Assembly (NCBI GenBank): GCA_016177765.1
Contig: JACOUP010000008.1
Coordinates: 1 to 64,000 of the forward strand
From: Deltaproteobacteria bacterium
Lineage (GTDB): Bacteria; UBA10199; JACPAL01; JACOUP01
DNA: 64,000 bases
Reading direction: 5' to 3'
In this document: positions 1 to 64,000 of the stretch, piece by piece
How positions within the stretch are numbered: position 1 is the first letter of the stretch
Layout: each line of letters opens with the position of its first letter
Notes under the pieces: generated by a model
The model's input: only the letters and a program-made list of their open reading frames with translations
What the model was told of the DNA's origin: nothing
Databases searched by the model: none
Program-made: the position numbers and the translations under genes

Positions 1-599
<599 letters not shown>

Positions 600-678
600 A
601 AATTCGAGTTCGATTTTAAGAAAATACTACTTTTCCCCAAATGAATTTGGGGCCCATACGATTTTGCTGACTACCTAG

Positions 679-692
679 TTTTCAAAGAGCGC
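679..692 (-). promoter_or_regulatory. boxA antitermination element in the rrn leader
   Basis: On the minus strand the leader contains GCGCTCTTTGAAAA, matching the rRNA boxA consensus (TGCTCTTTGAAAA-like) bound by NusB/NusE. It sits about 80-90 nt upstream of mature 16S, the usual place in rrn leaders. The call rests on the motif and its context. Confidence 0.7.
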
Positions 693-782
693 GGGAAGAC
701 AACCTTCCCTTCTCCCAAAAAGGGAGAACAAAAAATCCCGGCAATTTTAAGGATCAAACCCTACACTCCGAAGCGACGCGGT

Positions 783-812
783 GGTGTAGCAGAACTTCCG
801 CGGGAACGTCAA
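783..812 (-). promoter_or_regulatory. possible second rrn promoter (P2)
   Basis: The minus strand reads TTGACG (812-807), an 18-nt spacer, then TACACC (788-783). The -35 box is good and the -10 box weak. It lies downstream of the stronger P1, as in tandem rrn promoters. It is tentative. Confidence 0.4.
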
Positions 813-839
813 GCCTAAAAACAAGCCAAAAGCGCTTTT

Positions 840-867
840 ATTCTAGGCACTTTTCCTGAAATGTCAA
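840..867 (-). promoter_or_regulatory. rrn promoter P1
   Basis: The minus strand reads TTGACA (867-862), a 16-nt spacer and TAGAAT (845-840). This is a near-consensus sigma70 promoter pointing at the 16S gene. The stretch 600-895 has no gene: it holds this promoter, a weaker P2 and boxA, plus local hairpins such as CCCCAAATTCATTTGGGG near 636-653. Confidence 0.75.
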
Positions 868-895
868 GATAAGGAAAACAACTAGCCGCAGAGCG

Positions 896-953
896 GCGTT
901 GAGGGGGAGGCTCCGTCCGGCCATGCCGGCGGAGGGGGCGACGCGAGCCCCTT
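896..953. repeat. dispersed palindromic element, family B copy 1
   Basis: The segment starts GCGTTGAGGGGGAGGCTCC and ends GGAGGGGGCGACGCGAGCCC, with an inner GCCGG/CCGGC hairpin. The same outer blocks with a different inner loop recur at 11125-11183 inside the efflux adaptor gene. This copy abuts the tyrS stop codon (TAA, 954-952), so it may also act as a 3'-end structure. Confidence 0.8.
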
Positions 954-2154
954 ATGAAGAGAATCGGAGCTTTTTGAAGCGTCTTTTCCCCACCTTGAGG
1001 AGGTATTCCCCAACCGGCGGAAGGGTATGAAACTCGTTGGTCACCTTCTGGTCATTGACAGAGACCGCATCCTGTTTGATCAGACGGCGGGCCTCCGAGC
1101 GGCTGGAGACCATCCCCAGGTCTGAAAGGATCTGGGCCAGAAAGGGATGCTCCTTGGAGGTCGGAAGCCTGGTTTCTTCAATCTCCGAGGGGAGCCCCTG
1201 GGCTGAAAAGATCCTCTCAAACTCCTCGGCCGCCTTTTCCGCCAAAATCGGACTGTGAAACCGGGCCACAATCTCTTTGGCCAAAGTCACCTTGGCCTGT
1301 TTGGGATGGGTACTCCCCTGAGCGACACTTTCCTTGAGGGCCGCAATTTCCGACAGACTTTTGTTTGAAAGCAATTCATAATAAGACCACATCAGGGTAT
1401 CCGAAATAGACATGAGCTTGCCAAACACCTGTTGTGGCGTTTCCGTAATGCCAATGGAGTTCCCATAAGATTTGCTCATCTTTTGAACCCCGTCAGTCCC
1501 GACCAGAAGCGGCATGGTCAGAACCACTTGGGAATCCTGATTGTAGAGTTTCTGAATCGTCCGTCCCATGAGAAGATTGAATTTCTGATCGGTTCCTCCC
1601 AATTCCACGTCCGCCCTCAGTTGGACGGAGTCATACGCCTGAAGGAGAGGATAGATAAATTCCAGGATAGAGATGGGATCTCCCTTTTTGAACCGGTTTT
1701 GAAAATCGTCTCTCTCCAACATCCGCGCCACGGTCTGCTTGGCTACCAGCTCAATAAAATCCAGGGTGGTCATTTTTGAAAGCCAGGCGCTGTTAAAGCA
1801 GGTTTGCGTCCTCTTGCGGTCAAGGATTTTGAAAACCTGTTCTTCGTAAGTGCGGATATTTTTCTTGATTTCTCCGTTGGAGAGTCTCGGTCTTGTCTCG
1901 GAACGGCCTGTTGGATCACCAACCATCGCCGTGTAGTCTCCAATCAGGAAGATCACCTGATGGCCCAGATCCTGAAACTGTTTTAGCTTTTGAAGAAGAA
2001 CCGTGTGTCCCAGATGGAGGTCGGGGGTGGTCGGATCAAAACCGGCCTTGATCCGAAGGGGCTTCCCCTTTTTTAATTTATCGAAGAGCTCCGGCTCAGA
2101 AATGATTTCAATAACTCCCCTTTTGAGGAGTTCCAGCTGCTCGGTCGGTTTCAC
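952..2154 (-). CDS. tyrS: tyrosine--tRNA ligase
   Basis: Cytoplasmic class I aminoacyl-tRNA synthetase that charges tRNA-Tyr. The Rossmann catalytic core carries the HIGH-type motif HLGH (within [14 protein letters not shown], about residue 45) and the KMSKS loop (KMSKSYGN, about residue 230). The last ~70 residues form an S4-like RNA-binding domain. With the GTG start at 2154 ([14 protein letters not shown]...) the protein is 400 aa, the normal size for the TyrZ-like subtype. The longer reading from 2247 would overlap the upstream phosphoesterase gene by 62 nt and adds a basic, unconserved stretch, so I prefer 2154. It is the last gene of a minus-strand run, and a dispersed palindrome begins at its stop codon. 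Confidence 0.95.
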
Positions 2155-2185
2155 CAGGACTCTGCTATACCTAAAAGTTCCCCTC

Positions 2186-2964
<779 letters not shown>

Positions 2965-2968
<4 letters not shown>

Positions 2969-4533
2969 CGTGCGTAGTCCACCGCCCGTGTCTCCCGAAT
3001 CACCGTCACCTTGATCTGCCCCGGATAGGTCAACTCGTTTTCAATTTTCTTGGTGATATCTTTGCAGAGCATCAGGGCATCCGCATCCCCAATCTTTTCC
3101 GGCTGGACAAGGACACGCAATTCCCGCCCGGCCTGAATGCCATAGGCCTTCTCGACACTGGGGAAAGAGAGGGCTATTTTTTCAAGTTCTTCGAGCCTTT
3201 TCACATACGCCTCGGTCTGTTCCATCCGCGCCCCGGGACGCGCGCCTGACAGGGCATCCGCCGCTTCCACAAGATGATCAAGGACACTGTCCTGCGGAAT
3301 ATCTTCATGGTGAGCCCAGACCGCATGCCAGATTTCCTGCGTCTCTCCGTACTTTTTGGCAAACTCCCCGCCGATCACTGCATGGGATCCGGGGATTTCG
3401 TGCGAAACTGCCTTGCCGATATCATGCAAGAGCCCTGCCCTTCGTGCCGCCTTGACATTCAAACCCAATTCAGAAGCCATGATCCCACACATAAAACCAA
3501 CTTCAATCGAGTGCCTCAGGACATTCTGGGCATAACTGTAACGGAACTTGAGCGTCCCCAATAATTTGGCAATTTCCGGATGGACATTGTGTATTTCCAG
3601 TTCAAAAAGCGCCTGCTGGCCAGCCTCTCGAATGGACTGGTCAATTTCCTTGGAAACCTTCTCGACCACCTCCTCGATTCTTGCGGGATGGATCCGCCCA
3701 TCTTGCAACAATCGTTCGAGTGCGATCCGCGCCACCTCTCTCCGCACAGGACTGTGTGACGAGAGAACCACGGCGCCAGGGGTGTCATCGATCACGAGAT
3801 CAACACCGGTTAAGGACTCAAGGGCACGGATGTTCCTTCCCTCTCTACCGATAATCCGTCCTTTCATGTCATCGGAGGGAAGATTGACCACGGAAACAGA
3901 CCTTTCCTGGACCCATTCACCGGCGATTCTCTCAATGGCAAGGCTGATGATCTTTTTTGACTTGCGGTCGGCTGACTCCTTGGCCTCGTCTTCAATCACC
4001 TTCACTTTCTTGGCCGCCTCATGTTTGGCCTCATCGACCATCTGCTCCATTAATATCCGGCGGGCCTCTTCACCTGACAATCCCGAAACTCTTTCCAGGG
4101 CCTTGCGTGATTCCTCAACAAGCCCCTTGTACTCGTTTTCCGCTTCCTCGGTCTTTCTTTTCTTTTCTTCCAGATCTTTCTGCAAACGCCCGGTCTCCGT
4201 CTCTTTGGACTGGAGACTTTCAAACTTCCGGTCGAGGTTGTCCTCCTTGCCAAGCAGTCTCTTCTCGAGACTCTGGAGTTCCTGACGCCGGGATCTTGTC
4301 TCCTCTTCAAACTCCATCTTGGCTTTGTAGACAAAATCCTTGGCCGAGAGCTCAGCCTCCTTCTTGATGGCACCGGCCTTCTTTTCCGCCTCTTCCACCA
4401 GAACCTTCACATGGCTTTCCGCCGACTTCTGTTCCTTCTCTTCCATCTTTCTACGAACAAAAAATCCAAAAATCCCACCCACAAAAAGGACCCCAAAAGA
4501 AACAGATAATAGAACAATCATTTCGCTCGACAT
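2965..4533 (-). CDS. rny: ribonuclease Y
   Basis: Membrane-anchored endoribonuclease that starts mRNA decay (522 aa, family-typical). An N-terminal membrane segment (about residues 5-26, IVLLSVSFGVLFVGGIFGFF) is followed by a long Glu/Lys-rich coiled coil to about residue 200. Next comes a KH domain with GRIIGREGRNIRALE, then an HD domain with the metal-binding HD pair in LLHDIGKAVSHE. The start at 4533 has a good AAGGAAGGGG ribosome site 6 nt upstream and overlaps the end of the cyclo-ligase gene by 16 nt. The downstream YmdB-type gene overlaps by 4 nt. Confidence 0.95.
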
Positions 4534-5123
4534 AACGGTCCCCTTCCTTTTTGAATGATCCGTTTTTCAGTCACCACAACATCGCAAGACAAATCTTTTT
4601 CATCTCTTGGCAGGAGGGAAACAATCTGGAAATCGTAGGCAAGACCCACCCGGAGATCTATGGGGACAGACCCCAGACGATCATAAAAGCCTCCCCCATA
4701 CCCCAAACGAAATCCTTCTTCATCAAAGGCGACCCCCGGTACGAAAAGAAGATCAAGCCCCTCTGCCATGATCCCACGGTCTGAAGGTTCCAAGATCCCG
4801 AATGACCCGGTCTGCAACTCCTCAGCACCCGACACCTTGAAAAAATCCAGTTTTTTTCTACTGCGGTTAATGCGGGGGTAAAACAGGTCGGAACCGTTTT
4901 TCCGAAAAGTTTGGAAGAGAAGCGACGTTGTCACCTCATTTTTGATTGGGCTGTAGAGGCCGACACTGCGGGGTGGGGATTTGAATTTTTGCAAAACGAC
5001 CGAGAGCGCCCGCTCCTGGATCTGGACGCCAACCGTTTCTACAAAAGAAGAGGCCGACTCCTCGCGCCGGGCAAGAAAACGGACCCGCAAATTCTGTTTG
5101 GCTGACTCACCCTTCGACAGCAA
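4518..5123 (-). CDS. fau: 5-formyltetrahydrofolate cyclo-ligase
   Basis: Converts 5-formyl-THF to 5,10-methenyl-THF with ATP in the cytoplasm (201 aa). The diagnostic phosphate/folate motif LGYGGGFYDR lies near residue 150, and the basic N-terminal helix KQNLRVRFLARR is typical. The start is a TTG at 5123 behind GGGGGAGACG; no ATG fits. It lies directly downstream of the 6S RNA gene, as ygfA lies behind ssrS in E. coli, and is probably co-transcribed with it. Its 3' end overlaps rny by 16 nt. Confidence 0.9.
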   Translation of the reverse strand: MLSKGESAKQNLRVRFLARREESASSFVETVGVQIQERALSVVLQKFKSPPRSVGLYSPIKNEVTTSLLFQTFRKNGSDLFYPRINRSRKKLDFFKVSGAEELQTGSFGILEPSDRGIMAEGLDLLFVPGVAFDEEGFRLGYGGGFYDRLGSVPIDLRVGLAYDFQIVSLLPRDEKDLSCDVVVTEKRIIQKGRGPLCRAK

Positions 5124-5307
5124 CGTCTCCCCCTCGTCAAGAGAGGGGATCAGGAGGAAAAGAAAAAAGTCACGTGATAGGAGCCAATAGCAGATCTCCT
5201 AAAGAAAGAAACGATCCCAATTCTTTTAGAATAAGACTTTTTCTATTTTTCCCCACACAACCCCGCTCAAGGTTAACAATAAAAAAAACAACCACTCCCA
5301 AATTTTA

Positions 5308-5487
5308 CCCCCTGCCTTTGCCGTGCGGACGAAGAGTTTATGAACCCTAGTTTAACTGGGTGGGTACCTTATTTGCCGCTTCAGGCTTCTCCAGACCTCG
5401 GAGCTTGCACACCACAGCAAGCGATCAGTACCCGATGATGAAGTTACGGTTCTAAAACGTTTCCTCCATCACGTACAACGCAGGGGG
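5308..5487 (-). ncRNA. ssrS: 6S RNA
   Basis: The gap between zapA and the cyclo-ligase gene (5124-5559) is the classical locus of 6S RNA, which binds sigma70-RNA polymerase. On the minus strand a closing stem pairs CCCCCTGC (5487-5480) with GCAGGGGG (5315-5308). Inside it the segment GGAGAAGCCTGAA (near 5391-5379) matches the GAGAAGCC core of E. coli 6S RNA, and AACTAGGGTTCA (near 5352-5341) resembles its AACCAAGGGTTCA. The length of about 180 nt fits. The ends are set from the stem and are approximate. The remaining 5124-5307 shows no gene; a run of eight T on the minus strand near 5281-5288 may end transcription. Confidence 0.85.
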
Positions 5488-5517
5488 AAACCCCATTATC
5501 CATTTAAAAGAACGTTT

Positions 5518-5561
5518 GGGTGAATCACCCTTGGGTGAAGCACCCTTGGGTGAAGCACCCT
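5518..5561. repeat. tandem 15-bp hairpin repeat, three units
   Basis: GGGTGAATCACCC-TT-GGGTGAAGCACCC-TT-GGGTGAAGCACCC: each unit is a 5-bp stem with a 3-nt loop, with a 15-bp period. The last unit runs into the zapA stop codon (TAG, 5562-5560). The same unit occurs at 5914, 22981, 26730 and 61621. Confidence 0.9.
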
Positions 5562-5838
5562 AAATCTGCGAACCAATCAACTCAATTAGGTCCTTGATCT
5601 TCCTTTCTGCCTTGACCATACTCCCTTTTTTCGTCTCTTTGAAGCGAAAATATTCATCCGCAATATTCAAACAGGTCAGAAGGGCCACACTCAAGGTTGG
5701 GACTGTTTTGGCCTGTGATGAGAGCTCCGTCAACTTCTGGCCCACATAATCGGTGACCCGGCCGACATGCCCGTCATCGGCATCCGTCTTGACCGTAAAC
5801 TTCTGATTTAAGAGTGTAATCTCAACAGGTCTTTTCAT
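5560..5838 (-). CDS. zapA: cell division protein ZapA
   Basis: A 92-aa cytoplasmic FtsZ-ring stabiliser. The N-terminal beta-rich segment (VEITLLNQKFTVKTDADDGH) and the helix carrying LTCLNIADEYFRFKE are typical of ZapA, as is the Lys/Glu-rich C-terminal coiled coil. Position next to 6S RNA and the cyclo-ligase gene supports the call. The promoter directly upstream holds a perfect palindrome as its spacer. A tandem 15-bp hairpin repeat begins at its stop codon. Confidence 0.88.
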   Translation of the reverse strand: MKRPVEITLLNQKFTVKTDADDGHVGRVTDYVGQKLTELSSQAKTVPTLSVALLTCLNIADEYFRFKETKKGSMVKAERKIKDLIELIGSQI

Positions 5839-5858
5839 AACGAGAATCCTAAGGAGCG

Positions 5859-5887
5859 ACTATATTGACTTCTGAAGTCAAAGTCAA
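5859..5887 (-). promoter_or_regulatory. zapA promoter with palindromic spacer
   Basis: The minus strand reads TTGACT (5887-5882), a 17-nt spacer and TATAGT (5864-5859). The spacer itself is the perfect palindrome TTGACTTCAGAAGTCAA (5881-5865), which could be a repressor operator. The start codon is 21 nt beyond the -10 box, and a CTAAGGAG-like ribosome site lies between them. Confidence 0.65.
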
Positions 5888-5888
5888 T

Positions 5889-7418
5889 TTATTTGGAAAC
5901 CGTTTCGGAGGAAGGGTGATTCACCCAAAGGCGAAAAAGCGGCAGAAAATCGGGGACCCGTCCTGACTGGTGGAACGACATGAAAGCGGTATAAAGGTAC
6001 CCCATTTGAAAGAGGACAAGGAAAGGCAGAGAAAGGTACAAATCGTTGACCAGGGAATAGATCACAGCGATCGTGAAATGGACCCCTAAAGCGAGTTCAA
6101 TAAAACTAACGTAATCAAATTTACCCTTATATTTTTTATTTTTCCAGAGGTCGCCTTTCTTCACAACAGCATATTTGGGGGTTCTGGAAAATTCTCCCTC
6201 CCTTGAAAGAAGCGCCTCAACAACCGCCTTGGCATTATTAACGGAAAGCCCTATCCCCAGAGCGAGATTGAAGGGAAGGTATTTGATCCGAGCCACCCAG
6301 TCGGGATAGATCTCCCTCTGGGAATAGAGATAAAAGAAGACCACTGAAAAGGTAGCTGACAAAAAGAACGGGATATCCAGCAGAAATGTCCCCTCCCAAC
6401 CTAGTTGATGCCGGACATAAAGGGAGAAAGGCAGAAGGATGGAAACAACAAACATGGCCAGATAGGCAAAATTGGCCCCCAGATGAAACAGCGCCTCCAG
6501 CTTGACTTTGCGGGAAAACGAACTCCTGAGGATACGAGGGAGGAGTTTTCTGGCGGTCTGGATTGAACCTTTGGCCCAACGGTGTTGTTGCGTCTTGAAG
6601 GCGTTGATATCGACCGGCAGTTCGGCCGGAGAGACCACATCCTCCAGATAAAGGAACTGCCACCCTTCCAATTGGGCCCGATAGGAAAGATCCAGATCCT
6701 CCGTCAAGGTGTCACACTGCCAGCCCCCCGCGGTCTGGATCGCCTCCCTCCGCCAGACCCCGGCCGTTCCATTAAAGTTGAAGAACCGTCCGGAACGATT
6801 ACGGGCCGTGTGCTCGATCATGAAGTGGCCATCCAGAAAGATCGACTGCGTCTGGGTAAGGAGTGAAAAGTCTTTATTCAGGTGCTCCCAACGAACCTGA
6901 ACCATTCCGATGCCCGGATTTTCCAAAAAGTGGGGGACGGTTTTCTCCAGGAAGTCCGGTTCCGGAACAAAGTCTGCATCAAAGACGGCAATAAAATTCC
7001 CCTTGGCCTTTTTGAGTCCATGATTCAAGGCCCCGGCCTTGAAACCGGTACGATCCTCACGATGGATCAGAACAATATCCAGGCCTTCCTGGGCAAGGTC
7101 GTCCACAAGAGACCTCGCAATGGAAGTGGTCTCATCCGTCGAATCGTCCAAAACCTGAATCTCCAGTTTGTCCCTGGGGTATTTCAAACGAGAGACCGCC
7201 GAGAGGAGACGCGGGGCCACATACCTCTCATTAAAGATGGGAAGTTGAACCGTTACTACGGGGATCTCTTCCGACAACAAGGACTCAAACAGCCGCGCCC
7301 TTGGCTTGTTTTGTTTATACTTCGAATACAAATAAGAAAGATAATAACGATGAACCCCGAAAATAGAGAGGATCGAAAAGAGGAGATAGTAAAAACCGAC
7401 AAATAAAATTGAAACCAT
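5889..7418 (-). CDS. processive family 2 glycosyltransferase (cellulose/mannan synthase-like), membrane
   Basis: A 509-aa inner-membrane GT2. A hydrophobic segment at residues 1-22 precedes the catalytic domain. Motifs seen are LDDSTDETT, the metal-binding DADF (about residue 160), TEDLDLS and the processive signature QQHRW. At least four membrane segments follow in the C-terminal third. Such enzymes polymerise or add hexoses at the membrane, often as glucomannan-type synthases. The substrate cannot be read from sequence. I place the start at the ATG at 7418, because the promoter at 7431-7459 lies inside the longer open frame that begins at 7508. One copy of the 15-bp hairpin repeat encodes WVNHP near the C terminus. 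Confidence 0.85.
   Translation of the reverse strand: MVSILFVGFYYLLFSILSIFGVHRYYLSYLYSKYKQNKPRARLFESLLSEEIPVVTVQLPIFNERYVAPRLLSAVSRLKYPRDKLEIQVLDDSTDETTSIARSLVDDLAQEGLDIVLIHREDRTGFKAGALNHGLKKAKGNFIAVFDADFVPEPDFLEKTVPHFLENPGIGMVQVRWEHLNKDFSLLTQTQSIFLDGHFMIEHTARNRSGRFFNFNGTAGVWRREAIQTAGGWQCDTLTEDLDLSYRAQLEGWQFLYLEDVVSPAELPVDINAFKTQQHRWAKGSIQTARKLLPRILRSSFSRKVKLEALFHLGANFAYLAMFVVSILLPFSLYVRHQLGWEGTFLLDIPFFLSATFSVVFFYLYSQREIYPDWVARIKYLPFNLALGIGLSVNNAKAVVEALLSREGEFSRTPKYAVVKKGDLWKNKKYKGKFDYVSFIELALGVHFTIAVIYSLVNDLYLSLPFLVLFQMGYLYTAFMSFHQSGRVPDFLPLFRLWVNHPSSETVSK
5914..5926. repeat. single 15-bp-family hairpin unit inside the GT2 gene
   Basis: GGGTGATTCACCC lies in the last 15 codons of the glycosyltransferase gene and encodes WVNHP on the minus strand. 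It resembles the unit that forms the end of tatC. Confidence 0.75.
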
Positions 7419-7430
7419 AGCGGCGTCGGA

Positions 7431-7459
7431 CTTATATAGAAGCAAGGGGGTGTTGTCAA
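7431..7459 (-). promoter_or_regulatory. promoter of the GT2 gene
   Basis: The minus strand reads TTGACA (7459-7454), a 17-nt spacer and TATAAG (7436-7431). The predicted transcription start is about 5 nt before the ATG at 7418, leaving no room for a ribosome binding site: a near-leaderless message. Confidence 0.7.
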
Positions 7460-7479
7460 GATGACCCAAAACTATGTAA

Positions 7480-8988
7480 TTACTTACTATTCTGGACCTC
7501 CAAATCAATCCATCGCTTCTCTAAATTCACACCGGCCACCTTTACAGAGATGCGGTCGCCGATACGAAACCGTCGTTTTGTCTTGCGGCCAACGAGGGAC
7601 TGATGTTTTTCGTGATAAACGTAGTAGTCATCCTTCAATTTTCGCATTGGGACAAGCCCTTCCACAAAGAAGGCGATCAGTTCGACAAAGAACCCGAACT
7701 TGGTAACGCCGGCAATGATCCCCTCATACACCTCCCCCACTTTGCCCTTCATAAATTGACAGGCGACCTGATCGCGTGAGGCATACTCTGCCTTCATCGC
7801 CACTCGCTCACGTTCGGAACAATGTTTGGAAATCTGTTGTAGGGGCGCGGTTCCCGCGCCCGGGCGGGGAGACCCCGCCCCTACGATTCCCGCCAAGATC
7901 CGATGCACCACCAGATCCGGATACCGTCGGATTGGAGAGGTAAAATGGGTGTAACATTCGGAAGCCAATCCGAAATGACCGATATTGTCGGTGCCATAAA
8001 CGGCCTGCTTCATGGAACGAAGCATCATGGTGTTGATCAGTTTTTCTTCCGGCAATCCTTTGACCTGGCGGAGGAGATCGGCCAGAACCGCCGGGCGGAT
8101 CGTCTTGCCCATCCTCAAAGGAATCCCCAGATTATGGAGAAGTTCCCTGAAATTAGCGAGTTTCTCCGGATCCGGCTTGTCGTGGGTCCGGTAGACCATC
8201 GGGTTCCCTTTTTCTGTCACAAATCTGGCCACCGCCTCGTTGGCGGCAATCATCAACTCTTCAATGATCCGGTGTGCCTTGTTTCTCTCCGCCTTCACAA
8301 TTTTTTCAACCTTCCCCTCCTCCAGGTCTTGTACAATCTCCGGCTCCGGAAGGTCAAAATCGATGCTCCCCCGTGTGGTCCGCTGAAGGCCGATCTTGTC
8401 TGCCAGCTCTTCCAGCAATTCCAAATTGCCGATGAGAGAATGCCACTTTTTTCGGGCCGCCTCTTCACGATCCACCAGGATTTTCCGAACAATCGTGTAA
8501 GTAAGACGGGCACAACTTTTGATGACGCTCTTGTAAAATTGCGACCGGATCGGTCTTCCCTGAAAATCGAAATCGATCTCGGCAGTGAAGGTCAGGCGGT
8601 CTTCATGCGGATTGAGACTGCAAATCCCGTTCGACAATTTTTCGGGCAACATCGGCAGACAGTCCCCCGGAAAGTAGACACTGGTCGCCCGACTGGAGGC
8701 CTCGGCATCCAGGGCCGTTTTGGGACGGACATAGTGGCTGACATCGGCAATGGAAACCCAGAGACGGTAAGAATGATCAGACTTCTGAACGGCGACGGCA
8801 TCATCGAAATCCTTGGCCGTTTCCCCATCAATCGTCACGATAGGGATCGACCGGAGATCAACCCTCCCCTGGATCTCTTCCAGAAGAACGCGGGAAGGAA
8901 TCGCCTCCGCTTCTTTAAGAACCTCCGGTGGAAAGACCAACGGGAGTTCAAACTTCTTCAAAATATCGGCAAAAGCTGTTTTTATCAT
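7480..8988 (-). CDS. RNase R / RNase II family 3'-5' exoribonuclease, short form
   Basis: A 502-aa RNB-family exonuclease. The RNB catalytic signature DGETAKDFDDAV lies near residue 55. The family block HFTSPIRRYPDLVVHR lies further on, and an S1-type RNA-binding domain ends the protein (KVGEVYEGIIAGVTKFGFFV...). E. coli RNase R has about 800 residues with N-terminal HTH and cold-shock domains. Here nothing precedes the RNB domain except ~45 residues, and upstream DNA on this strand is not coding, so the form is genuinely short. A 46-bp palindrome (7839-7884) is inserted in frame and adds about 15 residues (VGAGSPRPGAGTAP) between the RNB core and the HCSERER block. The ATG at 8988 follows AGGGGGG. 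Confidence 0.88.
   Translation of the reverse strand: MIKTAFADILKKFELPLVFPPEVLKEAEAIPSRVLLEEIQGRVDLRSIPIVTIDGETAKDFDDAVAVQKSDHSYRLWVSIADVSHYVRPKTALDAEASSRATSVYFPGDCLPMLPEKLSNGICSLNPHEDRLTFTAEIDFDFQGRPIRSQFYKSVIKSCARLTYTIVRKILVDREEAARKKWHSLIGNLELLEELADKIGLQRTTRGSIDFDLPEPEIVQDLEEGKVEKIVKAERNKAHRIIEELMIAANEAVARFVTEKGNPMVYRTHDKPDPEKLANFRELLHNLGIPLRMGKTIRPAVLADLLRQVKGLPEEKLINTMMLRSMKQAVYGTDNIGHFGLASECYTHFTSPIRRYPDLVVHRILAGIVGAGSPRPGAGTAPLQQISKHCSERERVAMKAEYASRDQVACQFMKGKVGEVYEGIIAGVTKFGFFVELIAFFVEGLVPMRKLKDDYYVYHEKHQSLVGRKTKRRFRIGDRISVKVAGVNLEKRWIDLEVQNSK
7839..7884. repeat. GTAGGGGC-family palindrome inside the RNase R-like gene
   Basis: A 46-bp element with outer arms GTAGGGGC and GCCCCTAC and two inner hairpins (GGGCGCGG/CCGCGCCC and GGGCGGGG/CCCCGCCC). 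It is translated in frame as part of the exonuclease. Relatives lie at 29194, 30227 and 31448, and probably at 33138. Confidence 0.9.
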
Positions 8989-9005
8989 GCCCCCCTATCT
9001 CATAG

Positions 9006-9034
9006 TTGACGGTTATCGTCAATTGGTCTATAGG
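9006..9034 (+). promoter_or_regulatory. promoter with overlapping inverted repeat between divergent genes
   Basis: Plus strand: TTGACG (9006-9011), a 17-nt spacer and TATAGG (9029-9034), pointing at the zinc-ribbon gene and tRNA-Leu. The -35 box is the left half of the palindrome TTGACG-GTTAT-CGTCAA (9006-9022). The right half could act as a -35 box for the divergent exonuclease gene, with GATAGG at 8999-8994 after a 17-nt spacer, though that -10 is weak. Confidence 0.55.
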
Positions 9035-9060
9035 CCGGTGGAGAATTTGAGGAGTAAAAA

Positions 9061-9246
9061 ATGTCGCCCAGAAAAGAAGAAGATCTTCTGGAGGATTACT
9101 GCCCCCATTGCGGCCAATATACCGGAGGGGACTCGATCTGCCCGAACTGCGGCGGAAAGATTTTCGACGACAGCGGCCTGAACGAAGAGGAGGAGGAAGA
9201 GGATGCCGGGGGAGGCTTGGGGGAGGATGACGAGGAAGAGTTTTAG
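9061..9246 (+). CDS. small zinc-ribbon protein with acidic tail
   Basis: A 61-aa protein. Two CxxC pairs, CPHCG (about residues 14-18) and CPNCG (about 28-32), form a compact zinc ribbon. The C-terminal half is nearly all Glu/Asp/Gly (EEEEEEDAGGGLGEDDEEEF). A GAGGAG ribosome site lies 6-8 nt before the ATG, and a promoter sits 27 nt further up, so expression looks real. Its stop codon is 3 nt before the mature 5' end of tRNA-Leu, so mRNA and tRNA are probably cut from one transcript. No function can be assigned. Zinc ribbons of this kind often bind nucleic acid or protein partners; that is inference. Confidence 0.8.
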   Translation: MSPRKEEDLLEDYCPHCGQYTGGDSICPNCGGKIFDDSGLNEEEEEEDAGGGLGEDDEEEF

Positions 9247-9249
9247 AAC

Positions 9250-9332
9250 GCCCGGGTGGTGGAATGGCAGACACGCTAGCTTCAGGAGCTAGTGACCGCA
9301 AGGTCGTGCAGGTTCAACTCCTGTCCCGGGCA
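9250..9332 (+). tRNA. tRNA-Leu (anticodon CAG)
   Basis: An 83-nt class II tRNA. The acceptor stem pairs GCCCGGG (9250-9256) with CCCGGGC (9325-9331), with discriminator A at 9332. The anticodon arm is CTAGC-TTCAGGA-GCTAG, giving CAG. A long variable arm (GTGACCGCAAGGTCGT) and the T arm with GGTTCAACTCC follow. CCA is not encoded. It is only 3 nt behind the zinc-ribbon gene. Confidence 0.97.
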
Positions 9333-9338
9333 TATATA

Positions 9339-9367
9339 TTGACACCCCTTCCCTAAACTGTTACTAT
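9339..9367 (+). promoter_or_regulatory. promoter of the Cys-rich gene / metal efflux operon
   Basis: TTGACA (9339-9344), a 17-nt spacer and TACTAT (9362-9367). The ATG of the Cys-rich gene is 7 nt downstream of the -10 box, so the predicted transcript is leaderless. Confidence 0.7.
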
Positions 9368-9374
9368 CAGCCTG

Positions 9375-9695
9375 ATGGTTAAGAAATTCGGAATGTTGTG
9401 TCTTATCCTCTTCCTCCAAGGGATCTTTTGGAGTGGGTCGTTCTGTACGGGAAAAATGGACTGCTGTGGCCCGCAGACTTCAGCGGCCATCAGTTGTTGT
9501 GTTTCCAATGGTCAGGGGACGGCCAACAATACCCCACAGGTCAGGCCCGAGGCGTCAACAATCACGATTGATTTTTCACCGACCTCCATCGCCTTGGCCT
9601 CCGAGCAGTTCCCTGTTTCTTCTCTTCAAGGAGGGATTCATTTCAACGATCACGCCCCACCGCTTTTCATCACCAAGTCTGCACTGTTAGTCTAA
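9375..9695 (+). CDS. small exported Cys-rich protein upstream of the Cus-type operon
   Basis: A 106-aa protein of no recognised family. A hydrophobic N-terminal segment (MVKKFGMLCLILFLQGIF) looks like a signal peptide or anchor. It is followed by a Cys cluster: FCTGKMDCCGPQ and SCCVSN, five Cys within about 20 residues. The rest is Ser/Thr/Pro-rich. It sits 91 nt before the outer-membrane efflux gene of a Cu/Ag efflux operon and behind a strong promoter. A periplasmic Cu(I)-binding or sensing role is a reasonable inference but is not proven by the sequence. Confidence 0.6.
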   Translation: MVKKFGMLCLILFLQGIFWSGSFCTGKMDCCGPQTSAAISCCVSNGQGTANNTPQVRPEASTITIDFSPTSIALASEQFPVSSLQGGIHFNDHAPPLFITKSALLV

Positions 9696-9706
9696 TCCTC
9701 ATTAAA

Positions 9707-9752
9707 AAATCCCCCTTAAATCCCCCTTTGTCAAAGGGGGTGAGGGGGATTT
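9707..9752. repeat. AATCCCCC-type palindrome
   Basis: Nested inverted repeat: outer arms AAATCCCCC (9707-9715) and GGGGGATTT (9744-9752), inner stem CCCCCTTTG-TC-AAAGGGGG. It lies between the Cys-rich gene and the outer-membrane efflux gene and may attenuate transcription or be a mobile palindrome. There is no T-run typical of a terminator. Confidence 0.75.
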
Positions 9753-9786
9753 CAAAGTGGCTCGCTCTACGTGAGAGGATTAGATT

Positions 9787-11040
9787 ATGCGTTTTGTCGG
9801 ACTCGTCACAATTTTGGCCTTGTTCCTGCCTCTCCCTCTGCGGGGTCAGGAAGGAGTTTTGACCCTCGATGAAGCGGTCGTTGAAGTCTTGGCCAACAAC
9901 CCGGATATCCTGGCGGCCGGATACCGATCAGCGGCGGCAAGGGCAAAGGTTGGCAAGGCAAAGGCGCTCGATGACCCGATGGTTGGGGTGACTTTTGACG
10001 ACGTCCCGCTTAACACCGCCAACGTCAAAAAATCGGAAGAGATCAATTACCGGATTGAGCAAAAGATCCCGTTCCCTGGGAAACGGTATGTTAAAGGGAA
10101 GGTAGCCCGCTTTGAGGCAAAGGCGGTGGCGGAAAACTCCCGCGGTCAGACAAGTGATGTCATCCTTGACTTGAAAAAAACCTACTACGAAACCTACCGG
10201 GTCGACCGATCGCTGGAGGTAAACCGGGAAAATCAAAAATTGCTTAGACAGTTTCTCGGTTCAACAGAGACACGCTACGCCACCGGTCAAACAACCGCTG
10301 ATGCCCCGCTCAAGGCCCAGGTGGAACTCTCCAAACTGGCCAATGAGGAAATCTCCCTCGAACAGGAACGAGTCACCCATGAGGCCCATCTAAAGGCCCT
10401 GATGAATCGCCACATTGAAAATGAACTCCGCCTCCCCAAGACATTGGTCTGGCCGCGATTGCAAACACCTCTCGAAGAGGTGAAGGAAAAGGCCTTCGAA
10501 ATGCGGCCGGAACTGGGAACCTTGCGCCAGATGAGGAATAGAGATCGTTCTCAATTAACTGCCGCGCGGCAGGGGTTGATTCCCGATTTTTCGCTCGGTT
10601 TCATGTACGGCCAGCGTCCTCTGACTGAGGACACCTGGACCGCCACAGCAATGATCAACCTCCCGATCTTTTTCTGGGGGAAGAACAGGGCCGAAATCAG
10701 GGAGGCGAAGGCCTCACTCAAGGCAACTGAGGCAGAAAGTGCCTCGATGGAGGTCCATACCGAGCATGAAATTCAGCAGGCGTATAGTGCGGTCCAATCA
10801 TCTCAAAAGATTATTACAAAGTTTGAAAAGGAAATCCTGCCACAAGCCAAAACCAGTCTGGAAGCGGCCCGCCTGGCCTATAGCACCAACAAGATTGATT
10901 TCATGACCCTGACCGATGCCGCACGGACTTATAAGGAGCTACAATTTTCTTACTATGAAAACCAGGCACGACTCGGAACCTCATTTGCCGAACTGGAACG
11001 GCTCTCAGGGACCACCTTTAAAGAAGGAGAGAAACAATGA
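9787..11040 (+). CDS. TolC/CusC-type outer-membrane efflux protein
   Basis: A 417-aa outer-membrane channel subunit of a tripartite metal exporter. The signal peptide is MRFVGLVTILALFLPLPLRG. The OEP helical repeats follow (LDEAVVEVLANNPDILAA in the first, LGTLRQMRNRDRSQLTAARQ in the second), with long amphipathic helices. It overlaps the adaptor gene by 4 nt (ATGA). Assignment to the Cu/Ag class comes from its partners downstream. No lipidation Cys is seen after the signal, unlike E. coli CusC. Confidence 0.9.
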   Translation: MRFVGLVTILALFLPLPLRGQEGVLTLDEAVVEVLANNPDILAAGYRSAAARAKVGKAKALDDPMVGVTFDDVPLNTANVKKSEEINYRIEQKIPFPGKRYVKGKVARFEAKAVAENSRGQTSDVILDLKKTYYETYRVDRSLEVNRENQKLLRQFLGSTETRYATGQTTADAPLKAQVELSKLANEEISLEQERVTHEAHLKALMNRHIENELRLPKTLVWPRLQTPLEEVKEKAFEMRPELGTLRQMRNRDRSQLTAARQGLIPDFSLGFMYGQRPLTEDTWTATAMINLPIFFWGKNRAEIREAKASLKATEAESASMEVHTEHEIQQAYSAVQSSQKIITKFEKEILPQAKTSLEAARLAYSTNKIDFMTLTDAARTYKELQFSYYENQARLGTSFAELERLSGTTFKEGEKQ

Positions 11041-12140
11041 AAAAGAAAATAATCGTGGTGTTGGTGGGCCTACTTGCTCTCGCGTTTTCATACCGGTTTT
11101 GGAACAAAGACAACCAGCCCCAACGGGGCGTTGAGGGGGAGGCTCCAGCGGCTTCGCCGATGGAGGGGGCGACGCGAGCCCCTGCAAAAGACATAACCAC
11201 CAAACAACAAATTAGTCACTACACCTGCCCGATGCACCCGCATATCCATGAGGATCGTCCCGGGAATTGTCCGATTTGTAGTATGCGTTTGGTGCCGGTG
11301 TATAAAGAGATCTCTTCAATTAACCCTCTCCTGTCAACGGGAGAGGGTGGCCCGCCAGAGGCGGGACGGGTGAGGGGAATAACCATCTCCCCCGAACGCC
11401 AGCAGAGGGTCGGGATCAAGACAGAAATAGCGGCAAGAAAAAATGCAGTGAAAGAGATCCGGACCTTTGGCCGGGTAGCGTTTGACCCTGATCTGGCCGT
11501 TGCGGAGCGGGAATTTATTGAGATTTCTAAAAACGTCCCAAATTTGAAGGCCGCCGCCGTTTCAAGATTAAGACTCCTTGGGATGTCGGCCGAAGAGATC
11601 CGCGACCTGGAAAAGAGGGGAACGGTCTCAAAGAGTCTCTACCTCCCAGAGAAAGGAGATCCGGTCTGGATTTATGCTACACTGTATGAAAATGAGATGG
11701 CGCTGGTCCAACCGGGGATGGAGGCAGCAATTGATGCCGGCAGTGATAAAAAGTTGAAAGGAATTGTCCGCGCCGTCGACCCCGTGGTTGATCCAACGAC
11801 CCGTTCGGTTCGCGCCAGGGTCGAAGTCCCGGGGGCTGGCGGAGAAATAAAACCGGAGAGCTTTGTCACGGTCGTTCTTAAAATTGATCTGGGAGAGGCG
11901 TTGTTGATTCCAAAATCATCGGTGATCGATACCGGGACACGCAAGGTCCTCTTTGTGGTTCATGACAACCTCCACTTTGAGGCGCGTGAGGTAGAGACCG
12001 GCGCCGAGACCGGGGAAGAACAGGTGATTCTCAAAGGTTTGTCAGAGGGAGAAAAGGTGGTGACAAGCGCCACATTTTTGGTGGACTCGGAGAGTCAGTT
12101 GAAGGCTTCGGTGGAAGGAATGGGAGGGCATGAACATTGA
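11037..12140 (+). CDS. CusB-type periplasmic adaptor with heavy-metal-binding domain
   Basis: A 367-aa membrane-fusion protein linking the RND pump to the outer-membrane channel. A single N-terminal membrane segment is followed by a heavy-metal-binding domain (YTCPMHPHIHEDRPGNCPIC, about residues 61-80) with Cys, Met and His ligands. Then come lipoyl/beta-barrel adaptor segments. Two dispersed palindromes are translated in frame. One at 11125-11183 encodes RGVEGEAPAASPMEGATRAP just before the metal domain. The other at 11323-11377 encodes part of STGEGGPPEAGRVRG just after it. Its TGA overlaps the TTG start of the RND pump gene. Confidence 0.9.
   Translation: MKKKIIVVLVGLLALAFSYRFWNKDNQPQRGVEGEAPAASPMEGATRAPAKDITTKQQISHYTCPMHPHIHEDRPGNCPICSMRLVPVYKEISSINPLLSTGEGGPPEAGRVRGITISPERQQRVGIKTEIAARKNAVKEIRTFGRVAFDPDLAVAEREFIEISKNVPNLKAAAVSRLRLLGMSAEEIRDLEKRGTVSKSLYLPEKGDPVWIYATLYENEMALVQPGMEAAIDAGSDKKLKGIVRAVDPVVDPTTRSVRARVEVPGAGGEIKPESFVTVVLKIDLGEALLIPKSSVIDTGTRKVLFVVHDNLHFEAREVETGAETGEEQVILKGLSEGEKVVTSATFLVDSESQLKASVEGMGGHEH
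11125..11183. repeat. dispersed palindromic element, family B copy 2 (inside the adaptor gene)
   Basis: Shares GCGTTGAGGGGGAGGCTCC and GGAGGGGGCGACGCGAGCCC with the copy at 896-953. The inner hairpin differs (GCGGCTTCGCCG). It is read in frame within the CusB-type gene. Confidence 0.88.
11323..11377. repeat. CCCTCTCC-type palindrome inside the adaptor gene
   Basis: Hairpin ACCCTCTCC-TGTCAAC-GGGAGAGGGT is followed by a second hairpin CCCGCC-AGA-GGCGGG and a GGGTGAGGGG tail. It is in frame in the CusB-type gene, and its layout resembles one arm of the inverted element at 38300-38407. Confidence 0.65.
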
Positions 12141-15100
12141 TTGAGAAAATTATAGAATTTTCCGCCAGAAATAAATTCATCGTCCTGACGTTTATCGCCG
12201 TCTTGATGGTCGTCGGCGTTGTCTGCCTGAAAAAGGTCCCGCTCGACGCGATCCCGGACCTCTCGGACACACAGGTGATCATCTATTCCCGCTGGGACAG
12301 GGCCCCAAACATCATTGAAGACCAGGTGACTTACCCGATCATCACCGCCCTCCTGGGGGCCCCGAAGATCAAGGCGATCCGCGGTTTCTCCGACTTCGGG
12401 TACTCCTATGTTTACGCCATCTTTGAAGACGGTACCGATGTCTACTGGGCCCGGAGCCGGACGCTGGAATATCTCTCAAAGATCATCCCCCGATTGCCGG
12501 AAGGGGTCAAAACGGAACTGGGCCCGGATGCCACCGGCGTCGGTTGGATTTTTGAATATGCCCTTGTTGATTCTTCTGGGAAACATGACCTCCAGGAACT
12601 GAAGAGTTTTCAGGACTGGACGATCAAGTACCAACTGCAAAGCGTCCCTGGAGTCGCCGAGGTCGCCTCTTTCGGCGGTTCTGTCAAACAATATCAGGTC
12701 AACGTTGACCCCAAGAGGCTTCTCGCCACCAACAGTCCGCTCAACCGTGTGATCGAGGCGATTCGAAAGGGAAACAATGAAATCGGAGGCCGGTTGGTCG
12801 AATTCAGCGGCCGGGAATATATGGTCCGCGGGCGGGGGTATATCCGCTCGATTGAAGATATTGAAAACATTGCTGTGGGCTTGAACCCAAAGACAGGAAC
12901 CCCCATTCTCGTTAAGAACATCGGTTCGGTCACGATCGGCCCTGAACTGAGGCGGGGGGTTGCCGACCTGGATGGCGAGGGGGATGTTGTCGGGGGCATC
13001 GTCGTGATGCGCTACGGTGAAAACGCCTTGAACGTCATCAACCGTGTGAAACAAAGAATCGAGGAACTAAAAACCTCATTTCCTGAAGGGGTCGAGATCA
13101 TCACCACCTACGACCGGGCAGATCTGATCAGCCGCGCAATCAAGACCCTCAAAAATACATTGATTGACGAGCTGTTGATCGTAAGCCTCGTCATTCTGAT
13201 CTTTCTCTGGCATATCCCTTCGGCCCTCGTCCCGATCATTACGATTCCGGTCTCCGTCCTGCTCGCCTTTATTCCTTTTTACCTGATGGGGTTTACCGCC
13301 AACATCATGTCCTTGGCCGGCATTGCGATCTCCGTCGGCGTCCTGGTGGATGGGGCGATTGTCGAGGTCGAAAACGCCTATAAAAAACTGGAGCAGTGGC
13401 TCTCCGGAGGACGAAAGGGAGATTTTCACCAAGTCCGCCTTCAGGCGTTAAAAGAGGTCGGACCTTCGGTCTTTTTTTCTCTCCTGGTGATTGCGGTCGC
13501 GTTCATCCCCGTCTTCACGCTGGTTGATCAGGAAGGACGCCTCTTCAAACCGCTTGCCTATTCCAAGAATCTCGCGATGGCGATCGCCGCCCTGCTCGCC
13601 ATCACCCTCGACCCGGCCCTCCGGATGCTTTTCGCACGGATGGATTATTTTCACTGGCAACCAAAGTGGCTTGTTACCAGAAAGAAGATGACAGAGTGGC
13701 TCAACAAGATCGCCAATACCGTTTTTGTCGGACGTTATTATCCCGAAGAAAAACACCCGATCAGCCAGATCCTCTTTGCCGCCTACGAACCAGCCTGCCG
13801 CTTTGTTCTGAAACGGAAGAGGGAGACGCTGATCGCCGCCGGCCTCCTGATGTTAACCGCCCTCCCCCTCTATTTCAGCCTCGGCTCCGAGTTCATGCCA
13901 CCGTTGAACGAAGGAACCATCCTTTATATGCCGACCTCTTTCCCCGGCCTTTCCGTTACAGAGGCGACACGGGTGTTGCAGATCCAGGACCGGATCCTCA
14001 AGACCTTTCCAGAGGTGGAACGAGTCTTCGGCAAGGTCGGCAGGGCGGAGACCTCCACCGACCCGGCCCCCTTTTCCATGGGGGAAACAACCGTTGTGCT
14101 AAAACCGGAGAATGAGTGGCGCCGGGTGAAACGCTGGTATTCCTGGCTTCCCGAGCGTTACCACCCATTCCTCAACCATTTCTGGAGAGAGACAATCTCC
14201 TGGGAGGAACTGACGGATGAAATGGATCGAAAGATGCAGATTGTCGGGTGGACGAATGCCTGGACGATGCCGATCAAAAACCGGATCGACATGCTTTCAA
14301 CCGGGATCCGGACACCGATCGGGATAAAAATCTTCGGCGCCGATTTAAGGGAGATTGAACAAGTAGGCCGGCATCTGGAGGCGATTCTCAAGGAGGTCCC
14401 CGGCACACGCAGTATCTTTGCAGAACGTGTGGCGGGCGGTTATTTTCTGGATTACGACCTGAAAAGGGAGGAACTGGCCCGTTATGGATTGACCGTCGAG
14501 GATGCCGAAATGGTTATCGCCTCTGCAATCGGCGGTGAAAACATCACCACCACCATCGAGGGACGAGAACGGTACCCGGTCAACCTCCGTTATGCCCGGG
14601 AACTCCGTGACGATCTCCCTGAACTCCAACGGGTGCTTGTGCCAACCCCGTCAGGGGCGCAGATCCCGCTGGCCCTGATCGCCGACATCCATCTCTCCAC
14701 AGGACCGGCGATGATCCGGGACGAAAACGGCCAGCTGACCGGTTACGTCTATATCGACATGAAAGGGAGGGATGTCGGCGGTTATGTGAGCGACGCCAAA
14801 AAGATTGTTCTCGAAAAATTGAAGCTCCCGACCGGCTACAGCCTGCAATGGAGCGGCCAGTATGAAAATATGATCCGTGTCAAAAAGAGGCTGGTCCTGA
14901 TCGTCCCGCTGACCCTCTTCCTGATCTTTCTCCTCCTTTATATGAACACAAAGTCGCTTGTGAAAACCGGGATCGTCCTCTTGGCCGTCCCTTTTTCCCT
15001 GATCGGCGCCATCCTCCTCCTTTTCATCCTCGGTTATCATGTTTCGATTGCGGTTTGGGTCGGGATGATCGCCCTGATGGGGCTCGATGCGGAGACCGGC

Positions 15101-15418
15101 GTCTTTATGCTCCTCTTTCTGGACCTCTCTTATAAGGAGGCGGTTGAGAAGGGAAAGATGAAGACGAAAGAAGACCTGACTGAGGCGATTGTCCATGGCG
15201 CCGTCAAAAGGGTACGCCCCAAGATGATGACCGTGGCCGCCGCGATGATCGGACTTTTGCCGATCATGTGGTCGATCGGCACCGGGGCCGACCTCATGAA
15301 ACGGATCGCCGCCCCGATGGTCGGAGGCCTCATCACCTCCTTCGCACTCGAACTTTTGATTTATCCGGTGTTGTATGCGATCTGGAAAGGGAGGGAGCTG
15401 CGGTGGACCTCAAAATAA
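12137..15418 (+). CDS. CusA/CzcA-family heavy-metal RND efflux pump (Cu(I)/Ag(I) type)
   Basis: A 1093-aa inner-membrane proton antiporter that exports metal from the periplasm or cytoplasm. It has 12 predicted membrane segments and two large periplasmic loops. The three Met residues that form the CusA metal site appear conserved: Met598 in ILYMPTSFPG, Met648 in APFSMGETT and Met719 in NRIDMLSTGI. This supports Cu(I)/Ag(I) rather than Co/Zn/Cd. The start is TTG at 12137, overlapping the adaptor's TGA. The proton-relay region (SLAGIAISVGVLVDGAIVEV) is intact. A symmetric hairpin terminator follows. Confidence 0.93.
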   Translation: MIEKIIEFSARNKFIVLTFIAVLMVVGVVCLKKVPLDAIPDLSDTQVIIYSRWDRAPNIIEDQVTYPIITALLGAPKIKAIRGFSDFGYSYVYAIFEDGTDVYWARSRTLEYLSKIIPRLPEGVKTELGPDATGVGWIFEYALVDSSGKHDLQELKSFQDWTIKYQLQSVPGVAEVASFGGSVKQYQVNVDPKRLLATNSPLNRVIEAIRKGNNEIGGRLVEFSGREYMVRGRGYIRSIEDIENIAVGLNPKTGTPILVKNIGSVTIGPELRRGVADLDGEGDVVGGIVVMRYGENALNVINRVKQRIEELKTSFPEGVEIITTYDRADLISRAIKTLKNTLIDELLIVSLVILIFLWHIPSALVPIITIPVSVLLAFIPFYLMGFTANIMSLAGIAISVGVLVDGAIVEVENAYKKLEQWLSGGRKGDFHQVRLQALKEVGPSVFFSLLVIAVAFIPVFTLVDQEGRLFKPLAYSKNLAMAIAALLAITLDPALRMLFARMDYFHWQPKWLVTRKKMTEWLNKIANTVFVGRYYPEEKHPISQILFAAYEPACRFVLKRKRETLIAAGLLMLTALPLYFSLGSEFMPPLNEGTILYMPTSFPGLSVTEATRVLQIQDRILKTFPEVERVFGKVGRAETSTDPAPFSMGETTVVLKPENEWRRVKRWYSWLPERYHPFLNHFWRETISWEELTDEMDRKMQIVGWTNAWTMPIKNRIDMLSTGIRTPIGIKIFGADLREIEQVGRHLEAILKEVPGTRSIFAERVAGGYFLDYDLKREELARYGLTVEDAEMVIASAIGGENITTTIEGRERYPVNLRYARELRDDLPELQRVLVPTPSGAQIPLALIADIHLSTGPAMIRDENGQLTGYVYIDMKGRDVGGYVSDAKKIVLEKLKLPTGYSLQWSGQYENMIRVKKRLVLIVPLTLFLIFLLLYMNTKSLVKTGIVLLAVPFSLIGAILLLFILGYHVSIAVWVGMIALMGLDAETGVFMLLFLDLSYKEAVEKGKMKTKEDLTEAIVHGAVKRVRPKMMTVAAAMIGLLPIMWSIGTGADLMKRIAAPMVGGLITSFALELLIYPVLYAIWKGRELRWTSK

Positions 15419-15458
15419 ACCCACTGGGGTGCCGGCACCAATTGTAAATTGTACAAAA

Positions 15459-15490
15459 AAATCCCCCCCGGGTTGCCCCGGGAGGGATTT
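15459..15490. terminator. bidirectional hairpin terminator between convergent genes
   Basis: AAATCCC...CCGGG-TTGC-CCCGGG-AGGGATTT forms a strong stem flanked by A-rich sequence on the left and AT-rich sequence on the right. It sits between the convergent ends of the RND pump gene and the Cys-rich lipoprotein gene. Confidence 0.75.
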
Positions 15491-15517
15491 GAGAAAAATC
15501 AGGCTTCTCTTAAGATC

Positions 15518-17200
15518 CTAGAGAGGCTGACAGGTGCCGGGTGTCGGAGGACTTGCTGAAGGCATCGCTCCGCTACATTTCAGACCGGTCACACAGTTGT
15601 TGTTTTCCATACAGGACATTCCCTGGGTTTGAGTGCCGCCGGACGCAGGGGGAGGCGTGGTGGTGCCACCAGTGGTACTACCACCGCAGTCGGCCGCGCA
15701 GGAATAGGAGGCCTCACCCAGGGCGGACTGACAGGTCCCGTCGCCGCAATACCCCTGTTGCATATTCCCCTGCAAGGTCTTACAATCCGGGGCATCCGGA
15801 TTGGCGCACTTGGAACAGTCGGTGCCGGCCGGACAGGCCGCGGCGAAGGTAGTCCCAAAATCAACCCCCGGAGGAGGGATATACCCCTCTTTTTGACCGC
15901 AGGCAAAACCGACCGCCGACCCCATATTACAATTGTCAGGATTGTCTTTGCAGATCTCGGCCACCATAAAGATCATATCCTTTGCCTTGGGTCCGCAGTC
16001 TCCCAACGCTGGCGGGAGGGCATCAAACATCTTGCCCACCGTACCCGGCTTCATGTTCTTACAATTCCCTTTGTAGGATTCCGCGGCACCGGCCACTGTG
16101 GAAGGATCAAAATTCGCAAAATCGAAGGTCCCGTCATCCTTCTTTTTTGTATTGAGGACCCCTCCGATCTTTTTGACACACTCGGGGTCATCCGTGATCT
16201 CCTTCAGGTCGGCAATCGTGTCATAGGCGATCGCCGTCTTGGCCAGATTTTTACAGTATTCGTCGTTCTTCTTACACAAGGCGCAGTTGCTGTCGTCCTC
16301 CACTGTAAGCCCCTGGAGGGCCGAAACCTGCAGACCGGCACCACCGGCCCAGGCCGAAGCAAAGTTGTTTCCGATCGTGGTCACATCCCCCAACGTGGTG
16401 GCGTAAGAGGAATAGTTACTCGCCGCCTTTCCACTCACCTCCGGCGCCTTTTCCTGGGCGAGTGTCGCTATATTACTTCCAACACCGCTAAAATCGTTTT
16501 TGATAACCGCCTTCAGGGCATCGAAAGGACTAACCCCTCCCAACGAACCTTTGTTGGCAAAAAGGGCGGCCCCCATATCTCTGGCCATCGCACCAATAGC
16601 CCCCACGTTGCCGTCATCGACCGAGGGCGCCTTGTACTGCCACACCATCATCTTCATGTAACAGGCCGGATCAAAGTCGCTAATCTTGTCGTCGACATCG
16701 GGGCACTCAAAACCCGGGGTCACGCCGACCTTATCGAGCATCTGAATCGTGGCGAGGGCGGAGTTGACATCCGCATCCATCGTGATGGAGGTCGTCTCTC
16801 CGTTGACACTCACCTCGGCAAAGTTTCCATACCCTGATTCGGTGATAACAAAACCTTTGAAGGTGGTTGCCCCATCCGGAGCGACATTCGTTCCCGTCGC
16901 ATCAATGGTGAACTTGCCATTGGTATCCGTTTCACCACTCCCGATCTCCGTCCCGTCAAACCGACAGATTTTTACCTTATCCCCAGCGACAACCCCGCCG
17001 GCGGCATCGGCTTTCGTACCAATCGTCATTGCCGAGAGACTCGCGCTGGTCGTCGGGGCACTGATGGTCCCGGTGATAGAAACGGTATCCGGAACATCAC
17101 TGCTGGAACCACTCCCGCCGCACTTGACGAGACCAAAGGTCCCGGCAAGGATGGCGACGAAAAGAAAACCCCACTGTCTAAGGCCTGGTCTTTTGTTCAT
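15518..17200 (-). CDS. large Cys-rich lipoprotein of unknown function
   Basis: A 560-aa exported protein. The signal peptide ends in a lipobox-like LVKC followed by Gly/Ser (GGSGSSSD), so outer-membrane lipidation is likely. The next ~100 residues look like a carboxypeptidase-regulatory-type beta domain (KVKICRFDGTEIGSGETDTNGKF). A long middle region holds scattered Cys pairs (CALCKKNDEYC). The C terminus has a Cys-rich module (GYCGDGTCQSALGEASYSC) of the kind common in myxobacterial and deltaproteobacterial surface proteins, then a second Cys module behind a Thr/Pro-rich linker. The ATG at 17200 follows GAGGGGGG. No enzyme motif is seen. Confidence 0.8.
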   Translation of the reverse strand: MNKRPGLRQWGFLFVAILAGTFGLVKCGGSGSSSDVPDTVSITGTISAPTTSASLSAMTIGTKADAAGGVVAGDKVKICRFDGTEIGSGETDTNGKFTIDATGTNVAPDGATTFKGFVITESGYGNFAEVSVNGETTSITMDADVNSALATIQMLDKVGVTPGFECPDVDDKISDFDPACYMKMMVWQYKAPSVDDGNVGAIGAMARDMGAALFANKGSLGGVSPFDALKAVIKNDFSGVGSNIATLAQEKAPEVSGKAASNYSSYATTLGDVTTIGNNFASAWAGGAGLQVSALQGLTVEDDSNCALCKKNDEYCKNLAKTAIAYDTIADLKEITDDPECVKKIGGVLNTKKKDDGTFDFANFDPSTVAGAAESYKGNCKNMKPGTVGKMFDALPPALGDCGPKAKDMIFMVAEICKDNPDNCNMGSAVGFACGQKEGYIPPPGVDFGTTFAAACPAGTDCSKCANPDAPDCKTLQGNMQQGYCGDGTCQSALGEASYSCAADCGGSTTGGTTTPPPASGGTQTQGMSCMENNNCVTGLKCSGAMPSASPPTPGTCQPL

Positions 17201-17445
17201 GATACCCCCCCTCAAGTTTATTTAAGGTTGATGATAACAAATATTTTGAAGATTAACAAAATAAATCCCGACCCCTTAAGTTTCTAACGTGCTCGCTTAC
17301 GGAAGCAAACCTTGTGCCATTTTAGGATGACTGATTTTGTTAGGGATTCAGTAGAACCCTGTCAAAAAAACCGGGTCAGTTCAAACCCGGAGAGGGTTTG
17401 TTTTTACCCTTGTCAAAGAGGGATGGAATCTGTAAGAGGCACGCA

Positions 17446-18648
17446 ATGTCTTCTCCCAGAAAAAATAATTTATTCCTCTTCGTCGTCGCCACCCTCTGTC
17501 TCCAGTGGATCCTCGTCAAGGGCTTGGGGATCCACCTGTCCCATCCCTGGTCTGCGTTGGCTCCGGGACTCGCGATCTTTGGGGCCGCCTTCATGCTCTC
17601 CTGGGGGGCGGAGCTGGCCCAGTTCGAAATCCCCCAATCGCTCGCCATCGCCTTTTTGGCCCTGGTTGCCGTCTTGCCGGAATATGCGGTCGATATGTAT
17701 TTTGCCTGGGAGGCGGGGAAAAATCCGGAATATATCCATTACGCCACCGCCAACATGACCGGCGCGAATCGGCTCCTGATCGGAGTCGGTTGGGCGGCGG
17801 TCGTTTTTGCCTATTTCTTTAAGACAAAAAAGAGGGAAGTGGTCCTGGAACCGGTCAACCGCCTCGAACTTTTTGCCCTTTCGGTCGCCACGATTTATTG
17901 TTTTGTCATTCCGTTTAAGGGAGCGCTCTCCTGGGTCGATTCGATTTTCCTCCTGATGATCTTCGCCTGGTACATGTTTCAGGCGACACGGGCCCATCAT
18001 GAAGAACCGGAGGTCGAAGGGCCGATCGTGGCCCTTGCCCGATGGCCGCGCGGGAAACGGATCCTGGCCACCCTCTTCTTCTTTCTCTTTTCCGGCTACA
18101 CCATTTTTATTTCGGCAGAACCGTTCGCAGAGGGGCTTCTGGAAATGGGACGCTATTGGGGAATTGAAGAGTTCATTCTTGTCCAGTGGTTGGCCCCCCT
18201 GGCCTCTGAATCACCGGAATTTATTGTAGCGATCCTCTTTGCCCTGCGGGCCCGGGCCTCGGCCTCCATAGGGACACTCGTCTCCTCCAAGGTCAATCAA
18301 TGGACCCTGCTTGTCGGGATGCTCCCTCTGGTCTACAATCTGTCGGCCGGTCACTGGGGCCCGATGGTCATGGATGCCCGCCAGTCGGAAGAGATCTTCC
18401 TGACCGCGGCACAATCGCTCTTTGCCATTGTCGTTATTGCGAATCTCCGCTTTTCCATTACGGAGGCGCTTCTGTTGTTTGTCCTCTTCGGCACACAACT
18501 TTTCTTCACATCAACAGAGGCCAGAAATATCTATGCCGTTGTCTATATCGTCCTCGCCATCGGCTGGGCCCTCATCGTAAAGGGAAACAGACAAGGTTTT
18601 TTCAAAATCGCGCGGGACGGTCTCCGTCATCCGAAAACTTTTGGGTAA
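17446..18648 (+). CDS. CaCA-superfamily Na+/Ca2+ exchanger-like membrane protein
   Basis: A 400-aa integral membrane protein with about ten hydrophobic segments. The two alpha repeats that form the cation path are visible: ALVAVLPEYAVDMYFAWEAG followed by ANMTGANRLLIG, and LAPLASESPEFIVAILFALR followed by SSKVNQWTLLVG. They show the acidic residues expected in each (PEY and SPEF). The first ATG with a ribosome site (AAGAGGC) is at 17446; the open frame extends to a TTG at 17398 without support. The next gene starts at the base after its stop codon, so the two are one operon. The ion transported cannot be settled from sequence. Confidence 0.8.
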   Translation: MSSPRKNNLFLFVVATLCLQWILVKGLGIHLSHPWSALAPGLAIFGAAFMLSWGAELAQFEIPQSLAIAFLALVAVLPEYAVDMYFAWEAGKNPEYIHYATANMTGANRLLIGVGWAAVVFAYFFKTKKREVVLEPVNRLELFALSVATIYCFVIPFKGALSWVDSIFLLMIFAWYMFQATRAHHEEPEVEGPIVALARWPRGKRILATLFFFLFSGYTIFISAEPFAEGLLEMGRYWGIEEFILVQWLAPLASESPEFIVAILFALRARASASIGTLVSSKVNQWTLLVGMLPLVYNLSAGHWGPMVMDARQSEEIFLTAAQSLFAIVVIANLRFSITEALLLFVLFGTQLFFTSTEARNIYAVVYIVLAIGWALIVKGNRQGFFKIARDGLRHPKTFG

Positions 18649-19944
18649 ATGGAAACTTATAATCACAACGGAAAACAGTCTGGTTCGGTCGAGTGGGACA
18701 GCGATCTTCTCCACGAGGTCCGGACCCAGTTTGAGCGGGTGGCCAAAAAAATCTCGCTCGACCCCAATATTTTTAACCGGCTCCGTGTCCCGGAACGGGC
18801 GCTGATCGTCTCCGTCCCTTTCCGGATGGATGATGGAACGGTCCGCGTGGTGCCTGGGTACCGCGTTCAACACAACGATTCCTTAGGCCCTTATAAAGGA
18901 GGGATCCGCTATCACACCAGCGTCAATCTGGGGGAAGTGACCGCCCTCGCGATGCTGATGACCTGGAAAACGGCGGTGGTCGGTCTTCCTCTCGGCGGGG
19001 CCAAAGGGGGTGTGCAGATCGACCCGACCCCCCTGTCGCGTCAGGAACTCCAACGGCTGACACGGCGTTATACCTCGGAGATTATTAATTTCATCGGCCC
19101 GGAGGTCGACATCCCCGCCCCCGACATGGGGACCAGCGAACAGGTGATGGCCTGGTTGATGGACACCTATAGCCATCAAAAAGGGTACTCCATTCCGGAG
19201 GTGGTGACCGGCAAACCGATCGCGATCGGCGGCTCCCTCGGCAGAAAAGAGGCCCCCGGTCGAGGGGTCATTTACTGTCTCCTGGCGGCGGCAGACAAAC
19301 TCAAATTGAAATTGAACGACAAAACAACCCTCGCCATTCAGGGATTCGGTCAGGTCGGTTACGCGGCGGCGCGCAAGGCGGAAAAAATCGGTTGCCAGGT
19401 GATCGCCGTCTCCGACGTCAAAGGGGGAATCTACAACCCCAAAGGGTTCACTATCAGCAAATTGGTCGAATGGATCGGGAAGAACAGGTATCTGGAAGGG
19501 TATCCGGAGGCGGAACCGGTTTCCAACGAACAACTGCTCGAACTCCCCTGCACCGTTCTGATCCCCGCCGCCACAGGGGGGGTGATCACCAAAAAGAATG
19601 CCCCCCGCCTCCGTTGTCAGATCATGGCCGAAGGGGCGAACGGCCCGACCACCGATGAAGCGGACCAAATTATCAAAGAACGCGGAGATATTTACGTCAT
19701 TCCGGATATTTTAGCCAACGCGGGCGGTGTGATCGTTTCCTACTTTGAGTGGGTCCAGGATCTGCAAAACTTCTTCTGGTCCGAAAAAGAGATCAATAAA
19801 AAACTCTGGGAGATGATGGGCCGCTCCTTCCACGAAACCTGGGACCTGGCCCAAAAGGAAAAAACCGACCTTCGGACCGCCTCTCTGATCCGGGCGATCC
19901 GCAAGATTTCATCCGCCATGCTCGTTCGTGGATTATTCCCGTAG
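18649..19944 (+). CDS. glutamate dehydrogenase (Glu/Leu/Phe/Val family)
   Basis: A 431-aa cytoplasmic NAD(P)-dependent oxidative deaminase converting glutamate to 2-oxoglutarate and ammonia. The substrate block PYKGGIRYH carries one conserved Lys, and GLPLGGAKGGV carries the catalytic one. The Rossmann dinucleotide motif IQGFGQVGYAA lies near residue 227, and the C-terminal block ANAGGVIVSYFEWVQ is typical of the ~420-aa hexameric class. The ATG directly follows the TAA of the exchanger gene. Coenzyme choice is not clear from the sequence. Confidence 0.93.
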   Translation: METYNHNGKQSGSVEWDSDLLHEVRTQFERVAKKISLDPNIFNRLRVPERALIVSVPFRMDDGTVRVVPGYRVQHNDSLGPYKGGIRYHTSVNLGEVTALAMLMTWKTAVVGLPLGGAKGGVQIDPTPLSRQELQRLTRRYTSEIINFIGPEVDIPAPDMGTSEQVMAWLMDTYSHQKGYSIPEVVTGKPIAIGGSLGRKEAPGRGVIYCLLAAADKLKLKLNDKTTLAIQGFGQVGYAAARKAEKIGCQVIAVSDVKGGIYNPKGFTISKLVEWIGKNRYLEGYPEAEPVSNEQLLELPCTVLIPAATGGVITKKNAPRLRCQIMAEGANGPTTDEADQIIKERGDIYVIPDILANAGGVIVSYFEWVQDLQNFFWSEKEINKKLWEMMGRSFHETWDLAQKEKTDLRTASLIRAIRKISSAMLVRGLFP

Positions 19945-19949
19945 AACAA

Positions 19950-19978
19950 TTGACAAAACTTTTGATTTTCTCTAGATT
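19950..19978 (+). promoter_or_regulatory. promoter of the membrane pyrophosphatase gene
   Basis: TTGACA (19950-19955), a 17-nt spacer and TAGATT (19973-19978), followed by a strong AAGGAGGAG ribosome site and the ATG at 20015. It starts 5 nt after the gdh stop codon, so the pyrophosphatase gene is likely transcribed on its own. Confidence 0.75.
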
Positions 19979-20014
19979 CCCCCGACTTTGTCACCAATTA
20001 TAAGGAGGAGACCT

Positions 20015-22408
20015 ATGCTTTCATTGCTCATCGCCTTACTGGGCGTCATCGCTCCCGGTGTTGTTCTTGCCAGTGAAGCGGAGCTCCGTATCCCAGAGCT
20101 CACAAGTCAATTTATACTTTTTGGTTCGATGATCTCCGGCGTGACCCTGATGAAGTGGGGTCTCGTCGTTTCCGTCTTGGGGATGCTTTTCGGACTCCTG
20201 GAATTTTTAAAAATCAAAAAACTCCCGGCCCACCGTTCCATGCTGGAGATTTCCAGCCTGATCTACGAGACTTGCAAGACCTACCTCCTGCAACAGGGAC
20301 GTTTTCTCATTTTGCTGGAGGCGTTGATCGGGGGGGCCATTTTTTACTATTTCTATGCCCTGCAACACCTCGAGTTGCCGCGGGTCCTGCTGATCCTCCT
20401 TTGGTCGATTCTGGGGATCCTGGGGTCCTACGCGGTAGCCTGGTTCGGAATCCGGATCAATACGCTCGCCAACAGCCGGACCGCCTTCGCCTCGCTGGAG
20501 GGGAAACCGTATCCGGTCATGTCGATCCCGCTCCGTTCCGGGATGTCGATCGGCGTGATGCTGATCTGCGTCGAACTGTTCATGATGATCTATATCCTGC
20601 TCTTTGTCCCGCGCGAGTCGGCCGGCGCCTGTTTCGTCGGTTTCGCGATCGGGGAATCGCTGGGGGCCTCCGCCCTCCGGATCTGCGGCGGAATTTTCAC
20701 GAAGATCGCCGATATCGGGAGCGACCTGATGAAGATCGTCTTTAATATCAAGGAAGATGACGCCCGAAACCCGGGAGTTATTGCCGACTGCACGGGGGAC
20801 AACGCGGGAGATTCCGTCGGCCCGACAGCAGACGGCTTCGAAACCTATGGCGTGACCGGCGTCGCGTTGATCAGCTTTATCGTTCTGGCCGTCGGGATGA
20901 TGATGGGACCGGACGGAAAACTCTCTCTTTCCTCCACCGGCCTCGAGGTCCAGTCCAAGTTGATCGTCTGGATCTTTGCGATGCGCGTCTTGATGATCAT
21001 CACCTCGATCGGTTCTTATAGTTTGAATACCTTTGTTTCCAAAATGCTTTACGGCAACAAGCCTCATTTTAACTTTGAGGCCCCTCTCACAAGCCTTGTC
21101 TGGCTCACCTCGATTTTATCGATCGGCGTCACCTACACCGTCAGTTATCTCCTCCTGCACGACATGGATGCAACGCTCTGGTGGAAACTGTCGACGATCA
21201 TCAGTTGCGGCACGGCGGCCGGCGCATTGATCCCTGAATTCACCAAGATCTTCACCTCCGCCAAGTCAAAACATGTTTCGGAGATCGTCAATGCCTCGCG
21301 CGAAGGAGGGGCCTCGCTCACGATCCTTGCCGGTCTTGTCGCCGGCAACTTTAGCGCCTTCTGGAAAGGGATGGTGATGGTCGGCCTGATGTTGATCGCT
21401 TTCCTGACCAGCCTTTCCGGACTGGATGCCTACATGGTCTACCCTTCCGTCTTTGCCTTTGGGCTCGTCGCCTTCGGCTTTTTGGGGATGGGACCGGTCA
21501 CCATCGCGGTAGACAGTTACGGCCCTGTCACCGACAATGCCCAATCGATCTTTGAGCTTTCCCAGATTGAGACAATCCCGAACGTCTCTTCAGAGATCGA
21601 AAAAGATTTCGGGTTTAGACCGGACTTTAACAAAGGAAAGGCCCTTCTGGAGGAAAACGATTCGGCCGGTAATACCTTTAAGGCAACCGCCAAACCGGTC
21701 TTAATCGGAACTGCCGTGATCGGGGCGACTACGATGATTTTCTCGATTATTCTCCTCCTCAATCTGAAGCTGGACCTTCTCAATCCAAAGGTCCTTTTGG
21801 GTCTGATCACCGGAGGGGCGGTTATCTACTGGTTCACCGGAGCCTCCATCCAGGCGGTCAGCACCGGGGCTTATCGGGCGGTTGAATTTATCAAAAAACA
21901 TATCCGGCTCGAAAGTGCGGAGAGGGCCTCGGTGAAAGATTCCAAAGAGGTCGTGAAGATCTGCACCCAGTATGCCCAGAACGGCATGATCAATATTTTT
22001 GGGGTCATTTTTTCATTCACTTTGGCCTTCGCCTGCTTTGACCCGACCTTCTTTGCCAGCTACCTGATCGCCATTGCCGTTTTTGGCCTCTTTCAGGCGA
22101 TATTTATGGCAAACGCCGGAGGGGCTTGGGACAACGCCAAGAAGGTTGTCGAGGTGGACTTGAGGGAAAAAGGGACGCCGCTCCATGCCGCAACCATTAT
22201 CGGTGACACTGTCGGCGATCCGTACAAGGACACTTCGTCGGTCGCCTTGAACCCGATCATCAAGTTCACCACCCTCTTCGGCTTGTTGGCGGTGGAAATC
22301 GCGGTCTCCGCCAAGGATATCGCGCAGACGATCGGCACTGTTCTTTTCCTGGTCGGACTCTTTTTTGTCTGGCGTTCTTTTTACGGGATGCGAATCAAAA
22401 AAATCTAA
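20015..22408 (+). CDS. hppA: membrane-bound ion-pumping pyrophosphatase, divergent type
   Basis: A 797-aa integral membrane PPase that couples PPi hydrolysis to H+ and/or Na+ transport, with about 16 membrane segments. Canonical catalytic blocks are present in altered form: DIGSDL (for DVGADL), EDDARNPGVIADCTGDNAGD, the PPi-site stretch GGAWDNAKK and GDTVGDPYKDTSSVALNP. The segment after the VDSYGPVTDNA block departs strongly from ordinary enzymes. The position that separates K+-independent (Lys) from K+-dependent (Ala) classes reads GNTFKATAK, suggesting K+ independence. This looks like the divergent mPPase lineage; that placement is inference. It has its own promoter. Confidence 0.9.
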   Translation: MLSLLIALLGVIAPGVVLASEAELRIPELTSQFILFGSMISGVTLMKWGLVVSVLGMLFGLLEFLKIKKLPAHRSMLEISSLIYETCKTYLLQQGRFLILLEALIGGAIFYYFYALQHLELPRVLLILLWSILGILGSYAVAWFGIRINTLANSRTAFASLEGKPYPVMSIPLRSGMSIGVMLICVELFMMIYILLFVPRESAGACFVGFAIGESLGASALRICGGIFTKIADIGSDLMKIVFNIKEDDARNPGVIADCTGDNAGDSVGPTADGFETYGVTGVALISFIVLAVGMMMGPDGKLSLSSTGLEVQSKLIVWIFAMRVLMIITSIGSYSLNTFVSKMLYGNKPHFNFEAPLTSLVWLTSILSIGVTYTVSYLLLHDMDATLWWKLSTIISCGTAAGALIPEFTKIFTSAKSKHVSEIVNASREGGASLTILAGLVAGNFSAFWKGMVMVGLMLIAFLTSLSGLDAYMVYPSVFAFGLVAFGFLGMGPVTIAVDSYGPVTDNAQSIFELSQIETIPNVSSEIEKDFGFRPDFNKGKALLEENDSAGNTFKATAKPVLIGTAVIGATTMIFSIILLLNLKLDLLNPKVLLGLITGGAVIYWFTGASIQAVSTGAYRAVEFIKKHIRLESAERASVKDSKEVVKICTQYAQNGMINIFGVIFSFTLAFACFDPTFFASYLIAIAVFGLFQAIFMANAGGAWDNAKKVVEVDLREKGTPLHAATIIGDTVGDPYKDTSSVALNPIIKFTTLFGLLAVEIAVSAKDIAQTIGTVLFLVGLFFVWRSFYGMRIKKI

Positions 22409-23124
22409 TACCCCGTCCTCGCCCCGGAAGGAACGGTCCCCCCTTGGACTGGTGCCGCCGGCAGGGCCGGTGCCATCGGCTGAGCTGGTACCATCGGCTG
22501 TGTTGATGAGGCGGGAGGCGGTGGAGGGGAGGGAGCGGGGGCCGTCACCAGTGGTGTGGGCTGCGGTAGTGTTGCCGGAGGAGCCATCGGTGTCGGACTT
22601 TGTGGCGCCGTGGCGGGGGGTGGCGGGGTGACCCGGATTGTTATCGGTCCGGGGGCCATGGAGGTCACGGACGGCGGTACGGCAGGTACCACAAGCGTTG
22701 GGCTCGGATTGGTCCTCGGGGCCGATTCTGGAGTTGTCACAACAGGGGAACCGGTCGGCACCAGAGGAACCGGAACTACCGGTGGTGATCCCGGAGGAAG
22801 GGTCCCGACAACAGGAGGGGTCGGCGCAGGGACCCCCTGTGGCACAGGGATGGTCGGCATGCTTTGCGGTGCAGGGACTCCCTGAGGAGGGGCCACCTCG
22901 GAGACGGGCGGTGGCGGCGGTACCTCAGCAGGGGCCGTAAAGCTGGTCACCGGAACCGGCTCAGTCGGCGGCACACCCTCGGGTGGAACACCCTCGGGTG
23001 AAGCACCCTCAACAACTCCTCCTTCTTGTTGTTTCTTTTCAAAGACGCAATTCGAAAGGGCCATCGCCAGGACCAAGACAAAACCTGCCAGAAAACTCAC
23101 CCCACTCCGCCAATCCTCTTTCAT
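22405..23124 (-). CDS. proline-rich lipoprotein, low complexity
   Basis: A 239-aa protein. A signal segment (VSFLAGFVLVLAMALSNC) ends in a lipobox-like Cys. The remainder is almost entirely Pro, Val, Thr, Ala and Ser in PP/VP/TP repeats, an extended shape reminiscent of periplasm- or wall-spanning linkers. The ATG at 23124 has GGAGGGGG 2-8 nt upstream. Its stop overlaps that of the pyrophosphatase gene by 4 nt (convergent). Two hairpin-repeat units (22981-23008) encode EGASPEGVPPEGV just after the lipobox. No conserved domain is visible, and a spacer role is only a guess. Confidence 0.65.
   Translation of the reverse strand: MKEDWRSGVSFLAGFVLVLAMALSNCVFEKKQQEGGVVEGASPEGVPPEGVPPTEPVPVTSFTAPAEVPPPPPVSEVAPPQGVPAPQSMPTIPVPQGVPAPTPPVVGTLPPGSPPVVPVPLVPTGSPVVTTPESAPRTNPSPTLVVPAVPPSVTSMAPGPITIRVTPPPPATAPQSPTPMAPPATLPQPTPLVTAPAPSPPPPPASSTQPMVPAQPMAPALPAAPVQGGTVPSGARTGY
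22981..23008. repeat. 15-bp hairpin repeat, two units, inside the Pro-rich lipoprotein gene
   Basis: GGGTGGAACACCC-TC-GGGTGAAGCACCC. It is translated in frame as PEGVP-type repeats. The first unit has a compensating-type change (GGGTG/AACACCC), and the linker is TC instead of TT. Confidence 0.8.
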
Positions 23125-23241
23125 GACCCCCTCCCCCAATAAAGTTGAACCGGGGTTTATAGTCCTTTACCAGAAAGAATCAAGCGGTTTTTTCCCCCTA
23201 CTTGATGTCCCCCAACATTTATGTTAGAAGGGGCGCACCCC

Positions 23242-25809
23242 ATGTCGTCCTCCTTGCCGCGCCTGAGTTTTTTCCAAAGACTGGACCGATTGGCCAAAAT
23301 CCTGTTTGGGCTGACACTCCTTTCAACGATAGGCATCCTTGCCATCGGTCTCTATTTTTATCTCTATTTCTCGCGCGACCTTCCGAAACTGACCAGCATT
23401 ACCGAATACAAACCCCCTCTCGTCAGCGAGGTCTACGCCGAAGATGGGCAGATGATCGGTGTCTTCTGGGATGAGTGCCGCACCCTTCTCCCCTACAAGG
23501 AGATCCCGGAATTGGTGATCAACGCCTTCGTTGCCAGTGAAGACTCCCGTTTCTGGGACCATCGCGGCGTCGATATCCGCAGTATCGTCAGGGCCTTTTA
23601 TGAAAACCTCAAGGCGGGACATGTGGTCCAGGGGGGAAGCACCATCACCCAGCAGGTCGCCCGCTCCCTTCTCCTAACGCGGGAAAAGAAATTAGGGCGA
23701 AAAATCAAGGAGGCGATCCTCGCTACCCAGATCGAGCAACACCTCAGCAAAGAACAGATTCTTTTCTTATACCTAAACCAGATCTATCTGGGAAACCGGG
23801 CCTATGGGATCGAGGCGGCGGCAAGAAACTATTTTCATAAAAATGCCCGGGAGCTGACCTTGGCCGAAATCTCCATCATTGCCGGCCTCCCTTCAGCCCC
23901 CTCCTCATTCAACCCGATCATCTCGCCAAAACAGGCAAAAGAGAGACAGCAACATGTCTTGAACCAGATGGTGGACAACGGCTATGTCAAGAAAAAGGAG
24001 GCTGAGGCGGCCCTGAAGGAGCCTCTCAAGATCTACCGGGCCGGGATCGACAAGGAATTTAACAACCAGTACGCCCCTTACTTTACGGAGAACGTCCGGC
24101 GGGCCCTGATGGAGAAATACGGCAGCGACCTGATCTATCAAGGGGGCTTAAAGATCTACACCACCGCCGATCTCAAGGCAAACAAGGCGGCTGAAAAGGC
24201 GTTGAAGGACGGGCTCCGTTCCGTAGACCGGAGACAGGGGTTCCGCGGGCCGATCGAAACCGTCGCTCCCGCTCAAATCGGGGAGACTGCCGATCAGATC
24301 CATGCTGACATCGTTTCCCAGGAGGTTCCTTACGTGATGATCTCCGGTGACGGAGGGTTCGTGGAAACCGAAGAGATGCGTCACCCGACACTCAAGACCG
24401 ATAAACCCTATAAAGCGGTGGTAACCGATACAGACCCGAAGTTTCTAAAAACCCTGATCGGTCATAAGAAGGGAATCATCCTGAATGAAGACAAGCAATG
24501 GGCCTGGCGGCCGCTCAAAAAGGGGGATCTCCTCTGGGTCCAGAAAAAAAATGCCAACCCGGATGATTCCTATTTTGTTCTAAGCCAGGAACCGAAGGTG
24601 GAAGGGGCCATTTTTTCCTATGAACCGGTAACTGGCAAGATCAGGGCGATCATCGGCGGGTATGATTTTGCCCGAAGTGAATTCAACCGGGCGACACAGG
24701 CTTACCGGCAACCGGGAAGCGCCTTCAAACCGATTATCTACAGCGCCGCGCTCGATAAAGGCTACTCTCCCAGAACCCCTGTCGTTGACGGTCCGGTCAC
24801 ATTTCAGGTCAGTTCCACCGAATTTTACAGCCCAAAAAATTATGGCAACAAGCATAATGGCCTGATGACTGTTCGAACGGCACTAGCCCATTCGGTCAAC
24901 ATCATCGCCGTTAAGATCTTCTACGATATCGGCGTCGATTACACGATCGCCTATGCCCGTAAACTGGGGATCACCACACCAATCCACCGCTATCTTTCCA
25001 GCGCCCTCGGCGCTTCCGATATCACCTTGCAGGATCTGACAACCGCCTATGGCACTTTTGCCAACCACGGTATCCGGCCCAAACTCTTCATGATCACAAA
25101 GGTCGTTGATCAAAACGGCAAGGTTCTGGAGCAATACCAGCCCCCTAAACAGCCCGAGGCTATTGTTATGGCCCAAGAGGGGTCCGAAGGGGATTCCCCG
25201 AAGGGGAAAAAACGGAAAAAGGAGGCCAACACCGAGGAACTGAACACACCCCTCTTTGAAGCCGGTAAAAAGGTCATTGAGAGGGAAAATCTGAAAATTT
25301 CCAACGAAGAGATGAAGATCCTTTACGGCACCAGCATCCCCGAGGGTTTTGCGATCTCCCCCCAAACAGCCCACCTGATGGTTAGTCTCCTCTCGGAGGT
25401 CGTCAACAGCGGCACCGGCTTCAAGGCGAAAGAGTTGAAACGTCCTGCCGCCGGGAAGACCGGAACCACCAACGATGAAACCGACTGCTGGTTCGTCGCC
25501 TTCACCCCGGACCTGCTTACCGGTGTCTGGATCGGTTATGACAACAAGAAAAAACTGGGGGAAAAGATGACCGGAGGTGTTATTGCCGCCCCTGTCTGGC
25601 TCTCCTATATGCAGGAGGTCCTGAAGGATAAACCGGTTGCTTCCTTTGAACCTCCCAAGGGATTCGAGGTGGCCAAGATCGATACCCTGATGGGTGGTTC
25701 AGCCCCCTTGAGCAAGAAACAGGAGGTCGCGGAATCGACACCGGAAGCGGCCGCGGCAGAAAAAGAGACCTCATCCTCCCGCGGGATTGAATTTTTATTT
25801 GGGTATTAA
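23242..25809 (+). CDS. mrcA: penicillin-binding protein 1A family (bifunctional peptidoglycan synthase)
   Basis: An 855-aa class A PBP. One N-terminal membrane segment precedes a GT51 glycosyltransferase domain with the catalytic Glu in SEDSRFWDHRGVD, plus GGSTITQQVAR and LYLNQIYLG. The transpeptidase domain shows the active Ser in GSAFKP, then SVN and KTGTT. An inserted Lys/Glu-rich segment (PKGKKRKKEANTEELNTP) lies before the final third. The preferred start is the ATG at 23242 behind GAAGGGG. An in-frame ATG at 23221 lacks a ribosome site and would fall within the likely promoter (TTGATG-N17-TAGAAG). tatA and tatC follow on the same strand. Confidence 0.93.
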   Translation: MSSSLPRLSFFQRLDRLAKILFGLTLLSTIGILAIGLYFYLYFSRDLPKLTSITEYKPPLVSEVYAEDGQMIGVFWDECRTLLPYKEIPELVINAFVASEDSRFWDHRGVDIRSIVRAFYENLKAGHVVQGGSTITQQVARSLLLTREKKLGRKIKEAILATQIEQHLSKEQILFLYLNQIYLGNRAYGIEAAARNYFHKNARELTLAEISIIAGLPSAPSSFNPIISPKQAKERQQHVLNQMVDNGYVKKKEAEAALKEPLKIYRAGIDKEFNNQYAPYFTENVRRALMEKYGSDLIYQGGLKIYTTADLKANKAAEKALKDGLRSVDRRQGFRGPIETVAPAQIGETADQIHADIVSQEVPYVMISGDGGFVETEEMRHPTLKTDKPYKAVVTDTDPKFLKTLIGHKKGIILNEDKQWAWRPLKKGDLLWVQKKNANPDDSYFVLSQEPKVEGAIFSYEPVTGKIRAIIGGYDFARSEFNRATQAYRQPGSAFKPIIYSAALDKGYSPRTPVVDGPVTFQVSSTEFYSPKNYGNKHNGLMTVRTALAHSVNIIAVKIFYDIGVDYTIAYARKLGITTPIHRYLSSALGASDITLQDLTTAYGTFANHGIRPKLFMITKVVDQNGKVLEQYQPPKQPEAIVMAQEGSEGDSPKGKKRKKEANTEELNTPLFEAGKKVIERENLKISNEEMKILYGTSIPEGFAISPQTAHLMVSLLSEVVNSGTGFKAKELKRPAAGKTGTTNDETDCWFVAFTPDLLTGVWIGYDNKKKLGEKMTGGVIAAPVWLSYMQEVLKDKPVASFEPPKGFEVAKIDTLMGGSAPLSKKQEVAESTPEAAAAEKETSSSRGIEFLFGY

Positions 25810-25835
25810 TGAGGAGGAGTAAATGAGGAATAAAA

Positions 25836-26003
25836 ATGTTTGATCTTGGCGGCGGCGAAATAACCTTGGTCCTGATCCTGGCCCTGATCTTCATCGGGCC
25901 CAAGAGACTCCCTGAAATAGCAACAACCCTCGGCCGCTGGACGAAGAAGGCCAAAAAAGCGGTGGAAGATCTCCGCGAGGCCCTGGAAAAGGAAATCAAA
26001 TGA
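25836..26003 (+). CDS. tatA: Sec-independent translocase protein TatA/TatE
   Basis: A 55-aa gene, short enough to be easily missed. A hydrophobic helix (EITLVLILALIFIGPKRLPE) carries the diagnostic IGPKRLPEIA hinge. An amphipathic basic helix (LGRWTKKAKKAVEDLREALE) follows, the usual TatA/B architecture at the low end of the size range. The TGA overlaps the ATG of tatC by 4 nt, confirming a tatAC unit. No separate tatB is seen, so this protein may serve both roles, as in minimal Tat systems. That is inference. Confidence 0.88.
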   Translation: MFDLGGGEITLVLILALIFIGPKRLPEIATTLGRWTKKAKKAVEDLREALEKEIK

Positions 26004-26746
26004 ATGGCGAATTACCGGAACTGGAGGCCAAGGCGGGCATTCTGGAACATCTAACCCAACTCCGGGTCTGCCTCATCCGCTCCTTCATGGCCCTCTTGGC
26101 CTCGCTCGTGGTCACACTCTATTTTTCAAAGCAGATCTATTCCCTCCTGGAAAGACCGATGCTTAAGGCCTTGCCAAGCGGGAGCAGTTTTATCGTGACC
26201 GGTCCGGTGGAGGCGATCACGAGCTACCTCAAGGTGTCCCTGATTGCCGGGATCTTTCTCGCCTCCCCGTTTGTCTTTTACCAGATCTGGAAATTCGTGG
26301 CCCCCGGACTTTATAACAGGGAGCGGAAGGGGGCGATCGGTTTTGTCCTGACCGCCAGCCTCCTTTTTATCGGCGGGGCCTCGTTTGGTTATTTTGTGGT
26401 TTTCCCGGCCGGTTTTCCCTTCTTCGTCAGCATCCTCGAAGGGACCGGTATTCAATATTTCCCCCGCATGGAGAGCTATCTTGATTTTACGGTCAAACTG
26501 CTCCTCGGTTTTGGGCTCGCTTTTCTCTTCCCGCTTTTTCTCTTCGTCCTGGCAAAGATCGGGTTGGTCACTCCTCAGCAATTGTCAAAAGCCAGACGTT
26601 ATGTAGTCGTTCTTGTCTTTCTATTGGCCGGACTCCTCACCCCGGGACCGGATATCCTCTCCCAGTGTCTGCTCGCCATTCCGTTACTCGCGTTGTATGA
26701 GATTGCCCTGCTGGTGATCAGGTTTCTTTGGGTGAAGCACCCTTAG
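26000..26746 (+). CDS. tatC: Sec-independent translocase protein TatC
   Basis: A 248-aa polytopic inner-membrane receptor for twin-arginine signal peptides, with six predicted membrane helices. The N-terminal block [14 protein letters not shown] and the segment [20 protein letters not shown] are TatC signatures. The C terminus and stop codon (LWVKHP-stop) are formed by one copy of the 15-bp hairpin repeat, so the end of the protein appears remodelled by the element. The convergent mutase gene overlaps its end by 4 nt. Confidence 0.93.
26730..26742. repeat. single hairpin unit forming the 3' end of tatC
   Basis: GGGTGAAGCACCC is read as WVKHP directly before the tatC stop codon. It also lies at the 3' end of the convergent mutase gene and could work as a small shared hairpin. 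Confidence 0.8.
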
Positions 26747-28275
26747 ACGACAATATTTTCCCGATAAAGCCCAAAGACCTTTCTTAAACTATCCGAGATC
26801 TCCCCCAAGGTTGCCTGATTCCCAACCGCCTCCAAGACAAGAGGCATCAGATTTTCACCACCCCTCGCACCTTCTTCTAATTCTTTAATAACTTTGTTTA
26901 TCTTTTTGTTATTTCTTTGTTTTTTATACGCTATTACCTTTGCTTTCTGCCTTTTCTCAATAGAGGGGTCGATCTTATGCAGGGGCATCTCCTTCTTGTC
27001 ATCGTCACAAAATTCGTTCACCCCGACAAGGACCTGTCTTTTGGCCTCCACCTCTTTTTGATAATCAAAAGCGGCATTCTGGATCTCTTTCTGCACAAAC
27101 CCTTTTTCGATCGCCGGGATCATCCCCCCCATTTTCTCCACCTTGTCGAAATAGACCTTCGCCCCTTTTTCAATCTCATCAGTCATGGACTCGATCGCAT
27201 AAGAACCAGCCACCGGGTCAACCGTGTTGGGGACCCCCGATTCATGCGCAATGATCTGCTGGGTCCGAAGGGCAATCCGGGCCGACTCCTCCGTCGGCAA
27301 TGCCAACGCCTCATCAAACGAGTTGGTATGGAGGGACTGTGTCCCTCCGAGTATGGCGGCCAACGCCTGAAGGGTCACCCGGGCAATATTATTTTTAGGT
27401 TGTTGCGCCGTCAGGGAGACGCCGGCGGTCTGGCTGTGAAAACGGAGTTTGAGTGAATCCTCCTTCTGCGCCTTGTACCGCTCCTTCATGATTTTGGCCC
27501 AGAGCCTTCTCGCCGCCCGAAATTTGGCAATCTCTTCCAGAAAATTGTTGTGAACTCCGAAAAAAAACGAAATTTGCGGGGCGATAGCATCCACCTGCAA
27601 ACCGGCGGCGATCGCCGCATCCAGATAGGTCATCCCGTCCAAAAGGGTAAAAGCCACCTCCTGCACCGCCGTACATCCCGCCTCCCTCATATGGTAACCG
27701 GAAACACTGATGACATTCCAGTTGGGGAGATTTTTCTGACAGTCGGTAAAAAGATCGGTGATCAGACGAAGCGACGGTTTGACAGGATAAATATAGGTCC
27801 CGCGGGCGATGTATTCCTTCAAAATATCATTCTGCACCGTCCCCCGTAGCGCTGTCAGCAGGACTCCCTGTTTTTCAGCAACAACCCTATAAAGACAGAG
27901 AAGAATCATCGCCGTCGCATTGATCGTCATGGATGTGGAAACCTTGTCCAGCGGGATGCCGGAAAAGAGGGTTTCCATATCCTCGACCGAGTCGATCGCC
28001 ACCCCGACCCGCCCCACCTCTCCCTTCGCCATCGGGTGGTCGGAGTCGTACCCCATTTGGGTTGGCAGGTCGAAGGCAACCGAAAGTCCGGTCTGTCCGT
28101 GGGCGAGTAGATACTTGAACCGCTTGTTGGTCTCCTCCGCCGTCCCGAAACCGGCGTATTGCCTCATGGTCCAGAGCCGGCCACGATACATTGTCGGCTG
28201 AACTCCACGCGTGAAAGGGAATTGGCCCGGAAAGCCAAGGGTTTCCAGATAATCTTTCTCTTCTCTTTCACTCAT
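26743..28275 (-). CDS. methylmalonyl-CoA mutase-type acyl-CoA mutase, large (catalytic) subunit
   Basis: A 510-aa TIM-barrel subunit that rearranges methylmalonyl-CoA and succinyl-CoA with adenosylcobalamin. Signatures are [35 protein letters not shown] and [18 protein letters not shown]. The B12-binding domain is absent, so a separate small subunit must be encoded elsewhere. The N terminus is some 30 residues shorter than many relatives. It lies behind biotin carboxylase and the biotin carrier (4-nt overlap), which together suggests propionyl-CoA to succinyl-CoA conversion. Isobutyryl- or ethylmalonyl-type mutases are alternatives. Confidence 0.88.
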
Positions 28276-28700
28276 TCAATCACCACCAGACCCTGCCCCG
28301 CCTCGACCGTTTGTCCTTGTTTGACAAGAATTTCTTTAACCGTACCGGAGACGCTTGTCTGGAGTTCATTCTCCATCTTCATCGCCTCAACGACAACCAA
28401 GCTGTCCCCCGGTTTGACCGCTTGCCCCACCTGAACCTTGATCCCGATCACCCTTCCCGGCATCGGAGAAACGACAACCTCGTTACCAGAAGCAGCTTGA
28501 GATGAAGACTCCCCGTTGGCCCTCTCCGATCCAACCGGAATCAGGTAAGGGTGATCCACCCAACCGTCAATCTCGACAACAAAACCCTGTTTTTCTTTGC
28601 GGACAAAAACCTCGTAAGATTTTCCATCCACAAGCAGGGAGTAATGTCCCGGACCCAAAACTCTGTAGTCAATAGAGGGGCTCGCCTGGTTATTACTCAT
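28272..28700 (-). CDS. biotin carrier subunit of an acyl-CoA carboxylase
   Basis: A 142-aa protein. The C-terminal biotinyl domain has the biotin-accepting EAMKMENE motif with Lys, preceded by VVSPMPGRV. The N-terminal half ([20 protein letters not shown]) resembles the linker domain of propionyl-CoA carboxylase alpha chains rather than AccB of fatty-acid synthesis. The ATG at 28700 overlaps the TGA of the carboxylase gene, with AGAGGG upstream. It is read as the detached C-terminal part of a PccA-type protein; that is inference. Confidence 0.88.
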
Positions 28701-30226
28701 CGGAGTCCCTCTTGCAAAGAGATGGTCTTCCAACGAGACTCCGCCCCCTCGCTCCTCTCCTCCTTAAGAAGAGAAGTCTTCTGATGAATCTCCACCGCGA
28801 TTTTTGCGATCTCCTCCAACCCTTGGCGCCTTTCCCTCTTCAATTCAAAAATGTTTCGTTCGATCCAACCGGTATCGTATCTCCCCTTCAGAAAATCGGG
28901 GTGTTCGAGAATCCGTTTATGAAAAGAGATATTCGTCTTGATCCCGATGATTTCGTATTCCTTCAAGGCACGCCGCATCCTCTGTATCGCCTCCTGCCGT
29001 GTCCTTCCCCAGGTGATCAGTTTGGCGATCATCGGGTCGTAGTAGACGGAGATTTCACAGCCCGGGTAAACGGCCGAATCGACGCGAACACCGGGTCCTT
29101 CAGGGTTACGCAGATGGGTGATCTTTCCCGGTGAAGGGAGGAAATCGTGATCCGGATCTTCGGCGTAGATACGACATTCCATTGCGTAACCATGTAGGGG
29201 CAGACCCATGTGTCTGCCCTTCCCAGATGGGCGAACACGTGGGTTCGCCCCTACAATTTCTGACAATTTTCCCCCCGCCGCAATCTCGATCTGGGCCCGT
29301 ACCAGATCAAGCCCGGTCACCATCTCTGTCACTGGATGTTCCACCTGCAGACGGGCGTTCACCTCCAAAAAATAGAATTTTTGATTCTTATCGACAAGAC
29401 ATTCCACCGTCCCCGCCCCGTAATAACCAGCCGCCTTTCCAAGCTGGATCGCCGCTTTGATCATCGCCTGCCTCGTTTTCTCAGAAATAAACGGCGAGGG
29501 AGACTCTTCAATAATCTTCTGGTGCCTCCTTTGAACCGAACACTCCCTCTCCCCAAGACAAATGATGTTCCCTTTTTTATCCCCCAAGATCTGCAATTCT
29601 ACATGGTGCGGGTTCTCAATATATTTTTCCATGTAAAGAGAACCGTCTCTAAAAGACTGTGCTGCTTCAGAGCTGGCGAGACGGAAGGCGGACTCCATCT
29701 CCTCAACCCGATTTACCCGACGCATCCCCTTGCCTCCCCCCCCTGCCCTCGCCTTGAGGATCACCGGGTATTTCATCAAAGCCGCTTCCCGCTTGGCTTC
29801 AACCGCATCCTGGAGAACAGCCAGGAGACCGGGAACAGAAGGAACCTTGGCCTTTTTGGCCAATTCCCTGGCCGCCAGCTTGTCTCCCGAAGCGGCCATC
29901 GCCTTTGGGGAAGGGCCGATGAAGACAATCCCCTCTTCCTGACACCGCTCAGCAAAGTCGGCGTTCTCGGACAGAAAACCGTAGCCGGGGTGGATCGCCT
30001 CCACACCCGCTTTTTTGGCCACCGCCAGAATTTTATCAATATCGAGATAGCTCTCGCGCGCCGGAGCCGGTCCCAAAAGATAGGCCTCCTCTGCAAACCG
30101 GACAGGGAGAGAAAGGCGATCCGCCTCCGAATAGACCGCTACCGTTTGGATCCCCAACTCCCGGCAGGTCCGGATCACCCTGAGGGCAATCTCTCCACGG
30201 TTGGCGATAAGAATTTTTTTGAACAT
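28697..30226 (-). CDS. biotin carboxylase subunit of acyl-CoA (propionyl-CoA) carboxylase
   Basis: About 509 aa. ATP-grasp enzyme that carboxylates biotin. MFKKILIANRGEIALRVIRT is the canonical N terminus. The ATP loop KARAGGGGKGMR and the conserved NARLQVEHPVTEMVTG follow. A 61-bp palindrome (29194-29254) adds ~20 residues (VGANPRVRPSGKGRHMGLPL) between the AAGGKLSEI segment and GYAMECRIYAEDP, where relatives have only a short link. A second palindrome abuts the ATG at 30226. It leaves no ribosome site there but offers an alternative in-frame ATG at 30262 with AGGGG at good spacing (protein of 521 aa). A C-terminal extension follows the usual domain. Confidence 0.9.
   Translation of the reverse strand: MFKKILIANRGEIALRVIRTCRELGIQTVAVYSEADRLSLPVRFAEEAYLLGPAPARESYLDIDKILAVAKKAGVEAIHPGYGFLSENADFAERCQEEGIVFIGPSPKAMAASGDKLAARELAKKAKVPSVPGLLAVLQDAVEAKREAALMKYPVILKARAGGGGKGMRRVNRVEEMESAFRLASSEAAQSFRDGSLYMEKYIENPHHVELQILGDKKGNIICLGERECSVQRRHQKIIEESPSPFISEKTRQAMIKAAIQLGKAAGYYGAGTVECLVDKNQKFYFLEVNARLQVEHPVTEMVTGLDLVRAQIEIAAGGKLSEIVGANPRVRPSGKGRHMGLPLHGYAMECRIYAEDPDHDFLPSPGKITHLRNPEGPGVRVDSAVYPGCEISVYYDPMIAKLITWGRTRQEAIQRMRRALKEYEIIGIKTNISFHKRILEHPDFLKGRYDTGWIERNIFELKRERRQGLEEIAKIAVEIHQKTSLLKEERSEGAESRWKTISLQEGLR
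29194..29254. repeat. GTAGGGGC-family palindrome inside the biotin carboxylase gene
   Basis: A 61-bp element with outer arms GTAGGGGC and GCCCCTAC and two hairpins (GGGCAGAC/GTCTGCCC and GGGCGAAC/GTTCGCCC). It is translated in frame in the carboxylase. Confidence 0.92.
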
Positions 30227-30278
30227 GTAGGGGCGGCCCCATGTGGCCGCCCGGGCAGACACATAGGTCTGCCCCTAC
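30227..30278. repeat. GTAGGGGC-family palindrome at the biotin carboxylase start
   Basis: A 52-bp element with outer arms GTAGGGGC and GCCCCTAC and hairpins GGGCGGCC/GGCCGCCC and GGGCAGAC/GTCTGCCC. Its edge touches the conserved ATG (30226-30224). On the minus strand it contains AGGGG, 7 nt and an in-frame ATG (30262). Confidence 0.92.
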
Positions 30279-30377
30279 GTAACAAAAAGGAGTAGTCGGG
30301 GCAATCGAATTCTGATATGGACATGGTGTCCGCCAAAGGACGGATCAGCCTCCGGCTGAAGCGACAGTCGAACCATA

Positions 30378-30827
30378 ATGAGACAGACCTATGACAAACT
30401 AGTTTCCCTTGCCAGTCACCTGCAAAGCCCTCTCCTCTTGCTCCTGAGGCTCTACTGGGGGGCACAGTTTATCCTGGCAGGAAAGGGGAAACTAACAAAT
30501 ATTGAAAAGGTTTTTGAATTCTTCCAGGGTCTTCATATTCCTTTACCACTCGCCAGCGCCTATCTGGTCGGCAGCACCGAACTTCTGGGAGGGATGCTTC
30601 TCGTCCTCGGCCTTGGCTCAAGGCTTGCGGCAATCCCCCTTTCGATCACCATGATCGTGGCCTATCTCACGGCCCATATCGAAGCGACACGAAATATTCT
30701 GAGCGACCCCGAGAATTTTATCGATCAGGCTCCATTTCTCTTTTTGCTGGTAACGTTGATCCTTCTGGCCTTCGGGCCGGGTCGGTTCTCTCTCGATGCC
30801 TGGTTGGAGAAAAAAATCAGGTTATAG
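30378..30827 (+). CDS. DoxX family membrane protein
   Basis: A 149-aa protein with four predicted membrane helices. DoxX-type features are RLYWGAQFILAGKGKL in helix 1, the STELLGGMLLVLGLGSRLAA segment in helix 2, and a C-terminal helix ending LLAFGPGRFSLDAWL. Members are linked to thiol or quinone redox functions, but the role here is unknown. Its 3' end overlaps the convergent aldo/keto reductase gene by 11 nt. Confidence 0.85.
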   Translation: MRQTYDKLVSLASHLQSPLLLLLRLYWGAQFILAGKGKLTNIEKVFEFFQGLHIPLPLASAYLVGSTELLGGMLLVLGLGSRLAAIPLSITMIVAYLTAHIEATRNILSDPENFIDQAPFLFLLVTLILLAFGPGRFSLDAWLEKKIRL

Positions 30828-31698
30828 CCTTGTCGATCTGCCTTATTTCCTCGACCGACAGGGTCATTTCCGCCGCCTTGACTGAATCCTCGATGCTCTC
30901 CACCCGGCTCGCCCCTGGAATAGGAACGACACAAGGCGACTTGGCCATGAGCCAGGCCAGCACCACCTGATAAGGAGAAACAGTCCTCTTTTGGGAAATC
31001 TCCTGGAACACCGGGATCTGCCCAATCTGCCCCACACGATAACTCCCCCCCAACGGGCTCCAGGGCAAAAAGGTCAGTTTTTCTTTTTCACAATAGGCCA
31101 ACACCCCATCTTTTTCCGGATCCCGGCACCAGGGGTTGTAACGATTTTGGATTGAAACAATGTCGACGATTTTTCTGGCCCGACGGATCTCCTCCACCGA
31201 AACATTCGAGAGCCCGACAAAACGGATGAGTCCCTCATCAACGGCCTCTTTCACCGGTCTTAATGTTTCCTCAATCAGGTACCGGTCATCCGGGGCATGG
31301 AGTTGCCAGAGCGCAATCGGCCTTTCTCCCCCCAATGCCTCAAAACTTTCGCGAATCGTCCTGGCAATATGTTTTGGATCCCCGTTGGTCACCCAATCCC
31401 CACCAGGACGCATTAATCCGCCCTTGGTCGCCACAATAATTTCCTGGGTAGGGGCGCTACTCGCCGCGCCCCTACTTTTTAACGCCTTGGCAATCAGCCT
31501 TTCGTTATGATGTTTGTCCGATTCATCCTGACAGTAGGAATCGGCGGTGTCGATCAACGTCACCCCTAAATCAAGGGCACGATGAATCACCCGGATCGAC
31601 TGTTCTTCACGGGGCCTTCCCTTGAGAGACATCGGCATCCCCCCCAGACCGATCGCGCTGACCTTGACCCCCGTAGGACCTAACTCCTTATAAATCAT
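30817..31698 (-). CDS. aldo/keto reductase
   Basis: A 293-aa NADPH-dependent TIM-barrel oxidoreductase. Catalytic Asp and Tyr lie in LIDTADSYCQDESD, Lys in IIVATKGGL and His in ALWQLHAPD. The C-terminal cofactor block is VPIPGASRVESIEDSVKAA. The start is the ATG at 31698 behind GAGGGGGAGGG; the open frame upstream is unconserved. A 28-bp palindrome (31448-31475) inserts in frame before beta-strand 3 and encodes RGAASSAPTQ, where relatives have a short basic link. The substrate is unknown. Confidence 0.9.
   Translation of the reverse strand: MIYKELGPTGVKVSAIGLGGMPMSLKGRPREEQSIRVIHRALDLGVTLIDTADSYCQDESDKHHNERLIAKALKSRGAASSAPTQEIIVATKGGLMRPGGDWVTNGDPKHIARTIRESFEALGGERPIALWQLHAPDDRYLIEETLRPVKEAVDEGLIRFVGLSNVSVEEIRRARKIVDIVSIQNRYNPWCRDPEKDGVLAYCEKEKLTFLPWSPLGGSYRVGQIGQIPVFQEISQKRTVSPYQVVLAWLMAKSPCVVPIPGASRVESIEDSVKAAEMTLSVEEIRQIDKAIT
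31448..31475. repeat. GTAGGGGC-family palindrome inside the aldo/keto reductase gene
   Basis: The shortest copy, 28 bp: GTAGGGGCGC and GCGCCCCTAC arms around a short loop. It is read in frame. Confidence 0.9.
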
Positions 31699-31770
31699 CC
31701 CTCCCCCTCTATCAAAGCTGTTTTTGATAGCAACTCTTTTTGTCACCCACCGATAAGAACCACCAATAAC

Positions 31771-33141
31771 ATGCCCCCCCCTGCTTCCCCAATTCTTCCC
31801 CGCGGCGTCATTCAAGACCATCTCCAAAAATGGTTTTGCACCTACCTCCCTGAGGGGGGTGGCGAGACGGCACGGGCACAGTTTTTAGGAGAACCCTACA
31901 TGGCCCTGCAGGCCTGGGCCCAAGACCAGGTCATCGTCACGAACCCCCGCCTTGGAGAGGTCCAGATTGCGCCGGAAATCCGTTACGGTTGGACGATCCA
32001 TCACTGCCCGGAAGGGGACAAAGGAAAAGACTGTGAGGGACTGAAGCGATTCCGCAAGGTCAGCTTTCCGGGACCGAGCGTCTTGGCCTTTCAATGCACC
32101 GTTCCCAGCGGCCCGTATGCTGTCAATCCGCCGGTCCCTGCCAAGGCAAAACCGGCCGTCTCGCCGGAACCGAATGAAGAAGGTCCCTGGAAAATTATCC
32201 GCAGGGTCACCACCAATGACCAAGGGGTGGAAGAAGAGTCCTACACGGTGGATGGGGATACCGTGAACGTAGCACCAGGAGGCGGCAGTGATACACTCCG
32301 TTTGGCAGGGATCAATACACCGGAATGCGGCTGGAATTGGAGAAAAGGGGAAAGCCCTCTTCAACGGTGTGAGCGCGGCGAACCGGGGGCGACCGAGGCG
32401 TTTCTCTTTGTCGACAGCCTCTTTCGGAATCACAACGGAGAAATTTGGGTCCGGAACGACCGTCTGGATCAACCGAGGGAATGCCGGAATCGGGATAAAA
32501 CAACACACGACGATCGTCTCCGCGACGGTTATTGCCGGATAATCGGCGACGCCCTCGTTGCCAATGAAACCAGTCCCAAAACCAATGTGGCTCAAGAACT
32601 GGTCCGGAATGGGCTTGCCTTTCCGTTTACCTTCTGGCCGGAGTCCCCCTACCACTTCTATGAATTTCGCGAGGCCATAAAGGAAAAGAGGGGGATCTGG
32701 GGCCTGGAGGAGAAAGGGGTTTTCAATTATCGCGGTCCCCTCTATTTTACCAGCTACCACCCTCAGGCGAACGCCCGATGGCCAAAGGCAGAAGATGAAT
32801 ATGCCCGCCTTGTCAACATCTCTCCGGAAACTGTCAACCTTGGCGATTTCTTGATCGAAGACCTTGTCACCGGAACCCTCTACCCCTTGCCCAATTTACC
32901 CCTGCCCCCAACTTATCAGGTCCGCATTTTTACCAATTACGACCCGCGCTGGGATAGGCCGGAGATCCAGGAGACGTTCGTCAATCTCAATCTAGACCGG
33001 AGGAACAACACGGCCTTTTGGCGTGGTAACTCCGGACTTCTCCTCCGCCGCCGATCGGACAACACCCCGATTACGGTCATCGCCGACAAGCAATACGGCG
33101 CCAAGGTCCACGCTGAACGATTCCCCGAGGGGTTCAAGTAA
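31771..33141 (+). CDS. thermonuclease (SNase)-like protein with C-terminal lamin-tail domain
   Basis: A 456-aa protein. About 130 N-terminal residues show no recognised domain. An SNase-like domain follows: TVDGDTVNV...SDTLRLAGINTPE, later VAQELVRNGLAFPF and FREAIKEKRGIWG. It carries a Cys-rich insert (CGWNWRKGESPLQRCERG, later CRNRDKTTHDDRLRDGYC). The last ~110 residues fit a lamin-tail domain (YARLVNISPETVNLGDFLIE...FWRGNSGLLLRR). Such domains tether secreted nucleases to surfaces, although no signal peptide is visible here. Catalytic Arg/Glu positions cannot be confirmed by eye. It is divergent from the reductase gene. Its stop codon lies in a perfect palindrome shared with the carboxyltransferase gene. 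Confidence 0.78.
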   Translation: MPPPASPILPRGVIQDHLQKWFCTYLPEGGGETARAQFLGEPYMALQAWAQDQVIVTNPRLGEVQIAPEIRYGWTIHHCPEGDKGKDCEGLKRFRKVSFPGPSVLAFQCTVPSGPYAVNPPVPAKAKPAVSPEPNEEGPWKIIRRVTTNDQGVEEESYTVDGDTVNVAPGGGSDTLRLAGINTPECGWNWRKGESPLQRCERGEPGATEAFLFVDSLFRNHNGEIWVRNDRLDQPRECRNRDKTTHDDRLRDGYCRIIGDALVANETSPKTNVAQELVRNGLAFPFTFWPESPYHFYEFREAIKEKRGIWGLEEKGVFNYRGPLYFTSYHPQANARWPKAEDEYARLVNISPETVNLGDFLIEDLVTGTLYPLPNLPLPPTYQVRIFTNYDPRWDRPEIQETFVNLNLDRRNNTAFWRGNSGLLLRRRSDNTPITVIADKQYGAKVHAERFPEGFK

Positions 33142-33170
33142 GGGCGTCCGCCTGAGGCGGACGCCCTTAC
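33138..33170. repeat. perfect 33-bp palindrome carrying both stop codons of convergent genes
   Basis: A 15-bp perfect stem (GTAAGGGCGTCCGCC / GGCGGACGCCCTTAC) with loop TGA. It contains the TAA of the SNase gene (33139-33141) and the TAA of the carboxyltransferase gene (33169-33167). It probably ends transcription from both sides or protects 3' ends. The arms resemble the GTAGGGGC family. Confidence 0.85.
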
Positions 33171-34732
33171 AGCGGTATATTTCCGTGTTTTTTTGGGGGG
33201 TTTTTGTCGCGCTTGTTTTCCAACATCTTGAGGGCTCGGATCACACGAGACCGCGTTTCCCTGGGGAAAATCACTTCATCAATATAGCCTAGCTCGGCCG
33301 CCTTGTAAGGAGAGGCAAAGGTGTTGCGGTATTCTTCGACGAGCCGTGCCCTTTCAGCCTCCGGCGATTTTGACTGGCTGAGTTGGTTTTTAAAAATAAT
33401 ATTGACCGCCCCATCCGGCCCCATCACGGCGATCTCCGCCGTAGGATAGGCCAAGTTGACATCGCCACGCACATGTTTGGAGCTCATCACGTCATACGCC
33501 CCGCCGTACGCCTTGCGGGTAATCACCGTCACCTTGGGAACCGTCGCCTCACAGAAGGCGTAAAGGAGTTTGGCCCCATGTTTGATGATTCCACCAAATT
33601 CCTGATCCGAACCGGGTAAGAATCCGGGGACATCCACAAAGGTGAGGATCGGAATATTGAAACAGTCGCAAAACCGGACAAACCGGGCCCCCTTGATCGA
33701 ACCATTGATATCCAGACAGCCGGCCAGGACCGCCGGCTGATTGGCCACAATACCAACGGTCCGCCCGTTCATCCGGGCAAAACCAACAATCATGTTCCTG
33801 GCCCAGAGCGGCTGGACCTCCAGAAAACTACCCCTGTCAATAATGCCATGAATCAGTGCTTTCATGTCATACGGCTTGTTGGCACTATCCGGAATGATCT
33901 GATCCAATGAAGGGTCCTCGACCCAAGGGTTTTCAGCATCGACATCTTTTGGAAAATCCTTAAGCGGTGACTCCTCCAGATTGTTGGAGGGGAGATAACT
34001 CATCAATTCACGGACCAACCGGAGGGAATCTCCTTCGTCTTCGGCCGCAAAATGAGAGACACCGGATTTACTGCTGTGACTGACCGCCCCCCCCAGATCT
34101 TCTTTGGTCACCTGCTCATGGGTTACCGTCTTGATAACGTCCGGCCCGGTGATAAACATATGGGCCCTGTTTTTGACCATGATGATAAAATCGGTCATCG
34201 CCGGGGAATAAACCGCGCCGCCGGCGCAAGGTCCCATGATGACCGAGATCTGCGGAATCACCCCGGAGGCCATCACATTCCGTTGAAAGATGTCAGCATA
34301 ACCGGCCAGGCTTTGAACCCCTTCCTGGATCCGGGCGCCGCCGGAATCGTTCAAGCCGATCACCGGCGCCCCCACCTTCATTGCATGATCCATGATCTTG
34401 CAAATTTTGGTGGCATACGCCTCCCCCAACGATCCGCCGAAGGTGGTGAAATCCTGGGCAAAGACAAAAACGAGCCGGCCGTCGATCGTCCCATGACCGG
34501 TCACGACGCCATCCCCCAGAATTTTTTGCCGATCGATCCCGAATTCTGTCGAGCGGTGGGTCACAAACTTGTCAATTTCGACAAAACTCTCGGGGTCGAG
34601 GAGTTTTTCGACCCGTTCCCGGGCGGTCAGTTTACCAGACTCATGTTGCCTATCAATCCGTTCCTTGCCACCGGCCAACTCCGCATCGGCACGCCGTTTT
34701 TCCAGCTCCTTGAATTTGACCTCTAAAGACAT
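33167..34732 (-). CDS. pccB: acyl-CoA (propionyl-CoA) carboxylase carboxyltransferase subunit
   Basis: A 521-aa crotonase-fold enzyme that transfers carboxyl from biotin to an acyl-CoA. The N-terminal block [18 protein letters not shown] is typical, as are [16 protein letters not shown] for the first CoA/oxyanion site and [18 protein letters not shown] with [11 protein letters not shown] in the second half. The length is normal for PccB/MmdA. With the biotin carboxylase, carrier and mutase genes encoded 3-7 kb away on the same strand it should complete a propionyl-CoA pathway. A methylmalonyl-CoA decarboxylase alpha chain is the main alternative. The start at 34732 is the family start. Confidence 0.92.
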
Positions 34733-34775
34733 TGGATTGGTTCTATTATTAAAGGCCGGTTAAAGTCAATTTGGT

Positions 34776-35282
34776 TTACGTCCGCGCCTTCTTTCGCTCC
34801 TCGCGGACCTTGAGTCGAAGCTGGCGGCGATCGGCCGCTTCTTTAAAGCGTCTTTTCTCCAGGGGGGTCTCAGGGAGGACCGGCAGGACTGGAGTTGGTT
34901 TGCCGTCGGCATCCAGGCAGACAAAGGTGAGATAGGCCGAGGCGGTGTGACAATGTTCTCCCGTCAAGGGGTCTTCCGCCTCTACCTTGACCCCTACTTC
35001 CAGGGAGGTCTTGTGGGTGTAGTTCACTGAGGCCTTGAGCATCAGGATATGCCCGACCTTGACGGGGGAAATAAAGTGCAGTTCATCCATGGAGACTGTC
35101 ACACAGTTTTTGCGGGCATGGCGCATCGCCGCCATCGCCGCCGCCATATCGATCCACCCCATTACATGACCGCCAAAAATGCTTCCCATCGCATTGGCAT
35201 CCGAAGGAAGAACGAGATGGGTCATCTCCACCCGTGATGCCGAAGGGTTTTTCCCTTTTTCCATAGGCCTGTTCTTTATCAT
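34776..35282 (-). CDS. acyl-CoA thioesterase (hotdog fold, YciA/BACH type)
   Basis: A 168-aa hydrolase of acyl-CoA esters. The hotdog core reads LPSDANAMGSIFGGHVMGWI with the conserved Asn and Gly-Gly-His, then DELHFISPVKVGHILMLKA. The basic C-terminal tail (RRQLRLKVREERKKART) goes beyond the usual fold. The start at 35282 has GGAGGGG about 10 nt upstream; an ATG 6 codons in is also possible. It lies close to acyl-CoA metabolism genes and divergent from the FadF-like gene. Confidence 0.88.
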   Translation of the reverse strand: MIKNRPMEKGKNPSASRVEMTHLVLPSDANAMGSIFGGHVMGWIDMAAAMAAMRHARKNCVTVSMDELHFISPVKVGHILMLKASVNYTHKTSLEVGVKVEAEDPLTGEHCHTASAYLTFVCLDADGKPTPVLPVLPETPLEKRRFKEAADRRQLRLKVREERKKART

Positions 35283-35353
35283 AAAAAATTCTCCCCTCCA
35301 ACGAGAAAAACAGCTTGAAACAACTCCGTTTCTTTGGTTAGGTCACTCCAATT

Positions 35354-37252
35354 ATGTACCCGGTCTCCGTCTCCCTCCTCCTTGTCTACGCCCTCACCTT
35401 CTTCGCCTACACAATGACCCGCTGGGTCCGGGTCTCCCTCAAGTGGCGGCCCAACAATCGCCTCCAAAATATCCCTGAACGGGTCCAGGGAATCTTCAAA
35501 TACTTCCTCGGTCAGCGCCGTATGTTCACTGTCAGCCCCAGGGCCGGTCTGATGCATGCCTTCATCTTCTGGGGTTTTTGCATCATCTCCATCCGAACGA
35601 TCACCCTTTTCGGTCTCGGTTTCGACAAGGATTTTGTCTTTCCGCTCTTGGACGGATTCTTTGGAAGGCTCTATGAATGGACCCTGTTCCCCTTTGAAGG
35701 GCTGGTCATCATTGCCACCGGTTACATGCTCTACCGCCGGTTGATCTCAAAACCGAGACACCTGACACTATCCAAAGAAGGAACGCTGATCCTTTTCATG
35801 ATCCTCACGCTGATGGTGACCGACCTCGCGATGGAAGGACTAGCGCATTGGGCAGTCGGTTTCACCGTCATGTATTTCATTCATATTACGACAATCCTGG
35901 TCTTCCTGAATTTCCTCCCGTATGGCAAACATTTCCATATCATCACCTCCTTCTTTAACGTCTTCCTCAAACGGCTAACCCCTTACGGGGCGTTGGACTC
36001 GATCAATCTTGAGGATGAAAAAGCGACCTCTTTTGGTATCGGCAAGGTGGAGGATATGGACTGGAAGCAGTTGCTGGATATCGCCAGTTGCACGGAGTGC
36101 GGGCGTTGCAGTTCGGTCTGTCCCGCCACAGCAACGGACAAGCCATTGAACCCCAAAGAGGTCACCATAACCCTGAGAGACTTTATTCGGAAAAAAGAAC
36201 AGCTGATGCCTCCTTTTCTACAGAAAAAGAGTGATGCACCCAGCGGCGAGGAGGCCCCTCTTTCCCCTTCCGTGATCGATCCGGAGATCCTCTGGTCCTG
36301 TACGACTTGTCGTGCCTGTGAAGAGGCCTGTCCGGTCTTTATCGAGTACGTCGACAAGATCGTCGGGATGCGACGGAATCTGGTTCTCATGCAAGGAAGT
36401 ATGCCGCCAGAGGTCCAGAACACCTTCAAGAATTTAGAAAAGAACTACAACCCCTGGGGGATCAGTTCTGAGGATCGCGGGAACTGGGTCAAGGAACTGG
36501 GGGTCAAAACGATCGCCGAAAAGCCGGATGCGGAATACCTTTATTTCATGGGGTGCGCTGGTTCGTTTGACGACAGGAATAAAAAGATCGCAACCGCCAT
36601 CATCAAACTCCTGCAGGAGGCGCAAATCAACTTTGCGATCCTCGCGAAGGAGGAAAAGTGCACCGGGGACCCGGCCCGCCGGATCGGCAACGAATACCTC
36701 TTCCAGACCTTGGCCAAAGAGAATATCCAGACCTTTCAAAAATATAGCATCAAAAAAGTCCTGACCGCCTGCCCCCACTGTTTCAACACGATCAAAAATG
36801 AATACCCTCAGTTTGGGGGCAATTACGAGGTTGTGCATCACACCGAATTTCTCTACGAACTTATCCGGGAAGGGAAACTGAAACCGAAAAAGGAATTAGC
36901 CAAAAAAATTACGTTCCACGACTCCTGTTATTTGGGCCGGTACAACGAGGTCTACGATGCCCCGCGGGAGATTTTAAAGTCGATCCCCGGTCTGAATCTT
37001 CTGGAGATGGAACTTTCTCGCGAAAATGGCCGTTGTTGCGGCGCCGGCGGGGGGCGGATGTGGATGGAGGAGAAGATCGGGACACGCGTTAATCACAAGC
37101 GGCTGGAAGATATTCAATCCGTCAACCCGAACGGCGCCGCCTCCGCCTGTCCCTTCTGCATCACGATGCTCCGCGATGCCACGCGGGACAAGAACCTCGG
37201 CGACTCGATTGAAACCAAGGATGTCGCGGAATACTTGGCCGAGAGTCTTTAG
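35354..37252 (+). CDS. FadF-like membrane Fe-S oxidoreductase (ETF:quinone type)
   Basis: A 632-aa protein. About five N-terminal membrane helices form a NarI-like cytochrome region (MYPVSVSLLLVYALTFFAYT...). A cytoplasmic domain with two 4Fe-4S motifs follows (CTECGRCSSVCPATA near 245 and CTTCRACEEACPVFI near 315). Then come two CCG-type Cys-rich domains (CPHCFNTIKNEYP and RCCGAGGGRMW). This layout matches proteins that move electrons from ETF to the quinone pool during fatty-acid oxidation, and etfAB and an acyl-CoA dehydrogenase lie within 6 kb. The last 32 bases, including the stop, are duplicated 1.2 kb downstream. Confidence 0.88.
   Translation: MYPVSVSLLLVYALTFFAYTMTRWVRVSLKWRPNNRLQNIPERVQGIFKYFLGQRRMFTVSPRAGLMHAFIFWGFCIISIRTITLFGLGFDKDFVFPLLDGFFGRLYEWTLFPFEGLVIIATGYMLYRRLISKPRHLTLSKEGTLILFMILTLMVTDLAMEGLAHWAVGFTVMYFIHITTILVFLNFLPYGKHFHIITSFFNVFLKRLTPYGALDSINLEDEKATSFGIGKVEDMDWKQLLDIASCTECGRCSSVCPATATDKPLNPKEVTITLRDFIRKKEQLMPPFLQKKSDAPSGEEAPLSPSVIDPEILWSCTTCRACEEACPVFIEYVDKIVGMRRNLVLMQGSMPPEVQNTFKNLEKNYNPWGISSEDRGNWVKELGVKTIAEKPDAEYLYFMGCAGSFDDRNKKIATAIIKLLQEAQINFAILAKEEKCTGDPARRIGNEYLFQTLAKENIQTFQKYSIKKVLTACPHCFNTIKNEYPQFGGNYEVVHHTEFLYELIREGKLKPKKELAKKITFHDSCYLGRYNEVYDAPREILKSIPGLNLLEMELSRENGRCCGAGGGRMWMEEKIGTRVNHKRLEDIQSVNPNGAASACPFCITMLRDATRDKNLGDSIETKDVAEYLAESL
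37221..37252. repeat. 32-bp direct repeat, left copy (3' end of the FadF-like gene)
   Basis: This is the last 32 bases of the FadF-like gene including TAG, beginning ATGTCGCGGAATACTTGG. An identical copy lies at 38453-38484. Together they bracket a 1.2-kb segment holding one gene. Confidence 0.95.
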
Positions 37253-37275
37253 TTAGGATGTCGACAAAGTATCCT

Positions 37276-37350
37276 TTCATGGTTCGACGGGCTCACCATG
37301 TCCGGGTGAGTACTGGAAAAATAAATGGGCACCCTGAGCCTGTCGAAGGG
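37276..37350. repeat. CCTGAGCCTGTCGAAGGG-type imperfect palindrome
   Basis: GGTTCGACGGGCTCACC (37280-37296) is an imperfect inverted match to CACCCTGAGCCTGTCGAAGG (37330-37349). Elements with this CCTGAGCCTGTCGAA core are common intergenic repeats in many bacterial genomes. It lies between the left direct repeat and the cargo gene. Confidence 0.7.
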
Positions 37351-37415
37351 TCAAGCGAGTTTGTCAACAGACTGCCAAGCAACTGCTATAGATACATTAA
37401 AATTGAAGAGGAACC

Positions 37416-38276
37416 ATGCCCGAATATAATTTCTACGTCTTAGCTTATTTTGATCTTCTCGGCCAAGGTGAATTACTTGAATCTTTGACCGATCGGTTTG
37501 TTTTCGACTGTATCACAGGAAAGAAAGACGAGCTTATTCAAAAAATGAAGCCGACTTTTGATCGCGTCAAACAATTCCGCGATCATCTGCGTAAGGTTGT
37601 CGGAGACATCAACCAGCCAATTCCCCTGCCCCAAGAATTGAGCGGCAAGATAAGTGTTGATGCCTGGAAAAAATTGACGAGAGCAAAAGTGGACGTAGAA
37701 TTCATGGGTGATGCGGCCTTGTTGAAAGTTCTCATTACAAGTGATCCAAATGAAGCAATTCCCGTCGTCAGCATTCGGGACTTGATGACAGGCATATCCA
37801 TGCAGATGCTTGCGTTCTTGGGTGCAGGCATTCCGGTTAGGGGTGCTATTGAACTTGGCTGGGGAACCCACATAGAGGAAAATAGTATTTATGGCACAAT
37901 GCTTCATCGAGCCTTTCGTTTGGAAAAAGAGGCGGGCTATCCCCGGATAGTCATTGGACAGAACTTTATAAATTACATTCAGCCACTGGCCACACAGCCC
38001 CAGAAAGGAGTGTCCAATGAAGTGGCCCCAATCATAGCAAAGACGGCAAAAGAAGTGCTCGCCTTGATTGTCGAGGATGATGACGGTGAGCTAATCTTAC
38101 ATTATTTGCGAAAAGAACTTTATTCCGCAAACGAAACTCTCTTTAATGATTGCATTCCATCGGCAAAGAAGTTTATCCAGTTGGAAATAGCACGACAACG
38201 ACAATCGAGAGACAAGAAACTTATGGGGAGCTACTGTAAATTAAGGCGATTCTTTCAGAAATGCAATGTGTGGTAA
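37416..38276 (+). CDS. cargo protein, possible degenerate class III nucleotide-cyclase-like domain
   Basis: A 286-aa cytoplasmic protein not confidently assigned to a named family. The N terminus VLAYFDLLGQGELLE, the mid segment VEFMGDAALLKVLI, then VRGAIELGWGTHIEENSIYG, LHRAFRLEKEAGYPRIVIG are spaced like a class III cyclase fold: an Asp-containing strand, a GD turn, a strand with GAI and G.G, then an allele-like helix and strand. The second metal Asp and substrate residues are not obvious, so it may be inactive or bind another nucleotide. Codon use looks more AT-rich than the neighbours. It is the only gene between the 32-bp direct repeats. A promoter is not clear. A defence-type role is speculation from context. 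Confidence 0.6.
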   Translation: MPEYNFYVLAYFDLLGQGELLESLTDRFVFDCITGKKDELIQKMKPTFDRVKQFRDHLRKVVGDINQPIPLPQELSGKISVDAWKKLTRAKVDVEFMGDAALLKVLITSDPNEAIPVVSIRDLMTGISMQMLAFLGAGIPVRGAIELGWGTHIEENSIYGTMLHRAFRLEKEAGYPRIVIGQNFINYIQPLATQPQKGVSNEVAPIIAKTAKEVLALIVEDDDGELILHYLRKELYSANETLFNDCIPSAKKFIQLEIARQRQSRDKKLMGSYCKLRRFFQKCNVW

Positions 38277-38299
38277 GAGAATTAAATCACCCAAATTTC

Positions 38300-38407
38300 C
38301 CCTCCCCCTTGATGGGGGAGGGCGTGGGAGAGGGTGATAAGAAAAACAGGCCGAAAGAATTTTCCGGGATCACCCTCCCTTTCATTCCCTCCCATCAAGG
38401 GAGGGAA
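38300..38407. repeat. MITE-like element with ~37-bp inverted arms
   Basis: The left arm (38300-38337, starting CCCTCCCCCTTGATGGGGGA) and right arm (38370-38407, ending CCCATCAAGGGAGGG) are imperfect inverted copies. Each arm is itself a hairpin, and a ~32-bp centre separates them. It contains no coding capacity. Confidence 0.8.
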
Positions 38408-38452
38408 GATTTTAAAAGAATTCCAACTATGGAATTTTGGAAAGACCAAAAA

Positions 38453-38484
38453 ATGTCGCGGAATACTTGGCCGAGAGTCTTTAG
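38453..38484. repeat. 32-bp direct repeat, right copy
   Basis: Identical to 37221-37252. Its last bases overlap the stop codon of the convergent HEPN gene (TAA, 38483-38481). The ancestral junction was therefore probably the FadF-like gene's end meeting the HEPN gene's end directly. Confidence 0.95.
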
Positions 38485-38894
38485 AATTTAGAGCCCATCA
38501 GTCCGCGGGCCTTTTCGACAATTTCACTCACAAAAGCGAGACAATCCTCAACTTCTTTTTCAGTCACCATTTCTCCTTCACCATACAGATCGATATTCCG
38601 CTTAGAACGCATGACATTGCCAACCGCCAGGACCTTTGGTTCTTTCAATAATTCGCTCAAATATTCCAGCAGTCTAACATGATGGCCGGGAACACTCCTG
38701 ACCTTGACCTGATGCTTGGCCAAAAGAGTAATCGCTGTTTTGATCAAGGCTTGGTAACTGTAGGTGAACTTGACCTCAAGAATGGGATCTTTTTTCGCAA
38801 TACCAAGATCCTTGAGAGCGTTCTCCCAATAACGCTTCACCTGTTGGTCCTGAAAATTGAACTTTTGAAAGAACCGTGTGTCGATGGATTTCAT
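38481..38894 (-). CDS. HEPN-domain protein, probable toxin of an MNT-HEPN pair
   Basis: A 137-aa helical protein of the UPF0332-like HEPN class. Features are a helix with SYQALIKTAITLLAKH, then VRSVPGHHVRLLEYLSELL (which includes an R-x4-H arrangement), then the family block MRSKRNIDLYGEGEMVTEKE. HEPN toxins are RNases, often regulated by AMPylation from the partner MNT enzyme. Whether the R-x4-H here is the catalytic one is uncertain, because it lies earlier than usual. The ATG overlaps the TGA of the nucleotidyltransferase gene by 4 nt. Confidence 0.8.
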   Translation of the reverse strand: MKSIDTRFFQKFNFQDQQVKRYWENALKDLGIAKKDPILEVKFTYSYQALIKTAITLLAKHQVKVRSVPGHHVRLLEYLSELLKEPKVLAVGNVMRSKRNIDLYGEGEMVTEKEVEDCLAFVSEIVEKARGLMGSKF

Positions 38895-39430
38895 ACTAAT
38901 TCAATAATGATCCCTTTCAAAACCTGACTCAGAAAAGAACCTTTCTTTTTCCGTTCGAATTCCAGCGGACCCATACTCATCGCGTTGATCGTACGACCGA
39001 ACTGTTTCTGAATACCCGAAAGTTTTTCATAAAGAGAAACACTCTGGTGTTGTCCGATGACGAGAAGATCAATATCGCTCAAAATATTCATTTTATCCTT
39101 GGCATAAGAACCGAAGAGATAGGCCTTTTGAATCCCGCCAATTTGTTTCAGAGCCCTGGTCAGTTCCGCTTCCAAGCCAATCGTCTTCCGAATAATATCA
39201 CGATATTCAGAATAGAGAGGATACTTTCTATTAAGGGAATAATATCTTTGATGGCCCCGATACTCACTCTGGAGGAGACCTTCTTTCTCCAACTCACTTA
39301 ACTTCCTGATCAAATTTCCACGATCGACGTTCAATTCTCTAGCAAGCTGATTGATGTAAAATGATTCTTTCTCATGGATGAATAAAAACCCCAAGAGATG
39401 CTTGGTGATTTGACTTCGAAGAGAGATCAT
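38891..39430 (-). CDS. MNT-type nucleotidyltransferase antitoxin with fused winged-helix domain
   Basis: A 179-aa protein. The N-terminal ~80 residues form a winged-helix DNA-binding domain (FYINQLARELNVDRGNLIRK, then LEKEGLLQSEYRGHQRYY). The C-terminal half is a minimal nucleotidyltransferase with the metal-binding GSYAKDKMNILSDIDLLV (GS...DxD). In MNT-HEPN systems the MNT enzyme neutralises the HEPN toxin. Here it also seems to carry the operon repressor, since a palindrome overlaps the promoter just upstream (39443-39471). This fused HTH-MNT arrangement is known but less common than plain MntA. Confidence 0.85.
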   Translation of the reverse strand: MISLRSQITKHLLGFLFIHEKESFYINQLARELNVDRGNLIRKLSELEKEGLLQSEYRGHQRYYSLNRKYPLYSEYRDIIRKTIGLEAELTRALKQIGGIQKAYLFGSYAKDKMNILSDIDLLVIGQHQSVSLYEKLSGIQKQFGRTINAMSMGPLEFERKKKGSFLSQVLKGIIIELV

Positions 39431-39451
39431 AGCGTATATTATTACACCAAA

Positions 39452-39471
39452 TAGTGTATTTTATTACACTA
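39452..39471. promoter_or_regulatory. probable operator of the MNT-HEPN operon
   Basis: The 20-bp near-palindrome TAGTGTATTTTATTACACTA has perfect 6-bp arms. A further half site, TACACC at 39443-39448, lies closer to the gene. On the minus strand it overlaps the candidate promoter TTGACT (39479-39474) and the -10 region about 17 nt on (CACTAT). It is a likely autoregulatory site for the fused winged-helix antitoxin. Confidence 0.6.
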
Positions 39472-39600
39472 AAAGTCAACTAAAAAGCGAGATGGATCGA
39501 TCGAACGCGTGGGTTACATATGAAAAACTGCCACGACATTTTTTCAGGGTTCATGAAAGTCTAAGAAGAGAACTAGTCAACAAAGGACTTGACCCCTGGA

Positions 39601-41421
39601 CTAGTCAAAGGGGTATTTTTCGACCTCAATCGCCTTTTCGGCAATCTTTTTTCGGGTGGCAACGGTATCGATCGGGACGTAGTAGTCAAACCGCTGGAGC
39701 GCCCGGGCGTATTTCTGGAACTCATCGGCCGCACCGCCAGCAACAACCGCAAACATCCTTTTGGCCCGGCCGATCATGTCATGGTACCGTTCATTCACAT
39801 AAGTCTTCACGATCGCCACCGCAATGGCGGCCGCGGATTCCCCTTTTTCTTCGATCATCTGGAGCGCCCGAATAACAGCCGTATCCATGCAGTAGGCGTC
39901 GGTGCAGAGGTCGGCCATATATTCCAAAACAAACTGCTCCTCCTTGATCCCCTCGGCATACTTCTGGACAGCAACGGCGCTGGCATAGACCGCCAGCCTT
40001 TTGGCAAGATCGGTCTGATAGATCTCATCCACAAGCAGCCCGGTCCCTGTTTTCGTGAAACCAGTCTTGAGTTCGGCCAGGATCCGGGAAACCTCCCCCA
40101 TCAGGTCGAGCTCCCCCTTCATCGTCCGTTTGATCAGCATTCCCGGGATCAACAGGCGATTGATCTCGTTCGTCCCCTCAAAGATCCGGTTGACCCGCTG
40201 GTCCCGATACGGTCTTTCGGCAAAATATTCGCTCAAGAATCCGTACCCCCCCAGAATCTGCACCGCCTCATCGACGACAAAATCCAGAGATTCCGAACCG
40301 TACACCTTGGCAATGGAGGACTCGACGGCAAACTCCTCGACGATCGCCAAAACTTTTTCATGGTACTTGGGTTCTTTTTTATCCAGTTTCTTGATCGCCT
40401 CATCCATCAGGCTGGCGGTCCGGTAGTTCATCCCCTCGGAAACGAAGGTGTGGATCACCATGTCTGAGAGCTTCTTCTGGATCAACCCAAAGGAGGCGAT
40501 CGGTCGATTAAACTGCTTCCTCTCCTTGGCATACTTGACCGACTGGGCGATCAGGTACTTGGAACCCCCTGTCGCCGCGACCCCAAGTTTAAAGCGACCG
40601 AGATTCAGGATATTAAAAGCAACCTTGTGCCCACGGCCAATCTCCCCCAGGATATTCTCAACCGGAACTTTGGCATCCTGAAAGATGACGGAGGTTGTTG
40701 AAGAACCCTTGATCCCCATCTTTTTCTCTTCCTTGCCGATGGAGACCCCCGGAAAACTTTTTTCAACGAGGAACGCGGTCACTTTTTTGTCATCGCCGTC
40801 AATTTTGGCGAAAACGGTGAAGAGCTTGGCAAAACCGCCATTGGTGATAAAAACCTTTTCACCGTTAAGGGTATAAAACTTGCCGTCCGGGGAGAGGGTC
40901 GCGCGAGTCCTCATCCCCAATGCATCCGAACCCGAATTCGGTTCGGTCAGGCAGTAGGCCCCGATCCATTCGCCTGTGGCCAGTTTAGGGAGGTACTTTG
41001 CCTTCTGTGCCTCGGTTCCAAAGTAGATGAGAGGCCATGTGGCGATACCGGTGTGACACATCAGTGTGACGCCAAAGGAACCCTGGAGACAGGCATTTTC
41101 CCCCATCACCACGCCGGTCACCTTATCAATCCCCATCCCGCCATACGCCTCGGGAAAATCGGCCGCAAGGATCCCCAGCTCTCCCGCCTTTTTCATGAGC
41201 GGGATCGAGGCCTGATCGAATTTCTGATCCTCAATCAGATCAGACTTCGGCATCACCTCTTTCGTTACAAAATCATGCACCAGCTGGGCAAACTGTTTCT
41301 GCTCATCGCTCAAATGCTCAGGGGTGAAAATCTTGCGAGTGCCAACCTTTTCCAAAAGAAAAAGCCCGCCGTGTGATTCCGCCAAGGCGGGAGAGGCCTG
41401 TTTTTGGGCTGTTTGGGCCAT
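39601..41421 (-). CDS. acyl-CoA dehydrogenase, long (VLCAD/ACAD9-like) type
   Basis: A 606-aa FAD enzyme that desaturates acyl-CoA and passes electrons to ETF. Core motifs are YCLTEPNSGSDALGMRTRA for FAD/substrate contact, GRFKLGVAATGGSKYLIAQS, and FEGTNEINRLLIPGML with the Glu of the family's FEGTNEI segment. After the ~430-residue core there is a helical C-terminal domain of ~170 residues, as in very-long-chain enzymes. The first ~45 residues are also extra. It is followed upstream by etfA and etfB on the same strand (22-nt gap), its natural electron acceptors. Confidence 0.93.
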   Translation of the reverse strand: MAQTAQKQASPALAESHGGLFLLEKVGTRKIFTPEHLSDEQKQFAQLVHDFVTKEVMPKSDLIEDQKFDQASIPLMKKAGELGILAADFPEAYGGMGIDKVTGVVMGENACLQGSFGVTLMCHTGIATWPLIYFGTEAQKAKYLPKLATGEWIGAYCLTEPNSGSDALGMRTRATLSPDGKFYTLNGEKVFITNGGFAKLFTVFAKIDGDDKKVTAFLVEKSFPGVSIGKEEKKMGIKGSSTTSVIFQDAKVPVENILGEIGRGHKVAFNILNLGRFKLGVAATGGSKYLIAQSVKYAKERKQFNRPIASFGLIQKKLSDMVIHTFVSEGMNYRTASLMDEAIKKLDKKEPKYHEKVLAIVEEFAVESSIAKVYGSESLDFVVDEAVQILGGYGFLSEYFAERPYRDQRVNRIFEGTNEINRLLIPGMLIKRTMKGELDLMGEVSRILAELKTGFTKTGTGLLVDEIYQTDLAKRLAVYASAVAVQKYAEGIKEEQFVLEYMADLCTDAYCMDTAVIRALQMIEEKGESAAAIAVAIVKTYVNERYHDMIGRAKRMFAVVAGGAADEFQKYARALQRFDYYVPIDTVATRKKIAEKAIEVEKYPFD

Positions 41422-41443
41422 GGAGGACCCTCCTTTAAGTTTG

Positions 41444-42412
41444 TTAAGTTTCCGACAACACCTTTTTAAATTCGGCCGTCAATGCCGGAACCACCTTGAA
41501 AAGATCATCCACAATTCCGTAATCGGCCTTCGAAAAGAGAGGCGCCTCCGGGTCCTTGTTGATCGCCACAATCACCTTCGCCGTTCTCATCCCGGCAAGG
41601 TGCTGAATCGCCCCCGAAATACCGCAGGCGATGTAGAGCTTTGGGTTGACCGTCTTGCCGGTCTGTCCCACCTGCATGTCATGCGTTGCATAGCCGGAAT
41701 CGACGGCGGCCCGTGAAGCCCCAACGGTCGCCCCAATCGTATCGGCCAGTTCATGAAGAATCTTGAAAGTCTCGGCACTCCCCATCGCCCGTCCTCCAGA
41801 GACAATAATCTCCGCCTCGGTCAGATCCGGCTTTTCGCTTTTCCCCTTGCGGATCTCTTTAATTGTAGCACGAAGGGGACCCGGATCCACCTGTTTCTTG
41901 ATCAGCTCCGCCTGGGAGCCAACCACCGTCTGTTTTGTGGCAAACGAATTGGGACGGATGGTAGCCATCTGGGGGGTTGAGGAAAAGGTCACATCGACAA
42001 AGGCCTTGCCGGCATAAACGGGACGGGTCGCCACCAATTGGCCACCATCGATACGAAGTTCCGTGCAATCGGTGGCGAGTCCCACTTTCAACCGTGCCGC
42101 CAAGCGAGGGAAGAGATCGAGTCCCAATGGAGAAGCAGACCCCAGGACAATTCCAGATTTTCTCTCTTGAATCAATTCTACAAGAACCTTCGTGAACCCC
42201 TCGGTGTTGTACCTTTCAAAATTGGTATTGGAGAGGAGAAAAACTTTTTTGACTCCATAGGCACCCAACTCTTTATCTATTTTTGTCAGGTTGCTGCCGA
42301 TGAGGACAACCTCAACCTCTCCCCCAAGGGACGAGGCCTTTGTTGCCAGCTCCAGCGCCGTCTTCTTAAGGACGCCACCTTGATGTTCCGCCACGATGAG
42401 AATGTTCGTCAT
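41444..42412 (-). CDS. etfA: electron transfer flavoprotein alpha subunit
   Basis: A 322-aa FAD-carrying ETF subunit. The C-terminal FAD domain reads GQTGKTVNPKLYIACGISGA and VAINKDPEAPLFSKADYGIV, and the N-terminal half is a nucleotide-fold domain (MTNILIVAEHQGGVLKKTAL). Its ATG overlaps the TGA of etfB. It accepts electrons from acyl-CoA dehydrogenase and should reduce quinone through the FadF-like protein. Confidence 0.95.
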   Translation of the reverse strand: MTNILIVAEHQGGVLKKTALELATKASSLGGEVEVVLIGSNLTKIDKELGAYGVKKVFLLSNTNFERYNTEGFTKVLVELIQERKSGIVLGSASPLGLDLFPRLAARLKVGLATDCTELRIDGGQLVATRPVYAGKAFVDVTFSSTPQMATIRPNSFATKQTVVGSQAELIKKQVDPGPLRATIKEIRKGKSEKPDLTEAEIIVSGGRAMGSAETFKILHELADTIGATVGASRAAVDSGYATHDMQVGQTGKTVNPKLYIACGISGAIQHLAGMRTAKVIVAINKDPEAPLFSKADYGIVDDLFKVVPALTAEFKKVLSET

Positions 42413-43188
42413 AGTACCTTCGCTTCTTCACGGAGTAGACGGACCAACTCCTTGGCCTTTGCCTCGGGCGATTCTCCTTGAATCACCTTGCCCGCCTTTC
42501 GTTCCGGCGGGAGACGCCATTTGGTATTTTGTGTCTTCGGTTTCACGTCGCCCAGGAGATCAGCCGCCTTAAGGACGGTGAGTGGTTTTGTCTTCGCCTT
42601 CATGATCCCGGGGAGTGAGGCGTAACGGGGGGTATTTAGCCCTTTATCAGCACTCAGGATGCAGGGAAAATCGACTTCGTAAATCTCCTGGGCCCCTCCC
42701 CCCACAGGCCGATGGACAACAATTCCCTTGTTGTCTGCCCTCAATTCCAGTTTTTCAATCACATTGACCTGCGCCAAACCCAAAAATTCGGCAACCATCG
42801 TCATCACCTGGGCCAAGTCATCATCAATCCCCTTCTTGCCGCAAAGGATCAGGTCCGATTTTTCAGATTCAAGGGCCTTGGCAAGAACCATCGCCACCGT
42901 AAAACTGTCGCTCGCTATCCCGGTATCATCAATGTGAATCCCGCGGTCGGCCCCCATCGCCAGGGCTGTTCGAATCGCCTCCACAACACGGGCCGGCCCG
43001 AGGGAGAAGACAACGACTTCACTGCCAGCTACCTTTTCTTTGGTTTTGATCCCCTCCTCAACGGCATATTCGTCGTAAGGGTTGACAATATACTTGATCC
43101 CATCGGTCTCAATACCACTGCCATCCGCCTTGATTCTGATTTTAGTTTCAGTATCCGGAACCTGCTTGAGTAAAATAGCTATTTTCAT
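42409..43188 (-). CDS. etfB: electron transfer flavoprotein beta subunit
   Basis: A 259-aa ETF subunit that usually binds AMP. The N terminus MKIAILLKQVPDTETKIRI is canonical. The GKKGIDDDLAQV segment and the recognition-loop region SLPGIMKAKTKPL are typical. I choose the ATG at 43188 with an AGGAAG ribosome site; seven codons upstream in the open frame are not conserved. A good promoter lies at 43201-43229. It is the first gene of the etfB-etfA-acyl-CoA dehydrogenase unit. Confidence 0.95.
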   Translation of the reverse strand: MKIAILLKQVPDTETKIRIKADGSGIETDGIKYIVNPYDEYAVEEGIKTKEKVAGSEVVVFSLGPARVVEAIRTALAMGADRGIHIDDTGIASDSFTVAMVLAKALESEKSDLILCGKKGIDDDLAQVMTMVAEFLGLAQVNVIEKLELRADNKGIVVHRPVGGGAQEIYEVDFPCILSADKGLNTPRYASLPGIMKAKTKPLTVLKAADLLGDVKPKTQNTKWRLPPERKAGKVIQGESPEAKAKELVRLLREEAKVL

Positions 43189-43200
43189 CTTCCTGACTAC

Positions 43201-43229
43201 CCATAACACATCGCGTCAGAGGGCGTCAA
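43201..43229 (-). promoter_or_regulatory. promoter of the etfBA-acyl-CoA dehydrogenase unit
   Basis: The minus strand reads TTGACG (43229-43224), a 17-nt spacer and TTATGG (43206-43201), 12 nt before the start codon. A short AGGAAG ribosome site fits in between. Confidence 0.6.
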
Positions 43230-43241
43230 GAAATTTACACT

Positions 43242-44657
43242 CTAAACCAAACTATTCCCATCAATAGGGGTCGGGATCTTTTTCCCCAACAGCTTGAGGA
43301 TGGTTGGAAAAAGATCGACCGTCCTCACCTCTTTCTTCTGGATCGGGAAATTAAGGATCATCGGGGTCAGCATATGTTCGGCGATCAGAGAACCGTGGGA
43401 TGATTTATGTTCCGGGATCTCATGCCGTTTGCGAAGGTCGCACCCCTTGCTGGCGCTCAAGACAAGGTCTCCACTCCGTTCTGACCGAAATATCTGGAGG
43501 AGTTGGACCAAGGCATCCGGGTAGTCGGTCGCAAATGTCCGGGTCAGCGCCTCATCCTCCATCATCTTCAAAGGAAGTGCCGGGTAGCCAAAAGGGTCGC
43601 TCTCCTTAGCGTCTACCTGATAACCAATCCCCCCGTCTTCCCTCCAGAGCCGTGCCTTCCCCCTTCGGCTGGTGACGACAACTTCTCCCTTTTGATTGCG
43701 ACAGGCGATGATATCAATCTCGGGCCGGTTCAGGAGTTTTTGAAAGAGCCCTCCCTTGTATGAAAGAAGCTCTTCTTCAAATATCGGTTCCCCCCAGCCC
43801 CGGCGTCCCTTGAGGTACAAGTGGGCCATCCCGTTGCCTGACACCATATTGGCCACCGAAAATCGCCGCTTCAAAATAAGGGGGTAGTAAAAAACCTTGA
43901 ACCCCTCCCCTTCCATGAATTGATTCAACGGGAGATGGGTATGCGTCGATGAGAGGCCATGATCGCTCACGATCCCGACGATCGTTTCATCCTGCCAGCC
44001 CCTTCGAGTGAGCACCCGAAAAACCTCTCCAACAATCTGGTCAATCCCTTCATACGCCTTGAGAGTCAGCGGGTGGAAAGGATCGCCGATGTGTGAAAAC
44101 TCGTCGATCGCCGGAAAGACCGCAAAGGCAAACTGCAGGTCCGGGTGCGTCTTAAGGGCGGAAATCAATTTTCGCCGGGAGGCCTTGTCAATCACCGACC
44201 AGCGATCGGTCAGGTGGGCATAATAGGCATAAAATATCCGTGAAAATTTTGTCTTGTTCCACCGAAAAGGGGACCCCTTGTTGATCGCATTATAGATATT
44301 CACGGAATTGGGGATGATCTGAAAAAGAGACCTGATCTGGGGGTTAATATCCCGATTCATGAGGATCGATTCAATCCCGACATAACTCCTGAAGCTACGG
44401 AACGGCAGTCCCCCCTGGGCATATTTTTTACGGTCAAACCAGCGGATCCCCGGAAGATTACAGGTTCCGGCATAACAGCCGGTCAGAAACGGAAGATAGG
44501 CAGGGCCTGTCGTTGAGGGGAATGTAGCGACCGCCGAACGGAACACCCCATTCTTTAGAAGGTGCTTCTCAATCGCGGGAAGGCGTCCCTCTTGGAGGAG
44601 CTGGCGAAAAACATCCGGCCGCGCCCCGTCGGCTAGTAAAAGAATGCACCGTTTCAT
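43242..44657 (-). CDS. alkaline phosphatase-fold phosphodiesterase / nucleotide pyrophosphatase family
   Basis: A 471-aa metal-dependent hydrolase. Motifs of the type I phosphodiesterase family are LLLADGARPDVF with the first metal Asp, ATFPSTTGPAYLPFLTG with the likely nucleophile Thr, FAVFPAIDEFSHIGDPF, GIVSDHGLSSTHTH with Asp-His, and HKSSHGSLIAEHM with the final His. No signal peptide or membrane anchor is visible. The substrate is unknown. It ends 5 nt short of nothing recognisable downstream and begins 5 nt after the mlaC-like gene, so it may belong to that operon. Confidence 0.82.
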   Translation of the reverse strand: MKRCILLLADGARPDVFRQLLQEGRLPAIEKHLLKNGVFRSAVATFPSTTGPAYLPFLTGCYAGTCNLPGIRWFDRKKYAQGGLPFRSFRSYVGIESILMNRDINPQIRSLFQIIPNSVNIYNAINKGSPFRWNKTKFSRIFYAYYAHLTDRWSVIDKASRRKLISALKTHPDLQFAFAVFPAIDEFSHIGDPFHPLTLKAYEGIDQIVGEVFRVLTRRGWQDETIVGIVSDHGLSSTHTHLPLNQFMEGEGFKVFYYPLILKRRFSVANMVSGNGMAHLYLKGRRGWGEPIFEEELLSYKGGLFQKLLNRPEIDIIACRNQKGEVVVTSRRGKARLWREDGGIGYQVDAKESDPFGYPALPLKMMEDEALTRTFATDYPDALVQLLQIFRSERSGDLVLSASKGCDLRKRHEIPEHKSSHGSLIAEHMLTPMILNFPIQKKEVRTVDLFPTILKLLGKKIPTPIDGNSLV

Positions 44658-44662
44658 AATAA

Positions 44663-45331
44663 TTACTTTTTTTCCAGATCGTTCAGTTTGGATTGCATAC
44701 GCCGGATCAGATCCGGGTAGCCGTCTTTCTTGATGATCTTGTCGAACTGGAACTTATAGTTATCCAAAAGGCTCGCCCCTTCGACGATCACGTCAAAAAT
44801 CTTCCAACCGGAATCAACCTTCTTCAGTTTGTAATCAAGACTGACCTGTATAGTCTCGGAGGGAATATTGACCCGGCTCTCCGTCTGGGCCTTCGTCTTT
44901 TCAGAATTGAGAAACTTTTCACCAAGATAAGTGACATAATAGGAGGCCTTGGACGACCCTCCGGATTTACTGCGACTCTGTTCCTTGGAAAAAACCGCCT
45001 TTTTTTCCAGAAGACGGGTCATCAGATCCACAAAGGCCTCTTTGTCTCTTTCAGAAAGCGTCTGCCAGTGTTGTGCCAGGGCGAGGCGGCAGAGTTCGCG
45101 AATGTCAAACGTCCCATGAATAACCTTCTTCTTGAGTTCTTCATTTTGTCTGATCTCTTCTGGCGTGGAGGCATCCACCTTATAGCTGTCCAGAAGGGTA
45201 TCTAAGTCCTGGATGGCCCGGGTCGGGGATCCTTCCGAGGCCTGTTTTTTACCCGCCGTTTCGGCAAAGGGTGTGCCACCGAATCCAAAAGAAGCCACCA
45301 GCAAAATGACTGCGATCGTTCGTTGAAACAT
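44663..45331 (-). CDS. mlaC: MlaC-like periplasmic phospholipid-binding protein
   Basis: A 222-aa exported protein of the MlaC/Ttg2D family that ferries phospholipid between the outer membrane and the MCE transporter. The signal peptide is MFQRTIAVILLVASFGFG. Family segments are THGTFDIRELCRLALAQHW-like (IHGTFDIRELCRLALAQHW), a middle domain with IQVSLDYKLKKVDSGWKIFD, and VEGASLLDNYKFQFDKIIKK. The ATG at 45331 has AAAGGAGAA upstream, 13 nt behind the TolC-like gene. Confidence 0.88.
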   Translation of the reverse strand: MFQRTIAVILLVASFGFGGTPFAETAGKKQASEGSPTRAIQDLDTLLDSYKVDASTPEEIRQNEELKKKVIHGTFDIRELCRLALAQHWQTLSERDKEAFVDLMTRLLEKKAVFSKEQSRSKSGGSSKASYYVTYLGEKFLNSEKTKAQTESRVNIPSETIQVSLDYKLKKVDSGWKIFDVIVEGASLLDNYKFQFDKIIKKDGYPDLIRRMQSKLNDLEKK

Positions 45332-45344
45332 CAGATTCTCCTTT

Positions 45345-46754
45345 TTATTCTCCGGCAACTCTTCCACTTTTTTGATCCAGCTTGGCGACAGCAACGTTGT
45401 AATTAAAAACCGCCTCAAAATATTGTCCACGGGTCGTCAGGAATGACTGCACGGCATCCACCAGGTCCTTTGATTCGGCAAGACCGATATCAAAACTGCT
45501 CTGGGTCAGAAAAAGCAGTCTTCGGGACAGTTTTCCGGACTCCTCAGACCTTTCCAGATCGGCCTTGGCGCTCTGCAGGTCCATGTAGGCCTCTTTCAGC
45601 TCCAGCGTGATCCCCTTTGTGGCCAATTCTTTCTGAATCTCGGTCTTTTTCACCTCGCTTCGCGCCTGGCGGATTTTTGAGTTCTGCGTGTGGAAATCGA
45701 ACTGCCCCTTCAACTGCAGGCCGAACCCAGCCCGGGTAAAGTTGAACGGATTGTTAAAATCGTCCGTGGCAATAACCCCGGTCACGTAAGGGGCACGCCC
45801 GATCTCAAAAAAGGCCCCCACCCCAAGGTTGGGAGTCCACTTTCGCCTCTCCAGCCGGTAGAGCTTCTCTCTGGCCCCAAGGCCGATTTCCAGAAGTTTA
45901 ACCTCGGGACGGTGGGTCATCGCCTCATCCCGGTAGGTGTCAAATTTTTCCAGATCCACAGAAACCGGTCTCAAACGGGTATCCTTAATATCGAAGGGGA
46001 CCGACCGGTCAAGCCCCATCTGGACCTTCAGCGCCTCTCTGGCCAGAATCTTCTTTTTTTCGGATTCTTCAACCTTTTTTTCTAATTCGAGAAGAAAAAG
46101 CTTTAATTTGAGAAGTTCCGAGGGGTCGCTTCCCTCTTCCTCCTGTTCCCTCTTCTCCACCTCTTTTTGAACACGCTCGAGAGCGGCATCCAGGAGCCGA
46201 TCCAGTTCCCTGGCGAGCAAAATCCCATTGTAAAGCTGTTTGACCTTGAAAAGGAGATCCGATTTTTTCTGCTCCTTCTTGAACAACTCGGCCTCAATCC
46301 CTGATCGCGCCAGCTCCTGACCCAGTTTGATCTTTCCGAAGGTGGAAAGGGGTGTCCCGATCCCCAGCTTGAACCGGTTAAAAACGGTGATATCCCCGGT
46401 GAAGAAGCTCTTGGCGGCATCGTCAACCCGTTGCGGTGTCGGGGCAAGGTTATATTCATACTCAATGATCGGCGACCCGATAATCTTTGCCTCCTGTAAT
46501 TTCTCTTCAGCAATTTCTTTGTCATAATCACTCGCCTTGAGCTCCTCATTGTGCTGGGCGGCACGGGCCAGACACTCATCCAGATTGAGCCTTAATATCT
46601 GATCCTCAGGCACTTTATCAAAACCGTTAAACAGTTTTTCAACCCGGATACGGGCTGGCGGCGGGGGCTCCTTTGTTATATCGGAATCCTGACCACGAAC
46701 CGGCAGGCCCATAGCGACCAGAAAAAGGATGATAATAATCTTAAGCCTGCTCAC
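45345..46754 (-). CDS. TolC-family outer-membrane protein within the Mla operon
   Basis: A 469-aa outer-membrane channel protein. The signal peptide is MSRLKIIIILFLVAMGLPVRG. OEP-type helical repeats follow (LNLDECLARAAQHNEELKAS and ATKGITLELKEAYMDLQSAK), with long Glu/Lys coiled-coil helices near residues 190-240. The start is GTG at 46754, overlapping the mlaD stop (GTGA). A TolC homologue between mlaD and mlaC is not part of the E. coli system and suggests a trans-envelope lipid or efflux route in which the channel replaces or complements MlaA. Confidence 0.88.
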   Translation of the reverse strand: MSRLKIIIILFLVAMGLPVRGQDSDITKEPPPPARIRVEKLFNGFDKVPEDQILRLNLDECLARAAQHNEELKASDYDKEIAEEKLQEAKIIGSPIIEYEYNLAPTPQRVDDAAKSFFTGDITVFNRFKLGIGTPLSTFGKIKLGQELARSGIEAELFKKEQKKSDLLFKVKQLYNGILLARELDRLLDAALERVQKEVEKREQEEEGSDPSELLKLKLFLLELEKKVEESEKKKILAREALKVQMGLDRSVPFDIKDTRLRPVSVDLEKFDTYRDEAMTHRPEVKLLEIGLGAREKLYRLERRKWTPNLGVGAFFEIGRAPYVTGVIATDDFNNPFNFTRAGFGLQLKGQFDFHTQNSKIRQARSEVKKTEIQKELATKGITLELKEAYMDLQSAKADLERSEESGKLSRRLLFLTQSSFDIGLAESKDLVDAVQSFLTTRGQYFEAVFNYNVAVAKLDQKSGRVAGE

Positions 46755-48004
46755 CGAAACCTCGCGGCGCCAAAGATCGACTTAATATCCTCGTCAATAA
46801 TCTGAAAACCGGCCCCGACAAACCAGTCAGGGTCACGCTGTTTGGAGATAAAATCATCAACCCCGGACAGGAGGAAAAAATTGCGTGTCAGATTGGCCCG
46901 TCCGTACGCCTTCAAGTGGGGGCGTTGTTGATCCTTCGTCCTGAAGTCAAAGGCAGAAAAGGTGAGCCCAAACGGTCCTACTTTGTAATCGGCCCCCACC
47001 CCTCCTGTGGATTCAATGATCCCACCGCGCAGGGTAAAGTCATAAAAACTCTTGGCGAGCTGGGCTGAGATCAAAAGTTTGTTCTTCTCCACAACCTGCT
47101 GATCGCTCACAACCTGTGTCGTCACACCGCCGGTCGTCACATCCGTGGTGGTCACACGGCGCCTCGGCGAGGGGTCCGGATCGACAACAAGTTCCAGGAG
47201 AAAGGCCTTGTCCGGTCTCGGCTTCAAACCAAGACCAACATAATTTTTCACACTTTTGGAATCTCCCAGATACTCAAGGTGATAACCGATCTCCGCCTGA
47301 AGGCGGTTCACCCCCCCCAGCGTCTCCGATAACCCTTTGGTCGCTTCCTTCAGGTTCTCAGCGGTTTCTTCATCGTTGACGAGACGGCCGATCGTCCCCT
47401 TTCCCTCGTCAATCTTCCTGGAAATGCTGGAGACATAACCCAAGCTGTTGTTCAGCTTGTCCGAGAGGATAGCAAAGTTGTTCATGATCTGATCCCAGTT
47501 CCCCCCCTCTACAAAATGCCTCTTCATCGAACCGGTCACTTCCTTGATATCCTCAGCGATAGCATTTAACTTGGAGGTCAGCTCAGAGAGGTCCACGTAG
47601 GGATTGACAGCGGTAATCTGTTCCCCTGCGGCCAGATATCCCTTTCCCGGTGATCCGGGCATCAGATCGATGTAGGTTTCGCCCAAAAACCCCTTGGTCC
47701 GGACCTGGGCGGTAACATCTTTTGTCAACTGGACTTCCTTGTTGATGCGGAGCAGGACGTTGGCCTTCCGATTGTCCACCAACTCCAAGCCGGCTACATA
47801 GCCGACCTGGACACCGGCAATCTGCACCGGCGTTTTTTTGGTCAGACCGGTTGCTGAATTAAGGACCAGCGAAACCGTATAGGTCCCCTGTGATGAGAGT
47901 TTCCGGTCGCTCACCTGGATGGTAGCATAGGCCAGAATCAGGAGACCGATCACGGCAAAAAGACCGATTTTTAAATTCTGCTGTCTCTCTCTGTCACGCA
48001 TCAT
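46751..48004 (-). CDS. mlaD: MlaD-like MCE-domain protein with long C-terminal beta-rich domain
   Basis: About 417 aa. One N-terminal membrane anchor (NLKIGLFAVIGLLILAYATI) is followed by an MCE domain (VSLVLNSATGLTKKTPVQIA, then VGYVAGLELV) that forms the periplasmic lipid ring. A helical stretch follows. Unlike E. coli MlaD (183 aa), ~160 further residues look like an antiparallel beta-barrel (SFYDFTLRGGIIESTGGVG, FGLTFSAFDFRTK, LKAYGRANLTRNFFLLSGVD, WFVGAGFQIID). That part could sit in the outer membrane, making one protein span the envelope. The fold is inferred from residue alternation only. The start is at 48004 or 48001. Confidence 0.85.
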   Translation of the reverse strand: MMRDRERQQNLKIGLFAVIGLLILAYATIQVSDRKLSSQGTYTVSLVLNSATGLTKKTPVQIAGVQVGYVAGLELVDNRKANVLLRINKEVQLTKDVTAQVRTKGFLGETYIDLMPGSPGKGYLAAGEQITAVNPYVDLSELTSKLNAIAEDIKEVTGSMKRHFVEGGNWDQIMNNFAILSDKLNNSLGYVSSISRKIDEGKGTIGRLVNDEETAENLKEATKGLSETLGGVNRLQAEIGYHLEYLGDSKSVKNYVGLGLKPRPDKAFLLELVVDPDPSPRRRVTTTDVTTGGVTTQVVSDQQVVEKNKLLISAQLAKSFYDFTLRGGIIESTGGVGADYKVGPFGLTFSAFDFRTKDQQRPHLKAYGRANLTRNFFLLSGVDDFISKQRDPDWFVGAGFQIIDEDIKSIFGAARFR

Positions 48005-48010
48005 CAAACT

Positions 48011-48736
48011 TTAGTCCTTTCCCTCTAAAAATTGGCGAACGACCGGCAGATCCGATTTTTTTATCTCTTCCGGACTGCCTTGGGCCACAATCCGCCCCTC
48101 ATGAAGCAGAGCCACTTTATCGGCAATAAAGAATGTGGATTCAATATCATGGCTGATGACCACGGAGGTTATCTTCAAACGCCCCGGCATCTCCACAATA
48201 AGTCGGTTGATGGCACTGGTCATGATCGGATCCAGGCCTGTGGTTGGCTCATCGTACAAAATAATTTTTGGTTCTAACGCAATGGCCCTGGCAAGTCCAA
48301 CCCTTTTTCGCATCCCGCCCGAAAGTTCAGAGGGCCTCCTGTCCTCTATCCCAGAAAGCCCAACCGCCTCCAATTTTTTCTTCACAACGGTCTCGATCTT
48401 GTCCGGAGAGAGCCCCGAATGTTCCCTGAGGGGAAAAGCGACATTTTCAAAAACAGTCAGGGAGTCAAAGAGGGCGGCGCTCTGAAAGAGCATCCCGAAC
48501 CGGCGGCGAAACAACGCCAGCTCCTTATCAGATAACCGGTTGAGAGAAACCCCATCAACCGTCACATCACCGGCATCCGGCCGTAACAAGCCGATAACAT
48601 GCTTCAAGAGGACACTCTTCCCACAACCGCTCCGCCCCAAAATGACGGTGATTTTCTCTCGAGGGATCTCCAGATTGAGATCGTTCAGAACTTTATTCGA
48701 ACCAAAACTTTTGGAAAGGTGTTTCAGTTGGATCAT
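48011..48736 (-). CDS. mlaF: MlaF-like ABC transporter ATPase
   Basis: A 241-aa cytoplasmic ATPase of the lipid transporter. It shows Walker A GRSGCGKS, signature LSGGMRKRVGLARA, Walker B IILYDEPTTGLD and switch His in SVVISHDIES. The SGGMRKRV form of the signature is characteristic of MCE-associated ATPases. The ATG at 48736 is 2 nt after the mlaE stop codon. Confidence 0.95.
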   Translation of the reverse strand: MIQLKHLSKSFGSNKVLNDLNLEIPREKITVILGRSGCGKSVLLKHVIGLLRPDAGDVTVDGVSLNRLSDKELALFRRRFGMLFQSAALFDSLTVFENVAFPLREHSGLSPDKIETVVKKKLEAVGLSGIEDRRPSELSGGMRKRVGLARAIALEPKIILYDEPTTGLDPIMTSAINRLIVEMPGRLKITSVVISHDIESTFFIADKVALLHEGRIVAQGSPEEIKKSDLPVVRQFLEGKD

Positions 48737-48738
48737 TG

Positions 48739-49527
48739 TTAAAACTCCGGGAAAAATTCTAAAATCCACGCCGTGAGAAAATAATCCATCACCAGGATAA
48801 CCACCGAAGAGATCACCACCGCCTGGGTTGTTGCCCTCCCCACCCCTTGCGCCCCCCCTGAAGTGCGGTACCCCCGGTGGCAGGAGAGGAGCGTTAGAAG
48901 GAGGCCAAAAACAGAGGCCTTCATCATCCCGCCGACAATATCATCCATATCCACATAGTAATAAAGTTTGTGAAAGAAGGGGGCTTCCGGAAGACCCAGG
49001 AGGGAGACCGCCACAAAATAGGAACCGATGATGCCGATAAAGATAAAAAAGCCGTAGAGGAGCGGCACCATCACAAAACCGGCCACCACCCGGGGGACAA
49101 CAAGGTAATGGACCGGGTTGACCGCCATCGATTCCAGGGCATCGACCTGTTCCGTAACCCGCATCGAACCGATCTCCGCCGCCATCGCCGAACCGGCCCG
49201 CGCCGTGACCATGAGGGCGGTAAAAACGGGGCCGATCTCACGGCTCAGGGCGAGCCCGACCGTCGAACCGATGAGGGATTCCGCATTAAACAGGCGGAAG
49301 GCATAGGCAGTCTGCAGGGCAAAAACCATCCCGGTGAAAAGACCGGTCAGGGCAATCACCGGGAAAGACTGGACCCCTAAAAACTCCATCTGTTGTCTCA
49401 GGAGGGACCAGCGGAAAGGGGAGACAAAAAGCCACCGGAAAAAAGAGAGGGCAAAACTAAAAAACCGGCCCACCTCCTGGACGGTCCTCCGAACCAACTC
49501 CCCGATTGTTTCAATCAATTGTGTCAT
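48739..49527 (-). CDS. mlaE: MlaE-like ABC transporter permease
   Basis: A 262-aa inner-membrane permease with five to six hydrophobic segments. The family block REIGPVFTALMVTARAGSAM, continuing AAEIGSMRVTEQVDAL, and the segment TGLFTGMVFALQTAYAF are diagnostic. The ATG at 49527 has AGGAACGGG upstream and lies 13 nt behind the alr stop; the longer frame from 49554 would overlap alr. It is the first Mla gene of the operon mlaE-F-D-tolC-mlaC. Confidence 0.95.
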   Translation of the reverse strand: MTQLIETIGELVRRTVQEVGRFFSFALSFFRWLFVSPFRWSLLRQQMEFLGVQSFPVIALTGLFTGMVFALQTAYAFRLFNAESLIGSTVGLALSREIGPVFTALMVTARAGSAMAAEIGSMRVTEQVDALESMAVNPVHYLVVPRVVAGFVMVPLLYGFFIFIGIIGSYFVAVSLLGLPEAPFFHKLYYYVDMDDIVGGMMKASVFGLLLTLLSCHRGYRTSGGAQGVGRATTQAVVISSVVILVMDYFLTAWILEFFPEF

Positions 49528-49540
49528 ACGATACCCGTTC

Positions 49541-50659
49541 CTAGTTCTCAACATAACTCCGTCTCAACCGCGGCGACAACCGGCAAAAAATCTCGTAAGA
49601 GATGGTCTCCGACCATTGGGCCAGATCATCCGCCGAAATCTCCTCACTCCCCTGCCTCCCGATCACGACCACCTCATCCCCAACCTCGGCTGAGGGGCAG
49701 TCCGTCAGATCCACCATGGAGAGATCCATGCAAACGGTCCCGACAACCGGCACCTTTTGACCTCTGACAAGGACAAAGGCCTTGTTGGAAACGATCCGTG
49801 GATAACCATCCGCATACCCCAGCGGCAAAACCCCGATCCGGCTCTCCCTCTTTGTCCGGAAGGTCCGGTTATAACTGACCGGTGTCCCGGGGGCCAGTTT
49901 TTTTAGCGAAATAATTCTTGTCTTGAGCGATAAAACCGGTTTCAAGGCGATCTTTTCCTTCAAGCGGGGGATCGGCGCCGCCCCGTACAAAACCAGCCCT
50001 AACCGGACAAGGTTGCAACCTCTACCCTCCCCTTCGATCGCCTCGATGGAATTGGCCAAATGCCTCCACTGCGGTTTGACGCCGCACTTTTCCAGGTCTG
50101 AAAGAATTTTGCTGAAATTTTCCCTTTGAAAGGCGGTAAACTCAGGGTCGCCCGCCTCTGCCAGATGGCTCAGCAACCCTTCAGACCGAAGGGAATCAAT
50201 TTTCGAAAACTCCTGCCAAAAACCACCCCACTGATCCATCGGCACTCCCAGCCGGCTCATCCCGGTGTCGACTTTGAGATGAATCGCAAGGGATTGTCCC
50301 TTTTTTTTGGCCGCCGCACCCAGGAGTTTGGCGACCCGAATATTTTCCACGACAGGGGTCAGTCGATGTTCGAAAAAGGGTTCTGTACGGCCATCCAGCA
50401 AACCCAGAAGAATGACAATCGGTTTGGCAATACCCACTTCTCTCAATTCAATCCCTTCATCGACCGTCCCGACGCCAAAAAAGTCAGCCCCAGCTTCGTC
50501 CAGCACTGGCGCCACTTGCGTCGTACCATGCCCATAGGCATTTGATTTCACCACCGCCATAATCTTAAGGGAGGGACCAATCTTGTGACGAAGTTCTAAA
50601 AAATTGTGGCGGAGCGCCGAAAGGTTGATCTCGATAAATGTAGGGCTTTCCCTCAACAT
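49541..50659 (-). CDS. alr: alanine racemase
   Basis: A 372-aa PLP enzyme making D-alanine for peptidoglycan. The PLP Lys lies in VVKSNAYGHG (about residue 38), with HLKVDTGMSRLG, the catalytic Tyr in SYNRTF (about residue 265) and MDLSMVDLT. No Shine-Dalgarno sequence precedes the ATG. A candidate promoter (TTGACT, 16 nt, TTATCG) puts the start of transcription within a few bases of it. It is immediately upstream of the mla genes and probably in one operon with them. Confidence 0.94.
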   Translation of the reverse strand: MLRESPTFIEINLSALRHNFLELRHKIGPSLKIMAVVKSNAYGHGTTQVAPVLDEAGADFFGVGTVDEGIELREVGIAKPIVILLGLLDGRTEPFFEHRLTPVVENIRVAKLLGAAAKKKGQSLAIHLKVDTGMSRLGVPMDQWGGFWQEFSKIDSLRSEGLLSHLAEAGDPEFTAFQRENFSKILSDLEKCGVKPQWRHLANSIEAIEGEGRGCNLVRLGLVLYGAAPIPRLKEKIALKPVLSLKTRIISLKKLAPGTPVSYNRTFRTKRESRIGVLPLGYADGYPRIVSNKAFVLVRGQKVPVVGTVCMDLSMVDLTDCPSAEVGDEVVVIGRQGSEEISADDLAQWSETISYEIFCRLSPRLRRSYVEN

Positions 50660-50733
50660 GGATGTTTTTCGATAACAATATTAACATTGCAAGTCAATCA
50701 AAGGGGCATTATGGACGCTATAGGCCCCTAACG

Positions 50734-51477
50734 ATGATCAAAGCTACTTTTATCGGTCACGCCACGGTTGATCTTGAGATCGAGGGGACCAGGATCATCA
50801 CCGATCCGGTCTTGAGTGAGAGGGTCCTCTTTCTCCGGCGGCACAGCCCTCTGAAAATCAGGCCGGAGGCGCTCCATCCCTCAGCGATCCTGATCTCCCA
50901 CGCCCATTACGACCACCTGGATCTCTTCTCATTCAAATATTTTCGTTCCGATGTTCCGGTTGTTCTGCCCCGCGGATTAGCGGCTTTTCTTTCAAAGTTT
51001 ATCCGGAATCCCCTGATTGAAATCGACCACGGCGGCTCGACCCGTCTTGGGGATGGGACCGAAATTAAAGCCTTCCCGGTCCGGCATGTCGGGTTTCGGC
51101 TCTCCCCCTTCCGGTACAATAACTGTAACGGCTACCTTGTTGCCAAGAACGGAAAAACAATTTTTTTTCCGGGAGACACCGCCTATAGCCCCTCCTTAAG
51201 AGAGGTCGCCAAAGGTATTAACTTGGCCTTGCTCCCGATCGGTTCTTACGAACCGGCCTGGTTTATGAAAAGCCGGCATATGAACCCGGCCGAGGCGGTG
51301 CAACTCTTCGAAGAACTGGAGGCCCAGGTGATGATCCCGATCCACTGGGGGACCTTCAATCTTTCCCTTGAACCACTCGGCGCCCCGCTGGAATGGATCC
51401 TCCGGCTTCAGGCGGAAAAAAATCTGGGGGATCGGCTCCGCATCTTGAAGCATGGGGAGAGTACGGTTATCGGTTGA
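50734..51477 (+). CDS. metallo-beta-lactamase-fold hydrolase (UPF0173/NAPE-PLD-like)
   Basis: A 247-aa cytoplasmic hydrolase. The metal motif is HAHYDHLD (about residue 60). A downstream Asp lies in FFPGDTAYSP, and the final His in PIHWGTFNLS. The segment PIGSYEPAWFMKSRHMNPAEA is typical of the branch that includes NAPE-PLD and L-ascorbate-6-phosphate lactonase relatives. The substrate is unknown. The start at 50734 fits the family; the frame upstream to 50662 is not conserved. Its stop codon lies within the -35 box of the thi promoter. Confidence 0.85.
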   Translation: MIKATFIGHATVDLEIEGTRIITDPVLSERVLFLRRHSPLKIRPEALHPSAILISHAHYDHLDLFSFKYFRSDVPVVLPRGLAAFLSKFIRNPLIEIDHGGSTRLGDGTEIKAFPVRHVGFRLSPFRYNNCNGYLVAKNGKTIFFPGDTAYSPSLREVAKGINLALLPIGSYEPAWFMKSRHMNPAEAVQLFEELEAQVMIPIHWGTFNLSLEPLGAPLEWILRLQAEKNLGDRLRILKHGESTVIG

Positions 51478-51501
51478 CAAAAAAAACGACCACGGTATGA
51501 G
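51474..51501 (+). promoter_or_regulatory. promoter of the thi operon
   Basis: TTGACA (51474-51479) overlaps the TGA of the upstream hydrolase gene. A 16-nt spacer and TATGAG (51496-51501) follow. The predicted transcription start is at or just before the TPP aptamer. Confidence 0.6.
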
Positions 51502-51504
51502 AAG

Positions 51505-51577
51505 GGTTACGGGGTGCCGCTATTTCGGCTGAGATTAAACCCGATGAACCTGATCCGGATAATGCCGGCGGAGGGAT
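51505..51577 (+). promoter_or_regulatory. TPP riboswitch (THI element)
   Basis: The conserved thi-box parts occur in order: CGGGGTGCC (P1/P2), GGCTGAGA, ACCCGATGAACCTGATCCGG and ATAATGCCGGCG, then GGAGGG. The closing P1 strand contains the GGAGGG ribosome site of thiS, whose ATG is at 51579. Ligand binding should therefore hide the ribosome site directly, without a separate expression platform. Confidence 0.95.
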
Positions 51578-51578
51578 A

Positions 51579-51782
51579 ATGTTTGAAGTCCTCTTAAACG
51601 GCCAAAAAGAAATCCTCGCAGAATCAATCTCCCTAACAGAACTCTTGGGGCGGTTTTCCCTCCCCACAGAAGCAACGGCCATAGCGGTTAATGATGAAGT
51701 AATCCCCCGTTCTCTTTGGAACGAGGTCCAGATTCGGGAAAATGATTCGGTAGAAATTATCCGCGCCGTGGGGGGTGGGTAA
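51579..51782 (+). CDS. thiS: sulfur carrier protein ThiS
   Basis: A 67-aa ubiquitin-fold carrier that delivers sulfur as a C-terminal thiocarboxylate for the thiazole of thiamine. MFEVLLNGQKEILAESISL begins the fold, and the chain ends in IRAVGGG, keeping the essential Gly-Gly end. It is the first gene of thiSGHC, under the TPP riboswitch. No thiF adenylyltransferase is in the window, so activation must be provided from elsewhere. Confidence 0.93.
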   Translation: MFEVLLNGQKEILAESISLTELLGRFSLPTEATAIAVNDEVIPRSLWNEVQIRENDSVEIIRAVGGG

Positions 51783-51893
51783 AAAGGAGCCCAACGAATA
51801 AATTCGTGGGCTAATGAAAACAAATTCCTGCGGAATTCCGGAAGGAATTAAAAAATATTAGCCGCCGAATTCATTCGGTCGGCAAGCACGGCA
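51783..51893. repeat. hairpin-rich spacer between thiS and thiG
   Basis: Three consecutive palindromes lie in 111 nt. They are AGCCCAACGAATAAATTCG with TGGGCT (51787-51811), AATTCC-TGCGGAATTCCGGAA-GGAATT (51825-51849), and GCCGCCGAAT-TC-ATTCGGTCGGC (51861-51883). The first and third share a CGAAT...ATTCG core. They look like inserted repeat units rather than a terminator. No clear ribosome site remains before thiG. Confidence 0.6.
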
Positions 51894-52670
51894 ATGCCTG
51901 ATACTCTTAAAATAGCCGGTAAAGAATTTAACTCCCGTCTTCTTGTCGGGACCGGAAAATTTTCTTCTCCACAGGTGATGGTCCAGGCCCTCGAAGCCTC
52001 CGGAACAGAGATTGTCACTGTGGCGCTCCGCCGGATCGACCTCTCCCGTCCCGAAACCGACATCCTCCATTTTATCGACCGCAACAAATACCTCCTCCTC
52101 CCCAATACCTCCGGGGCACGCAACAGCATTGAGGCGATCCGGCTCGCCCGTCTGTCACGGGAGGCGGGACTTGGGAACTGGCTCAAACTGGAGGTGATCC
52201 CCGACCCGCAATACCTCCTGCCGGACCCGATTGAAACCTTCAAGGCGGCGGAGATCCTTATTAAGGAGGGGTTCATTGTTTTGCCTTACATCAATGCCGA
52301 TCCGGTGCTCGCAAAACGACTGGCCGATATCGGTACAGCGACCGTCATGCCGCTCGGCTCCCCGATCGGTTCTGCCAAAGGGATCAAGACAAAAGAAAAT
52401 ATCCGGATCATTATCGAACAGGCTACCGTCCCTGTCGTAGTCGATGCTGGTCTAGGGGCCCCTTCTCACGCCACGGAGGCGCTGGAGATGGGGGCGGATG
52501 CGGTGCTCATCAACACCGCGATCGCCGTCGCTGAAGACCCAGTCCTCATGGCCGAGGCGTTCCGGTTGGCGGTGATCGCCGGGAGAAAAGGGTATGAAGC
52601 AGGAATCGCTCAAGAAAAGGAACAGGCGGAGGCATCGAGTCCGTTGGTCGGGATCGTGGGTCAAAAATGA
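51894..52670 (+). CDS. thiG: thiazole synthase ThiG
   Basis: A 258-aa TIM-barrel enzyme that builds the thiazole phosphate from 1-deoxy-D-xylulose 5-phosphate, dehydroglycine and ThiS-thiocarboxylate. The conserved opening is [33 protein letters not shown] contains the imine-forming Lys, and [20 protein letters not shown] forms the phosphate end. It overlaps thiH by 4 nt. The ATG at 51894 fits the family, although the preceding spacer is filled with palindromes. Confidence 0.95.
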
Positions 52671-53680
52671 ACGTTCAACAATTTCAAAACCTGCTGAAAC
52701 CGCTGACCGAATCGGAACGTCTCCATTTGTTTCAATCGGCCCGCACCCTCACCCGTCAAAGATTCGGCCGGACGATCCAGCTATTCGCCCCGCTCTATAT
52801 TTCCAACGAATGTGTCGTCACCTGCACCTACTGTGGTTTTAGTCGTCAAAATAAAATTGAACGAAAGACGCTGACCGTTGATGAAGTTTTGAAAGAAGCG
52901 GAATATCTCCGGCAACAGCGGTTCCGCCATCTTCTGCTCGTCTCCGGAGAACACCCCAAACAGGTTTCTCCCGAATACCTGTCCCTCATCGCTCAAAAAC
53001 TAAGACCGCTGTTTGCCTCACTCGCCATTGAAGTCGCCCCCTTCGACAAAGAAACTTACAGCCGGCTTTGCGCCAGCGGCGTCGACCGCGTCGTCCTCTA
53101 TCAGGAAACCTACGATCGTCTGCAGTACGCCTCTGTCCATCTTGCAGGACCAAAGAAATTTTATGAGAAAAGGATTCAGTCGGCGGAGGCGGTCCTCCAG
53201 AGCGGTATCCGGTCGCTCGGTATGGGGATCCTGCTCGGCCTTTCGGACTGGCGGGCCGAGGCCACAGCCCTTTTTGAACACCTGCTGGGTTTAAGAAAAA
53301 AATATTGGCGGGCTGATTATACGGTCAGTTTTCCGCGTCTCCGTCCCTGCGCCAGTGATTTTGCGATCCCCCACCCTGTCTCTGATGATGATTTCAAACA
53401 GTTGATCGCCGCCTTTCGTCTCGCCCTGCCGGAGGCCGGTATTGTCCTCTCCACAAGGGAGTCGGCGACCTTGAGAGACGAATTGATCGGGCTGGGGGTG
53501 ACCCAGATGAGCGCCGGTTCCAGGACAGAGCCGGGTGGTTACCTCCATCCCGACCAGGCGCTCAAACAATTTGAGACCGAAGACCAGCGCTCCCCAGAGG
53601 AGATCAGTCGTGCCGTTCAAGCCAAGGGGCTCGAACCGGTCTGGAAGGACGAAGAGTCAACATTAATGGAGGTTTTATGA
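52667..53680 (+). CDS. thiH: 2-iminoacetate synthase ThiH
   Basis: A 337-aa radical SAM enzyme that cleaves tyrosine to give dehydroglycine for the thiazole ring. The 4Fe-4S motif [11 protein letters not shown] (CxxxCxxC) is at about residue 49. [14 protein letters not shown] and [15 protein letters not shown] are typical of ThiH. It is somewhat shorter than the ~377 aa of E. coli ThiH. The use of ThiH rather than ThiO (glycine oxidase) points to an anaerobic or facultative lifestyle. It overlaps both thiG and thiC by 4 nt. Confidence 0.95.
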
Positions 53681-55182
53681 AAACGAATTACAGCTCCCCC
53701 GATTCACCCGGTATGCCACTCCCATCAGACAAAACGGCATGGGACTTCATGCCGGGGGGTTGGAAATTAAAACCGGGCCACCTCCGTCGCGACGCCGCTG
53801 ATTCCTGGATTGCCCCCCAAGGGTTTGTTCCGGTCACTCAACTGGAATTCGCACGGTTGGGGCAAATCACCCCACAGATGAAACGGGTGGCCGAGAGAGA
53901 ACCACACCTCACTGTCGAACAGGTCTTGTGTGAGGTTGCCGCCGGTCGGATGGTGATCCCGGCCAACAAGGTTCACCTCCAATACCAGCTCGACCCGATG
54001 GCGATCGGCCGGGCGAGTCTGACCAAGATTAACGCCAACATGGGGGCCTCACCGGTTTCCAGCAACACACTCCAGGAGGTTGAAAAACTAAAGTGGGCCG
54101 AACGGTGGGGGGCCGATACCGTCATGGATCTTTCGACCGGCGGCAACCTCGACGCGACCCGCGAGGCGATTATTAAAAACTCAACCGTGCCGATCGGAAC
54201 GGTGCCGATCTATTCGATGATCATCGGGCGCAAAATCGAGGGGCTGGATGAAGAAGTGATTTGTAAAACGCTCCGATTTCAGGCCCGGCAAGGGGTCGAT
54301 TACTTCACCATCCATGCCGGTGTCCTCCAAGGGCATCTGGAATTTGTGAAAAACCGGATTATTGGGATTGTGAGCCGCGGCGGTTCCATCCTGGCCAAAT
54401 GGATGCTGGCCCACAAAAAGGAAAATATCATGTACACGATCTGGGAGGAGATCTGCGACATCCTGCACGAGTACGATGTGACCTTCAGCATCGGCGATGG
54501 TCTCCGCCCCGGCGGATTGGCCGATGCGACCGACAAGGCCCAGTTGGCGGAATTATCAACCTTGGGAGAATTGACGGAGCGGGCCTGGAGAAAAGGGGTT
54601 CAGGTGATGGTGGAGGGACCGGGTCACATCCCGTTTGACCAGATCGAGTACAACATGAAACTCCAGCGCCGTCTCTGCCACGGGGCGCCGTTCTACGTTT
54701 TGGGACCGCTCGTCACCGATATGTTTCCCGGTTACGACCATATCACCAGTTGCATCGGGGCGACCGCCGCCGGGTATCATGGGGCGGCGATGCTCTGCTA
54801 CGTCACGCCGAAAGAACATTTGGGTCTCCCAAAAAAGGAGGATGTCAAACAGGGGTGTGTCGCCTACAAGATTGCCGCCCATGCCGCTGACATCGCCTTG
54901 GGTATCCCGGGGGCGAGGAACCGTGACGATGAACTGACCAAGGCCCGAGCCGCCTTGAACTGGGAAAAACATTTCGAGCTAAGCTTCGATCCGGAGCTAG
55001 CCCGTGCCTATCACGATGAGGACCTGGGGGTGGACACCGACTTCTGCGCGATGTGCGGCCACGACTGGTGTTCCGTCCGGATTTCCAAAGAGATCAGCGA
55101 ATTTGATTCAGGCAAGGACGAACATTATGCTTGGGATAGAGTCAAGGTCTCCAGAAAACCACCTGATCCTATTTCTCCGTGA
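53677..55182 (+). CDS. thiC: phosphomethylpyrimidine synthase ThiC
   Basis: A 501-aa radical SAM enzyme that turns AIR into HMP-phosphate, the pyrimidine part of thiamine. The barrel core reads [11 protein letters not shown] and [17 protein letters not shown]. The C-terminal cluster motif CAMCGHDWC binds 4Fe-4S. An [13 protein letters not shown] block lies in the middle. It lacks the ~100-residue N-terminal domain of the E. coli enzyme, a common variant. It is the last gene of thiSGHC and overlaps the convergent secreted-protein gene by 14 nt. Confidence 0.96.
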
Positions 55183-56665
55183 TATATTTCAGGTCGGCAT
55201 TGGTCGTATCAGTATAAGCAATATGAACCTTGCCAGAGCTGTCAATGACAACCGAAGAATAACTACCGACACTTCCCGTGGAATCGAGGGTTGATACTAC
55301 CCATGAACCGGAGGCGTTGGTGGCAAACTTGAGATCCAGCTTTGTATTGTCGAAATAACTGATGTAAAATTTCCCATTACTATCGACGGCTGACGCAGGG
55401 AAAACACCGACATTCCCTGTTGAATCAATCGTTGTGCTTACCCATGAATCGGAGGCGTTGGTTGTGTATCTCAAATCTTGATCGGGGCTGGCGTGATGAG
55501 CAACATGAATTTTCCCGGAGCTGTCTACCATGAGCGCCGGATAGTAACCAACGCTTCCCGTTGAATCAATGGCCACCGGTTCCCCCCATGAGCCGGTTGA
55601 ATTCGTCATGTATTTGAGATCAGCATTGGTTTGATCTGTATAAGCGATGTGAACCTTGTCCGAGGAATCAATCGCCAGCGAGGGGTAGTTCCCCACGCTA
55701 CCCACTGAATCGAGGGTTGCCGGTGCTCCCCAGGATCCTGAACTGTTCTTGATGTACTTGAGATCAAAACTGCCAACAGTAGTGCCATCCGTATAGGCAA
55801 TATGAATATCTCCAGCGCTATCAATGGCTAGTGAGGGGTTATGCCCGACACTCCCTGTGGAATCAAGGGTTGCCGGTGCTCCCCAAGACCCTGAAGTCTT
55901 CTTGATGTATTTAAGATTCAAGTTGGTCGTATCAAAATAGGCAATATGAATATCTCCAGCGCTATCAATGGCTAGTGAGGGACTAGCGCCCACATTCCCT
56001 GTTGAATCGAGGGTTACCGGTGTCCATGAGCCGGTTGAATTCGTCATGTATTTGAGATCGGCATTGCTCGAATCCTGATAGGCGACATGGATCTTCCCAT
56101 TGCTATCGATCGCCAATGATGGGGCAACACCTATACTCCCCGTTGAATCAAGCGTAGAAATATCCCAAAGATAGCCGGCAGTAGCATTGACCTCCGAAGA
56201 GGTCACCGATTCCTTCCCGTCCGAATCAACGGCCGTCACATAATAGTAGTAAGTGACACTCCCCGCCAAACTGGTATGGGAGTAGGAGGCCGTTTTAATA
56301 CCGCTCAGTCGTGTCCCATTATTTGTGGCGGTTCCCGATGTCGTGGCCCAATACAGATTGTAGCTCTGCGCCCCATCAACCGCATTCCAGCTTAAATCAA
56401 TCTGCCGGCTCTTGGAACCTGAGGCAGATATCGTCAAGGCTTGAGGCGCTGCCAAGCTTGAGGTCCCGACGTTCGCGCCAACCCCTGGTCCTGAAGTCAC
56501 CGTCACTCCGTCATCATTGCCGCCGCCCTCCCCCGACAAACCATCCTCGTCATACCCCCACCCACACCCGCCCCCTCCCTTGCCCCCATCAAGCCCCTGC
56601 CCGGAGGCGCTGACGAGAAAGAGACCCGACAAAAAGAGAAGGAAAAACCGGAGGGAATAAACCAT
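55169..56665 (-). CDS. secreted protein: fibronectin type III domain plus seven propeller-like repeats
   Basis: A 498-aa exported protein. The signal peptide ([20 protein letters not shown]) is followed by a Gly/Cys-rich linker, [12 protein letters not shown]. An FN3-like domain lies at about residues 75-160 ([20 protein letters not shown]). Seven repeats of ~47 residues then run to the end, each with an LDSTG.VG....LAIDS.GKIHIAY.D core and a Leu-Lys-Tyr strand. Seven such units suggest a beta-propeller. The ATG is only 6 nt past a -10 box, so the mRNA may be leaderless. The first ~50 codons and the promoter are nearly identical to those of the gene at 57872. Function is unknown. Confidence 0.82.
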
Positions 56666-56671
56666 AGCCCT

Positions 56672-56700
56672 ATTGTACGCCGATCACAAACCCTGGACAA
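56672..56700 (-). promoter_or_regulatory. leaderless-type promoter of the FN3-propeller gene
   Basis: The minus strand reads TTGTCC (56700-56695), a 17-nt spacer and TACAAT (56677-56672), then 6 nt to the ATG at 56665. No ribosome site is present, and an in-frame TGA upstream excludes a longer protein. The same layout recurs at 57879-57907. Confidence 0.65.
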
Positions 56701-56744
56701 CAAGCAGGTTTCATTTGACAAGTGCTGGAAAAGAGGTTGCTTTT

Positions 56745-57872
56745 CTAGTAACAGAGGCACAGAACCACGAGAGCGCCGACAGCACAGGACTGGTTGCTCT
56801 GACTGATCCAGTTGCTGTCTGTCACGTTAGCGAATGCCTGTTGTCCTCCAGGGGCCACGAAGGAACTGGTTGTCCAGTTGCTACAATTGTTGGAGAGCGA
56901 GCCATTGGTGGTACTCCCCGACCACCACGTTGTGTCTGTTATGCCTGCGGTTGCCAGCGAGGTTGGGATAGTGCCGTCGAGCAGGTCTTCCCAGTTATTG
57001 GCTATTTTTGTGCCTGTTGACCCCTGAATGGCGACGGTCGTTGGGACCCCGTAATTGCCAGGCATATCCCGAATCTCGTCGGCATCACTCACGCTGATAA
57101 AGGCGCGAATGGTGTTGCATGAAAGAGATCCCACACTGGCGGTGCAAAGGGCATCGGCACCAGCCCTGCCACCGAGATTGCCGCCACCCGCCCCACCAGT
57201 TCCGAACATTATAATATTATTGGCACAGGCCACCGTCACGCCGGTTACGTTGGCGCCACTCATGGTTCCAGAGGCACTGCTGACCGCACAGGTTTGGCCG
57301 GAGGGCTGTGTTAGAATGGTTACTGCATAATCCGCACCGTCGGCCAACACGGTCGGAAAGGTAAAAGAGCCGTTTGCCGTCAAGGTCAGATTATCGCCAC
57401 TATTGTTTTGTAATACCACTGTTCCGGAAAGTCCGCTCAGGGTGCCGCCAACGGAATAAGTGTCTTTTGAACAGACAACTGAGACATTAGTCACATTGGC
57501 ACCCTTAATCGTACCAACACCCCTCGCAACCGAACAGGTCTGGGTAGCCGGTTGGGTTGAAACGGTTATCGTGTAACTTGTACCATCGGGCAACTCGCTT
57601 GGAAAGGTAAAGGGGCCGTTTGCCGTCAAGGTCAGATCATCTCCACCGTTGTTTTGCAGTACCACTGTGCCGGAGAGTCCGCTCAGGGTGCCGCCGACTG
57701 AGACTGAAACGGAATTGCCATCTCCGACTATTCCGCTCTCTCCGCTTGACTCGCCGCCGTACCCCCACCCACACCCGCCCCCTCCCTTGCCCCCATCAAG
57801 CCCCTGCCCGGAGGCGCTGACGAGAAAGAGACCCAACGAAAAGAGAGTGAAAAACCGGAGGGGATAAACCAT
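56745..57872 (-). CDS. secreted protein with two ~80-aa repeats and a DUF1554-like C-terminal domain
   Basis: A 375-aa exported protein. The signal peptide and the linker [12 protein letters not shown] match those of the 55169-56665 protein. Two tandem modules follow, each starting SVGGTLSGLSGTVVLQNN and ending with a Cys-containing VTNVSVVC-type strand. The C-terminal ~150 residues (AGADALCTASVGSLSCNTIR, later TTWWSGSTTNGSLSNNCSNW) resemble the Cys-rich endostatin-like DUF1554 domain seen in Leptospira and related surface proteins. The start at 57872 sits 6 nt from the -10 box. A surface or matrix role is inferred. Confidence 0.78.
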   Translation of the reverse strand: MVYPLRFFTLFSLGLFLVSASGQGLDGGKGGGGCGWGYGGESSGESGIVGDGNSVSVSVGGTLSGLSGTVVLQNNGGDDLTLTANGPFTFPSELPDGTSYTITVSTQPATQTCSVARGVGTIKGANVTNVSVVCSKDTYSVGGTLSGLSGTVVLQNNSGDNLTLTANGSFTFPTVLADGADYAVTILTQPSGQTCAVSSASGTMSGANVTGVTVACANNIIMFGTGGAGGGNLGGRAGADALCTASVGSLSCNTIRAFISVSDADEIRDMPGNYGVPTTVAIQGSTGTKIANNWEDLLDGTIPTSLATAGITDTTWWSGSTTNGSLSNNCSNWTTSSFVAPGGQQAFANVTDSNWISQSNQSCAVGALVVLCLCY

Positions 57873-57878
57873 AGCCCT

Positions 57879-57907
57879 ATTGTACGCCGATCCCGGACCT
57901 CGAACAA
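57879..57907 (-). promoter_or_regulatory. leaderless-type promoter of the DUF1554-like gene
   Basis: The minus strand reads TTGTTC (57907-57902), a 17-nt spacer and TACAAT (57884-57879), then 6 nt to the ATG. It is nearly identical to the copy at 56672-56700. Confidence 0.65.
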
Positions 57908-57959
57908 TAAACATGTTTTGTTTGACAAGTGCCTGAAAAGAGATAGCTTCCCACCCACG

Positions 57960-58895
57960 ATGTCCTTTTATCGTTCGTTTCTTTTCCTCCTTTTTTTCGC
58001 CTTGCTTGCCTTCGAAGGGACCGCTTCGGCCAAAAGCGCCTCTTTTGATACGATTCTTTTCAAACCGGCCACAGACAATAACCTTTACGCCGGTATTTAC
58101 GGGGCCGACAGTCTGAACCAGTGGCAGTATACCTTCGGTCTCTACACCGATATCTCCGCCAATTCACTGAAGGCCTTTACAGGTGCCGGTGTTTCGACCG
58201 GCAATATCATCAGCTACAATCTTGTCGGCAATTTCTACGGTTCTGTCGGGCTCCTTCCTTTTTTAAGCACCGGGCTTAACCTTCCTGTTGCCTTTCTGGA
58301 ATCTTTCAACGACCCGACAACAGGCGCCAATTCCAAAGAGTTCGAATCGGGCGATCTCGGCCTGAATTTCAAACTAAAGGCCCTGGATCATGAAAGGTTC
58401 CCGGTCGGTATCGCCATTGTCCCGTTTGTAACCTTCCCCACCGGTTCGGACACCCATTTCACCGGATCCGGAAAGATAACGGGTGGTTTCCTTGCTGTCA
58501 TCGATTCACCGAGACTCTTTGATCGTCTTTCTTTGTCACTGAACACCGGCGTCCTTGCCCGATCAGAGGCGACAGTTGTTAGTTCTACCAACATCGGAAC
58601 CCAGTTCTTGTACGGGCTTGGCGCCAACCTGGCAGTGTTAAGCCCACTTGACCTGCTCGTTGAATTACGGGGAAGCAGTTCGAATTTTTTTAAAAAAGCG
58701 CCCCAAAGTCCCCTTGAAATAGAACCGATGGTCCGCTACTATTTTCCTCGCCTGAACCTGGCCTTCACCGCCGGCGGAGGGACGGGCATTATCGAAGGAG
58801 TGGGGGCCCCGGAGTGGCGGGTCCTGGCGGGGGTTTCATACCTGATCGCAAGGCCTTTTGGAGAAAAGAGCCGTGACAATGAACAAGAAAACTAG
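57960..58895 (+). CDS. outer-membrane beta-barrel protein
   Basis: A 311-aa exported protein. The signal peptide FYRSFLFLLFFALLAFEGTA ends near an AxA-type site (TASAKS). The rest alternates hydrophobic and polar residues in ten or more amphipathic strands separated by Gly/Asn turns (LYAGIYGADSLNQWQYTFGL, GVSTGNIISYNLVGNFYGSV). It resembles the N-terminal barrel of myxobacterial OmpA-like porins, without the peptidoglycan-binding domain. The ATG at 57960 lacks a ribosome site. A possible promoter (TTGACA 57922-57927, TAGCTT 57944-57949) puts the start of transcription within ~5 nt. Confidence 0.75.
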   Translation: MSFYRSFLFLLFFALLAFEGTASAKSASFDTILFKPATDNNLYAGIYGADSLNQWQYTFGLYTDISANSLKAFTGAGVSTGNIISYNLVGNFYGSVGLLPFLSTGLNLPVAFLESFNDPTTGANSKEFESGDLGLNFKLKALDHERFPVGIAIVPFVTFPTGSDTHFTGSGKITGGFLAVIDSPRLFDRLSLSLNTGVLARSEATVVSSTNIGTQFLYGLGANLAVLSPLDLLVELRGSSSNFFKKAPQSPLEIEPMVRYYFPRLNLAFTAGGGTGIIEGVGAPEWRVLAGVSYLIARPFGEKSRDNEQEN

Positions 58896-58954
58896 AAAAG
58901 ACCAAGAGGCTTCAACAATCCGAAATCGCCTGATCTTCAAGCCCGGGAGGTTAT

Positions 58955-60370
58955 CTAATTTTCCGCGGCATATTTAAGATCTCCATTGGTCTCATCCCGG
59001 TAGACAATATGGCTTTTTCCGGAACTATCAAGCCTGAGACCGATATATTCTCCAATCGCAAGGGCGTCAAACTCTGTCGCCAACCAGGAACCGGAGGCAT
59101 TGGCCACCTGTTGTAGGGCATTATTGACACCGCCATAAGCGATGTAAATCTTGCCAGAGCTGTCCACACTCAAAGAGGGATAGGCTCCCGTCGATCCTTC
59201 CGAATCGAGGGCCGCTGTGACCCAAGAACCGGACAAGTTCGTTGCATATTTGAGATCAGCATTGGTCTGGTCGTAATAGGCGATATGAACCTTACCGGAA
59301 CCGTCCAGGCCCAAAGAATTGCGTCCTCCGACATCACCGCCAGAATCAATGGTTGACGTCACCCATGACCCTGAGGAGTTCGTCGCATACTTGAGATCCC
59401 CGCTGGGGCTGTCATAGCAGGCAATATGAACCTTGCCGGAACTATCGACCCCTATCGAAGATGTTTCAATGGTCATCGCTGAGGAATTAACAGCAACGCC
59501 AGGCACCCATAAACCCGAGGAGTTTGTGGCATATTTGATATCATAGTTTGTATTATCATAATAACTGATATGGATCTTCCCCGAGCTATCAATCACTAAA
59601 GAGGGGGCCCACCCGACGTCGCCAGAGGAATCAACGGTGGTTGAAACCCAGGAGCCAGAGCTGTTGGTTGCATACTTGAGATCGCCATTCGTCGAATCAA
59701 AATAGGCAATATGCACCTTCCCGGAAGAATCAACGGCCAAAGAGGTGTAGAGCCCCACAGCCCCTGTAGAATCAATGGTCGACGTTACCCACGACCCGGA
59801 TGAATTTGTCGCGTACTTAAGATCCCTGTTTGTTCGGTCATAATAGGCCACATGAACCTTACCGGAACTATCTACCCCCACGGAGGGGTACTCGCCCACA
59901 TTCCCCGTGGAATCAATGGTCGCGGTCTGCCAGGAGTAGGCCGGCGTGGCGCCGGCTTGTGAAGAAGCTTTCGACTCCTTGCCGTCGCTGTCAACGGCCG
60001 TCACATTATAATAGTGAGCGGCACCGGCCACAAGGCTACTCTGGGCGTAAGAGTTGGTGGTAATGTCGCTGATCTTTGTCCCACTTGTGGTCGCCGCACC
60101 ATCGGTTGTGGACCAATAAACCCGATAACCGACAGCCCCCTCAACGGCTGACCATGAAAGATCAATCTGCCGGCTCTTGCTGGTGGAGGCAGTCGCCGCA
60201 AGACCCAAAGGGGCCGGAAGGCTGGAGGTCCCGATGTTATCGCCGACTTCAGTCCCTCCACCGCTCCCTCCTCCTTCAGTTCCCTCCTCCGATGAGGAAC
60301 CACCACACCGCCCCACCGCCAAAAGAAAAACCGCCATGACCAGAAAAGACCAGCATTTCCGAAATCTCAT
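58955..60370 (-). CDS. lipoprotein: fibronectin type III domain plus seven propeller-like repeats
   Basis: A 471-aa paralogue of the 55169-56665 protein. Its N terminus is different: a signal segment with lipobox-like AVGRC followed by GGSSSEEG, so it should be lipid-anchored. The FN3-like domain ([20 protein letters not shown]) and seven ~47-residue repeats ([20 protein letters not shown] type) match the paralogue. The last two repeats are the most divergent. The ATG at 60370 follows a strong AAGGAGG, in contrast with the leaderless paralogue. Probably a surface-exposed adhesin or binding protein; ligand unknown. Confidence 0.82.
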   Translation of the reverse strand: MRFRKCWSFLVMAVFLLAVGRCGGSSSEEGTEGGGSGGGTEVGDNIGTSSLPAPLGLAATASTSKSRQIDLSWSAVEGAVGYRVYWSTTDGAATTSGTKISDITTNSYAQSSLVAGAAHYYNVTAVDSDGKESKASSQAGATPAYSWQTATIDSTGNVGEYPSVGVDSSGKVHVAYYDRTNRDLKYATNSSGSWVTSTIDSTGAVGLYTSLAVDSSGKVHIAYFDSTNGDLKYATNSSGSWVSTTVDSSGDVGWAPSLVIDSSGKIHISYYDNTNYDIKYATNSSGLWVPGVAVNSSAMTIETSSIGVDSSGKVHIACYDSPSGDLKYATNSSGSWVTSTIDSGGDVGGRNSLGLDGSGKVHIAYYDQTNADLKYATNLSGSWVTAALDSEGSTGAYPSLSVDSSGKIYIAYGGVNNALQQVANASGSWLATEFDALAIGEYIGLRLDSSGKSHIVYRDETNGDLKYAAEN

Positions 60371-60509
60371 AAACACCTCCTTTATGTCCAGTGCACTGTA
60401 CTCTTTTTTGAAAAATAAATGAACACTTTACTTGGATATTTCCTCTTTGTTATTCGTGGTTTTCTTGCCTTTACATTCCCCCCTGCCTGGGATAGGAGGG
60501 AAAAGACTG

Positions 60510-61517
60510 ATGCCCCTCAACAAGAAAAATAAGAAAGGTCCTCAAAAAAGCATCGCCTTGACCGGCACGGCAGGGTTTCTGGGGAGTTCCATCCTTCGAG
60601 AGCTGGAGAAAGAGAATCGCTTCACCACTATTATTGCAATTGATACCAAGAAGCCCCCTTTTGATACCCGCAGGACAAAATTTTATCGCCTCGATTTGAC
60701 AGAAACGCTGGCCGATTCGAAACTTCTGGAAATCTTGCAAGCCGAAGGGGTTGAAACGGTTGTTCATGCCGCCTTCCCGATCACACCAACACCCAACCTT
60801 GGCTACGCCCATGAGTTGCAATCGGTCGGCACCATGTATGTCCTGGATGCCTGTGCCGCCGCCAAGGTCAAAAAGTTTGTCCTTGCCTCAACAACAGATG
60901 TCTATGGCCCGCACCCGACCAATCCCAACTTCCTTTCAGAAAACCATCCGTTGCGGGGTGGTTATAAAAGTCAGTTTATTGCCGACAAGGTCGATGCCGA
61001 AACCCAGGTCCTCCGTTTTTCCAAAAAACATCCCGAATCCATCATCACCATCCTTCGCCCCTGCACCATCGTCGGACCAACGATTCGCAACTTCAAGACG
61101 ACCTTTCTCCAGCGGCCGGTGGTCTTCACCGTCATGGGGTACGACCCCCTGTTTCAGTTCGTCCATGAGGAAGATGCCCTCCGGGCCTTCGTGACAGTAA
61201 TCGAAAAAGACTGCCCTGGGGTCTTTAATATCGTCGGTGATGGCGTTCTCCCCCTTTCAAAGGTCTTGAGCTTGAGCGGCAAGATCGGTGTTCCGGTCCC
61301 GTCGGCCTTTCTCTACCCGATGGCCCAGGCGATGTGGTATCTGGACATCTTCCCCGCTCCCCCCTCCCATATCGATTTTCTCAAATACCTCTGCGTGGCC
61401 GACGGGGAAAAAGCCCGGAGGGTGATGGGGTTTGTTGCCAAATACTCCGCCAAAGAGGCGCTTCTTGATTTCATCGGTGCGGAACGTCTCAGGCATATCC
61501 ATCTAATGGAGGCTTAA
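60510..61517 (+). CDS. NAD-dependent epimerase/dehydratase (extended SDR)
   Basis: A 335-aa Rossmann-fold enzyme. The cofactor motif TGTAGFLGS is at about residue 20, STTDVYGPHPT lies where the catalytic Ser/Thr-Tyr segment sits, and FNIVGDGVLPLSKVL is typical of nucleotide-sugar SDRs. The YxxxK pair is not clear: YKSQFIADK could fill it. The ATG at 60510 has TAGGAGGGA upstream. The acyltransferase gene starts 2 nt after its stop, and the ribosome site for that gene lies in the last codons here (GGAGG). The substrate is unknown; co-encoding with an acyltransferase hints at lipid or envelope modification. Confidence 0.82.
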   Translation: MPLNKKNKKGPQKSIALTGTAGFLGSSILRELEKENRFTTIIAIDTKKPPFDTRRTKFYRLDLTETLADSKLLEILQAEGVETVVHAAFPITPTPNLGYAHELQSVGTMYVLDACAAAKVKKFVLASTTDVYGPHPTNPNFLSENHPLRGGYKSQFIADKVDAETQVLRFSKKHPESIITILRPCTIVGPTIRNFKTTFLQRPVVFTVMGYDPLFQFVHEEDALRAFVTVIEKDCPGVFNIVGDGVLPLSKVLSLSGKIGVPVPSAFLYPMAQAMWYLDIFPAPPSHIDFLKYLCVADGEKARRVMGFVAKYSAKEALLDFIGAERLRHIHLMEA

Positions 61518-61519
61518 AG

Positions 61520-62812
61520 TTGAAGACGGGGAAAGTGAACAATAAATTACGCCTTTTAAAATCAGTGCCATCAGTGAGGCCCTCCCCCTCACCCCAACCC
61601 TCATCCGCCCCCCCCCGCTTGGGTAAAGCACCCTTGGGTGAAACACCCTTGGGTGAAACACCCTTGGGTGAAGCACCCTTGGGGGGAGGGCCAGGGAGAG
61701 GAGGAGACAGTGAATCTATCAAAAAGATCCGGCGCGAACTGGAAACAAGGATTGAAAAACTGGAGGGGGATCTTCGCCAGACATTAGAAAAACTGGAGGC
61801 CAACCAAAAAGGGGTGATCCCGCCGCAACTCAAAACAGAGGTCGACGGTCTGGTCAAGAACCTTGAGGAAAAGATCCGCCAGGTCTCCGAAGAATTAAAA
61901 ATCAAGGGGCCTCCGGGCCATTCCCCTCTCACCCTCCTTTTTGAAAATCTGAAGGGACTTTTGAACCCACTCTCCCTGGAGTCACTCCGGAAAATTCTGA
62001 TTGGCTTCTGGTACGGAAACGGGGCCAACGCAGACTACAAGGTTGATGATTTTGGAATGGACCCGCTCTTTTGCCAGAAGGTCAGGCCACTCTTTGACTT
62101 CCTGTATAACACCTATTGGCGCGTTTCTGTTTCCGGACTCCAGCATATCCCGAACGAAGGAAGGGGGCTGGTTGTCGCCAACCATTCCGGAACTCTGCCC
62201 TATGACGGCGCCATGATCCGGATGTCGGTGGAAAATGACCACCCTTCGCGCCGCGATGTCCGCTTCCTTGTCGAAGACTTTGTCTATCATTTTCCCTTTC
62301 TGGGAACCTTCATGTACCGGACCGGCGGCGTTCGTGCCTGCCAGGAAAATGCCGAACGGCTCTTGCAGAATGAACAGCTCGTTGCCGTCTTCCCGGAGGG
62401 GGTCAAGGGGATCGGCAAACATTTCAAACACCGCTACCGCCTCCAACGGTTTGGCCGCGGCGGGTTTATCAAGCTGGCCTTGCGAACCGGCTCTCCAATC
62501 ATCCCGACAGCGGTGATCGGCGCCGAGGAGATCCATCCGATCATCTATAAGTCGACCCTCCTGGCCAAACCGTTGGGTATCCCTTACCTCCCAATTACCC
62601 CAACGCTCCCATGGCTGGGGCTTTTTGGCCTGATCCCCTTTCCTTCCAAATGGTCGATCCACTTTGGAGGACCGATCTTGTTTGAAGAGTACGGTCCGAA
62701 AGATGCAGACGATCAGTTATTGGTAAACAAACTTTCCGAAATGGTCCGGGAGAAGATTCAGGCGATGATCGTCGAGGCCCTCAAAAATCGAAGCTCTGTT
62801 CTGTTTGGCTAA
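61520..62812 (+). CDS. PlsC-like 1-acyl-glycerol-3-phosphate acyltransferase with N-terminal coiled coil
   Basis: A 430-aa protein. The acyltransferase domain occupies the C-terminal ~270 residues: catalytic NHSGTLPYD (HxxxxD), then FPEGVKGIGK and PIIPTAVIGAEEIHPI. Before it come a Pro/Gly-rich stretch built partly from four 15-bp repeat units (LGETP-type pentapeptides, residues ~35-55) and a charged coiled coil (RRELETRIEKLEGDLRQTLE). The start is TTG at 61520, 8 nt after GGAGG in the end of the epimerase gene, so translation is coupled. The N-terminal region has no counterpart in standard PlsC. The acyl acceptor is unproven. Confidence 0.82.
   Translation: MKTGKVNNKLRLLKSVPSVRPSPSPQPSSAPPRLGKAPLGETPLGETPLGEAPLGGGPGRGGDSESIKKIRRELETRIEKLEGDLRQTLEKLEANQKGVIPPQLKTEVDGLVKNLEEKIRQVSEELKIKGPPGHSPLTLLFENLKGLLNPLSLESLRKILIGFWYGNGANADYKVDDFGMDPLFCQKVRPLFDFLYNTYWRVSVSGLQHIPNEGRGLVVANHSGTLPYDGAMIRMSVENDHPSRRDVRFLVEDFVYHFPFLGTFMYRTGGVRACQENAERLLQNEQLVAVFPEGVKGIGKHFKHRYRLQRFGRGGFIKLALRTGSPIIPTAVIGAEEIHPIIYKSTLLAKPLGIPYLPITPTLPWLGLFGLIPFPSKWSIHFGGPILFEEYGPKDADDQLLVNKLSEMVREKIQAMIVEALKNRSSVLFG
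61621..61681. repeat. 15-bp hairpin repeat, four tandem units inside the acyltransferase gene
   Basis: Units GGGTAAAGCACCC, GGGTGAAACACCC, GGGTGAAACACCC and GGGTGAAGCACCC are joined by TT. They are read in frame as LGKAP-LGETP-LGETP-LGEAP. GC-rich sequence flanking both sides (CCTCCCCCTCACCCC and GGGGGGAGGGCCAGGG) also forms an inverted pair. Confidence 0.92.
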
Positions 62813-63999
62813 CCCTTCCAGAGTTGGTTTTGGATATTCTTCTTGATAATCTCGACCGCCGGCTGGTCAAAGGGATTGATCCCCCAGAGTTCACCGGCAT
62901 AAACGGTTTCCACTTCGGAGGAAAACAATAGCTGACCCAGCGTAAAAGCATTTAAAACGGGCAGACGGTAACTTAAATTCGGCCTTTTTTCCCCTGTCAA
63001 GGCATCGATTGTCGCCTTTTCCTCGATTTTTAAGAGCTCTCGCAGACCAACTTTCGCAAGCTGGCGCCCTTCCACACCCAAAGATGGCGGAGATTCCGGG
63101 ATCGGCAGGGATTCTCCCTTTTCGACCGTCACAAAATTAATCACCTTGTCATCTGGTCCTTCGAGATAAAGCTGGAGTTGTGAATGTTGATCCCTAACCC
63201 CTGTCGCGGCGACAGGGGTCGAACCGGCATTGACCTTTTTACCCCCCAACGAATACCTCTTTCCCAAACTCTCCGCCCAAAGCTGGCCAAACCAATCCCC
63301 ATACTTTCGGAGTCCCTCGGCATAGGTCATCATGACGCGAATCCGCCTTTTTTTTCTCGTCGCAAAAAGATAGTGAATAATCGCAGACAGGATCGCCGGG
63401 TTCTGTGCCAGATCCCTCTTCCGAACCCGCTCCTCCATCCTTCTGGCTCCAGCGAGCAATTCCTGAACATCCACCCCAAAACAGGCGGCAGGGAAAAGAC
63501 CCGCCGCAGTCAGTACAGAGAAACGCCCGCCAACTCCCGGTGGGATGGCAAACGATTCCAGTTTTTCCTCGGTCGCCATCTTCCGAAGAGGCCCGCTGAA
63601 CGGATCCGTAATCAGGACCACATGGCGGCGATAGCCGATCCCCAGCTTGTCTTTCAAGAACTTTCTTAAAACCAAAAGGGTCGCTAGTGATTCGAAGGTC
63701 TTTCCTGATTTACTCACAACGATCAGACAGGTCTTACGCGGCTCCAGTTCTTCCAGCATCTGTTGGATCCGGTCTGAATCCAAATGGTCAATCAGGTAAA
63801 ATTTCTTTTTCTTGTGAGAGGCGCCTAAAGCGGCCTGGAGGGTTTCAGCACCCAGTGAAGAGCCTCCAATACCGATCAAGATAAAATGATCGAACTCTTT
63901 CCTCTTGGCCTCGGCCGATTTGACGATACGGCCTGATTCTTCCTCATTAAAGGGAAGATCCCAAAAGGGGAGTTGGCCCAGATGTCTTAAATTGACAAG
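62809..63999 (-). CDS. pgi: glucose-6-phosphate isomerase, C-terminal part (cut by window edge)
   Basis: The glycolytic enzyme interconverting glucose-6-P and fructose-6-P. The frame stays open to the right edge, so the first part of the gene lies beyond the window; about 396 codons are seen. Signatures are LIGIGGSSLGAETL (substrate phosphate region), VVSKSGKTFES (SIS-type phosphate loop), and GVRDQHSQLQLYLEGP with the conserved His. The last ~20 residues contain the family segment ELWGINPFDQPAVE. The TTG at 63879 is an internal codon, not the start. It converges with the acyltransferase gene (4-nt overlap of stops). Confidence 0.95.
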   Translation of the reverse strand, partial: LVNLRHLGQLPFWDLPFNEEESGRIVKSAEAKRKEFDHFILIGIGGSSLGAETLQAALGASHKKKKFYLIDHLDSDRIQQMLEELEPRKTCLIVVSKSGKTFESLATLLVLRKFLKDKLGIGYRRHVVLITDPFSGPLRKMATEEKLESFAIPPGVGGRFSVLTAAGLFPAACFGVDVQELLAGARRMEERVRKRDLAQNPAILSAIIHYLFATRKKRRIRVMMTYAEGLRKYGDWFGQLWAESLGKRYSLGGKKVNAGSTPVAATGVRDQHSQLQLYLEGPDDKVINFVTVEKGESLPIPESPPSLGVEGRQLAKVGLRELLKIEEKATIDALTGEKRPNLSYRLPVLNAFTLGQLLFSSEVETVYAGELWGINPFDQPAVEIIKKNIQNQLWKG

Positions 64000-64000
64000 C

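Follow-up and report, generated by a model that had tools for sequence, protein, structure and literature searches.

A TolC-family gene paired with mlaC in a candidate hybrid Mla operon that also encodes an MlaD with a predicted C-terminal beta domain

The window (the whole 64,000-nucleotide stretch of DNA analysed here) contains what may be a hybrid Mla operon, in which a TolC-family protein would replace MlaA as the outer-membrane partner of MlaC, beside a putatively barrel-tipped MlaD; we judge the chances of this reading to be evenly poised. The pairing of tolC with mlaC is the part that looks new. In the window, two cassettes follow each other as a single series of genes that overlap or almost touch:

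49541..50659, minus strand: an open reading frame that we take, from its sequence, to be alr (alanine racemase); it opens the alr-mlaE-mlaF-mlaD cassette, and most relatives' loci have the same neighbour
48739..49554, minus strand: mlaE, lipid ABC transporter permease (Pfam MlaE, 275 bits; NCBIfam TIGR00056 above cut-off)
48011..48769, minus strand: mlaF, ATPase (Pfam ABC_tran), likely ATG start at 48736
46751..48004, minus strand: mlaD, 417 aa, with anchor, MCE domain, helical stretch and predicted C-terminal ten-strand beta domain
47915..47977, minus strand: membrane anchor at the N-terminus of MlaD, roughly residues 10-30 (seen as a hydrophobic segment of the sequence)
47654..47884, minus strand: MCE domain, residues 41-117 (Pfam PF02470, 68.1 bits, E 8e-19)
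47300..47653, minus strand: mostly helical stretch, residues 118-235, motif KIDEGKGTIGRLVND (match to mycobacterial Mce1 chains)
46793..47299, minus strand: C-terminal beta domain of MlaD, residues 236-404 (ten predicted strands)
45345..46754, minus strand: tolC-family gene, 469 aa (Pfam OEP, E 2.9e-36, two OEP stretches), of the MlaC-paired clade
44663..45331, minus strand: mlaC, 222 aa (Pfam MlaC PF05494, E 1.9e-25; 90 bits against a cut-off of 26)
43242..44657, minus strand: pde, type I phosphodiesterase family (Pfam PF01663), third gene of tolC-mlaC-pde
41444..43188, minus strand: presumably etfB and etfA, electron-transfer flavoprotein genes (named from the sequence and gene order), found after pde in many loci of the class

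The initial annotation had placed an MCE protein in the open frame 46751-48004 and a TolC-family gene next to it, ahead of mlaC, and the Pfam matches bear out both, with mlaE and mlaF upstream. The start of tolC and the stop of mlaD overlap by 4 bases. The start of mlaC, picked by reading the sequence, is the ATG at 45331, 13 bases past tolC, with an AAGGAG-like ribosome site and a signal-peptide-like N-terminus. The best NCBIfam model for mlaF is MlaF, at a score under that model's cut-off. Profile searches of the window's genome yield one MCE protein, one MlaC and no match to MlaA. MlaE, MlaF, an MCE-domain MlaD and MlaC are common to the window and to the E. coli Mla system (MlaFEDB-MlaC-MlaA-OmpC/F), from which the window differs in its want of an MlaA match, in the length of MlaD (417 versus 183 residues, with the added beta domain) and in the TolC-family gene beside mlaC. 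No match to LptD was found here, so that LPS-based asymmetry may be absent.

In the loci read from the class to which this genome belongs, alr-mlaEFD and tolC-mlaC-pde are distinct conserved cassettes, united only in the window's own family. Of 43 class loci, 41 have tolC immediately before mlaC, contig ends interrupting the remaining two, and pde comes after mlaC in 41 (the 43 exclude L076 of genome G013, whose MlaC scores just 53 bits against the class profile). The gene after mlaD, in 44 class MlaD loci, is purH in 35, tolC in just 2 and no recognised gene in 7; genomes G034 and G028 are without a readable MlaD locus. The earlier assignment of tolC to the mlaD operon needs qualifying: in the class loci read tolC pairs with mlaC, and it comes after mlaD in the window's own family alone. 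MlaC is present in 44 of the 46 class genomes; a profile search that detected the E. coli and Caulobacter controls found MlaA in 0 of the 46.

Outside the class, the company that mlaC keeps varies with the presence of MlaA. (Loci were taken from 41 of the 51 outside genomes with an MlaC match, four of which are below the Pfam cut-off; the other 10, weak matches among them, were left out of the locus reading.) A TolC-family gene, sought with a custom profile within 1.1 kb of mlaC on the same strand, is found at 17 of 22 loci in MlaA-lacking genomes versus 1 of 21 in MlaA-bearing ones (Fisher p 1.1e-6, counted by locus with related genomes treated as independent). When families are tallied by eye from their labels, the pair appears in 14 of 17 MlaA-lacking and 1 of 18 MlaA-bearing families. 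TolC can even occupy the operon slot of mlaA: the order is mlaE-F-D-tolC-mlaC at L206, L209 and L225 versus mlaE-F-D-mlaA-mlaC at L180, L181, L211 and L223. Against the hybrid reading, five of the 22 MlaC loci from MlaA-lacking genomes are without a nearby TolC. Eight loci have no recognised TolC, other Mla or pde gene beside mlaC, or have MlaC alone, and in seven of these Pfam identifies no OEP in the one or two neighbours scanned. In favour of the hybrid reading, genes for CDP-alcohol phosphatidyltransferases adjoin mlaC in L129, L176 and L177. The MlaC tree does not split cleanly by TolC or MlaA pairing, and four TolC-paired MlaCs lie inside a mainly MlaA clade.

The TolC tree, in which related genomes are treated as independent, includes 10 of the 41 pairs from the class and all 18 from outside it, one of these belonging to the MlaA-bearing genome G270. 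It also contains 23 unpaired proteins; the best Pfam OEP matches supplied 20 of them, a choice that favours typical efflux ducts. All 28 sampled MlaC-paired TolCs share one side of a branch (bootstrap 100, SH-aLRT 99), with the 23 unpaired apart. The window TolC shares the OEP family with the efflux ducts TolC, OprM and CmeC and matches all three weakly by sequence; in the tree it does not group with the efflux OEPs but stands in a clade apart from E. coli TolC, CusC and the 21 other unpaired proteins. The first periplasmic tip is more acidic in the MlaC-paired TolCs, the window's included (a comparison of tip sequences that again treats related genomes as independent).

The barrel-bearing MlaD has a published precedent. 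Grasekamp et al. 2023 (PMC10665443) describe, for Veillonella parvula, MlaEFD with a transenvelope MlaD, an mlaEFD-tolC operon and the barrel-MlaD architecture, so that the barrel reading is not new; the earlier statement that the window's system differs from the E. coli shuttle is correct, though already in print there. As described there, V. parvula MlaD has 419 residues, against 417 in the window, and both have an anchor, an MCE domain, a helical stretch and a predicted ten-strand C-terminal domain; shared also are tolC directly after mlaEFD and the absence of MlaA. V. parvula differs in being without MlaC and in having tamB after tolC, where the window has mlaC and pde and its class has MlaC nearly throughout. 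The same source reports a survey in which barrel-MlaD tends to go with absence of MlaC, not as a strict rule. That link was not reproduced outside the class, where an MlaC match occurs in 17 of 65 genomes when the beta domain is present versus 34 of 179 when it is not (p 0.28). MlaA is found in 4 of 110 beta-domain genomes overall versus 23 of 180 others (p 0.011), and outside the class in 4 of 65 versus 23 of 179 (p 0.17).

Barrel-MlaD and MlaEF might, as a Veillonella-type bridge, move lipid by themselves, with tolC-mlaC an unrelated unit standing behind them by chance in this one family. The purH loci speak for this, and since mlaEFD and tolC-mlaC are normally unlinked in the class, MlaC and TolC may not serve MlaD; 48 of the 65 beta-domain genomes outside the class, moreover, have no MlaC match. 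Yet the class genomes, almost without exception, keep MlaC, and linkage of mlaD with tolC recurs, because the E-F-D-tolC-mlaC order of L206, L209 and L225 occurs in three outside genomes with a short MlaD and mlaEFD-tolC is published for Negativicutes (PMC10665443). We consider a bridge acting alone unlikely.

Improbable, too, in our estimation, is that TolC and MlaC form the outer-membrane and periplasmic parts of an RND/MMPL-driven exporter of hopanoid-like lipids, with MlaC as a carrier of the type of HpnM, the hopanoid-associated MlaC relative. HpnM (TIGR03481) is the best NCBIfam match of the window MlaC, at 68.7 bits; a squalene-hopene cyclase is encoded in the window's genome; and MMPL transporter genes adjoin mlaC in L207 (with TolC) and L219 (MlaA-bearing, without TolC), so that export of hopanoid or another lipid is possible. 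An unlinked pump is possible as well, since the neighbours in the class were named solely by likeness to window genes. But the HpnM score is far under the cut-off of 160.1, and the match is undiagnostic, since the MlaA-partnered MlaC of L180 likewise best matches HpnM; identity of the window MlaC with HpnM was not accepted on this account. The cyclase, furthermore, is on a different contig from tolC-mlaC, and the listed genes near tolC-mlaC in the window include no frame large enough for a pump.

MlaD itself probably belongs to the known lipid-transport type that spans from the inner to the outer membrane. The family profile aligns from position 1 to solved MlaD chains, and in a search of solved structures it matches mycobacterial Mce1 chains over the MCE and helical parts. 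Mce1 (PDB 8fed) resembles the window MlaD in that a long helical needle comes after the MCE domain; it differs in being a hetero-hexamer with one strand per subunit at its tip (so described in PMC10665443), where the window MlaD would contribute one beta domain per subunit. The initial annotation had a barrel-like stretch following the MCE domain: the beta domain stands (about residues 236-404), its direct adjacency does not, as 117 residues, which homology suggests are mostly helical, intervene (151-156 in most of the class). When solved structures were searched by sequence, none of the best 60 of 87 matches covered the C-terminal domain, apart from some of designed-helix and apolipoprotein type that extend a few residues into it. 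Within the class the profile of this domain matches 45 of 46 genomes at E 1e-3; outside the class it matches 65 of 244 at that threshold and 54 at E 1e-10. No MlaD relative was found in viral contigs.

The C-terminal region is very probably an outer-membrane beta domain, and the evidence supports its prediction as an antiparallel meander of ten amphipathic strands, with a long Thr-rich hairpin joining strands 3 and 4. It is the most conserved part of MlaD (0.67 and 0.65 versus 0.56 for the MCE domain). The barrel-like alternation first claimed for it is not beyond chance in the window sequence alone (1741 of 5000 shuffles as high), but averaged over 87 relatives it does exceed chance (34 of 5000). 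Co-variation is the stronger evidence: among these relatives neighbouring predicted strands couple in antiparallel register, with a mean of 4.0, versus 1.7 in the 35 pairs that are not neighbours (Mann-Whitney p 1.1e-4; strand limits were set by hand from sequence, and the column-shuffle control also destroys relatedness), although the non-neighbour pair 5-10 outscores five of the nine neighbour pairs. Coupling of strands 1 and 10, which ranks 2 of 36 with all sequences and 3, 3, 13, 7, 18 and 7 in six subsamples, weakly suggests closure into a barrel. AlphaFold models of the window MlaD and one relative (pLDDT 34.5 at full length, 35.6 for residues 180-417) were not used as evidence; both put a helix over predicted strand 1 and, with no confidence, show helices in the stretch after the MCE domain.

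A soluble or surface-docked domain, in contact with peptidoglycan or the outer membrane but not itself a membrane barrel, would be compatible with the weak closure coupling, the low-scoring models and the single-sequence alternation. We think it quite improbable, given the simple meander of ten amphipathic strands, in which, as we read the registers, turns on one side are mostly short and loops opposite them are longer, and the occurrence of the isolated Veillonella barrel in outer-membrane fractions (PMC10665443). The earlier proposal of one chain reaching from an inner-membrane anchor to the outer membrane is partly supported: the anchor and an outer-membrane-type beta domain are supported by homology, conservation and co-variation, barrel closure being only suggested. 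The continuous lipid conduit drawn from it stays conjectural, and the predicted Veillonella barrel is called too narrow for phospholipid (PMC10665443).

The window TolC clearly belongs to the OEP family, which would suit a standard efflux duct placed here by chance; this reading is rejected as highly improbable in view of the gene's conserved pairing with mlaC inside and outside the class, its separate clade and its altered tips.

In the hybrid operon that we favour, MlaE, MlaF and MlaD would make up an inner-membrane transporter of the ABC type; beyond the MCE ring, MlaD would extend as a helical needle and then as a ten-strand beta domain inserted in or docked on the outer membrane. A TolC-family trimer would partner MlaC at the outer membrane, replacing MlaA and porin, and MlaC would shuttle lipid between TolC and MlaD/MlaE, an arrangement whose likelihood falls just short of even. 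In the window's family the two cassettes have been fused into one gene run. The genes and their families, the two cassettes, the difference between genomes with and without MlaA and the distinct TolC clade are observed; barrel closure and membrane insertion of the beta domain, the lipid cargo and its direction, contact of TolC with MlaC and co-transcription are what we infer. A wider proposal is more tentative, with chances somewhat below even: that a distinct TolC branch, not so described in the literature searched, provides the outer-membrane half of an MlaC lipid shuttle in many MlaA-lacking lineages, that MlaA and TolC are swapped in one operon slot, and that the window's lineage adds a barrel-tipped MlaD bridge, so as to have two routes in one operon.

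These loci bear on how phospholipid moves to or from the outer membrane in bacteria without MlaA. The published answer (PMC10665443) is a bridge-type MlaD that would render MlaC and MlaA needless. The class analysed here has the bridge MlaD and keeps MlaC almost throughout, with a TolC of a special branch as the constant neighbour of MlaC, as in a fair number of other lineages. Annotation as TolC does not necessarily imply efflux, and the MlaC-paired TolC offers a concrete candidate, open to experiment, for the outer-membrane partner that these genomes lack.

The operon lies on the minus strand of the window and reads as follows:

50659-49541, minus strand, alr, first of the run
49554-48739, minus strand, mlaE, MlaE permease domain
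48769-48011, minus strand, mlaF
48004-46751, minus strand, mlaD, Pfam MlaD domain at residues 41-117
46754-45345, minus strand, tolC, two OEP (TolC-family) stretches
45331 (ATG) to 44663, minus strand, mlaC, MlaC domain
44657-43242, minus strand, pde, phosphodiesterase family
beyond pde, minus strand, etfB/etfA

The initial annotation had placed an MCE domain in the product of 46751-48004 and a TolC gene between mlaD and mlaC, and both readings hold. The mlaD stop and tolC start overlap by 4 bases; 13 bases separate tolC from mlaC, which is preceded by a ribosome-site-like AAGGAG (the mlaC start being chosen by reading the sequence). The genome assembly, 1.92 Mb on 19 contigs and 96.5% complete, encodes one MCE protein and one MlaC, and yields no match to MlaA.

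Elsewhere in the class (46 genomes, this one included) the arrangement comes apart. The next recognised gene after mlaD is purH (named from its sequence) in 35 of the 44 MlaD loci read with their neighbours, in one case 6.7 kb off; seven loci have no recognised gene downstream, several of them at contig ends, and tolC is next to mlaD only in the window and in L003, the locus of its family member G001. Class loci encoding an orthologue of the window MlaC number 43; tolC is directly upstream of mlaC in 41 of them (the remaining two stop at contig ends) and pde follows mlaC in 41. Thus, the class conserves two separate units, alr-mlaEFD and tolC-mlaC-pde, which the window operon joins, in its own family; a TolC gene in the mlaD operon, as originally described, is a property of the window and L003, and in the class loci read tolC goes with mlaC. 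MlaC is matched in 44 of the 46 class genomes (the misses, G024 and G043, are 84% and 81% complete), MlaA in none of the 46. (Outside the class, pde is also found beside mlaC in loci L183 and L184. Four class genomes, G023, G007, G014 and G010, have a second mlaE-mlaF-mlaD set, in L132, L133, L134 and L135, whose MlaD is 249-256 residues long and without the C-terminal domain; the window genome has its single MCE protein.)

Outside the class, 43 MlaC loci were read from 41 genomes. Where the genome lacks MlaA, a TolC-family gene lies on the same strand within 1.1 kb in 17 of 22 MlaC loci (upstream in 16, downstream in L170, with one gene intervening in L176, L183 and L207); where MlaA is present, this is so near mlaC in only 1 of 21, and mlaA is near by in 13 of 21 (Fisher p 1.1e-6 counting loci, 1.3e-7 counting genomes). 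The order mlaE-mlaF-mlaD-tolC-mlaC, with a short MlaD, occurs in three genomes (L206 and L209, of one family, and L225, whose genome also carries MlaA elsewhere); the order mlaE-mlaF-mlaD-mlaA-mlaC occurs in four (L180, L181, and L211 and L223, of one family). The mlaE-F-D-tolC-mlaC order is a recurrent assembly, and the window has it with a barrel-type MlaD, while the rest of its class keeps the parts apart. (In two genomes DUF3047 proteins are encoded between tolC and mlaC, L183:6117-7064 and L207:5322-6044. In G088 a 740-residue frame, L168:4196-6415, has an MlaC domain at residues 593-728 only; the ~590 residues at its start have no Pfam match at E 0.001.)

The MlaC-paired TolC proteins are also distinct in sequence. 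A tree of 51 OEP proteins has a branch, supported by bootstrap 100 and SH-aLRT 99, that separates all 28 MlaC-paired members (10 from the class, 18 from outside) from 23 others, which include E. coli TolC, CusC and two other OEPs of the window's own genome; the MlaC tree splits less cleanly. The first periplasmic tip of the paired group carries a DLLKLK-like motif and is more acidic (net acid 3.0 vs 0.04, p 8e-7), as is the second (1.8 vs 1.0, p 0.02), related rows not being independent in either comparison. Since the tips of E. coli TolC meet adaptor proteins, it is plausible that the paired TolC has a different partner. Among the titles and abstracts of open-access papers searched, none describes a TolC-MlaC pairing, and it is unmentioned in passages of PMC5561183, PMC11784454, PMC7790496, PMC12436622, PMC13082787 and PMC10094684.

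MlaD relatives are present in 54 of 60 genomes searched. The C-terminal domain of the window protein (about residues 236-404, ten predicted strands) is better kept in the class than the MCE domain: in an alignment of 47, the share of the commonest residue averages 0.67 over residues 308-404 and 0.65 over residues 236-278, compared with 0.56 in the MCE domain and 0.45 over residues 119-200. A profile of this domain alone matches 45 of 46 class genomes at E 1e-3 (the exception is G028, a genome 67% complete) and 65 of 244 genomes outside the class, 54 of these at 1e-10, the weaker matches covering part of the domain only. The barrel-like alternation reported initially, here of hydropathy at every second residue, is seen in the mean of 87 relatives (34 of 5000 shuffles as high) but is unremarkable in the window sequence alone (1741 of 5000). 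(Between the MCE and C-terminal domains lie 117 residues in the window protein and 116 in L003; the range is 116-122 for the window's family and two order relatives, L057 and L059, against 151-156 for most class members, which looks like a length kept constant. Four genomes outside the class have 188-221.)

Mean-field couplings computed on the 87 relatives (effective number 82) place neighbouring predicted strands in antiparallel register, with a mean of 4.0 for nine neighbour scores vs 1.7 for 35 non-neighbour scores (p 1.1e-4; difference 2.28 vs 0.05 +/- 0.21 in 20 column shuffles). The best registers are centred on predicted turns, one of them in a long Thr-rich hairpin whose turn is at G292-G293; pairs 4-5 (2.1) and 7-8 (1.7) are unclear, and a score of 3.7 puts the non-neighbour pair 5-10 above five of the nine neighbour pairs. 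A closed barrel needs strand 1 to couple with strand 10; this pair ranks 2 of 36 in the full set but, in six subsamples of 75%, 3, 3, 13, 7, 18 and 7. (Two poor AlphaFold models, each from two sequences only, draw helix over strand 1.) A ten-strand meander is therefore well supported by covariation, and its closure into the probable barrel of the initial annotation only suggested.

The idea of a barrel-tipped MlaD is already published. Grasekamp et al. (Nat Commun 2023, PMC10665443) describe a 419-residue Veillonella parvula MlaD with anchor, MCE domain, ~150 helical residues and a ten-strand barrel; in its operon tolC comes directly after mlaEFD, and tamB after tolC. In their work the isolated barrel was found in outer-membrane fractions, barrels were inferred in 103 sequences, the barrel is considered too narrow for a phospholipid, and genomes with MlaD of this type tend to lack MlaA and MlaC. 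The likeness to the window protein is drawn from this description. With the corrections given here the original observation is sound; its main idea was already known, and more interest attaches to the TolC next to it.

Most likely, MlaEF and the MlaD hexamer would play their usual role in the inner membrane, with the complex tethered to the outer membrane by the needle and C-terminal domain of MlaD, and MlaC would move lipid between the ring of MlaD and a trimer of the specialised TolC. In E. coli MlaC moves lipid between MlaA-porin and MlaD; the proposal puts the TolC trimer in the place of MlaA-porin. CDP-alcohol phosphatidyltransferase genes beside mlaC in three lineages (L176:6819-7517, L177:2298-2999, L129:4812-5606) point to phospholipids, and MMPL transporter genes beside mlaC in L207 and L219 leave room for pump-driven export. 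An alternative is that TolC and MlaC export hopanoids or other lipids; another is a bridge needing neither TolC nor MlaC. The window genome encodes a squalene-hopene cyclase (C1:41717-42691), so the lipid may be a hopanoid, and at 96.5% completeness it has no match to LptD, so an LPS-based asymmetry may be lacking. On the preferred reading, shuttling by MlaC between TolC and MlaD, the paired TolC is a candidate for the partner of MlaC at the outer membrane where bacteria lack MlaA.
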